This document shows positions 1 to 32,785 of a stretch of DNA of 32,785 nucleotides, piece after piece. Source of the stretch: a bacterium (GTDB taxonomy: Bacteria; Bacteroidota; Ignavibacteria; Kapaibacteriales; UBA2268); contig JAUIIX010000037.1 of NCBI GenBank assembly GCA_030431515.1, forward strand, positions 1-32,785, read 5' to 3'. Position 1 is the stretch's first letter, and every line of letters starts with the position of its first letter. The translations under genes were made by a program, and so were the position numbers. The notes beneath the pieces are model-generated. The model was not told the DNA's origin and did no database searches. It saw only the letters and a list, made by a program, of their open reading frames with translations.

Positions 1-1
1 A

Positions 2-199
2 AAAAATAAAGAAGAAGTTTTGAAAAATAACTTAACTCCTGGAACAAAAGTAGAAGTTGACTTTGATGAAGAAAGTAAAAAGTTAAAATTTGCGTTTAGT
101 GAAGGAGAAAGAGTAATTGATGAGAAATTTCTTGAAAAGCCAGTAATAAACACTGAAGATGAAGAAGTTACAGATGAAGTTGATAATAGTAAAAATTGA
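2..199 (+). CDS. C-terminal end of a Clp-type AAA+ ATPase (ClpB/ClpC-like), 5' truncated
   Basis: An open frame runs in from the left edge and stops at a TGA at 197-199, leaving 65 residues. The readable part has the pattern L-x-P-G-x-K-V-x-V-D-F-D-x-E-x-x-K-L-x-F, which resembles the last beta strands of the small D2 domain of ClpB/ClpC/ClpA chaperone ATPases, where a P-G-D-x-V-x-V-D-x-D stretch precedes the C-terminus. It is followed by an acidic tail rich in Glu and Asp. In that family the protein forms hexameric unfoldases acting in protein quality control. The catalytic Walker motifs lie outside the window, so the assignment rests on a short stretch and is tentative. The gene ends just before a strong hairpin terminator. 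Confidence 0.45.
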   Translation, partial: KNKEEVLKNNLTPGTKVEVDFDEESKKLKFAFSEGERVIDEKFLEKPVINTEDEEVTDEVDNSKN

Positions 200-221
200 T
201 TTCACTTTAGATCTTTGAAAA

Positions 222-262
222 ATAAAAAAGCGGACACAAAAAGTATTCGCTTTTTTTTATTG
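222..262. terminator. Bidirectional rho-independent terminator
   Basis: An A-run leading into GCG (ending about 232) pairs with CGC plus a T-run (248-260), giving a stem AAAAAAGCG/CGCTTTTTT around a GC-poor loop. It sits between the convergent Clp-like gene and the minus-strand gene at 280-648. The A-run and T-run give both transcripts a U-tract, so it can serve both. Confidence 0.75.
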
Positions 263-279
263 GTTTATTAATAGTATTT

Positions 280-648
280 TTATTTTATATTATTTATCAC
301 AAAAGTATAATGTATTTTGTCGAAATTTATTTGCACAAAATAAATACTACTTTTAGGTAAATTAATAGATATTTTATCATTTAATATTGAAACTAAGTTA
401 TTATTATAAGTATTACCATTATAATCAAACATTCTTATATTACTTACTTCACTATCAATTGATTTTGAGATTGAGATTTCATTAGAATTGGTATAATATT
501 TTTCAGTTATTTCTCTATAGTTTTTCCATGTTCTACCACCATCATTAGAATATAAAATTACTCCATTTTGCTTGATTAATTTAATATTATAAATTTCAGC
601 AAAGCTATTAAAAGAAAGTAAAATTATAAATAATATTAGAATTTTCAA
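280..648 (-). CDS. Small secreted Asp-box (BNR-like) protein, unknown function
   Basis: A 122-residue protein with a clear N-terminal signal peptide (Lys then a hydrophobic stretch to about residue 17, ending in S-F-A). Near residue 33 it has one Asp-box, S-N-D-G-G-R-T-W, the motif that caps blades of sialidase/VPS10-type beta-propellers. The last ~30 residues are alternating hydrophobic strands like a worn T9SS sorting tail, but the usual P-N-P motif is missing. The start codon is TTG (648-646), chosen because GGTGA lies just upstream and the signal peptide begins right after it. It is the last gene of the minus-strand run, 15 bp below the 664-2112 gene. One Asp-box cannot make a propeller, so it may be a remnant of a larger relative such as the 4891-7116 protein. 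Confidence 0.6.
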   Translation of the reverse strand: MKILILFIILLSFNSFAEIYNIKLIKQNGVILYSNDGGRTWKNYREITEKYYTNSNEISISKSIDSEVSNIRMFDYNGNTYNNNLVSILNDKISINLPKSSIYFVQINFDKIHYTFVINNIK

Positions 649-663
649 TTTATCACCAATGTA

Positions 664-2112
664 TTATTTTTTAATAAACTTAATAGTTTGATTGTTAATT
701 TTTAAAAAATAATAAGCAGTTGATAGGTAAGATATATCTATGCTACTATTATAAATCCCTTCACCTACTATATTACCTAATAAGTCCCTTATTTCATACT
801 TATCAGTACTATTTACTCCTTCAACTTGAATAAAATATGAACTTGGATTTGGGAATATTGTATATTTTTCATTCTCATTCTTTTCAACAGATAATATTGT
901 ATTAAATTTTGCAAAATAATATGAATTATCTATTTGTAATGCTCCTACAACTATATACTCTTCTTCGCTTAAAACTTTTACTTTTAATGCAAAATTCGAT
1001 TTATCAGTATCTTCATCATAGAAAGTAAAACTTTTAATCGGTGCAAAGTTTGAATCTAATTTTTGAATTAGTGAAACTTGAAAAGGTTTTGCGGGGATTT
1101 TATCATGTGCTCCAACTACTATATAATCATTCCCAATCTTTTGTATATCATGAATGTAATCAGGATAGTTTAAACCTAAATTATATCCAGTATAATTTAT
1201 AGATTCATTATCATATTCATACAAATACCAAGAAGGTCGATTTGCAAACCGAGGACTAGATAATAATTCGCCAAAGACCAATAAATGCTTCCCGTTTATA
1301 TCAAATGATTTGACTTCTATATTTGATTTGTTCTCAGTATATTCTTTTACCTCAATTAAATTAAAATTTTCATCATAAATATTGACTATATTTTTATCTT
1401 TAAACTTAACATTAGTTAATTCTGATAAAAATAAAAATATTTTATCTTTTACTTTGTGAATACTATTTACTGATTTTGATCCTACTTTTCCCTCTATATT
1501 TGTTGAAATAGAATCATCTATTAAAGTAAAAGTTTTTAAATAATTTCCAAATTTGTCATATTTTCTAACAACAATTTCTGGACCTTTAAAAGCAATATAA
1601 ATATTTTCTTCATCCATAGTAAAATTCAGATTATCATTGTTAGCCAAATATGTACTTGGTGCAAAACCATCGTTAATAAAATCAAAGTTCCTATATACTT
1701 CCTTGTTTTCAAAATATTTTAAAACAAATAAGTTATGACCATATTTAAGAACTTCTTGTCCTTGTTCTATGAAATGACCAATAATACCTAACGTATCATT
1801 ACTAATTTCCATTTTAAAAGGTAAATATTGGTACTTTTTTTCATCAATAGAGATATTATCTATCTCAAATTCATCAATTAAATTAAAATTATAATCAAAT
1901 TCTTGAATTTTAAAAAAAGTTGAATAAAATGCATCACCTTCAATAATCTTATAATATTTGGAAAGTATTAATACTTTATTATTTAAAAAAGCGATATCAT
2001 AAATTTGAGCACGGTTCCCTAATTCAATAATTTTACTATTCGTAATTTTATCAATAGAATATAATGAATTTAGAGAAAGTAAAGTGATTATTAGCAATAT
2101 TAAAATTTTCAT
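664..2112 (-). CDS. Secreted protein with T9SS type A sorting domain (tandem paralogue 1)
   Basis: A 482-residue protein with an N-terminal signal peptide (about residues 1-19). A long body of repeated strand-like units follows (phrases such as F-D-Y-N-F-N-L-I-D, K-Y-D-K-F-G-N-Y and L-D-S-N-F), suggesting a beta-propeller. The last ~75 residues form a type A sorting domain, recognisable by F-P-N-P-S-S, Y-E-I-R-D-L-L-G-N and a basic C-terminus. In this family the tail directs export through the type IX system to the cell surface, where it is removed. The ATG at 2112 has AAAGG upstream. It is a tandem paralogue of the gene at 2124-3581, from which it is separated by 11 bp, and is probably co-transcribed with it. 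Its ligand or enzyme activity is not apparent. Confidence 0.75.
   Translation of the reverse strand: MKILILLIITLLSLNSLYSIDKITNSKIIELGNRAQIYDIAFLNNKVLILSKYYKIIEGDAFYSTFFKIQEFDYNFNLIDEFEIDNISIDEKKYQYLPFKMEISNDTLGIIGHFIEQGQEVLKYGHNLFVLKYFENKEVYRNFDFINDGFAPSTYLANNDNLNFTMDEENIYIAFKGPEIVVRKYDKFGNYLKTFTLIDDSISTNIEGKVGSKSVNSIHKVKDKIFLFLSELTNVKFKDKNIVNIYDENFNLIEVKEYTENKSNIEVKSFDINGKHLLVFGELLSSPRFANRPSWYLYEYDNESINYTGYNLGLNYPDYIHDIQKIGNDYIVVGAHDKIPAKPFQVSLIQKLDSNFAPIKSFTFYDEDTDKSNFALKVKVLSEEEYIVVGALQIDNSYYFAKFNTILSVEKNENEKYTIFPNPSSYFIQVEGVNSTDKYEIRDLLGNIVGEGIYNSSIDISYLSTAYYFLKINNQTIKFIKK
751..855. repeat. Near-identical sorting-domain DNA, copy 1
   Basis: These 105 bases match 2211-2315 at a fixed offset of 1460 with only three differences (positions 774, 837 and 847). 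A further identical stretch lies at 678-705 against 2138-2165. The repeat encodes the T9SS tail of the two tandem paralogues. Confidence 0.85.
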
Positions 2113-2123
2113 TTTGAGTACCT

Positions 2124-3581
2124 TTATTTTTTTATATACTTAATAGTTTGATTGTTAATTTTTAAATAATAAAAACCAGTTGAAAATTGTGAAATATCAA
2201 TCTTGTTTAAATAAATCCCTTCACCTACTATATTTCCTAATAAGTCCCTTATTTCATACTTATCAGTACTATTTACTCCTTCAACTTGAATAAAATCTGA
2301 ACTTGGGTTTGGGAAAAGTGTAATATTATTGTTTTTATTGTCTTCTACTGATAGTAAAGTATTAAATTTTGCAAGATAAATCTCATTATCAAACGGTTTA
2401 CTTCCAACAACTATATATTCGTTTTTATTCAATACTTTAACTTTTGCAGCATAATTTCTTATATTATTTTCTTCATTAAAAACTTTAAAATTTTCTGTAG
2501 TTTGAAAATCGGAATTTAATTTTTGAATTAAAGTAGTCGTATAAGGTGGATAAGATAATTGACTGTGTGAACCTACAGCTAAATACCCACCTTCGAACTG
2601 TACTAAATCCATTATCTCATCAGGATAGTTTATTCCAATAGATGACTTTAATTCTACGTTACTGTCTGAATATTTAAACAAATGATTTCGTGAATAATTA
2701 GGGATTGTAGAAGCACCGCTAATAAATTCATTAAAAATAAATATCTTGTTTTCTTCAAAATTAAAGTCTTTTATATCAATAAGAGAAGTTCTTTCTTTAT
2801 ATTTAATTTCTTTTAATAGATTAAAATCCTTGTCATATACATTTATATAAAAGTCTTGTTTATTGTAAATTTCTGTTATTTTATTGTAAAAAACTAATAA
2901 CTTATCATCTTCTTTTTTTATATGATTTATATAAACTTCACCTTCTTTACCACTTAAACCATTTGAGATTGAGTCATCAATTATTTTAATTTGATTAATA
3001 TAATTACCTTTTAAATCATAAATTAATAAATCAGTTGATCTTAATTTATAAGCAACATAGATATATTTATCATCATAAGTTAAATTAAGATTATCATTAT
3101 TGAAAATATTTGATCCTTTATGTTTGTCGTAAATAAAATTATAACTTCTAAAAATCTCTTTATTATCTTTAAATTTTAAAACAGCAAGATTGTAATCACT
3201 TTTATAATTATCATCTTCATAATAAACAAATTGGGTATAAAGATAAAGTGTGTCATTATTAATAAAAAACTTATTAGGTAAAAATTGATACAATGAGTCA
3301 TTCTTAATTATATTTTCAATTTTAATCTCATCTATGAAATTAAGATTATAATCAAATCTTTTAATTTGAAAATTTTTAACAAAAGTTAGATATCCTTGTT
3401 TTGATTCTCTTGTTTTAATAAGCAGATACATATTATTTTGTGAAAAAGCTACATCAATTAATTCAGAATCAATTAATCCAGATATTCCTTCTAATTTAAA
3501 TGATCTTTCTAATTCTAAATAATCCTTTGATATTATTCCAATTGTGTTAATGAAAAATATTATCATTAATATTTTCAGCAT
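2124..3581 (-). CDS. Secreted protein with T9SS type A sorting domain (tandem paralogue 2)
   Basis: A 485-residue paralogue of the gene immediately downstream (664-2112), with the same architecture: signal peptide to about residue 18, propeller-like body, and a C-terminal type A sorting domain with F-P-N-P-S-S. The two proteins align over their full length, with shared phrases such as I-D-D-S-I-S, N-Y-P-D and N-N-D-N-L-N. Their bodies have diverged clearly while the tails are nearly identical at DNA level. Weak AGAG precedes the ATG at 3581. Upstream lies the hairpin at 3616-3647, so this gene may begin its own transcript. Function is unknown; export to the outer surface by T9SS is the only confident statement. 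Confidence 0.75.
   Translation of the reverse strand: MLKILMIIFFINTIGIISKDYLELERSFKLEGISGLIDSELIDVAFSQNNMYLLIKTRESKQGYLTFVKNFQIKRFDYNLNFIDEIKIENIIKNDSLYQFLPNKFFINNDTLYLYTQFVYYEDDNYKSDYNLAVLKFKDNKEIFRSYNFIYDKHKGSNIFNNDNLNLTYDDKYIYVAYKLRSTDLLIYDLKGNYINQIKIIDDSISNGLSGKEGEVYINHIKKEDDKLLVFYNKITEIYNKQDFYINVYDKDFNLLKEIKYKERTSLIDIKDFNFEENKIFIFNEFISGASTIPNYSRNHLFKYSDSNVELKSSIGINYPDEIMDLVQFEGGYLAVGSHSQLSYPPYTTTLIQKLNSDFQTTENFKVFNEENNIRNYAAKVKVLNKNEYIVVGSKPFDNEIYLAKFNTLLSVEDNKNNNITLFPNPSSDFIQVEGVNSTDKYEIRDLLGNIVGEGIYLNKIDISQFSTGFYYLKINNQTIKYIKK
2211..2315. repeat. Near-identical sorting-domain DNA, copy 2
   Basis: Partner of 751-855. One difference changes Tyr to Asp in the P-N-P-S-S-x-F motif and at least one is silent. 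The remainder of the two genes is far less similar. Confidence 0.85.
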
Positions 3582-3615
3582 ATTATTCTCTTTATTATTT
3601 TTATAAACTAATTAA

Positions 3616-3647
3616 AAGCAATCTTAAAAATTAATTTAAGATTGCTT
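3616..3647 (-). terminator. Hairpin after the disrupted Cys-rich gene
   Basis: A perfect 13-bp stem (AAGCAATCTTAAA with its complement) and a 6-base loop. On the minus strand it is followed by TTTTAATT, a modest U-rich tail. It lies just downstream of the last stop codon (3658) of the Cys-rich gene and upstream of the 2124-3581 gene. Confidence 0.6.
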
Positions 3648-3657
3648 AATTGTATTT

Positions 3658-3822
3658 TTATTCTGGTTCTACACACTTGTTATGACAAGGTTTAATAACC
3701 ATATTAAATCCATTATAACATTCTGGACTAAATTGTGCTTGATATTGACTATCACAAGGTCCAACTTCTTGTAATATTTCTTCTTTAAAAGAAGTACCTA
3801 CTATAACAACTTCATGTGTCAT
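3658..3822 (-). CDS. C-terminal segment of the interrupted Cys-rich gene
   Basis: A 54-residue frame starting at an ATG that overlaps the upstream TGA as ATGA, ending in TAA at 3660-3658. It contains five cysteines (G-P-C-D, P-E-C-Y, P-C-H-N-K-C). No signal peptide and no ribosome-binding site of its own are visible. It reads as the natural end of the protein begun at 4477. Confidence 0.45.
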   Translation of the reverse strand: MTHEVVIVGTSFKEEILQEVGPCDSQYQAQFSPECYNGFNMVIKPCHNKCVEPE

Positions 3823-4361
3823 AGGGTCACAACACAGTAACTTCTTTCATAAACACAACAACTAACTTGGTTACATTCAACTTCTTCAAGAACAGTTAAA
3901 TAGGACTGAGAATCTTGATCAAAATGTTGATAATAACAAAGTGATTTGCATGACGATTTTGTTGCAGTATAATCTGATTTTAAATTTGGACAATAAGCTA
4001 GGTTAATTTCATTTTGAACTTCTAATTCGTCTACAAATTCTTGATATAACTGTAATGTTACTTCTTCCCAACATCTTAATAACCATAGTTGTCCATTAGT
4101 TTGTGGATCTGACCGCACCCATGCATTGAAATTATCACAATCGACACAAGGTTGTACAGCTTGACTCACAAAAAATACTTTAACTTGAGCTTTGTGAGGA
4201 CTTGGGGGTACAGAGCAAACTCTTTTACAGCAGTACACTTGAAAAAAGCAATTTGGCCATTCTGGTAAAGAGATAAATTTAGTTTCATATTGCCAGAGAG
4301 CATTAGGGTTATCGCAACCTATATTATCGCAATTTAGTTCATTTAGATTAGTCGAATTCAT
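3819..4361 (-). CDS. Central Cys-rich segment of the interrupted gene
   Basis: A 180-residue frame with about 20 cysteines, many in pairs or in C-x-C or C-x-x-C spacing (for example Y-C-C-K-R-V-C, and C-V-D-C-D). This suggests an extracellular disulphide-bonded protein. It has no signal peptide of its own. Its ATG overlaps the stop of the signal-peptide frame, and its TGA (3821-3819) overlaps the ATG of the C-terminal frame. It aligns loosely with the 7185-7805 paralogue around the Leu/Ile-Pro ... Cys ... Cys segment near its start. I do not recognise a named family. Confidence 0.5.
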   Translation of the reverse strand: MNSTNLNELNCDNIGCDNPNALWQYETKFISLPEWPNCFFQVYCCKRVCSVPPSPHKAQVKVFFVSQAVQPCVDCDNFNAWVRSDPQTNGQLWLLRCWEEVTLQLYQEFVDELEVQNEINLAYCPNLKSDYTATKSSCKSLCYYQHFDQDSQSYLTVLEEVECNQVSCCVYERSYCVVTL

Positions 4362-4477
4362 ATCTGCACTGGAATATAGCTTGGAGTTATTGAAATAAAA
4401 ACTTGCCCAATACTCTCCTCATTAGATATAATCAATAATGAGAAAGTAATTATTAATAATGAAATGAAATCTTTCAT
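4358..4477 (-). CDS. Signal-peptide segment of the interrupted Cys-rich gene
   Basis: A 39-residue frame with Lys-Asp then a hydrophobic core, a likely cleavage site near I-G-Q, and AAAGGA spaced correctly before the ATG at 4477. Its TGA (4360-4358) overlaps the ATG of the next frame. It is too short for a stand-alone secreted protein and is best read as the 5' part of 3658-4477. Confidence 0.5.
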   Translation of the reverse strand: MKDFISLLIITFSLLIISNEESIGQVFISITPSYIPVQI

Positions 4478-4545
4478 TTTATTTCCTTTAATAAATTTTA
4501 AATTATATGTAATAGAAATATAGACTTTTCGTCTATAGGTACGTT

Positions 4546-4562
4546 GTAGTTTTTATAACTAC
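4546..4562 (-). promoter_or_regulatory. Small conserved hairpin in leader copy A
   Basis: GTAGTT pairs with AACTAC around a five-base loop. The same sequence is unchanged in copy B at 7878-7894, while bases on either side differ. Confidence 0.55.
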
Positions 4563-4573
4563 TTTTGCATTAG

Positions 4574-4619
4574 GGTTCGCAAAAATTCTTTCATCGGGAT
4601 TTTGCGAATCTTTTTTTTT
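4574..4619. promoter_or_regulatory. Large conserved hairpin in leader copy A, terminator-like on the plus strand
   Basis: GGTTCGCAAAA (4574-4584) pairs with TTTTGCGAATC (4600-4610), 11 bp with two G-U pairs. On the plus strand nine T follow at once (4611-4619), as in an intrinsic terminator. On the minus strand, the direction of the Cys-rich gene, the A-run comes first and no U-tract follows, so there it would be a leader structure. Confidence 0.6.
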
Positions 4620-4628
4620 AATTTTTCT

Positions 4629-4640
4629 TTAAGGACTCAT
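4629..4640 (-). promoter_or_regulatory. Three-codon leader ORF (Met-Ser-Pro-stop) with GGAG, copy A
   Basis: GGAG (4650-4647), six bases, then ATG AGT CCT TAA. Motif and spacing are the same in copy B at 7963-7974. Proline before a stop codon is known to slow termination, so a regulatory stall is possible but unproven. Confidence 0.4.
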
Positions 4641-4662
4641 AATATTCTCCTTTAATAAAAAG

Positions 4663-4679
4663 CCAACATTAGTGTTTGG
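4663..4679. promoter_or_regulatory. Inverted repeat in leader copy A
   Basis: CCAACA and TGTTTGG face each other across a four-base spacer (one extra T). Copy B has the perfect form at 7997-8012. It could be an operator or an RNA hairpin. Confidence 0.4.
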
Positions 4680-4793
4680 AAAAAGTTAAAAATAGTCAAA
4701 TTTTGCATTATATATTAAACCATAATTGCAATTTAAAACATTTTTTTTTTTTTTTTGCAAATTTATTTTTAAATAATTTAAATTAGTTTTCCA

Positions 4794-4801
4794 CAAATAT
4801 A
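4794..4801 (-). promoter_or_regulatory. Candidate TAnnTTTG promoter box, copy A
   Basis: TATATTTG on the minus strand, matching the Bacteroidetes -7 consensus, within a conserved stretch (CTTATATTTGTG) also present in copy B at 8125-8132. No clear -33 TTTG is seen. It sits just past the minus-strand terminator at 4829-4853. Confidence 0.5.
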
Positions 4802-4828
4802 AGAAAAGTATTTAAATAATAGTATTAT

Positions 4829-4853
4829 AAAAAAAGAGCCATAAAAGATGGCT
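4829..4853 (-). terminator. Intrinsic terminator of the Asp-box gene
   Basis: AGCCAT/ATGGCT stem with a five-base loop followed by a T-run on the minus strand, about 40 bases after the stop codon of the 4891-7116 gene. Copy B keeps the hairpin with a changed stem (GAGCC/GGCTC), which argues for function. Confidence 0.75.
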
Positions 4854-4890
4854 TGGTTTTAATATTAATAAGATATTAAAAGCTTTGAAA

Positions 4891-7116
4891 TTAGTCAGTA
4901 ACAATAATTTTCCAAATTAACTTTTCATTTCCATAAGTAACTTGCATTATATAGATTCCGGGATTTATGTTTGAAACATCCCATGTTACTAATGCATGAT
5001 AATCATCTTCTCTGATAAGATTTACATTTCCATCTATATGAGCTTTAGAACCAAATATTGAGTAAATTTCAATGTTATCTTTATTAAAAATTAATTGGTT
5101 ATCAAATGCTACCTTCACATTAATTTGATTATTCGATGGATGAGGGTAAGGTGGATATGAAAATAAGTAGTTAAATGGTATTCTTTCAGTAACGCTTGTA
5201 TATTCAATTCCTAATTCTGATAAAGGTAATTGCAATAATTCATCATTTAATGTCATATAAAGAAAGCCTTCTACTAAATCAATATCCCTGACAGGTTGAG
5301 ATATATGAATTGAAATTTTAGTCATATCTATACCCTCATTATACATATCCCATGTAATACCAAAATCTTTTGAATAATGAAAACCATTATTTGAAATAAT
5401 AAAAATATTCTCATTGTAATTAATCATTTTAAATATGTATGCTTTTTCGTCATGGAATTTTTTAATGTCCCATGTTTCACCTAAATCTTTAGAATAAAAT
5501 AAACTATCTGACATATAATCATAGTTAAACTGATCGATTTGTGCATAAACAATTTTTGGTGAAATAATTTGATTATTATAAATAGAAATAAATTTAGTTT
5601 GTTCTTCATTTATTGCATTTTCATCTGAATTAGATATTTTATTCCATGTTTTACACTTGTCTATTGAAATTAGAATTCCATCATTTTCAGTTGTTGCAAT
5701 AAATGTTGTTTGGTTATATTTATAAACATTTCTAAAATTAATATTAAATTCAGGATTAGATTCATTGAAATTTATCCATGTCTTTGCCTTATCTGTAGAA
5801 TAAAATAACATTTTTCCAGAAGTTAAAATAATTATGTCTTCAAAAATATAAATTTGACCAAATCCATTAACTTTATAAGTAATAATGGTATCTATCCAAT
5901 TCTTTCCTAAATCTCTCGAAATTTTTAAATTATTATTATTATAATGATAAGCTATTATCAAGCTATCTTTAATATCAAAACCACTTATTTCATGTCCATT
6001 TGTACTTAATGTATCATTTAAAACTTTCCAAGTTTTTGAAATTTTGTCAAAAAAATGGATTCCATTATTTTCCATTATCATATAATTAGTATTGTTTTGA
6101 GATTTAAAGTTGAAATAATTTGGATTTCCTTCAAGATTTAAAGATTCAATGTTATTATTTTTTATTTCAAAAACTCCAAATGAACTTGTAAAATATATTT
6201 TACCTTCAATATTTTTTATAGATGTTATACTTTCGTTTTTATCAAGAAAATGTAATAACTCCCAAGATTGCCCTTGATTACTTGAAATATATATTTCACC
6301 TAACTTAGTTGAGATATAGAATTTATCAGCATCAATCAAAACGTTAGTTATATCTTTAGATACAGATGGAATAGTAATATATTCCCATTTTTCTTCTAAA
6401 CCATTTGATTTATACAACCCCTTATTTGTTCCAATTAAAGAAATATTTTTAGAAAAATAAAAGCTATTGTATAAAGCATAATTCCGTTCTAATCCTTTAT
6501 TCCATTCTTTCCATGACTTTCCTAAATCTTCACTAAATAAAATACCATCGTTATAAATTGGAGGAGGAGGATTCCCTGAAATAGCTCCTTTGTCATAAAC
6601 CACAATAATATCATCAATAAGTTTAATTTTATTAAAACCATAAGGTGTTTCGATTTTAATAGAATCAAAAACTATTGAATTAGAAATATCATACTTATAA
6701 ATATCTCTTCCTATTAGAATTAATAAAGTATCATTATAAATTTCAAAATCTTGAACAGGTTTATTTATTTTGTCACTATATATTTTTTCAAAAGAAAACC
6801 CTAAATCTTTACTTTGATAAATACCATTATTATTTAAAGAGTTACTTTCTCCTTTTAAAAAGACATTATCGTTATTTACTTTAAAGTTATAAAAATAAAT
6901 TAATGAGTCAAGACCAGTAGGATTGATTTTTTTCCAATTAATATCTTTATCATTTTTTAAAAATAATGAGTAACTATTATTTGTAATCAAAGTATTTTTT
7001 GTTTTAAAGATATCGCTAATATATATTTTTCCTTTGGGAGAATCAACTTCTTCCCATTTTGCATAATTATATATAGGTAAAAGTAAAACAATAATAAAGA
7101 ATACAGAGTTTATCAT
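4891..7116 (-). CDS. Large secreted Asp-box (BNR) beta-propeller protein with T9SS-like tail
   Basis: A 741-residue protein with a signal peptide (about residues 1-19, ending Y-N-Y-A-K-W). It has at least seven Asp-box motifs spread through the body: D-L-G-K-S-W, N-Q-G-Q-S-W, D-L-G-K-N-W, D-K-A-K-T-W, D-K-C-K-T-W, D-L-G-E-T-W and D-F-G-I-T-W. This is the pattern of sortilin/VPS10- or sialidase-type propellers, which bind glycans or proteins outside the cell. The last ~95 residues (P-H-P-S-N-N-Q-I-N-V, then I-Y-S-I-F-G-S, then P-G-I-Y-I-M-Q-V) look like a T9SS sorting domain, slightly off consensus. AAGGA precedes the ATG at 7116. It lies between the two Cys-rich genes and is closed by the terminator at 4829-4853. 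No sialidase catalytic arginines were identified, so an enzymatic role is not claimed. Confidence 0.75.
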   Translation of the reverse strand: MINSVFFIIVLLLPIYNYAKWEEVDSPKGKIYISDIFKTKNTLITNNSYSLFLKNDKDINWKKINPTGLDSLIYFYNFKVNNDNVFLKGESNSLNNNGIYQSKDLGFSFEKIYSDKINKPVQDFEIYNDTLLILIGRDIYKYDISNSIVFDSIKIETPYGFNKIKLIDDIIVVYDKGAISGNPPPPIYNDGILFSEDLGKSWKEWNKGLERNYALYNSFYFSKNISLIGTNKGLYKSNGLEEKWEYITIPSVSKDITNVLIDADKFYISTKLGEIYISSNQGQSWELLHFLDKNESITSIKNIEGKIYFTSSFGVFEIKNNNIESLNLEGNPNYFNFKSQNNTNYMIMENNGIHFFDKISKTWKVLNDTLSTNGHEISGFDIKDSLIIAYHYNNNNLKISRDLGKNWIDTIITYKVNGFGQIYIFEDIIILTSGKMLFYSTDKAKTWINFNESNPEFNINFRNVYKYNQTTFIATTENDGILISIDKCKTWNKISNSDENAINEEQTKFISIYNNQIISPKIVYAQIDQFNYDYMSDSLFYSKDLGETWDIKKFHDEKAYIFKMINYNENIFIISNNGFHYSKDFGITWDMYNEGIDMTKISIHISQPVRDIDLVEGFLYMTLNDELLQLPLSELGIEYTSVTERIPFNYLFSYPPYPHPSNNQINVKVAFDNQLIFNKDNIEIYSIFGSKAHIDGNVNLIREDDYHALVTWDVSNINPGIYIMQVTYGNEKLIWKIIVTD

Positions 7117-7138
7117 AAAAATTCCTTAAGTTTAATTT

Positions 7139-7167
7139 GAAGAGTTAGTTATTAATACTAACTCTTC
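7139..7167 (-). terminator. Hairpin after the second Cys-rich gene
   Basis: A perfect 11-bp stem (GAAGAGTTAGT with its complement) and a seven-base loop, directly after the final TAG of the 7185-7805 reading frame and before the Asp-box gene. The U-tract on the minus strand is poor (CAAATTAA), so it may be a 3' stability hairpin rather than a strong terminator. Confidence 0.5.
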
Positions 7168-7184
7168 ATTAATATAAATTTATT

Positions 7185-7805
7185 CTATGGGTTACAAAGA
7201 GTATTGACTTTAAAGCATCCAGATCCATGTTCTCCAAAAAGTGGACAATCTGGAATTTCACCTACTACAACATTACTTCCAGGTACTAAATAACGAGTTA
7301 CAGCAGTACCATTTGGATCGGGTTTACAATATTTATAAGTTACTTCACATTAGTCTTCATAATTATCTGTACATGGTCTTACCTTATCTGGTCCTCCATA
7401 CTCTTCAAAACAAAACCGATATTTGAAAGTTACTTGTTGCCAAGTACTAGGATCACTATTGCAAGGAGGAGGATTAAACCATGAACATAATTCATTAAAA
7501 ACAAATTGAGCTGAAGAAACATAATCTCTTATATAAGGAATAGCTAAATCCCAATCATAAGGTGGTGGACAAGAACCTTATTGAGCTTGAATAGTTTCAT
7601 CAAAAATTACTACAGGTCCAGGTGCAGTAGGATCGCATTTATAACAAACTTCTATTGTATACATACAACCATTAAATGGTATATGTACTACTTTAGTAGA
7701 ATATGAAGCATCAGGACAAGTTACTGCTTCACAATAGTTATTAGAAATTATTAAAAAAGCTATAGATAATAGCATTGATGTAAATAAATTCTTTGTAATT
7801 TTCAT
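7185..7805 (-). pseudogene. Second Cys-rich secreted protein gene, with two in-frame TAA codons
   Basis: One continuous minus-strand frame of 207 codons runs from an ATG at 7805 (AAAGGAAAA upstream) to a TAG at 7187-7185. It is interrupted by TAA at 7580-7578 (codon 76) and TAA at 7352-7350 (codon 152). The pieces are 75, 75 and 54 residues. Each reads as sensible Cys-rich secreted sequence, for example C-E-V-T-Y-K-Y-C right after the second stop. No frame change is needed, so two point substitutions would explain it. It is a distant paralogue of 3658-4477: both have a signal peptide, an early I-P ... C ... V-C-Y-K-C type segment, a late C-x-V-x-Y segment, and the same upstream cassette. Pseudogene is the simplest reading; stop readthrough is the alternative. 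Confidence 0.65.
7578..7805 (-). CDS. N-terminal segment of the second Cys-rich gene
   Basis: A 75-residue product up to the first TAA. It has a signal peptide (two Lys near the start, hydrophobic core to about residue 21, likely cleavage near C-E-A) and then about 50 residues with four cysteines (V-T-C-P, N-G-C-M, E-V-C-Y-K-C). It could be made and secreted as a short protein. However, the reading frame continues open and Cys-rich beyond the stop, which suggests it is a truncated part of a ~206-residue protein. Confidence 0.55.
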   Translation of the reverse strand: MKITKNLFTSMLLSIAFLIISNNYCEAVTCPDASYSTKVVHIPFNGCMYTIEVCYKCDPTAPGPVVIFDETIQAQ

Positions 7806-7877
7806 TTTATTTTCCTTTTTAAGTTTTTAAATTATTTAAGAAATAAAGGCGTAAGAAAATCGTCTATAGGTACGAAT

Positions 7878-7894
7878 GTAGTTTTTATAACTAC
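7878..7894 (-). promoter_or_regulatory. Small conserved hairpin in leader copy B
   Basis: GTAGTT/AACTAC with a five-base loop, identical to 4546-4562. Confidence 0.55.
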
Positions 7895-7905
7895 TTTTGC
7901 AATAT

Positions 7906-7953
7906 GGTTCGCAAAAATTCTTTGGTTGGGATTTTGCGAATCTTTTTTTTTTT
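7906..7953. promoter_or_regulatory. Large conserved hairpin in leader copy B
   Basis: GGTTCGCAAAA (7906-7916) pairs with TTTTGCGAATC (7932-7942); eleven T follow on the plus strand (7943-7953). The stem is unchanged from copy A, but the loop differs, which favours a structural role. Confidence 0.6.
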
Positions 7954-7962
7954 GTGTTTTGT

Positions 7963-7974
7963 TTAAGGACTCAT
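7963..7974 (-). promoter_or_regulatory. Three-codon leader ORF (Met-Ser-Pro-stop) with GGAG, copy B
   Basis: GGGAG, six bases, ATG AGT CCT TAA, as in copy A at 4629-4640. Confidence 0.4.
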
Positions 7975-7996
7975 AAAATTCTCCCTTTAAATAAAA

Positions 7997-8012
7997 CCAA
8001 CATTTGTGTTGG
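7997..8012. promoter_or_regulatory. Perfect inverted repeat in leader copy B
   Basis: CCAACA, four bases, TGTTGG. Corresponds to the imperfect form at 4663-4679. Confidence 0.45.
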
Positions 8013-8124
8013 GAAAAAGTTAAAAATAGTCAATATTATTATTTATTGCTAAATGATAAGTGCAATATAAGACATTTTTTTTTTTTTGCAAATTTTATTT
8101 TAGTTAATTTTAAATAGTTTTACA

Positions 8125-8132
8125 CAAATATA
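8125..8132 (-). promoter_or_regulatory. Candidate TAnnTTTG promoter box, copy B
   Basis: TATATTTG on the minus strand at the same place in the cassette as 4794-4801. Confidence 0.5.
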
Positions 8133-8159
8133 AGAAATGTATTTAAATAATAGTATTAT

Positions 8160-8185
8160 AAAAAAAGAGCCATAAAAAAAGGCTC
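8160..8185 (-). terminator. Terminator hairpin without an upstream minus-strand gene
   Basis: GAGCC/GGCTC stem followed by T7 on the minus strand. It corresponds to the Asp-box gene terminator in copy A, but here the adjoining gene (8212-8859) is on the plus strand, so it has nothing to terminate. Confidence 0.6.
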
Positions 8186-8211
8186 GGTTTGAATATTAAT
8201 AAGTTGGAAAT

Positions 8212-8859
8212 ATGTTAAAAATAATAGTTAGTATAATAATGATGATTTTTGTTGTGTCTTGCACTCAACATAAAGCAAGGAATCAAAAAGAATTAGTTGA
8301 TATGATACATAAAGGGATTCCTAATCCAAAATCTAAATATAAGTTGGATATTAAGACTAAAATCAAAGATAGTGGTAAGTTTAGTCATATCAAAGATGGT
8401 GTTAGTGATTTGATTGAAGCAGATGCTTGGGGTGAAATTGTCGAGTTTGGAGAAGATTATGCTGTTTGGATTGAAAATTATAACCGTTATTCAATTGACT
8501 CAAACATTAAGAAAATCACTTTCAATCTTTCAATTACTAAAAAGTCAATGTGGTCAAGAAAGGAAAATATTCTAAGTAAAAAAATTGAACTTGAATATAA
8601 TATTGGAGAGGACTGGTTGGATTATCAGAAAGATGCAGATGAGAATAAGTTATTTAAAGCATTAGATAATACTTTAAGTGATATAAAGATAGAAGGTGAT
8701 TATGACTTTATTAGAAATATTGTAAACATAATTAGCAAGTCAGTTAAAAACGCTCGAATGGAATTTGAAATAGATAAAGAAGATATTGTAGAAAAATATG
8801 TAATATCAGGATATACATATATTGAACTAAAAAAAATGATTCTGAAGTTAGAAAATTAA
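8212..8859 (+). CDS. Lipoprotein of unknown function
   Basis: A 215-residue protein with a short hydrophobic N-terminus and a lipobox (V-V-S-C, Cys17), so probably lipid-anchored in the inner or outer membrane. The mature part is charged, rich in Lys, Asp, Glu and Ile, with no motif I recognise. A segment around residues 100-130 alternates like beta strands (K-K-I-T-F-N-L-S-I-T) and the end looks helical. A weak TTGGAAA precedes the ATG at 8212. It is the only plus-strand gene in the secreted block and begins only nine bases beyond cassette copy B, which suggests it was placed there after the cassette duplicated. No partner gene is nearby. Confidence 0.65.
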   Translation: MLKIIVSIIMMIFVVSCTQHKARNQKELVDMIHKGIPNPKSKYKLDIKTKIKDSGKFSHIKDGVSDLIEADAWGEIVEFGEDYAVWIENYNRYSIDSNIKKITFNLSITKKSMWSRKENILSKKIELEYNIGEDWLDYQKDADENKLFKALDNTLSDIKIEGDYDFIRNIVNIISKSVKNARMEFEIDKEDIVEKYVISGYTYIELKKMILKLEN

Positions 8860-8897
8860 TATAAAATTTAAAATTAAAAAATAAATTCAATTAATAA

Positions 8898-8929
8898 ATA
8901 TTCCTTTTCATTCTAATTGAAAAGAATAT
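8898..8929. terminator. Hairpin after the lipoprotein gene
   Basis: ATATTC(C)TTTTCA pairs with TGAAAAGAATAT around a short loop, with one bulged C. No T-run follows on the plus strand, so it is a weak terminator candidate. The rest of 8860-9034 shows only AT-rich sequence. Confidence 0.35.
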
Positions 8930-9034
8930 CTCATTATGTAGTAGGCGAATTCATGAATTTACCTTATAGTTAAAAAAATCAATAATGTTAAAACGCTAAC
9001 TTATCAAATTATTATGTTAATCTAATCTAATTAT

Positions 9035-10012
9035 CTACTCAATATTAATAGAATCTAATAATTCAATCAATGCTAATTCTGTGCTAATTTCATTCTGAAG
9101 TATTTTTGATTTTAAATCGACAATTTTGGATTTAATATTTGGATTTGAAGTAATGTAATCAATTATAGTGTTTCTAAAAGTCTTATCAACCCAATATTCA
9201 TCTTGCTTCTTTCTATTTTCTTCTAATAAAGATGAATAATTTTCTGCTTGAGTATATTCTATTATTTGTTTCCAAATTTTATCTAAACCAGTTTTCTCAA
9301 GAGCAGAACATAATACTACTTTTTTATCAAATTTATTACTTTGCCCTAATATTCTAACTGCTTGATGATAATCTAATTTAGTTCGCTTGGCAAGTTTAAG
9401 TTTATCTCCATCTGCTTTGTTTATTATTATCATATCAGCCAGTTCGACTGCACCTTTTTTGATACCTTGCAATTCATCGCCACCAGCTGGAAGTATTAAT
9501 AATAGAAAGAAATCTACCATAGTTTTCACTTCAGTTTCACTTTGTCCGATTCCAACAGTTTCCACAATAATAATATCGTAGTTTGCAGCTTCAAAAAGTG
9601 AAATCAAATCTCTGGTTTTACCTGCAGTTCCTCCAAGGTAGCCACCAGAAGGAGATGGGCGAATAAAAGAATTTTCGGATTGTGATAGTTCTTCCATCCT
9701 TGTTTTATCTCCAAGTATAGAACCTTTGGAAACTGTGCTTGAAGGGTCAACAGCAATAACTGCAACTTTATAATTTAGATTAGTTAGCATCATTCCAAAA
9801 CTATCAATAAATGTAGATTTACCAGATCCTGGCATTCCTGAAATTCCAATTCTAATGCTTTGTTTTTTCTCACTTTTTGCAAGATTAACTAATTGGGAAG
9901 CAAATATTTGATGTTTTTTCGCTTTTGACTCTACTATAGTAATTGCTCTCGAAAGTGCAGTTACATTTGATTTTTTTATTCCGTCAAAAAGTTCATTTAC
10001 ATCAATTTTCAT
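9035..10012 (-). CDS. meaB: MeaB/ArgK-family G3E P-loop GTPase
   Basis: A 325-residue cytosolic GTPase of the MeaB family, which loads and protects the adenosylcobalamin cofactor of methylmalonyl-CoA mutase and related mutases. Visible motifs: Walker A G-M-P-G-S-G-K-S-T at 59-67, V-D-P-S-S and G-D-K-T-R-M after it, P-S-P-S-G-G-Y-L-G-G, E-T-V-G-I-G-Q-S-E (switch region), and the guanine-specificity motif N-K-A-D. Length is normal for the family. The mutase is not in the window, so the partner must lie elsewhere or be a different B12 mutase. It is transcribed alone, divergent from cinA, with a candidate TAAATTTG box 43 bases upstream. There is no good Shine-Dalgarno site. Confidence 0.9.
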   Translation of the reverse strand: MKIDVNELFDGIKKSNVTALSRAITIVESKAKKHQIFASQLVNLAKSEKKQSIRIGISGMPGSGKSTFIDSFGMMLTNLNYKVAVIAVDPSSTVSKGSILGDKTRMEELSQSENSFIRPSPSGGYLGGTAGKTRDLISLFEAANYDIIIVETVGIGQSETEVKTMVDFFLLLILPAGGDELQGIKKGAVELADMIIINKADGDKLKLAKRTKLDYHQAVRILGQSNKFDKKVVLCSALEKTGLDKIWKQIIEYTQAENYSSLLEENRKKQDEYWVDKTFRNTIIDYITSNPNIKSKIVDLKSKILQNEISTELALIELLDSINIE

Positions 10013-10054
10013 AAAATTGTAATTCTTTTTTTAATTTTGAAGATATAATAAAGA

Positions 10055-10062
10055 CAAATTTA
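10055..10062 (-). promoter_or_regulatory. Candidate TAnnTTTG box for meaB
   Basis: TAAATTTG on the minus strand, 43 bases from the meaB start. No matching -33 element is obvious, and the motif can occur by chance in such AT-rich DNA. Confidence 0.25.
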
Positions 10063-10088
10063 AAAATTAATATTAAGAAACACTAAAA

Positions 10089-11354
10089 ATGAATTCAACA
10101 TTCAATATTTCATTAATTTCAATAGGCGATGAATTGTGTATTGGTCAGACTTTAAACACAAATGTTCAATGGATGTCTAAGGAACTTGTTAAAGTAGGTG
10201 CTAATATTGATTACCACTTAACGATAAAAGATGATAAAGCCGAAATTATCAAAGCAATTGAGTTCTTGAAGTCGAGTTCTGATGTGATATTGGTAACAGG
10301 CGGATTAGGTCCAACTCATGATGATATTACAAAAAAAGTTCTAACTGAATATTTTGATGATAAATTAGCACTTAACGAAAAAGTTTTAGCAGATTTAAAA
10401 GAATATTTCAAAACAAGAGGTAGAGATTTTTTAGAACGACATTATGAACAAGCATTAATGCCAAGTAGATGTAAAATTATTGAAAATAAGGTTGGAACTG
10501 CACAAGGAATGTTATTCCAAGGAGATGGCTTTGAGCTTCTTTCGATGCCAGGTGTTCCAAGAGAAATGCAGTACATTATGTCAAATAATTTTATTGAATA
10601 TATTGAAAATAGAATTAAAAAGAATAATCATAATGTAATTGTTTACAGGACACTTAGAACTGCAGGAGTTCCCGAATCAACTTTAGCAGATTTGATAGGA
10701 GAAGTAGGATTTTTGAATGGTGCTTCTTTAGCATTTTTACCATCTTACGCTGGAGTTAAACTTCGGATTGGTACAAATTCAGAAAACTTTGATAATGCAA
10801 AGATTGAATTAGATAAACTTGAAAAATTTATAATGGATAGATGTGGTAAATATATTTATTCAAATAGCGACGAGAATTTAGAGAATTATTTAGCGAGTTT
10901 ACTTTTAGAAAATAAGAAAACAATTTCAGGTGCTGAATCTTGCACAGGTGGATTATTTGGTGCTAAAATTACTGCTATGCCAGGTAGTTCATTTTATTTC
11001 AATGGTTCGGCAGTAACTTATTCTAATAATGCAAAAATTGATATTTTAGGTGTCAGAAAAGAAACGATTTCAAATTTTGGTGCAGTTAGCGAAGAATGTG
11101 CTAAAGAAATGGCAATTGGCTCAAGAGAAAAGTATAAAACAGATTATGCAATTTCAATAACAGGAATAGCAGGACCTGATGGTGGTAGTGAGTCAAAACC
11201 AGTTGGAACAATATGGATTGGATTATCTAGTTCAAATGATACTTATGCGAAAAAGTTTGTATTTACTAAAGATAGAGAAGTTAATAGAGAATTATCGGTG
11301 CATAATGCTATTAATTTATTAGTTAAAGAAATTGAAAAAGAAGTAGGAAATTAA
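10089..11354 (+). CDS. cinA: CinA-like protein (ADP-ribose pyrophosphatase / NMN deamidase)
   Basis: A 421-residue two-domain CinA. The N-terminal MoaB/MogA-like domain (about residues 1-170) shows V-T-G-G-L-G-P-T-H-D-D and M-P-G-V-P-R-E-M. The C-terminal PncC-type domain (about 265-420) shows G-A-E-S-C-T-G-G with the nucleophilic Ser, then T-G-I-A-G-P-D-G-G and K-P-V-G-T-I-W-I-G-L. In characterised members the two domains hydrolyse ADP-ribose and deamidate nicotinamide mononucleotide, recycling pyridine nucleotides; the competence name is historical. Its stop codon overlaps the tsaD start (TAATG), so the two are translationally coupled. The ribosome-binding site is poor. Length and motifs are complete. 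Confidence 0.93.
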   Translation: MNSTFNISLISIGDELCIGQTLNTNVQWMSKELVKVGANIDYHLTIKDDKAEIIKAIEFLKSSSDVILVTGGLGPTHDDITKKVLTEYFDDKLALNEKVLADLKEYFKTRGRDFLERHYEQALMPSRCKIIENKVGTAQGMLFQGDGFELLSMPGVPREMQYIMSNNFIEYIENRIKKNNHNVIVYRTLRTAGVPESTLADLIGEVGFLNGASLAFLPSYAGVKLRIGTNSENFDNAKIELDKLEKFIMDRCGKYIYSNSDENLENYLASLLLENKKTISGAESCTGGLFGAKITAMPGSSFYFNGSAVTYSNNAKIDILGVRKETISNFGAVSEECAKEMAIGSREKYKTDYAISITGIAGPDGGSESKPVGTIWIGLSSSNDTYAKKFVFTKDREVNRELSVHNAINLLVKEIEKEVGN

Positions 11355-12361
11355 TGTATATTTTAGGGATAGAGAGTTCATGTGATGATACATCGATAGC
11401 GATATTAGAAGATGATAAAGTTATTATTAATTTAATTTCTTCACAACATTTTCATAGTAAGTATGGAGGTATTGTTCCTGAATTAGCTTCAAGGGCACAT
11501 TTAGAAGTAATCTCAGAATTAGTGATTGATGCACTTTCGCAATCAAATTTAACAATGAAGGACATAGATGCTATAGGTGTTACAACTAACCCAGGACTTG
11601 TTGGTTCTCTTTTAGTTGGAGCAAATTTTGCAAAAGGACTATCTATTAAATATGGTATTCCAGTTGTACCAGTAAATCATATAGAAGGGCATATTTATAG
11701 TGGAAATATTCAAAATCCTAATTTAGATTTCCCATTAATATCATTAGTTGTATCAGGCGGACACACAGCAATTTTTAAAGTAAATAGTTATAGTGACTAT
11801 GAATTGATTGGTTCTACAATTGATGATGCAGCAGGTGAAGCATTTGATAAAATTGCGAAATTGATAGGGAAGACCTACCCAGGTGGACCGATTATTGATA
11901 AATTAGCTAAAAGTGGAGATACAAAAAAATATGATTTTCCTCGTTCTTTGAAGCATCAAAAGAATTATAATTTTTCTTTTTCTGGCTTAAAAACTTCAGT
12001 AAGATATTTTGTTCAAAAGGAATTTCCTAATGGATTGAAAGAAGAAGATTTGCCAGATATTTGTGCATCAGTCCAAGAAGCAATTGTTGATATTCTTGTT
12101 TATAAAACTATTTTAGCATCAAAAGAATATAATATCAAAACGATTGTAATAGGTGGGGGAGTCTCTGCTAATTCGAGATTGAGGGAAAAATTTAACGAAT
12201 ATCAAAAAGAAGAGTATCAGATAATAATTCCAGATATGGAGTATTGCCTTGATAACGCTGCAATGATTGGAAATATTGCTTTTAATAAATTAAATAATTC
12301 AGAAATTTCAAAGTATATGAATTTAGATTTTGTTGTTAATTCAAATCCAATTAGAGCTTAA
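11354..12361 (+). CDS. tsaD: tRNA N6-threonylcarbamoyladenosine synthase subunit TsaD
   Basis: A 335-residue ASKHA-fold protein that transfers the threonylcarbamoyl group to A37 of ANN-decoding tRNAs, working with TsaB and TsaE. Motifs: G-I-E-S-S-C-D-D-T near the start; the metal ligands H-I-E-G-H (His109, His113); S-G-G-H-T; D-D-A-A-G-E-A-F-D-K; Y-P-G-G-P; G-G-G-V-S-A-N; and the C-terminal D-N-A-A-M-I-G. Length is typical of bacterial TsaD. Essential in most bacteria. It overlaps cinA by one base and converges with the HAD gene 16 bp downstream, with no clear terminator between them. Confidence 0.96.
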   Translation: MYILGIESSCDDTSIAILEDDKVIINLISSQHFHSKYGGIVPELASRAHLEVISELVIDALSQSNLTMKDIDAIGVTTNPGLVGSLLVGANFAKGLSIKYGIPVVPVNHIEGHIYSGNIQNPNLDFPLISLVVSGGHTAIFKVNSYSDYELIGSTIDDAAGEAFDKIAKLIGKTYPGGPIIDKLAKSGDTKKYDFPRSLKHQKNYNFSFSGLKTSVRYFVQKEFPNGLKEEDLPDICASVQEAIVDILVYKTILASKEYNIKTIVIGGGVSANSRLREKFNEYQKEEYQIIIPDMEYCLDNAAMIGNIAFNKLNNSEISKYMNLDFVVNSNPIRA

Positions 12362-12377
12362 TTTTAAAATATTAAAA

Positions 12378-13145
12378 TTATCCCCAATTTATAAAGTGGA
12401 TATTACTTAGATTGTCGATGTTTTTTAGAACTTTGAAAGTCTTATTTGCTTTATGGTCAACTATTAATTTTAATCCTTTTTGATGAGTTTGACCGAACAT
12501 ATATAAATCATTTGGGCTATCTCCAACAGTGATAAGTGCTTTTTGACCATTTAATATTTGTTCTAAGATTAATCCTTTGCCTTCGTTGATTGGATAAGGG
12601 TGTTCAAGTTCATCAGTTAATAATCCGTTAATTATATGATTTTTAACACCATAGACATTTTCATTAGGGATTTCTGGAAACCATAATTCGATTATGCTTT
12701 CTGCTACAAAATGACTTCCAGCTGTTACCACGAAAATGTTAAAATTTCTATATATTAATTCTTGAATTAAAGATTTTAATTCTTTATTTGGTTTTGGTTT
12801 ATCTTTTTGGATAGAAAATTTAGATTCAACATAATGATAGGGATTTGAATCTTGCAGAATAGTTTTAGTTAGTTGTTTTAAATCATCAATTGTATTTCCT
12901 TTTTTAGCTTTGATAATTTCTTTATAAGCAAAAGGTTCACCGAATTGTATTATACAATTTTGATAATCATTCCAGTTCATTTCAAATTTTAATTTTTCTT
13001 TTAGAATGGCAAGGATAATTAGTTCTCCAATATCACCAACTAATAATGTATTATCTAAATCAAAAAAAGCATTTTTTGCAATTCCTTCACTTAAACTATG
13101 TTCTTCAAGTAAATCTAACTTTTTAATTAAAAAGTCATTAATCAT
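12378..13145 (-). CDS. HAD-family phosphatase (phosphoserine-phosphatase-like)
   Basis: A 255-residue soluble haloacid-dehalogenase hydrolase. Motif I is F-F-D-L-D-N-T-L-L with nucleophile Asp29 and Asp31; motif II is V-V-T-A-G-S; a Lys follows in G-K-G-L; motif III/IV is G-D-S-P-N-D near residue 210. The helical cap between motifs I and II matches the HAD-IB type (SerB and relatives). The physiological substrate cannot be read from sequence: phosphoserine or another small phosphate ester is possible. GGAG sits six bases before the ATG at 13145. The gene stands alone on the minus strand between tsaD and metG. Confidence 0.8.
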   Translation of the reverse strand: MINDFLIKKLDLLEEHSLSEGIAKNAFFDLDNTLLVGDIGELIILAILKEKLKFEMNWNDYQNCIIQFGEPFAYKEIIKAKKGNTIDDLKQLTKTILQDSNPYHYVESKFSIQKDKPKPNKELKSLIQELIYRNFNIFVVTAGSHFVAESIIELWFPEIPNENVYGVKNHIINGLLTDELEHPYPINEGKGLILEQILNGQKALITVGDSPNDLYMFGQTHQKGLKLIVDHKANKTFKVLKNIDNLSNIHFINWG

Positions 13146-13347
13146 TAAATACTCCGATAATTTTTGATATTTGATAATAAATTGAATTAAAAAAATTCAT
13201 ATATTAATTTTAAATTGCACAAAATTAATATAAACATATTAAAATAATGATTTATTTTTAAATAATATTTATTAAGTTTGATAAATCTGAGAAGAGCATT
13301 CAGTAGGAAAATATTATTTTTTGGAAAATATTGGTTAATTTGCATTT

Positions 13348-13355
13348 TAAATTTG
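13348..13355 (+). promoter_or_regulatory. Candidate TAnnTTTG box for the metG operon
   Basis: TAAATTTG, 24 bases before the metG ATG, in a 234-bp AT-rich gap that shows no other structure. A TTGG lies 13 bases upstream, closer than the usual -33 spacing. Confidence 0.25.
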
Positions 13356-13379
13356 TAAAAATGGATTGTAATTAAATTT

Positions 13380-15563
13380 ATGTCAAGAAAATTAGTAACA
13401 TCAGCATTACCTTATGCTAATGGATATATACATTTAGGTCATTTAGCAGGGGCGTATCTACCTGCTGATATATATGTTAGATTTAAAAGATTAATGGGTG
13501 AAGAAGTACTTTATGTTTGTGGTTCAGATGAACATGGTGTTGCAATTACAATCGCAGCAGATAAAGAAAAAGTTACTCCTAAGGAAATAATTGACAAATA
13601 TCATAACTCTAATAAAGCTGCTTTTGACAGATTTGCTTTATCTTTTGATATTTATTCAAGAACTTCAAACCCAGCACATCACGAAACAGCGAAAGAGTTT
13701 TTTCAAGATTTTTTAAAGAAAGGTTATCTAATCAAAAGAGATAACGAACAATTCTATGATGAAAAAGCAAAGATGTTTTTACCAGATAGATACGTAGAAG
13801 GAGTTTGTCCAAATTGTGGGAATGAAAGTGCAAGAGGCGACCAATGTGATAGTTGCGGAGCATATTATTCCCAAACAGAATTAAAAAATCCGATTAGTCT
13901 TGTTTCAAAAGAAACTCCAATTTTAAAAAGTACAGCACATTGGTATTTTAAATTTCAAGATTTTCAAGAATTTTTAGAAAATTATATTGATTCTAATAAA
14001 GGTAATTGGAAAGATAATGTTATTCAACAAACAAAAAGTTGGTTGAAAACTGGATTGTCCGAAAGAGCAATTACTCGTGATTTGGAATGGGGAGTTGACC
14101 TAACAGGTATAGAAGGTGTAAAAGATGAGGAAGCAATCGGAAAACGATTGTATGTTTGGTTTGATGCCGTTTTAGGTTATATCTCTGCTACAAAAGAACA
14201 TTTAGGGGATAGAGATTGGAAAAAATGGTGGCAAGATAAAGACACTGATTATATTGCATTTATCGGAAAAGATAATATAGTATTTCATACTTTGATTTTT
14301 CCTGCTATGTTGCACGGAAGAAGTGATGAGAATAATAATTATAATTTACCTAAAAATGTGCCTGCTCACGAATTTTTAAATTTAGAAGGTCAAAAGTTTT
14401 CTAAATCCCGTGCTTGGTCAATTGATTTGAAAGATTTTATTTCTGAAAATCCTGATGACACAAGTATAGATTTAATGAGATATACTTTGGCAATGAATTT
14501 CCCTGAAACTCGTGACGCAGATTTCACTTGGAAAGATTATCAAGCAAGGTCAAATAATGAACTTGCGGCAATTGTTGGTAATTTTGTGAATAGAACTTTA
14601 CAGTTTTTGCATAAAAACTTTGATGGGAAAGTCCCTGAATTAACTGGAGATTATGAAAAATTAAAAGATAAGTGGAATGAATATATTGTAAATTCTATTG
14701 ATAATGGATTAGATGCAAACGAATTAGTTTTATCAAATACTTTAAAATCAGAATTAAATTCTACTATTCAAAATTGGGATAATTATAGATTTAGAGATGG
14801 AATAGTAAATGTTATGAATATTGCTCGAGCAGCAAATAAATATTTTAATGATGAAGAGCCATGGAAATCTATAAAACAAGATAAAGAAAAATCGGCTAAG
14901 ACTCTTTATGTTTGTTGTCAATTAATTAAAACTATTTCTGTAATTTTTTCTCCTGTAATACCATATTCTGCTAAGTATTTGCAAGAATTACTTAACAATA
15001 ATATTAATACAGGTGATAAACAAGATTTGGGTAATAATTTATTTGAAAATAGTTTGAAATTTACTTTAGATTTCAATTTAAAAATTGATTCTCCAAAAAT
15101 TCTTTTTAATAGAATTGAAGATGAATTTGTAGAAAAGCAATTCTCAAAATTAGGTATTCCAGGTGACAATAAAGTTGAGAAAGTTGAGAAAAATAAAGAT
15201 AGAAAAACAAATAAAGATAATAAATCTGAAAAGGTGGAAGGTATATTAGAGTTTAGTGATTTTATGAAAGTAAAATTAAAAACTGCTAAGATAATTGAAG
15301 CAAGTAAAATTGAAAAGTCTGATAAACTATTGAAATTAAAAGTGGATTTAGGAACAGAACAAAGACAAATAATCGCAGGAATTGGTAAATCATATACTCC
15401 TGAAGAATTAATTGGTAAAATAATTGTAGTAGTTGCTAATTTGAAAGCCGCTAAATTAATGGGTGAACTTTCAGAAGGTATGCTCTTGGCTGCAAATTAT
15501 ACTGATGGTTTATCATTAGTTACATTCGACAAAGAAGTAGAACTCGGTGCTGAAGTTAGGTAA
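13380..15563 (+). CDS. metG: Methionyl-tRNA synthetase with C-terminal tRNA-binding domain
   Basis: A 727-residue class I synthetase that charges tRNA-Met. The HIGH motif is H-L-G-H (18-21), with the usual P-Y-A-N-G before it. A zinc knuckle has Cys143, Cys146, Cys156 and Cys159. The KMSKS motif is K-F-S-K-S (339-343). A helical anticodon-binding domain follows, then a Lys-rich linker (about 600-620). The C-terminal ~105 residues form an EMAPII/Trbp111-like OB fold (F-M-K-V-K-L-K-T-A-K, G-I-G-K-S-Y, and M-G-E-L-S-E-G-M), which dimerises and binds tRNA. It heads a plus-strand run with mraY (25 bp gap), trkH and trkA. No strong Shine-Dalgarno site. Confidence 0.96.
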   Translation: MSRKLVTSALPYANGYIHLGHLAGAYLPADIYVRFKRLMGEEVLYVCGSDEHGVAITIAADKEKVTPKEIIDKYHNSNKAAFDRFALSFDIYSRTSNPAHHETAKEFFQDFLKKGYLIKRDNEQFYDEKAKMFLPDRYVEGVCPNCGNESARGDQCDSCGAYYSQTELKNPISLVSKETPILKSTAHWYFKFQDFQEFLENYIDSNKGNWKDNVIQQTKSWLKTGLSERAITRDLEWGVDLTGIEGVKDEEAIGKRLYVWFDAVLGYISATKEHLGDRDWKKWWQDKDTDYIAFIGKDNIVFHTLIFPAMLHGRSDENNNYNLPKNVPAHEFLNLEGQKFSKSRAWSIDLKDFISENPDDTSIDLMRYTLAMNFPETRDADFTWKDYQARSNNELAAIVGNFVNRTLQFLHKNFDGKVPELTGDYEKLKDKWNEYIVNSIDNGLDANELVLSNTLKSELNSTIQNWDNYRFRDGIVNVMNIARAANKYFNDEEPWKSIKQDKEKSAKTLYVCCQLIKTISVIFSPVIPYSAKYLQELLNNNINTGDKQDLGNNLFENSLKFTLDFNLKIDSPKILFNRIEDEFVEKQFSKLGIPGDNKVEKVEKNKDRKTNKDNKSEKVEGILEFSDFMKVKLKTAKIIEASKIEKSDKLLKLKVDLGTEQRQIIAGIGKSYTPEELIGKIIVVVANLKAAKLMGELSEGMLLAANYTDGLSLVTFDKEVELGAEVR

Positions 15564-15588
15564 GTTAAATAAATAGAATTGATTTAAT

Positions 15589-16725
15589 ATGTTGTATGAA
15601 TTATTAGTTTGGATACATAAAACTTTTGGAACTCCTGGCTTTGGAGTATTCCAATATATTACATTTAGAAGTGCTGCTGCAGCTATTACTGCTTTGATAA
15701 TTAGTTTTGTATTAGGTCCGAAAATTATAAAATTATTAAAAAGAAAACAGATTGGCGAACAAGCAAAAGCCGAGTTGCAAGGTATTGGATTGCATGTAAA
15801 TAAAGCAGGTACTCCTACAATGGGTGGCTTGATTGTGTTAAGCTCTGTTTTAATTCCTTCTTTACTTTGGGCAGACTTATCTAATATGTTTATAATATTA
15901 GTGCTTCTAACAACTGTTTGGATGGGAGCAGTTGGTTTCTTAGATGATTATTTAAAAGTAATTAAAAAATATAAAAAAGGGCTTGTTGGTCGATATAAAA
16001 TTATTGGACAAATATCAATTGGTGTAATTGTAGCGAGTGTGATTTATTTCTTCCCAGATTCTTTTTCGCCTTCCTTTCATAATTACAATACTTTAGCAAC
16101 TATTCCTTTTGCAAAAAATATGAATTTTGATTATAAAGAAGTCTTTATATATATACCAGCAGTGATATTTATAATAACTGCAACTTCTAACGCAGTTAAT
16201 CTAACTGATGGATTAGATGGACTTGCAATTGGAACAGTTGGTATTGCTGCTTTATGTTTTGCAATTATAGCTTATGTTAGTGGTAATGTGAATTTCTCTG
16301 ATTATTTGAATATAATGTATATCGAAGGTTCTGGCGAACTTACTATATTCACAGCCGCATTAGTAGGAGCATCATTAGGTTTTCTATGGTTTAATTCCTA
16401 CCCAGCACAGATATTTATGGGAGATACAGGTTCACTGGCATTAGGTGGTGCTTTAGGTACTTTAGCGATATTACTTAAAAAAGAATTTATTCTACCTATA
16501 ATTGGTGGAATATTTTTTGCTGAAACTATTTCTGTGATTTTACAAGTTACTTATTTTAGATATACCAAGAAAAAGTATGGAGAAGGAAGAAGGATTTTTA
16601 GAGTTGCTCCAATACATCATCATTTTGAAAAAGTTGGATGGCATGAATCTAAAATTGTAACAAGATTTTATATTATGGCAGTAATGCTTGCTATAATTGC
16701 AATGGCAACATTCAAGGTTCGTTAA
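15589..16725 (+). CDS. mraY: Phospho-N-acetylmuramoyl-pentapeptide-transferase
   Basis: A 378-residue integral membrane enzyme with about ten transmembrane segments that makes lipid I from UDP-MurNAc-pentapeptide and undecaprenyl phosphate in peptidoglycan synthesis. Motifs: G-T-P-T-M-G-G; F-L-D-D-Y (catalytic Asp pair); N-L-T-D-G-L-D-G-L; F-M-G-D-T-G-S-L-A-L-G; and A-P-I-H-H-H-F-E near the C-terminus. The length and the lengthened N-terminus resemble Bacteroidetes/Chlorobi MraY. It is not flanked by murD, murF or ftsW as in the usual dcw cluster. Instead it sits between metG and trkH, overlapping trkH by one base (TAATG). Confidence 0.95.
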   Translation: MLYELLVWIHKTFGTPGFGVFQYITFRSAAAAITALIISFVLGPKIIKLLKRKQIGEQAKAELQGIGLHVNKAGTPTMGGLIVLSSVLIPSLLWADLSNMFIILVLLTTVWMGAVGFLDDYLKVIKKYKKGLVGRYKIIGQISIGVIVASVIYFFPDSFSPSFHNYNTLATIPFAKNMNFDYKEVFIYIPAVIFIITATSNAVNLTDGLDGLAIGTVGIAALCFAIIAYVSGNVNFSDYLNIMYIEGSGELTIFTAALVGASLGFLWFNSYPAQIFMGDTGSLALGGALGTLAILLKKEFILPIIGGIFFAETISVILQVTYFRYTKKKYGEGRRIFRVAPIHHHFEKVGWHESKIVTRFYIMAVMLAIIAMATFKVR

Positions 16726-18473
16726 TGTTGATATTAAATTTAATAAGTAGATTAATAAGTGTATCTGCCTTTGGGCTATTAATATATGACTTTGGATTTA
16801 ACACATCTTTAGAAACAAGTGATTTTCTACAATATTTTTACTTTTCTATATTAATATTATTTATTGTAATAGAAAGTGTTAGAATATTTAATAATATTTT
16901 AGAAACAAAATGGATAAATTTTTTAGAACCCTTGATTCCATTTATTACTGTTGTATTAATTTTATATAATTCTTTTGAATTAAATATAAGATTTACAGAA
17001 TCTGTAAGACAGTATCAGTTCCTTTACATTCTTTCGATGTTTATTATTATAATACCTGAACTTATATCATTTATTTCACATTTATATAAACAAAAGTTCA
17101 GTCCTGCAATTTTATTTGTAGGTTCATTTAAATTATTAATAATCATTGGAAGTTTACTCCTTTTACTACCTAACGCTACAACTACTCACTCGTTGAGTAT
17201 TGTAGATGCTGTATTTACAAGTACATCAGCAGTTTGTGTAACTGGGTTAATTGTTTTGGACACGGGAAAAGATTTTACTTTATTTGGTCAAACTATTATA
17301 TTAGTATTAATACAATTAGGTGGGCTTGGAATGTTAACTTTAACAAGTTTCTTTGCTTACTTTTTTAGAGGAACTTCCTCATATCAAGAAAACTTATACT
17401 TGAAAGATTTTTTATCTTCTAATGAAATGAGTGGATTATTAAGTTTTGCCTTGAAAATTGTATTATTTACATTAATTATTGAAATTATTGGTGCATTTTT
17501 CATTTACATAAATATTCCAGTAAGTGAATATCCAAATTTATTTGATAGAGTATATTTTGCAATATTTCACTCTGTATCAGCGTTTTGTAATGCTGGTTTT
17601 TCTACTTTATCTAACAATATGTATGCAGAAATGTTTAGATTTAACTATAACATTCATTTAATGTTAACAGTATTATTTATAGTTGGTGGTTTAGGATATG
17701 CAGTAATATTTAACGTATTCAAATACATTAAAGTGAAAGTTGTAACTTTATATAAAAAATATGTATTGAAAGTATTAAATTATCAAAAATCAATAAATAT
17801 ATTAACTTTAAATACTAAAATAGTTTTATTATCAAGTTCGGTCTTATTACTGATTGGTACAATTTCATTTTTCTTTGCAGAATACAACAATACTTTGGTT
17901 GAACATACTACTTTTACAGGTAAATTTATAACATCACTTTTTGGAGGTGCTTCTCCAAGAACAGCAGGATTTAATACTGTAGATCTATCTCAATTAACTA
18001 TGCCTACTATAATGATAACTATACTATTGATGTGGATTGGAGCTTCTCCTGCCTCAACAGGTGGTGGTATTAAAACGAGTACATTTGCTTTGGCAATATT
18101 AAATTTAGTAGCTACGGTAACAGGGAAAAATAGAATTGAAATTGGAACAAGAGAAATACCACAAGTATCTGTAAATAGAGCTTTTTCTATTATGTTAATT
18201 TCACTTTTTGTTTTAGGTATATCTATTGTATTAATATCATCAATTGACAAAGATATTGAGTTTTTATCAATTGCATTTGAATGTTTTTCTGCATATTCAA
18301 CAGTTGGGTTAAGTCTTGGTATCACAGGTATTTTAAGTGATGAGAGTAAAATTATATTAGTTTTTGTTATGTTTATTGGTAGAGTAGGAGCTATAAACAT
18401 TTTAATTGGCTTATTAAGACAAATTCAAAGTTTGCCGTATAAGTATCCTCAAGAATCAGTTATTATAAATTAA
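16725..18473 (+). CDS. trkH: TrkH/KtrB-type potassium channel subunit with N-terminal membrane extension
   Basis: A 582-residue inner-membrane potassium uptake protein. The core (about residue 130 onward) has four pore loops with the selectivity-filter glycines: S-A-V-C-V-T-G-L, S-A-F-C-N-A-G-F-S, S-P-R-T-A-G-F-N and S-A-Y-S-T-V-G-L-S. The first ~125 residues add about four hydrophobic segments that standard KtrB (about 450 residues) lacks. The cognate RCK regulator follows nine bases downstream, so the pair forms a Ktr/Trk system in which cytosolic nucleotide binding gates the channel. The ATG overlaps the mraY stop, implying coupling. Confidence 0.92.
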   Translation: MLILNLISRLISVSAFGLLIYDFGFNTSLETSDFLQYFYFSILILFIVIESVRIFNNILETKWINFLEPLIPFITVVLILYNSFELNIRFTESVRQYQFLYILSMFIIIIPELISFISHLYKQKFSPAILFVGSFKLLIIIGSLLLLLPNATTTHSLSIVDAVFTSTSAVCVTGLIVLDTGKDFTLFGQTIILVLIQLGGLGMLTLTSFFAYFFRGTSSYQENLYLKDFLSSNEMSGLLSFALKIVLFTLIIEIIGAFFIYINIPVSEYPNLFDRVYFAIFHSVSAFCNAGFSTLSNNMYAEMFRFNYNIHLMLTVLFIVGGLGYAVIFNVFKYIKVKVVTLYKKYVLKVLNYQKSINILTLNTKIVLLSSSVLLLIGTISFFFAEYNNTLVEHTTFTGKFITSLFGGASPRTAGFNTVDLSQLTMPTIMITILLMWIGASPASTGGGIKTSTFALAILNLVATVTGKNRIEIGTREIPQVSVNRAFSIMLISLFVLGISIVLISSIDKDIEFLSIAFECFSAYSTVGLSLGITGILSDESKIILVFVMFIGRVGAINILIGLLRQIQSLPYKYPQESVIIN

Positions 18474-18482
18474 GGTTTAATT

Positions 18483-19172
18483 ATGAAAGTAATAATATTT
18501 GGAATGGGAAATTTTGGTTCATCTTTGGCTATTCAAATGGCTGAAATGGGTCATGAAATTATTGCTATTGATTATGATATGCAAAAGGTTGAACAAGTTA
18601 AGGATAAAGTAACTCATACAATTTGTTTAGATTCAACAAATATGAATGCACTCAAAAGTTTACCCTTAAATGATACTGATATTGCAGTGATTGCTATTGG
18701 TGAAAATGAAGGTGCATCAATAATGACTACTGCTAACCTTAAAACTCTAAATGTAAAAAGAATAATATCAAGGTCAATTTCATCAACTCAAGAGACTGTA
18801 TTAGAAGCAATGGGTGTAACAGAAATTGTACAGCCAGAACAAGATGCAGCTGAAAGACTTGCTAAAAAATTAAATTTAAAACTTGCAGTAGAGTCATTTG
18901 ATTTAGACCAAGATTATTCAATTGTAGAATTGAATTTACCACCTGGCTTAGCAGGAAAATCATTAGCAGAATTAGATTTGAGAAAAATGTTTGGAATTAA
19001 TATTGTAACTATTATTCGTAAAAAGGAAAAGAAAAACTTATTAGGTGTAAATAGAATTCAATATATGTCTGAAGGTGTAGTAGGACCAAGCACTAAACTT
19101 GTGGAAGATGATCTTTTAGTTGTATTTGGGTCGAATGATAATATTATGAAATTCTGTAATAGTAAAGAATAA
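18483..19172 (+). CDS. trkA: TrkA/KtrA potassium uptake regulator (RCK protein)
   Basis: A 229-residue cytosolic protein with one RCK_N Rossmann domain (about 1-120; G-M-G-N-F-G at the start and I-D-Y-D closing beta 2, the NAD(H)/ATP-binding signature) and one RCK_C domain (about 140-225). Single-RCK length matches KtrA rather than the double-length E. coli TrkA. It forms an octameric ring on the membrane subunit encoded just upstream and controls potassium flux. The transcription unit ends in the perfect hairpin at 19169-19194. Confidence 0.93.
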   Translation: MKVIIFGMGNFGSSLAIQMAEMGHEIIAIDYDMQKVEQVKDKVTHTICLDSTNMNALKSLPLNDTDIAVIAIGENEGASIMTTANLKTLNVKRIISRSISSTQETVLEAMGVTEIVQPEQDAAERLAKKLNLKLAVESFDLDQDYSIVELNLPPGLAGKSLAELDLRKMFGINIVTIIRKKEKKNLLGVNRIQYMSEGVVGPSTKLVEDDLLVVFGSNDNIMKFCNSKE

Positions 19173-19194
19173 ACTCTCCAAAAGGAGAGTTTAT
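19169..19194. terminator. Bidirectional terminator between trkA and thiolase
   Basis: ATAAACTCTCC, four A, GGAGAGTTTAT: a perfect 11-bp stem that starts inside the trkA stop region, with TTTAT after it on the plus strand. It is shared by the convergent thiolase gene. Confidence 0.8.
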
Positions 19195-19204
19195 TTATAT
19201 TAAC

Positions 19205-20410
19205 TTATACTCTTTGAATTATTATTGCGTACCCTTGACCAACTCCGACACACAAAGTACATAAAGCAAATTCTTTATCTTTTTCTATCAATTCATGCAT
19301 TGCTGTTAGAACTAATCTTGTACCTGTTACTCCTAATGGATGACCAATAGCAATAGCTCCACCATTTGGGTTTATTCGAGGGTCATTATCATCAAGCCCC
19401 CATTGTCTAATACATGCAAGACCTTGAGCGGCGAATGCCTCATTAAGTTCAATAATATCAATGTCATTCCAACTTAACTTAGCTCTATTAAGTGCTTTAT
19501 TAGCTGCTTCAACAGGACCAATTCCCATTATTCTTGGCTCAACTCCAACAGCCGCTGAAGTAATAATTTTAACTTTAGGAGTTAATCCATATTTTTCAAG
19601 TGCTTCTTCTGATACAACTAATGTCGCTGCTGCTCCATCATTTATACCTGATGAATTTCCAGCAGTTACAGAACCACCTTTCTTGAAGGCAGGATTAAGA
19701 CCAGAAAGTGCTTCAATTGTTGTTGAAGGTCTTATAAATTCATCTTTATTAAAAATAATCGGATCTTTTTTTCTTTGAGGTATTTCAACAGCAACTATTT
19801 CTCTTTCAAATCTTCCAGAATTTAATGCAGCACTTGCTTTTTGTTGAGAATTAAATGCAAACTTATCTTGGTCTTCTCTTGAAATATTAAACTGTTCTGC
19901 AACATTTTCAGCAGTTACACCCATTGGATCAGATCCATAAACAGAATGTAAGTTAGGATTAACAAATCTCCAACCAATTGCAGTATCAAAAATTTGAGCA
20001 TCTCTACCAAAAGCACTTCCTGATTTAGATAGAACATAGGGAGCTCTTGTCATTGATTCAACACCACCTGCAATATAGATATCCCCTTCATTTGCTTTGA
20101 TAGAACGTGACGCATTAGCAATTGATGCCATTCCAGAAGAACAAAGCCGATTGACAGTTTCACCAGGAACATTTACAGGTAATCCTGCCAAAAGTAAAGA
20201 CATTCTTGCTACATCACGATTATCTTCACCTGCTTGATTAGCACAACCTAAGATAACATCATCAATTTGAGTTTGATCTAAACTTGGGTTTCTATTTACT
20301 AATTCTTTAATTACAATCGCAGCCAAATCATCAGGTCTAACACTTGACAATGCTCCACTAAATTTACCAATCCCAGTTCTAATACCATCAACTATATAAG
20401 CATTTTTCAT
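19205..20410 (-). CDS. Thiolase (acetyl-CoA C-acyltransferase), PcaF/PaaJ-like
   Basis: A 401-residue cytosolic thiolase. The nucleophile Cys90 lies in N-R-L-C-S-S-G-M, the His base in G-G-A-I-A-I-G-H-P-L-G, and the second Cys in L-C-V-G-V-G-Q-G. Exact length 401, the I-G-W-R-F-V-N-P stretch and C-x-G-V-G-Q-G favour the 3-oxoadipyl-CoA thiolase branch (PcaF/PaaJ) over generic AtoB. The neighbours give no aromatic-degradation context, so a general beta-ketothiolase in fatty acid metabolism is equally possible. It follows the FAD-only oxidoreductase gene by 25 bp in a minus-strand set. Confidence 0.9.
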   Translation of the reverse strand: MKNAYIVDGIRTGIGKFSGALSSVRPDDLAAIVIKELVNRNPSLDQTQIDDVILGCANQAGEDNRDVARMSLLLAGLPVNVPGETVNRLCSSGMASIANASRSIKANEGDIYIAGGVESMTRAPYVLSKSGSAFGRDAQIFDTAIGWRFVNPNLHSVYGSDPMGVTAENVAEQFNISREDQDKFAFNSQQKASAALNSGRFEREIVAVEIPQRKKDPIIFNKDEFIRPSTTIEALSGLNPAFKKGGSVTAGNSSGINDGAAATLVVSEEALEKYGLTPKVKIITSAAVGVEPRIMGIGPVEAANKALNRAKLSWNDIDIIELNEAFAAQGLACIRQWGLDDNDPRINPNGGAIAIGHPLGVTGTRLVLTAMHELIEKDKEFALCTLCVGVGQGYAIIIQRV

Positions 20411-20435
20411 ATTTTTTAAATTCTCTTTTTTTTAT

Positions 20436-21050
20436 TTAAACTTCATTCTTATCATGTACAACTTTCCAAGAACCTGCCCATTTTGAAATTATATGTACTC
20501 CTACTTGACTTCCACTTCCCGCTACTATATCCCATTGACTAGAAACACCAGAAAGTAAACCACAAACATATAAATTATCTCTAACTTTAAAGTCAGTATT
20601 CTCTATTGAAACTCGAGTTGGATTTTCACTCCTTTCAAATTCTTTTAATGGAACATCTAAACCTTTAATATTCCACCGCCTAAATCCAGTAGCTAAAACT
20701 AAGTTGTCACTTACAACAAATTCTTTGTTTTTATCTTCAAAATCACGATATTCAATAACATAATCTTTGTCTTCAGAAATATGTTTAACATTACCTTCAA
20801 CAAATTTTATATTAGGAAAATTCTCAAGTTTACTTTTAGTTAGTTCTAAAGCTTCTTTGCCTTCAATACCAAAAGGTAAACCAGAAACATTATGAAATTT
20901 CGCTTTCAAAGCATCACTATGTCCTGCATCAATTATAATTATATTTCTATTCATAGCTTCTTCTAAGTGTTTCGAAGCACTTGCAATTATAAAAGCTGCT
21001 GACAGACCTGCAGGTCCACCACCGATTATTGCTACATCATATTTATTCAT
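20436..21050 (-). CDS. Small FAD-dependent oxidoreductase (thioredoxin-reductase-like, FAD domain only)
   Basis: A 204-residue flavoprotein. The N-terminal dinucleotide site is V-A-I-I-G-G-G-P-A-G-L-S-A-A; the middle A-T-G-F motif and the C-terminal V-C-G-L-L-S-G ... G-S-G-S-Q-V-G-V segment match the FAD half of thioredoxin-reductase-like proteins. The inserted NADPH domain (normally about 120 residues) and the C-x-x-C redox pair are absent, so it cannot act as a normal thioredoxin reductase. Electron donor and acceptor are unknown. Its ATG directly follows the stop codon of the upstream basic protein gene (no gap), which implies translational coupling. Confidence 0.75.
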   Translation of the reverse strand: MNKYDVAIIGGGPAGLSAAFIIASASKHLEEAMNRNIIIIDAGHSDALKAKFHNVSGLPFGIEGKEALELTKSKLENFPNIKFVEGNVKHISEDKDYVIEYRDFEDKNKEFVVSDNLVLATGFRRWNIKGLDVPLKEFERSENPTRVSIENTDFKVRDNLYVCGLLSGVSSQWDIVAGSGSQVGVHIISKWAGSWKVVHDKNEV

Positions 21051-21716
21051 TTATACAAATGACCCTTGATTATCTGAATTACTTTGATTCTTTTTTCTAA
21101 AATAATTTCTAATGAAATAAACTACTATACCAATCACAATTAATGTCATTAGCAACTTACTAAATGAAAAAGTAGGCGGATAAACAGATACTGTTCCGTC
21201 AGCATTTTCAACATAATTTGGTCTGGAATAATAAAAAGCAGGGTGAAAAGGCATCATCCATAACATTGAAGTATGTCCCATCATATATCCAGTCATCAAG
21301 CCAGATGAATAGCCACCATAATGGTGCATTACATAGTTAGTTTGCTGACCAGTTGCACTTGCTTTAGTAACTGGTTGAGTTTTTGTTGGTACGCCATATT
21401 TTTGTTTAGCTTGTTTAGATGACATTCTATTCCCGCCAAAACTTGGTCTTTTGGGAGAAGCTTTTGGAGTACTTTTAGCTCTTGAAGCTGAACGTTTTGG
21501 AGTTGATCTTGATTTAGAACGAGAGCCACCAAAACTACGTCTTGAGCCACCAAATCCACGACCACCTCTACGTAAATCTAATTTTTCTTGCCAACTACCT
21601 AAATTAGAGATATTAGATGAAATATCACTTAAATTATTTAGCACAACATTAGCACTAGTGTTTTCTAAACTTAATATCAAGAAAATACTTAAAAATAAAA
21701 CAGTTAATTTGCTCAT
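21051..21716 (-). CDS. Secreted basic Gly/Arg/Ser-rich protein with one membrane anchor
   Basis: A 221-residue protein in four parts. It has a signal peptide (about 1-22). A very basic low-complexity stretch follows (about 48-110) of Arg, Gly, Ser and Lys-Pro repeats, for example R-R-G-G-R-G-F-G-G-S and S-P-K-R. Next comes a Met/Tyr/His/Gly-rich segment (about 130-165, with M-H-H-Y-G-G-Y and G-Y-M-M-G-H). Last is a transmembrane helix (about 183-202) followed by a short Lys/Asn tail. This suggests a periplasm-facing basic domain tethered to the inner membrane. Function is unknown; binding of nucleic acid, anionic polymer or metal (Met/His-rich part) are all conjectures. It is first in the set with the flavoprotein and thiolase. 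Confidence 0.65.
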   Translation of the reverse strand: MSKLTVLFLSIFLILSLENTSANVVLNNLSDISSNISNLGSWQEKLDLRRGGRGFGGSRRSFGGSRSKSRSTPKRSASRAKSTPKASPKRPSFGGNRMSSKQAKQKYGVPTKTQPVTKASATGQQTNYVMHHYGGYSSGLMTGYMMGHTSMLWMMPFHPAFYYSRPNYVENADGTVSVYPPTFSFSKLLMTLIVIGIVVYFIRNYFRKKNQSNSDNQGSFV

Positions 21717-21974
21717 ACTATAAATTATACTTTGTTAATAAAACAATAATATTAATAAGACGAAACAAAATTAAAATTGTTTCTTTTGATTACAAAAGTG
21801 TTGATATGTATTTATAAAATTTTCAATACGACATTAGTATTTTCAAAATCTACTTTCATCAGATTAATTTGAAAGTATTGAATATTTATCAATACCTCAT
21901 ATCTTTAAAAATAAATTAAAAATATTCTAAAATAAAAAACTTTATAAAAACTATTATTATATTAATTTTGCCTT

Positions 21975-22081
21975 GTCATTCTGAACTTGTTTCAGAATCT
22001 TTTATTTTGTCATTTAGTGCGTAGCTTGGAATCCTTCATTCTAAAAAAGAGAATGTCATTCTGAGCGAATGTGAAGAATCT
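21975..22081. repeat. Three REP-like 26-bp repeats
   Basis: Units at 21975-22000, 22009-22034 (degenerate) and 22055-22081 begin GTCATT and end GAATCT or a close form. The first holds a 7-bp inverted repeat ATTCTGA/TCAGAAT; between the second and third, CATTCT/AGAATG pairs at 22037-22055. Similar GTCATTCTGA...GAATCT elements are scattered between genes in many Bacteroidetes and related genomes. The rest of the 797-base gap (21717-22513) is AT-rich, with an imperfect duplication of 'ACTGCAAAAACTGCAAA' type sequence at about 22130-22160 and 22213-22260. No gene I trust lies there. Confidence 0.65.
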
Positions 22082-22441
22082 CCCAAGAATGTCAAACGTA
22101 ATTCTTAACCAGTTCTTTGAAAAACAAAAAAACACCAATTTTACTGCAAAAACTGCAAAAACTTCATAAAGCAATAAATAATAACAAATTAGAAATAATA
22201 AAAAGGGTAAAAAACACCAAATTACATAAAAAAATGACTGCAAAAAACTGCAAATACTGCAATTTTCTGCAAATTTTTTCAGACGAAGGAAAACACAAAA
22301 AAATCAGCGAAGCTAAAAAAAGTACAAAATCTACAATGGGTTGCAGACCATTGAAAATATCTAAAAAACAACTTATTTTAAATCAACTAAACAGTAGATA
22401 AAGTACATCTAAAAGAGGAATTTTAAAATAAAATTTTTATA

Positions 22442-22470
22442 TTGACTTTTTAAAATTTAATTAATAAATA
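22442..22470 (+). promoter_or_regulatory. Candidate sigma-70-type promoter of rsfS-argS
   Basis: TTGACT (22442-22447), 17 bases, TAAATA (22465-22470). The predicted start near 22477 is about 37 bases before the chosen rsfS start codon. Confidence 0.4.
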
Positions 22471-22513
22471 TTTCTTAATTTTGTACTTTGCTAAATGTAT
22501 AAATGGAGATTTT

Positions 22514-22942
22514 TTGAAAGAAAATCAAGTAAATGCAGAACATTCAGACGATTTAAAGTTAGCTATTCTAACAGCTCAACTTTGTCAAGACAAATTAGCT
22601 GAAAATGTTTTTATTATGGGTTTGAAAAATATTGAATCAGCACCAACAGATTACTTTGTAATTTGTTCTTGTGATTCAGCACCTCAAGTTGATTCTATTT
22701 GTGATTTAATTACTAATACAACATCGACTTACAAACTACAAAAACCGCATATAGAAGGTAGAGAAAGTTTAGAGTGGGTTCTTTTAGATTATTTTGATGT
22801 AGTAGTACATATAATGTTAAAAGAAGTTAGAGAGTTATATAAATTAGAGAAGTTGTGGGGAGACGCAGAATTTTATACAGTAAATGATGATGCAGATTTA
22901 TTACCACTCAAATTTGATGAAATTTTAAGGATTTTTGATTAA
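22514..22942 (+). CDS. rsfS: Ribosomal silencing factor RsfS (DUF143)
   Basis: A 143-residue cytosolic factor (Iojap/DUF143 family) that binds ribosomal protein uL14 and blocks subunit joining in slow growth. Family features: the A-P-T-D-Y-F-V-I-C-S-C stretch, the E-G-R-E-S-L-E-W-V-L-L-D-Y segment, and F-D-V-V-V-H-I-M with the L-x-K-L-W-G-D-A end. I chose the TTG at 22514 because GGAG lies five bases before it; an upstream TTG at 22481 lacks such a site and falls at the predicted transcription start. The stop overlaps the argS ATG (TAATG). A nicotinate-nucleotide adenylyltransferase gene often accompanies rsfS but is not here. Confidence 0.88.
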   Translation: MKENQVNAEHSDDLKLAILTAQLCQDKLAENVFIMGLKNIESAPTDYFVICSCDSAPQVDSICDLITNTTSTYKLQKPHIEGRESLEWVLLDYFDVVVHIMLKEVRELYKLEKLWGDAEFYTVNDDADLLPLKFDEILRIFD

Positions 22943-24588
22943 TGGAAAAAGATTATCTATTAGGCATTTTTAAAGCAGCACTAAGTAAATTAGGTATTGA
23001 TAATATTGAAGATATAACTTTTGAATCACCAAATAATCCAGAATTTGGAGATATTGCTACGAATATTGCTATGCAAATGGCAAGAGAGCTAAAAAAGAAT
23101 CCTCGAATTATCGCTCAAGAAATTATTGACAACTTAGATTACAATAAAGATGTAATCGAAAGAGTTGACATTGCAGGTGCTGGATTTATTAATATCAAGT
23201 TTTCTCCAGTTTTTTATGATGTTTTATTTGAAAAAATTAGACAAAGTGGAATAGACTATGGAAAACAAAAAATAGGTAATGGAATAAAAGTTAATGTAGA
23301 GTATGTTAGTGCTAATCCAACTGGATTATTACACTTAGGGCATGGTAGAAATGCAGTAGTAGGGGATACAGTAGCCAATTTATTTGAATGGATGGGATAT
23401 GATGTTACTCGCGAATATTATTTTAATAACGCTGGTAATCAAATGAATAATTTGGGAAAATCGATATATGCAAGATATAATCAAATCGATAATCCAGATT
23501 TTCCTTTACCTGAAAATGCTTATCATGGTGAGTATATCACTAATATTGCGAATGATTTATACAAATCATCTCCTACTAAATATAAAGACTTAGAAGATGA
23601 TTCACCTTTACACGCTGAACTAATTAAAGCGGGTGAAGTGTGGTGCTTTGAGAAAATTAAAAATACTCTAAAAAAATTAAAGATAACTCAAGATGTATTT
23701 TATAATGAAGATTCATTATATACCGAAGGAAAAGTTGATGAAGTATTAAAAACTTTAAAAGAAAAGGGCTTATCTTATGAAAAAGATGGAGCGGTTTGGT
23801 TAAAATTATCAGAGATGGGATTAGACCAAGATAGAGTAATAGTAAAATCAACTGGAGAAGCGACTTATAGATTGCCAGACATAGCTTATCACATTGAAAA
23901 ATTTAAACGTGGATTTGATATTATTGTTGATGTTTTTGGAGCAGACCACATTGCTACAATACCTGACGTTATGCAAACAGTTGAGCATTTAGGATATGAT
24001 AAAGAGAAAATAAGTGTATTAATACATCAGTTTGTTACACTTACTGAAAATGGTAAGCAAGTAAAAATGTCTAAGCGTACTGGTAAAAGTTATACTTTAG
24101 ATGATTTATTAGATGAAGTAGGAGAAGATGTAGTACGATTTTTCTTCATAATGCGTAGTATTTCAACGCACTTAGAATTTGATTTAGCAATTGCAAAAGA
24201 GCAAAGTGATAAAAATCCAGTGTTTTACTTGCAATATGCTCACGCTCGTGCTTGTTCAATATTTTCAAAAGCAAATGAACAAGGTGTTTCTCTTAATAAT
24301 GATTATAATTATAAATTACTTACAGATGAAGCAGAAGTTAATTTAATAAAGCAATTAATTAAATTCCCTGAATTAATTTCTATTTCTTGTGATAAAAGAG
24401 AAGCACATATTTTAACAGAATATTTAAAAGAAGTAGCATCAGCATTCCATAAGTTTTTCCATAATTGTCGAATACTTGACTCCGAACAAGATATAAGAGA
24501 TGCAAGATTGCAATTAGTAGAAATGACAAGAATTGTAATGAAAAATGGACTTACAATACTTGGGATAAATGCTCCTGAAAAGATGTAA
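22942..24588 (+). CDS. argS: Arginyl-tRNA synthetase
   Basis: A 548-residue class I synthetase that charges tRNA-Arg. It has the N-terminal tRNA D-loop-binding domain (about 1-100); the HIGH motif as N-P-T-G-L-L-H-L-G-H-G-R-N; the KMSKS loop as V-K-M-S-K-R-T-G; and the DALR-type C-terminal anticodon domain with Q-Y-A-H-A-R and the ending R-I-V-M-K-N-G-L-T-I-L-G. It is coupled to rsfS by a one-base overlap. Its stop codon abuts the stop of the convergent lipoprotein gene with no base between, so transcripts from both sides must overlap. Confidence 0.96.
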   Translation: MEKDYLLGIFKAALSKLGIDNIEDITFESPNNPEFGDIATNIAMQMARELKKNPRIIAQEIIDNLDYNKDVIERVDIAGAGFINIKFSPVFYDVLFEKIRQSGIDYGKQKIGNGIKVNVEYVSANPTGLLHLGHGRNAVVGDTVANLFEWMGYDVTREYYFNNAGNQMNNLGKSIYARYNQIDNPDFPLPENAYHGEYITNIANDLYKSSPTKYKDLEDDSPLHAELIKAGEVWCFEKIKNTLKKLKITQDVFYNEDSLYTEGKVDEVLKTLKEKGLSYEKDGAVWLKLSEMGLDQDRVIVKSTGEATYRLPDIAYHIEKFKRGFDIIVDVFGADHIATIPDVMQTVEHLGYDKEKISVLIHQFVTLTENGKQVKMSKRTGKSYTLDDLLDEVGEDVVRFFFIMRSISTHLEFDLAIAKEQSDKNPVFYLQYAHARACSIFSKANEQGVSLNNDYNYKLLTDEAEVNLIKQLIKFPELISISCDKREAHILTEYLKEVASAFHKFFHNCRILDSEQDIRDARLQLVEMTRIVMKNGLTILGINAPEKM

Positions 24589-25344
24589 TTACTTAAATTC
24601 CAAAGGTATGCTTAGAATAAATGTAATATAAGATTTAGGATTTCCTAAATCTTTAATTTCTATGTCTTCTAATAACATTACACCTTCAATTTCCATTATA
24701 AAGCTATTTTTTCTTTTCTCTTTAAAATTTATTCTAAGTAAACTATTTTGAGATACTTTTGAAAAGTATTCATTCTTAGAGTTTGTTGTAATTGCAGTAA
24801 AATAATGAAAAAAACCAGGATTTTGCCCAAATGGTAATAGTATAGTTTCATTATCAAAATTCAAATAACGAGTGTTGATTAGTAATTTAAATAGCCATTC
24901 ATCTCTTTTTTCATTTCTATAGTTTGTTCTAGTAAAATTAAAATTAGTATGTATTAACACATTGTCTTCTAAACTATCTAAATATAATGTTCCATTTATC
25001 AAATTACTAACTTCATTCATCGAATAAGTTTTAAGATAACTCTTTAAATCATCTCCATCATACCAATATTCAGTTAATTGTACATTATTATTTATAAATA
25101 ATTCATATAGTTTACGTTCTTTAGTTATGTAAATAGTATCATATACTACATCAGTAATTGTATCATGAACAATTTCTGTTTCTACAATAATTGTAGTATC
25201 ATTTATAAAAACAGTATCACGAACCATCTCTGAGATTATTCGGTTTTTATCATCTTCAAAATCAATAGCATTCTGAGAATCACAAGCAATGATAATCAAA
25301 GTTACAAAAGTTAAAAATAATATTTTTAGATTCATTTTATTCAT
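24589..25344 (-). CDS. Lipoprotein of unknown function in a sigma/anti-sigma operon
   Basis: A 251-residue protein with a hydrophobic N-terminus and lipobox (I-I-A-C, Cys21), so probably membrane-anchored and periplasmic. Residues ~40-75 are a repeating Thr/Val/Asp/Ile stretch (I-V-H-D-T-I-T-D-V-V-Y-D-T-I), a spacer often found in Bacteroidetes lipoproteins. The remainder is strand-like with no motif I recognise. It begins directly after the anti-sigma-like gene (TAAATG) with GGAAAA as ribosome-binding site. It is therefore the third gene of the ECF sigma operon and plausibly part of the envelope response the sigma factor controls. Confidence 0.65.
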   Translation of the reverse strand: MNKMNLKILFLTFVTLIIIACDSQNAIDFEDDKNRIISEMVRDTVFINDTTIIVETEIVHDTITDVVYDTIYITKERKLYELFINNNVQLTEYWYDGDDLKSYLKTYSMNEVSNLINGTLYLDSLEDNVLIHTNFNFTRTNYRNEKRDEWLFKLLINTRYLNFDNETILLPFGQNPGFFHYFTAITTNSKNEYFSKVSQNSLLRINFKEKRKNSFIMEIEGVMLLEDIEIKDLGNPKSYITFILSIPLEFK

Positions 25345-26667
25345 TTATTTTCCTAAATTCACTCCAACTCCTATTGATCCAACGAACTTATTACTATTAT
25401 ATTTCTGATTATCTTGAGAATAAGTAAGATTAGAGTATTCGCCTAATAGTTGAAAATAAAGTTTATCAGTTAAGTAAATATTAGCTCCTGCACCAAAACG
25501 AGTAACATTCCCACCACCATTTAAATCATAACCATAACTTGCTTGAGTCATAGGTTCGATATTAATATATTGTGTGTTAACCTTCAAATAATCAGGTGAA
25601 TATCTAAGCAAAGCACTAACAACATTAAATTCTGGTTTTTGAAAATATTCAAAATTTCTTCCATTTTTGTCAATATAATTGAAATTTTGATAATAGCTTT
25701 CATTAGTAAAATTTCCACCTAAATAAAACTCACTATTAACATTATATATAAGAGTAAATTTTCCATTATTAATTTGACTGTAAGCTCTGTTCACAACTAT
25801 TTCTTGTTGTGAATTATTATTTATAAGTTGAAAATTTCCTTCTATAGAAACAGGTAAATCCAGTCCACTACTAAACTGAGAAAAACTTCCAACAAATACT
25901 TTTTGACTTGGAATAGTATTCATATTTGGATTATAATTTAGATTGCTTCTATTTTCAATAATTGAACTATTATTAATTACAACTAAATCATTAATATCAC
26001 TAAGATTTAGTTTCTGATTTGAAGCTAATAATACATTGTTTTGAAGATTCTCAATTTTATTTATTAATGCAATTGCTTTTTCTTTTTCTTTACCTTTTAG
26101 CTTTAAAGTATCAATAGTAAATATAAAATTGTTTTTATGAACTACTTTTTCAATTGTTTGAGGAGCTTCATTTTTATTAGGATTATTATTAGATAAATTA
26201 CTTAATTGATTATTAATTGTATTATCATTTTGCTTAGTTAAGGTATTAGAAACAGTAACTTTGCTTCCACCTTCTTCATCATACCATTCGATAACTTCTA
26301 ATTTAAGTAAAGTCGCAAATGTAACTAATGAAACTAAAAGAGTAGATATAACTGATTTTGCAGCAGTCCCAGTGAAGAAATTAGTAAGTGTTTTAAAAAA
26401 AGATGTAGAAGCTGAAGATGTAACAGTATTACTGGCAGCAGTTATAGCCGCAGCAGAAATACCAAGTTTTGCAAAAATATTCATTGTAGATTGAGGATTT
26501 GGAGCAAACCCTTTCAAATCTTTAACAAAAGCATTTTTTAGTGCTATTTGCTGTTTAAATTCAGACCTTAGTTCTTCATTCTGACTTAATAGATTGAAAA
26601 ATGCTTCCTCTTGAGCAGGATTCATTTCACCATCTAAATATTCAATTATTAAAAATTCTTGTTCCAT
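25345..26667 (-). CDS. Anti-sigma-factor-like membrane protein with beta-barrel-like C-terminus
   Basis: A 440-residue protein directly downstream (11 bp) of the ECF sigma gene. The first ~45 residues (Y-L-D-G-E-M ... E-E-A-F-F-N-L-L ... N-E-E-L-R-S-E-F) look like a helical anti-sigma head without the zinc-binding His-Cys-Cys set. A transmembrane helix lies at about 103-122. Next are an Asn/Ser-rich linker and, from about residue 265, a domain of alternating beta strands. The last strands (F-G-A-G-A-N-I-Y-L-T-D-K-L-Y-F, then G-S-I-G-V-G-V-N-L-G-K) resemble a small outer-membrane barrel of the OmpA/porin type. In known systems the anti-sigma binds its sigma factor in the cytoplasm until a periplasmic signal arrives. 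An anti-sigma joined to a barrel-like domain is unusual. Confidence 0.65.
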   Translation of the reverse strand: MEQEFLIIEYLDGEMNPAQEEAFFNLLSQNEELRSEFKQQIALKNAFVKDLKGFAPNPQSTMNIFAKLGISAAAITAASNTVTSSASTSFFKTLTNFFTGTAAKSVISTLLVSLVTFATLLKLEVIEWYDEEGGSKVTVSNTLTKQNDNTINNQLSNLSNNNPNKNEAPQTIEKVVHKNNFIFTIDTLKLKGKEKEKAIALINKIENLQNNVLLASNQKLNLSDINDLVVINNSSIIENRSNLNYNPNMNTIPSQKVFVGSFSQFSSGLDLPVSIEGNFQLINNNSQQEIVVNRAYSQINNGKFTLIYNVNSEFYLGGNFTNESYYQNFNYIDKNGRNFEYFQKPEFNVVSALLRYSPDYLKVNTQYINIEPMTQASYGYDLNGGGNVTRFGAGANIYLTDKLYFQLLGEYSNLTYSQDNQKYNSNKFVGSIGVGVNLGK

Positions 26668-26678
26668 AATAATACCAA

Positions 26679-27239
26679 TTAACTCGTGATTTCATTTAAA
26701 TAAGGTTTCAATAAGTCTTTTACTTTCTTTTTTGCTCTACATACTCTGGTTTTTGCATTTATCGCCGTGATATTTAGAACTTTTGCAATTTCTTCATACT
26801 CTAAGCCATTATATTCTCTAAGAATTAATGCTTCTTTGTAATCGTCTTCTAATAAATCAACTGCCGTATTTACAAATTCTAAAAGTTGTCTATTCTCGTA
26901 ATTTTGAACATCATAAGATAGAAATTCAAGTTCAGTAATATCTACTTTATGTTTTTGATTTCGTTTATGATTTAGACACAAATTTCTAGCAATTTTTATT
27001 AAATAACCAGCAATATTCGTATTTACTTTTGGGTCAACAGATGCGTAAAACTTAATAAATGTTTCTTGAAAAACATCATCTGCGATAATTCTATCATTTA
27101 ATATCTTAGTGCAGTAAGCAATCAAACCATTTGAGTAACGTTGATAAAACTCCATAAAGGCACTATCGGAATTTTCACCTTTTTCCGACATTACAAGAGC
27201 CAGTTCTATATCGCTATATTTAGAAAAGTCTTTTTTCAT
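26679..27239 (-). CDS. ECF-family RNA polymerase sigma factor
   Basis: A 186-residue group IV sigma factor. Region 2 (about 20-90) has the D-D-V-F-Q-E-T-F-I-K-F-Y core-binding signature and I-A-R-N-L-C-L-N-H-K-R. Region 4 (about 125-180) has the helix-turn-helix L-R-E-Y-N-G-L-E-Y-E-E-I-A-K-V-L and V-C-R-A-K-K-K-V. Regions 1 and 3 are absent, as in ECF factors. It leads an operon with the anti-sigma-like protein and a lipoprotein, pointing to envelope stress or surface sensing. The target promoters cannot be read here; a palindrome (27282-27291) lies 43 bases upstream. Autoregulation is likely by analogy only. Confidence 0.9.
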   Translation of the reverse strand: MKKDFSKYSDIELALVMSEKGENSDSAFMEFYQRYSNGLIAYCTKILNDRIIADDVFQETFIKFYASVDPKVNTNIAGYLIKIARNLCLNHKRNQKHKVDITELEFLSYDVQNYENRQLLEFVNTAVDLLEDDYKEALILREYNGLEYEEIAKVLNITAINAKTRVCRAKKKVKDLLKPYLNEITS

Positions 27240-27281
27240 TTTTGTTTTGTCAACGTTTATAATGTAAATTACACATAAAAC

Positions 27282-27291
27282 ACGAATTCGT
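27282..27291. promoter_or_regulatory. Palindrome upstream of the ECF sigma gene
   Basis: ACGAATTCGT, a perfect 10-bp palindrome with higher GC than its surroundings, 43 bases before the sigma gene ATG. It may be an operator or part of the promoter, but could be chance. Confidence 0.25.
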
Positions 27292-27322
27292 TACAAATTA
27301 TACTAATTTTGTTCAATACTTT

Positions 27323-27351
27323 AAAAAAAAAGCTGCCTTAAAAAGACAGCT
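27323..27351 (-). terminator. Intrinsic terminator of the pseudo-receiver gene
   Basis: On the minus strand AGCTGTC pairs with GGCAGCT (one G-U) around a seven-base loop, followed by nine T. It lies 36 bases after the stop of the 27387-28616 gene. Confidence 0.8.
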
Positions 27352-27386
27352 ACTCTAAATTTAATAAAATCTCATTTAAAATAACA

Positions 27387-28616
27387 TTATTCAACTTTTG
27401 TTCTTTCTTCTTTTGAAGCAATATCAAAGATATATGGAGAACCAACTATACCTTCTTGACTATTTGCAGCTTTTAATTTACTTAAATTTTCAACAGTTAA
27501 TTGAGTCCCTCTTCCTAATAACACAAAACCGGCTTTAGTTAATATATTCCGAGATAAAGTCATACCTTCAGTTAATTGTGTTATAGCCATAGGTACTTCT
27601 TGTTTAGAACCATCTTTATTAGTTTCGGCAAGATACTGATCAAAAAAAGCAACAACATTAAAATCATAAAGTCGTTTTACTTCATTTACAATTGTATCCA
27701 TAGCTTTATCTGAATTTTTTTCTTTCTTTAAAATATCAAAATAATCAGAAACAACTCTTAAAATCCGACTTCCCAAAGGAATTTCCCAAATTTTCTTTCC
27801 ATCAGGGAAACCAGTTCCATCAAAGTTTTCATATTGATGTTTTAATATTTCAGCGACTTGATCGTATCCTTTAATCTTAGAAAATATAAGGTTGTTTGTT
27901 TCAGGTATTAAAGTCATATCCTGGCTTGTTAAACGACCATCAGTCATTACTGGTTCGTTAATAGTTTTATCATCTAGAATAATTCTACCAGTTTTAACTA
28001 ATTTAGAAGAGTTAATAATTGTAATTTTTTCTTCATTATCTTTTTTTGTTAATAATCTTTCACACAGCCAAGTAGCAGCATTTTCGATTAAAATAATTTC
28101 TTCAGCTGCATCAGGAATTCTTTTAACAATAATTGAATCTAAAATATCTTTTATTTTTAATATTTCAACATCAAAAGACTTTTTTAAATCTAAATATTTA
28201 TCTTCAAAAGCAACAACTTTAAATTGAGCTTCAATTAATAAATAGGAATTTCTCAATTTCGGAATTAAATTTTCAAAAGAATATGGCTTTAAAATAAAAT
28301 CAGAAACTCCTTCTTGAAGTGCTTTTATTTTTATTTGGTCATTATCTTCTTTCATTGATAAAATATAAATGCAGTTGGCTAATTTTAATTCTTTTACTTG
28401 TTCTAATAATTTAATTCCATTATAATCAGGTAATTGTAAATTAGATACTATAATTGCATTTTCACCATGTGTCTTTATTATTTCTAAACCTTTTTGAGCA
28501 GTCGTAGCAATATGAATAGGAGAATTTTTGTAGATTCTCTCTATAATTTTTTGAAGAATTCCAAGCTGTACGCCCTCATTTTCAACTAATATGAATTTAA
28601 TATTGTTCTTGTCCAT
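27387..28616 (-). CDS. Response-regulator-like protein with degenerate receiver and degenerate HD-GYP domain
   Basis: A 409-residue cytosolic protein. The receiver-like domain (about 1-125) keeps E12/E14 of the acidic pocket, Ser87 and Lys110, but Asn59 stands where the phosphorylated Asp should be (S-N-L-Q-L-P-D). After a helical linker, residues ~190-330 resemble HD-GYP c-di-GMP phosphodiesterases: D-G-T-G-F-P-D-G and E-I-P-L-G-S-R-I-L-R-V-V-S-D-Y-F are clear. However, the H-D-x-G-K position reads V-K-T-G-R and the H-H-E before D-G-T-G reads Q-Y-E, so the metal ligands are gone. A final domain (about 345-400) has the L-T-E-G-M-T-L-S ... G-x-x-L-L-G-R-G-T-Q-L-T pattern common in HD-GYP proteins. 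It is probably a non-catalytic c-di-GMP or protein-interaction module. It is divergent from egtB (63 bp) and has no kinase nearby. Confidence 0.75.
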   Translation of the reverse strand: MDKNNIKFILVENEGVQLGILQKIIERIYKNSPIHIATTAQKGLEIIKTHGENAIIVSNLQLPDYNGIKLLEQVKELKLANCIYILSMKEDNDQIKIKALQEGVSDFILKPYSFENLIPKLRNSYLLIEAQFKVVAFEDKYLDLKKSFDVEILKIKDILDSIIVKRIPDAAEEIILIENAATWLCERLLTKKDNEEKITIINSSKLVKTGRIILDDKTINEPVMTDGRLTSQDMTLIPETNNLIFSKIKGYDQVAEILKHQYENFDGTGFPDGKKIWEIPLGSRILRVVSDYFDILKKEKNSDKAMDTIVNEVKRLYDFNVVAFFDQYLAETNKDGSKQEVPMAITQLTEGMTLSRNILTKAGFVLLGRGTQLTVENLSKLKAANSQEGIVGSPYIFDIASKEERTKVE

Positions 28617-28679
28617 TTGTAAAATTAAGAAAAATTGATTAATTTTAAAATTAATATTTAAAAAAAATTATAAAAGTAC

Positions 28680-29915
28680 ATGTATCCAAACTTATTATTA
28701 AAATATATTGACATAAGAAAAGCGAGTATCAAGTTAATAAAGTACCTCTCTGTAGAGGATTGTATGATTCAATGCAATCCTGATTCTTCACCTATAAAAT
28801 GGCAATTAGGTCATACAACATGGTTCTTTGAAAGCTTCGTTTTATTAAAATATTATAAAAATTACAAACCTTTTAATCTTGCTCTACATCAAATTTTTAA
28901 CAGTTATTATGAAAGTAAAGGAAAGAAAATCCATAAATTGAAAAGGAATATTCTTTCTCGTCCAAGTTTTGAAACAATTATTTCTTACAGAGATTATGTA
29001 GATAAACATATACAAGAAATGTTAGAAGTTGAAAATAAAGATATTGATTTTTTAGTTCAACTTGGATTACAACACGAACAGCAACACCAAGAATTAATGT
29101 ATGCAGATATCAAATCAAATCTATTTGAAAATCCAATAGATTGTATTTATCATAAAACTGATAAAATTTTATCAGAACATTCTGAATTAGATTTTTTAAA
29201 AGTTAGTGAAGGTTTATATGACATTGGAGTAGAAAATGAAGATGAATTTTACTTTGATAATGAACAAAAAAATCACAAATATTATATAAATGATTTTAAA
29301 ATCGCAAATAGATTAATCACAAATGGTGAATATTTAGAATTTGTAAAAGAAGGATGTTATGATGATGCACTTCTTTGGCATTCTGATGGTTGGGTCTTTA
29401 ACCAAGAAAATGATTTATGTATGCCTTTTTATTGGGTAAAAATTGACGAAGAATATTATGAATATGAATTACATGGGATTGAAAAATTAGATTTAAATGC
29501 ACCAGTTAAACATATAACTTATTATGAAGCATGGGCATTTGCAAAATGGTTTGGTGGTAGATTACCTACAGAATTTGAATGGGAAACAGCAGCAAAAAAA
29601 TACAATAATGTAAAAAATCATAATTTACTTGATTACGATAAAATGGACGCTTATTTAGAACCTGTAAGTAGAAAAGGTGATAATCAATTTATAGGTGGTG
29701 CTTGGGAATGGACTGAATCTGCTTATTTGCCTTATCCTGGATATAAGCAAGATAAAGGTGCCTTAGGTGAATATAATGGTAAGTTTATAGTTAATTATAT
29801 GATTTTAAGAGGTGGATGTTCATATACTCCAATATCTCATATCAGACATAGCTATAGAAACTTTTATTACCCAGATAAAAGATGGATGCTTTCTGGAATA
29901 AGAATAGTAAAATAA
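28680..29915 (+). CDS. egtB: Ergothioneine biosynthesis sulfoxide synthase EgtB
   Basis: A 411-residue non-haem iron enzyme that joins a thiol (gamma-glutamylcysteine or cysteine) to trimethylhistidine with O2. The N-terminal DinB-like domain supplies the iron ligands: His45 (Q-L-G-H-T) and His132/His136 (Q-H-E-Q-Q-H-Q-E). The C-terminal formylglycine-generating-enzyme-like domain (about 175-411) has G-R-L-P-T-E-F-E-W-E, G-G-A-W-E-W-T, R-G-G-C-S-Y and R-H-S-Y-R-N-F-Y. Length fits stand-alone EgtB, not the fused OvoA. EgtD follows 28 bp downstream. egtA, egtC and egtE are not in the window. The ATG at 28680 has no Shine-Dalgarno site. Confidence 0.9.
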   Translation: MYPNLLLKYIDIRKASIKLIKYLSVEDCMIQCNPDSSPIKWQLGHTTWFFESFVLLKYYKNYKPFNLALHQIFNSYYESKGKKIHKLKRNILSRPSFETIISYRDYVDKHIQEMLEVENKDIDFLVQLGLQHEQQHQELMYADIKSNLFENPIDCIYHKTDKILSEHSELDFLKVSEGLYDIGVENEDEFYFDNEQKNHKYYINDFKIANRLITNGEYLEFVKEGCYDDALLWHSDGWVFNQENDLCMPFYWVKIDEEYYEYELHGIEKLDLNAPVKHITYYEAWAFAKWFGGRLPTEFEWETAAKKYNNVKNHNLLDYDKMDAYLEPVSRKGDNQFIGGAWEWTESAYLPYPGYKQDKGALGEYNGKFIVNYMILRGGCSYTPISHIRHSYRNFYYPDKRWMLSGIRIVK

Positions 29916-29943
29916 GATTTAAAAACAAAGAAAAGAAAATATT

Positions 29944-30888
29944 TTGGATATTGAATTCGCTGAATTAGTAAAAAAAGGTTTATCTGCTAAAAATAAATAT
30001 TTATCTTCTTTGTATTTCTATGATGACTATGGTAGTCAGTTATTTCAAATGATAACAAAACTACCTGAATATTATCTCACGAAATGTGAATATGAAATAT
30101 TTGAAACTCAAAAAGATAAAATATTAAAGAGTTTCTTAGGTACAGACGATAATTTTAATTTAATTGAACTGGGAAGTGGTGATGGTCATAAAACCAAAGT
30201 ACTTCTTAATTATATCATAGAAAAAGAAGTTGATTTTGTATATAAACCTAATGATATTTCAATTGAAGCTTTAGATAGTTTAGATAAAATATTAAAAGAA
30301 GAGTTTAAGTTAATAAAAATTGAAAAACTTGTAGGAAATTATCATAAGGTATTAGACCAAATAGAGTTTAGTAAGGAAAAAAACATAGTTTTATTCCTGG
30401 GTTCTAATATAGGTAACTTTAATTATCAAAAATCTATAAACTTTTTTAAGTTTATTTCGTCTAAATTAAAAAAAGAAGATTTATTCTTAGTAGGATTTGA
30501 TTTAAAAAAAGACCCTAAAATTATTTCAAATGCTTATAATGATAGTCAAGGAATAACAGAAGCATTTAATTTGAATATCCTGACTCGAATTAATAATGAG
30601 TTTGGTGCAGATTTTGATATTAATAATTTTAGTTTCTATTCTTATTATAATCCTGAAACTATGGAATATAAAAGTTACATTATTTCAAATAAAAAACAAA
30701 ATGTAAATATTTCAAAATTAGAATTTGAAGTTGATTTTGAATATGGAGAAAGTATATTTACAGAATTGTCACAAAAATTTGATTTAGAAAGGATTAATGA
30801 TATGGCATCTAAATCTGGTTTAAAAATAAAAGATCAGTTTTATGATTGCCGTTCTTATTTTGTTGATATTTTATTTGAAAAAATTTAA
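29944..30888 (+). CDS. egtD: L-histidine N-alpha-methyltransferase EgtD
   Basis: A 314-residue SAM-dependent methyltransferase that makes hercynine (trimethylhistidine) from histidine, the substrate of EgtB. Signatures: Y-D-D-Y-G-S-Q-L-F near the N-terminus, P-E-Y-Y-L-T-K-C-E, the SAM site I-E-L-G-S-G-D-G (74-81), F-L-G-S-N-I-G-N-F, and the D-L-K-K-D-P ... A-Y-N-D ... G-I-T-E-A-F-N stretch typical of this family. The start used is TTG at 29944, with AGAAAAG upstream; no ATG fits the full domain. It sits directly after egtB in a plus-strand run. A weak AT-only hairpin (30891-30911) follows the stop. Confidence 0.9.
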   Translation: MDIEFAELVKKGLSAKNKYLSSLYFYDDYGSQLFQMITKLPEYYLTKCEYEIFETQKDKILKSFLGTDDNFNLIELGSGDGHKTKVLLNYIIEKEVDFVYKPNDISIEALDSLDKILKEEFKLIKIEKLVGNYHKVLDQIEFSKEKNIVLFLGSNIGNFNYQKSINFFKFISSKLKKEDLFLVGFDLKKDPKIISNAYNDSQGITEAFNLNILTRINNEFGADFDINNFSFYSYYNPETMEYKSYIISNKKQNVNISKLEFEVDFEYGESIFTELSQKFDLERINDMASKSGLKIKDQFYDCRSYFVDILFEKI

Positions 30889-30950
30889 ACAATCTTTTTT
30901 TATTTAAGATTTTCTCTTTATTTTGCATAATATAATTAAAAGAAATTTAT

Positions 30951-31391
30951 ATGGAATTTTACTTTACAGATTCAGATATTGAAATAATATCAAAAACTTT
31001 AGACATAAAGATTGATAAAGGCGAAGATAGTTACAGTTGGCAACAAAGTAATAAATCCAGCGGGCAATCTTTATTTGTATCTATTTACAACAATTCTCAA
31101 GTGTCAACTGAAAGAAAAGGTGTACTTGTTTCAGTTCAAAGTAATCATGGTTACTTTGAATTGCACGATTGTTCTGCTTACTTAGATTTCGAAAATTCAG
31201 AAATAATTTTTATACACTCAACTGATGATAAATTAACTACATTAGTAGTTGGTAGAAATTGTTCTTGTAATATGTATGCAAATATCAGTAAGCACTTGTT
31301 TGAACAAGATATATCGCAACTTGACAATTCAATGATTATGTCATTTATGCAGCTTTCTATCACTGAAGGATTATTATTAGATGCCGAATAA
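30951..31391 (+). CDS. Conserved-looking small protein of unknown function, overlapping ybeY
   Basis: A 146-residue soluble protein with no signal peptide and no membrane segment. The N-terminal half is polar; the centre alternates strands (V-L-V-S-V-Q-S and I-I-F-I-H-S-T), with three cysteines (H-D-C-S, N-C-S-C-N) around residues 74-106; the C-terminus looks helical. I do not recognise a family. Its last four codons overlap the start of ybeY by 11 bases in another frame, so the two are co-translated. This hints at a link to ribosome or RNA maturation, but the overlap is the only evidence. Confidence 0.6.
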   Translation: MEFYFTDSDIEIISKTLDIKIDKGEDSYSWQQSNKSSGQSLFVSIYNNSQVSTERKGVLVSVQSNHGYFELHDCSAYLDFENSEIIFIHSTDDKLTTLVVGRNCSCNMYANISKHLFEQDISQLDNSMIMSFMQLSITEGLLLDAE

Positions 31392-31818
31392 TTTGAATGA
31401 AAAATATTTAATTAATGTTTTTAATTCAAGTAATAGGAAAAAATTACCGATAAAGAAAATATCTCAATATTTAGAGAATGTTTTAAAAGGTGAATCTATT
31501 TCTAATGCTATCATAAATGTTATTTATGTAGATAATGATGAGATTTTAAGATTGAATAAAGAATATCTTTCTCACGATTATTATACTGATGTAATAACAT
31601 TTTCATTATTAGAAGAAGAAGAAGGTATAGATGGGGAAGTGTATATATGTGTAGATGTTGCAGAAGAGCAAGCAAACAATTATAATGTTAGTTTGTCTAA
31701 TGAATTATTTAGACTTGCAATACACGGAACTTTACATCTATGTGGATATGACGATGACAATGAAGAAAACAAATCTAAGATGAGAGATTTAGAGAACTTA
31801 TACTTAGGGATAAAATAA
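31381..31818 (+). CDS. ybeY: Endoribonuclease YbeY
   Basis: A 145-residue metal-dependent RNase for 16S rRNA 3'-end maturation and ribosome quality control. The family site H-G-T-L-H-L-C-G-Y-D-D is present near residue 118: two His ligands are kept, while the third His of the usual H-x-x-x-H-x-x-x-x-x-H is Asp, a variant I recall from Bacteroidetes YbeY. The Y-L-S-H-D-Y-Y-T-D-V-I-T-F-S segment upstream of it is also typical. It starts inside the preceding gene and ends directly against the Smg-like gene (TAAATG). Confidence 0.93.
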   Translation: MPNNLNEKYLINVFNSSNRKKLPIKKISQYLENVLKGESISNAIINVIYVDNDEILRLNKEYLSHDYYTDVITFSLLEEEEGIDGEVYICVDVAEEQANNYNVSLSNELFRLAIHGTLHLCGYDDDNEENKSKMRDLENLYLGIK

Positions 31819-32274
31819 ATGTACGAAAGAATAGTTGAAATAATTACTTACGTTTTATCAGAATTAAAGCAAAATAAAAAAATTAGTGATATTGATTTGA
31901 ATGATTTAGAAACAAAAGGTTATTCAAACTCAGAAATCTCTACAGCATTTTCTTGGTTAGTTGATAGATTAGAATTTTCAAATAAATCTCCTAATTTAAA
32001 CTTAGAATCAGAAAATTCATTTAGAATTTTACACGATGCAGAAAAAGATCTTTTTACTGAAGAAGCATGGGGAGAGTTAATCCAAATGCAAAGTATCGGA
32101 ATACTAAATGTTAATCAAATTGAGTTGATAATTGAAAGAGCATTGCTAAGTGGGATTTTCAAAATTGACTCCTTCTTTCTTAAAAATATGATTGCCTCAT
32201 TCATATTTAATGCTACAAATTCATTGATGCCTGGAAGCAGAGTTTTGCTTAGTGGAAATGATACTATTAATTAA
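31819..32274 (+). CDS. Smg/DUF494 family protein
   Basis: A 151-residue helical cytosolic protein. The pattern matches the Smg (DUF494) family: N-terminal Y-E-R-I-V-E-I-I-T-Y-V, then G-Y-S-N-S-E-I-S-T-A-F-S-W-L, then F-R-I-L-H-D-A-E ... E-A-W-G-E-L-I-Q-M-Q-S-I-G-I-L, and I-E-R-A-L. The molecular role of this family is not established; in E. coli smg lies near the tRNA-modification gene tsaC. Here it starts immediately at the ybeY stop codon and is followed by fumC 48 bp later. Confidence 0.8.
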   Translation: MYERIVEIITYVLSELKQNKKISDIDLNDLETKGYSNSEISTAFSWLVDRLEFSNKSPNLNLESENSFRILHDAEKDLFTEEAWGELIQMQSIGILNVNQIELIIERALLSGIFKIDSFFLKNMIASFIFNATNSLMPGSRVLLSGNDTIN

Positions 32275-32322
32275 AGTCAAAAAAACCTTTTCAAATATTA
32301 AAAAAAATAATATAGGATAACT

Positions 32323-32785
32323 ATGAGTAATAGAATTGAAGTTGATTCAATGGGAGAAATTGAAGTACCTAATGATGTATATTGGGGTGCACAGTCGGCA
32401 AGATCATTGATACATTTTGAAATCGGTATTGAAAAAATGCCAAGAGAATTAATTAGAGGACTTGGAATATTAAAAAAAGCAGCAGCACAAACAAATGCTG
32501 ATTTAGGCACATTATCTAATGAAAAAGCAGAACTAATTTCAAAATCTGCTGATGAAGTTATTGAAGGTAAGTTAGATAATCATTTTCCTTTATCAATTTG
32601 GCAAACTGGCTCTGGTACACAAACTAATATGAATACTAACGAAGTAATTTCCAATAGAGCAATTGAAATGGCTGGTGGAGTTATGGGAAGTAAAAAACCA
32701 ATACATCCAAATGACGATGTTAATAAATCACAATCCTCAAATGATACTTTTCCAACAGGTATGCACATTGCTGCAGCCGAACAAT
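32323..32785 (+). CDS. fumC: Class II fumarate hydratase, 3' truncated by the window end
   Basis: The first 154 residues of a class II (iron-free) fumarase, which interconverts fumarate and malate in the TCA cycle. Motifs: Y-W-G-A-Q-S-A-R near the start, [15 protein letters not shown], and [18 protein letters not shown], all in the substrate site. The catalytic loop with the conserved Ser lies beyond the window. AGGA stands before the ATG. It is probably the last visible gene of the egtB-to-fumC run, though the 48-bp gap could hold its own promoter. Aspartase is the main alternative, but the N-terminal motifs favour fumarase. Confidence 0.93.

Follow-up and report, generated by a model that had tools for sequence, protein, structure and literature searches.

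Secreted Cys-rich genes of a Kapabacteria-like bacterium as candidate contingency loci, with putatively slippage-prone promoters and a predicted convergent antisense RNA

The window analysed here, a 32,785-nucleotide stretch of contig JAUIIX010000037.1, carries two cassettes of ~345 bp on its minus strand, cassette a at 4530–4874 and cassette b at 7861–8203, each in front of a Cys-rich gene. They align in register with 86% identity over 344 query bases (E=1.7e-110); a more extended alignment puts the mean column identity at 84%. All elements that a preliminary description had named are present in the order it gave. Each begins with the same terminator hairpin and T run: that of cassette a (4829–4853, minus strand) lies 3' of a BNR-repeat protein gene with a type IX secretion sorting domain (4891–7116, minus strand), while that of cassette b (8160–8185, minus strand) has no gene ending upstream, the neighbour at 8212–8859 being divergent.

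The genes behind the cassettes are Cys-rich, as had been described, but both are broken. The one behind b (7188–7805, minus strand) contains two in-frame TAA codons and is followed by the BNR-repeat gene; the remnant behind a (3819–4361, minus strand) does not share the frame of the signal peptide beginning at 4477. Reassignment of TAA, which occurs in both leader and gene, was rejected on the intact gene copies c and e, which make pseudogene decay the simpler account. As both window genes are broken, cassettes a and b may be relics. By inspection, the cassette genes encode signal peptides and hence secreted products. The secreted Cys-rich family gave no Pfam, NCBIfam or PDB match; its genes are often followed by a BNR/type-IX-secretion gene, and the partners of b and e carry the sorting domain PF18962.

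A genome search uncovered at least four further copies in the same genome (C117 3667–4040; the C117 ends; C11 after secA; and the C128 end plus C155 start), giving copies a to f, of which d and f are each split across contig ends. The secA product of this genome has Candidatus Kapaibacterium sp. as its best named relative (64%). Weaker genome matches below the six copies (L009–L021) proved by eye to be other promoters and AT-rich stretches. The cassette was also considered as coding sequence on account of a peptide-like run in another frame, but by eye its changes are non-synonymous and the frame is shifted in copy a.

That the cassettes stay alike while the coding regions behind them have diverged strongly is borne out: the leader from the Shine–Dalgarno (SD) sequence to hairpin 4 (H4) is 85–98% identical across 15 copy pairs, against a synonymous dS of 0.8–1.3 in the mature coding regions. 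The signal-peptide DNA is conserved as well. Copy a is a mosaic: its far end most resembles b (91% versus 83% to e), and past H4 it is nearest to e (99% versus 80%). The pattern is one of duplication with gene-conversion-like mosaics. The cassette is the promoter–leader module of the secreted Cys-rich gene family.

The TATATTTG box of cassettes a (4794–4801, minus strand) and b (8125–8132, minus strand), which the preliminary description had listed, does match a Bacteroidota -7 box. About 35 nt further on, however, there is a more complete promoter made up of TTTGC, the A tract and TAnnTTG. In cassette a it spans 4729–4761 (minus strand; TTTGC 4757–4761, 16-A tract 4741–4756, -7 box TAAATTG 4729–4735, spacer 22), and in cassette b 8063–8092 (minus strand; TTTGC 8088–8092, 13-A tract 8075–8087, -7 box TATATTG 8063–8069, spacer 19). 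The A tract is thus the spacer between the TTTGC (-33) and TAnnTTG (-7) boxes in all six cassettes, which places the tract inside the promoter as in SSR-type phase-variable promoters. The length differences expected of such promoters are found between copies within one genome: 16, 13, 10, 12, 10 and 12 A in a to f. Spacers are 22 in a, 16 in e and 18–19 in b, c, d and f; six other promoter-like sites of the same genome have 18–20. Runs of at least 10 A or T are scarce, with 5 in 81.7 kb of the genome's own DNA (a sample that included the window and the C128 end), of which 3 are cassette promoter tracts and 1 is the opposite-strand T run of b. The A tract, merely listed before, is probably the most important element of the cassette.

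Downstream in the leader, the A-run, 11-bp hairpin and 6-bp hairpin read on the opposite strand as a two-hairpin RNA with an intrinsic terminator at its end, similar to the unit seen on that strand at homologs (below). The predicted antisense RNA of cassette a would span 4546–4619 (plus strand; H4 4546–4562, terminator stem 4576–4584/4600–4608, T run 4611–4619) and that of cassette b 7878–7953 (plus strand; H4 7878–7894, terminator stem 7908–7916/7932–7940, T run 7943–7953). The opposite-strand terminator is present in six of six cassettes, at -129 to -140. None of the six has a TAnnTTTG box at a fitting distance on that strand. The candidates there are instead TACTTTTG (4560–4567 in a, 7892–7899 in b, plus strand), which is too near the terminator in a, b and e, and CGTCTATAG, a candidate antisense -10 at 4530–4538 in a and 7861–7869 in b (plus strand), where CGTCTA.AG recurs in 6/6 copies and CGTCTA may be an ECF-type -10.

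The earlier claim that stems are kept while loops change holds for these hairpins. None of the 30 stem columns counted (9 + 6 pairs of the 11- and 6-bp hairpins) varies, against 7 of 15 columns in the first hairpin's loop and 25 of 106 from the SD to H4 (hypergeometric 6e-5 for stem constancy, neighbouring columns being non-independent). Since the stems show no change at all, the check for covariation within the cassettes found none. The first inverted repeat, H1 (pair analysis: 4663–4679 in a, where it is imperfect, and 7997–8012 in b, minus strand), does not stand as a kept element, with 4 of 30 pair cells broken without compensation; H1 and the SD/anti-SD hairpins were both dropped as conserved structures for broken, uncompensated pairs. 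Composition-corrected folding gave no strand preference among the six cassettes, the opposite strand being lower in three of them; in relatives it was lower in 18 of 22 sequences, which had been picked on that strand.

Support from beyond the cassettes comes from 64 Cys-rich homologs without a cassette in 29 genomes of the order, 5 of them from the cassette-bearing genome, whose leaders are unrelated in sequence to the cassette. They were compared with 122 control genes preceded by a gap of at least 150 nt, two of which adjoin the window's cassettes; the idea arose on 21 homologs, and the remaining 43 served as a hold-out against the same controls. Perfect repeats of unit 2–15 lie upstream of 24/64 homologs versus 1/122 controls (p=5e-12, the 64 loci being non-independent in that they come from just 29 genomes), and upstream of 2/246 of all control genes and 0/63 secreted-like ones. 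The enrichment persists in the hold-out (14/43, p=1e-8) and without the five own-genome homologs (21/59). Simple repeats were found in 13 of the 29 genomes, the own genome included; the repeat threshold was 12, below which cassettes c and e (10 A) fall. Like the cassette A tract, the repeats of five homologs (L109, L110, L113, L141 and L142) directly adjoin a TTTG[C/G] box; for the others a promoter position is putative. Two homologs of the own genome, L040 and L042, have (TA)11 and (TA)10 four nt 5' of a TATATTTG and a TATACTTG box, respectively.

A promoter-plus-terminator unit (stem at least 9) on the opposite strand precedes 18/64 homologs versus 0/122 controls (7.6e-10), including 11 of the 43 hold-out loci; on the same strand it precedes 0/64, or 1/64 at a stem of at least 8. 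It occurs in 10 of 29 genomes and in none of the five own-genome homologs without a cassette. A terminator with a stem of at least 12 bp at -100 to -190 on the opposite strand likewise marks 18/64 homologs and 0/122 controls, and in part of the homologs a TAnnTTTG box lies on that strand 45–125 nt before the terminator end. The -7 boxes follow the same polarity (19/23 on the opposite strand versus 8/23 on the same strand). Neither repeat nor unit was found at 25 of the 64 homologs.

Covariation in one genus (five sequences) comprised five pairs changed on both sides, four of them from one sequence; 1 of 500 shuffles scored equally high and slid controls gave 0–2, while the RNAalifold covariation term was not favourable (0.08). 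A second set of five sequences held one compensated pair. The preliminary description's selected, undescribed structured leader finds its support mainly outside the window, in this covariation and in those homologs that share no sequence similarity with the cassette but keep a hairpin element in the corresponding position; judged from box and hairpin polarity, the strand transcribed there is likely the opposite one. It had looked to covariation and to copies in relatives as decisive: the cassette sequence offers neither, there being no copy among 53 other genomes of the family, but the architecture recurs in relatives, with some covariation in one genus.

We lean, by a little more than an even chance, towards contingency loci in which slippage-prone promoters and a predicted convergent antisense RNA govern secreted Cys-rich genes in this Kapabacteria-like bacterium. 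The order along the sequence is A-tract promoter, long leader with SD and micro-ORF, opposite-strand two-hairpin terminator element, and SD with signal peptide. Slippage in the A tract would shift the spacer into or out of its working range and so switch the gene on or off, with a (22) and e (16) predicted to be off and b, c, d and f (18–19) on. Where the sense transcript is present, a convergent RNA of ~75 nt would pair with the leader and damp translation or elongation. This pairing could prefer its own copy, because the stems are constant and the loops differ between copies. Duplication and gene conversion would keep the leaders alike within the genome while the secreted bodies diverge. A more speculative and rather doubtful extension makes this a family-wide diversity system: each paralog would combine a slippage promoter with a copy-preferring antisense RNA whose loop sets specificity, paralogs sharing a leader would silence themselves or each other, and the Cys-rich bodies downstream of the constant 5' module would be swapped and diversified by gene conversion, with broken copies as donors.

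It is also conceivable, though improbable, that a promoter and 5' UTR were simply duplicated and remain alike through age and gene conversion, acting as nothing more than an ordinary promoter, with a reverse terminator that just stops antisense noise. Copies confined to 1 of 54 genomes searched, the mosaic pattern, the conserved signal-peptide DNA, the lack of covariation inside cassettes and the broken window genes all fit this account, but it leaves unexplained why repeats and opposite-strand units are enriched across the order at leaders of unrelated sequence, and why stems stay constant beside variable loops.

The micro-ORF raises the unlikely alternative of a sense-strand attenuator, in which ribosomes on MSP* would refold the downstream hairpins and set access to the second SD (SD2), much as at tetQ. 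The micro-ORF ATGAGTCCTTAA lies at 4629–4640 in a (minus strand, SD 4647–4650) and 7963–7974 in b (minus strand, SD 7981–7985). An SD with a three-codon ORF, as first described, is kept in 5/6 copies, but in copy e the frame stays open for 26 codons; the SD is altered in copy d. SD-bearing micro-ORFs, counted from ATG starts with GTG starts seen by eye left out, are enriched at -300 to -130 (13/64 homologs versus 8/122 controls, p=0.006; 1/64 on the opposite strand), and by eye several end at an A-run (MTPT*, MKPT*). Over wider limits (-350 to -60), however, the enrichment is weak (14/64 versus 13/122, p=0.03). In silico, covering the micro-ORF brought no consistent release of SD2 across the six copies, and SD2–micro-ORF pairing was strong solely in copy e; A-run/hairpin polarity and the -7 boxes point to the opposite strand. 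The tetQ leader encodes a three-residue leader peptide, and its long leader, three-codon ORF and hairpins resemble the cassette, which differs in having a main SD that folding leaves without consistent sequestering in the six copies, and in its opposite-strand unit. The tetQ leader attenuator of CTnDOT in Bacteroides is listed in a review table (PMC5418344).

A mobile regulatory module or unknown riboswitch, suggested by the high copy identity and structured leader, is very improbable and already largely refuted: the copies found all precede genes for Cys-containing secreted proteins in a single genome, the searches gave none at an unrelated gene or in the 53 other genomes of the family, and the cassettes have no Rfam gathering match, no covariation and no sense-strand terminator within 330 nt 5' of the gene. 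The earlier view that no known riboswitch class fits was correct, with no Rfam 15 match at gathering thresholds in the window or in 20 homolog loci; at E<=1 there was one sub-threshold match for copy a and none for copy e. The hairpin pattern had no exact match in viral and 84,980-species collections, from which records near the own genome were possibly left out.

Among systems with promoter phase variation by simple sequence repeats, the nearest layout is that of the Vlp lipoproteins of Mycoplasma hyorhinis, which have poly-A in the promoter and clustered paralogs with a conserved 5' module and signal peptide but diverged bodies. All these traits recur here; the present loci differ in their Bacteroidota-type -33/-7 promoter, secreted Cys-rich and type IX genes, predicted opposite-strand RNA unit and, in homologs, many repeat unit types, with switching inferred from sequence. 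Haemophilus influenzae fimbriae carry TA repeats in a variable divergent promoter region, and the TA repeats of L040 and L042 would act as spacers in like manner, but with another sigma consensus and no single bidirectional promoter for two protein genes. At pilE of Neisseria, antisense or cis small RNAs have been described (PMC4402397, PMC3547852). As predicted for the present loci, the RNA lies next to a gene from a surface-protein family that varies; the meningococcal RNA is antisense and reaches the 5' UTR. In PMC4402397 it is transcribed from a promoter located 3' of the gene and spans the whole gene, whereas the RNA predicted here is short and ends within the leader at a terminator of its own.

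Our search of open-licence literature found no paper on this system and none linking Kapabacteria to phase variation, and within that literature we regard it as undescribed. Simple-repeat phase variation is known mainly from host-associated bacteria; the setting here is a secreted-protein family in a lineage near Candidatus Kapaibacterium. Judging by the genomes compared, a similar layout is seen at many related genes in other species, with start regions of different sequence. If the proposed reading is true, these loci would define a small-RNA class by place and architecture instead of sequence, and would offer a test case for the joint action of antisense RNA and slippage promoters.

The leaders of these Cys-rich genes form a family defined by place and layout: a repeat promoter, a micro-ORF and an opposite-strand two-hairpin unit. 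The two minus-strand leader cassettes of the preliminary description (a, 4530-4874; b, 7861-8203) do exist and align in register, and a search of this genome's 160 contigs found six copies. Contig C117 carries c and d, C11 carries e immediately after secA, and f lies partly at the C128 end and partly at the C155 start. On the same genome, a covariance model spanning the inverted repeat H1 to the 6-bp hairpin H4 returned the same six, together with a truncated match, which corresponds to d's other end, and a weak one (E 0.23). A covariance-model search of 53 other genomes of the family, under stricter filters, gave no copies. Likewise, the hairpin pattern had no exact match in 84,980-species or viral collections, from which records very near this genome were possibly left out. 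The 8-kb contig C117 (locus L022) has ends, 1-127 and 7894-8020, that overlap exactly within a cassette, over 127 nt, which suggests a tandem array, a circle or an assembly loop; contigs C128 and C155 likewise terminate in cassette sequence.

Behind cassettes b, c and e lie genes for the same type of secreted Cys-rich protein (56-61% identity among them); f is followed by a diverged relative, d by a different secreted protein that contains Cys and is missed by the family profile, and a by a broken Cys-rich remnant. Behind a (window 3660-4480), the signal peptide is a near-perfect copy of e's (58 of 60 nt) and the body is a different Cys-rich sequence, out of frame. A large gene follows the Cys-rich gene in b, c, e and f. 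The large genes behind b and e, the two scanned, encode BNR repeats plus a type IX secretion sorting domain; the one behind c shares 45-47% identity with both, and the one behind f 28% with its counterpart in e. Of 123 genomes of the order, 37 have the Cys-rich family (E<=1e-5). Pfam had no match for the four Cys-rich proteins scanned, NCBIfam none for nine of nine family members, and PDB no relative of the profile at E<=1. The genome's secA is nearest to Candidatus Kapaibacterium (64%). This genome carries four tRNA-Cys(GCA) genes (L022 303-374, L022 4091-4162, L024 3351-3424 and L025 8601-8672), three of which directly adjoin cassettes c, d and f in divergent orientation; the fourth lies beyond the genes that follow f. 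The arrangement looks as though tRNA-Cys was duplicated together with the Cys-rich genes.

Synonymous changes are close to saturation in the mature Cys-rich regions (dS 0.8-1.3), and the leader from the Shine-Dalgarno (SD) site to H4 is 85-98% identical over the 15 pairs of copies. The genes' first 60 nt are 90-97% identical among a, c, e and f and 88-90% identical to L040, a homolog without a cassette; signal-peptide DNA of these five is 88-97% identical, synonymous sites included. Judged from sequence, the copies look like mosaics. Cassette a is closest to b far upstream (91%, versus 83% to e), to e from SD to H4 (94%, versus 89% to b) and again to e after H4 (99%, versus 80% to b). Before the promoter, cassette d matches c at 87-96%, and from promoter to H4 it matches f at 98-100%, a mosaic that depends on d's assembly join, the C128 end overlapping the same contig end too, by 65 nt. 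Exchange between copies thus accounts for part of their likeness. In the conserved part, none of 30 stem columns is variable, versus 7 of 15 loop columns of the 11-bp hairpin H3. In some other genomes, such as G032 (L062, L117, L123, L127 and L138) and G006 (L072 and L126), several paralogs apparently share a leader type peculiar to their genome, as with the cassette here.

A published study (PMC7366714) gives the sigma-ABfr consensus as TTTG near -33 and TAnnTTTG near -7, and states that no -33 element was found in Flavobacterium johnsoniae. The cassettes have TTTGC, then an A tract, then TAnnTTG, with spacers of 22 (a), 19 (b), 18 (c, d and f) and 16 (e). Six promoter-like sites at weak cassette-match loci have spacers of 18-20, two of them preceding tRNA genes (L010, L015); a seventh such locus, L017, has spacers of 17 and 23.

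We required at least 300 nt upstream and no cassette, which left 64 of 75 distinct homolog starts for analysis; five that are copies of the cassette (a, b, c, e and f) and six with too little DNA dropped out. Five of the 64 come from this genome. None of their leaders matched the cassette query or covariance model. A perfect repeat of unit 2-15 lies upstream of 24 of the 64, versus 1 of 122 control genes with an upstream gap of at least 150 nt, two of which adjoin the window's own cassettes. The repeats include (TA)7-11, GCTTATAT x7-8, GAACTCC x12, GAACACC x11, AATCCCG x11, TCCAAA x10 and AAATT x6, and in five homologs begin directly after a TTTG[C/G] box. Frequencies were 2/246 among all control genes, 0/63 among secreted-like controls with no gap filter, 21/59 without own-genome members and 14/43 in a hold-out of homologs outside the 21 of 64 first looked at, set against the same controls. 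At least one repeat-bearing homolog was present in 13 of 29 genomes.

The micro-ORF, defined as SD, ATG, 2-16 codons and stop, was counted at -300 to -130 in 13/64 homologs versus 8/122 controls (p=0.006), and on the opposite strand in 1/64 homologs; with wider limits of -350 to -60 the figures are 14/64 versus 13/122 (p=0.03). By eye, MSP* in the cassettes and MTPT* and MKPT* in relatives terminate near the A-run. The micro-ORF had no consistent effect on the second SD in silico, and may act as a control layer in its own right. Alone among the six copies, e has an open 26-codon frame replacing MSP* (MSPLRKIKKKIRKIPIKEFLRTPLQK; L023 10519-10599), ending at H4. By eye, four loci of one genus (L054, L057, L112 and L141) share a further conserved leader block, ATGAATCCATCAA..CACTCAACAGGAGG, in which GGAGG may sit in a hairpin loop and is followed by short frames that start with GTG.

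Antisense to the gene, an intrinsic terminator, seen as an A-run and then a stem of at least 12 bp at -100 to -190, was found in 18/64 homologs versus 0/122 controls. Where such a hairpin, here of at least 10 bp, lay within 300 nt, an opposite-strand TAnnTTTG box stood between hairpin and gene in 19 of 23 homologs, versus 8 of 23 on the same strand and 13 of 41 homologs without hairpin. The full opposite-strand unit (TAnnTTTG box, 45-125 nt, terminator with a stem of at least 9) was present in 18/64 homologs, 11/43 of the hold-out, none of the five own-genome homologs and 0/122 controls; on the same strand it was found in 0/64 homologs, or 1/64 at stem 8. The predicted RNAs, 60-118 nt, mostly comprise a 5' hairpin joined by a short linker to a terminator hairpin. 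The unit and its -7 box are by eye the leader's best conserved block in three genomes of one genus. With two more sequences of that genus, this set gave five compensated pairs (1 of 500 shuffles scored as high), four of them from a single sequence, and RNAalifold gave no favourable covariation term in the genus set; five sequences from a second genome gave one compensated pair. The cassettes' opposite strand has the same layout, H4, H3 and T9-11, with no TAnnTTTG box at the right distance in any of the six; CGTCTA.AG just before H4, identical in all six, might be an ECF-type -10. By folding energy the opposite strand is the more stable one in six of six cassettes, and likewise in 20 of 22 relatives, which had been chosen on that strand; corrected for composition, relatives first, that strand is favoured in 18 of 22 and three of six.

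Not every member has all parts, 25 of the 64 homologs having neither repeat nor unit. What we computed are the enrichments, copy numbers, spacers and mosaics; the switch and the antisense RNA we infer. In our working model for this leader family, slippage switching would be combined with antisense damping.
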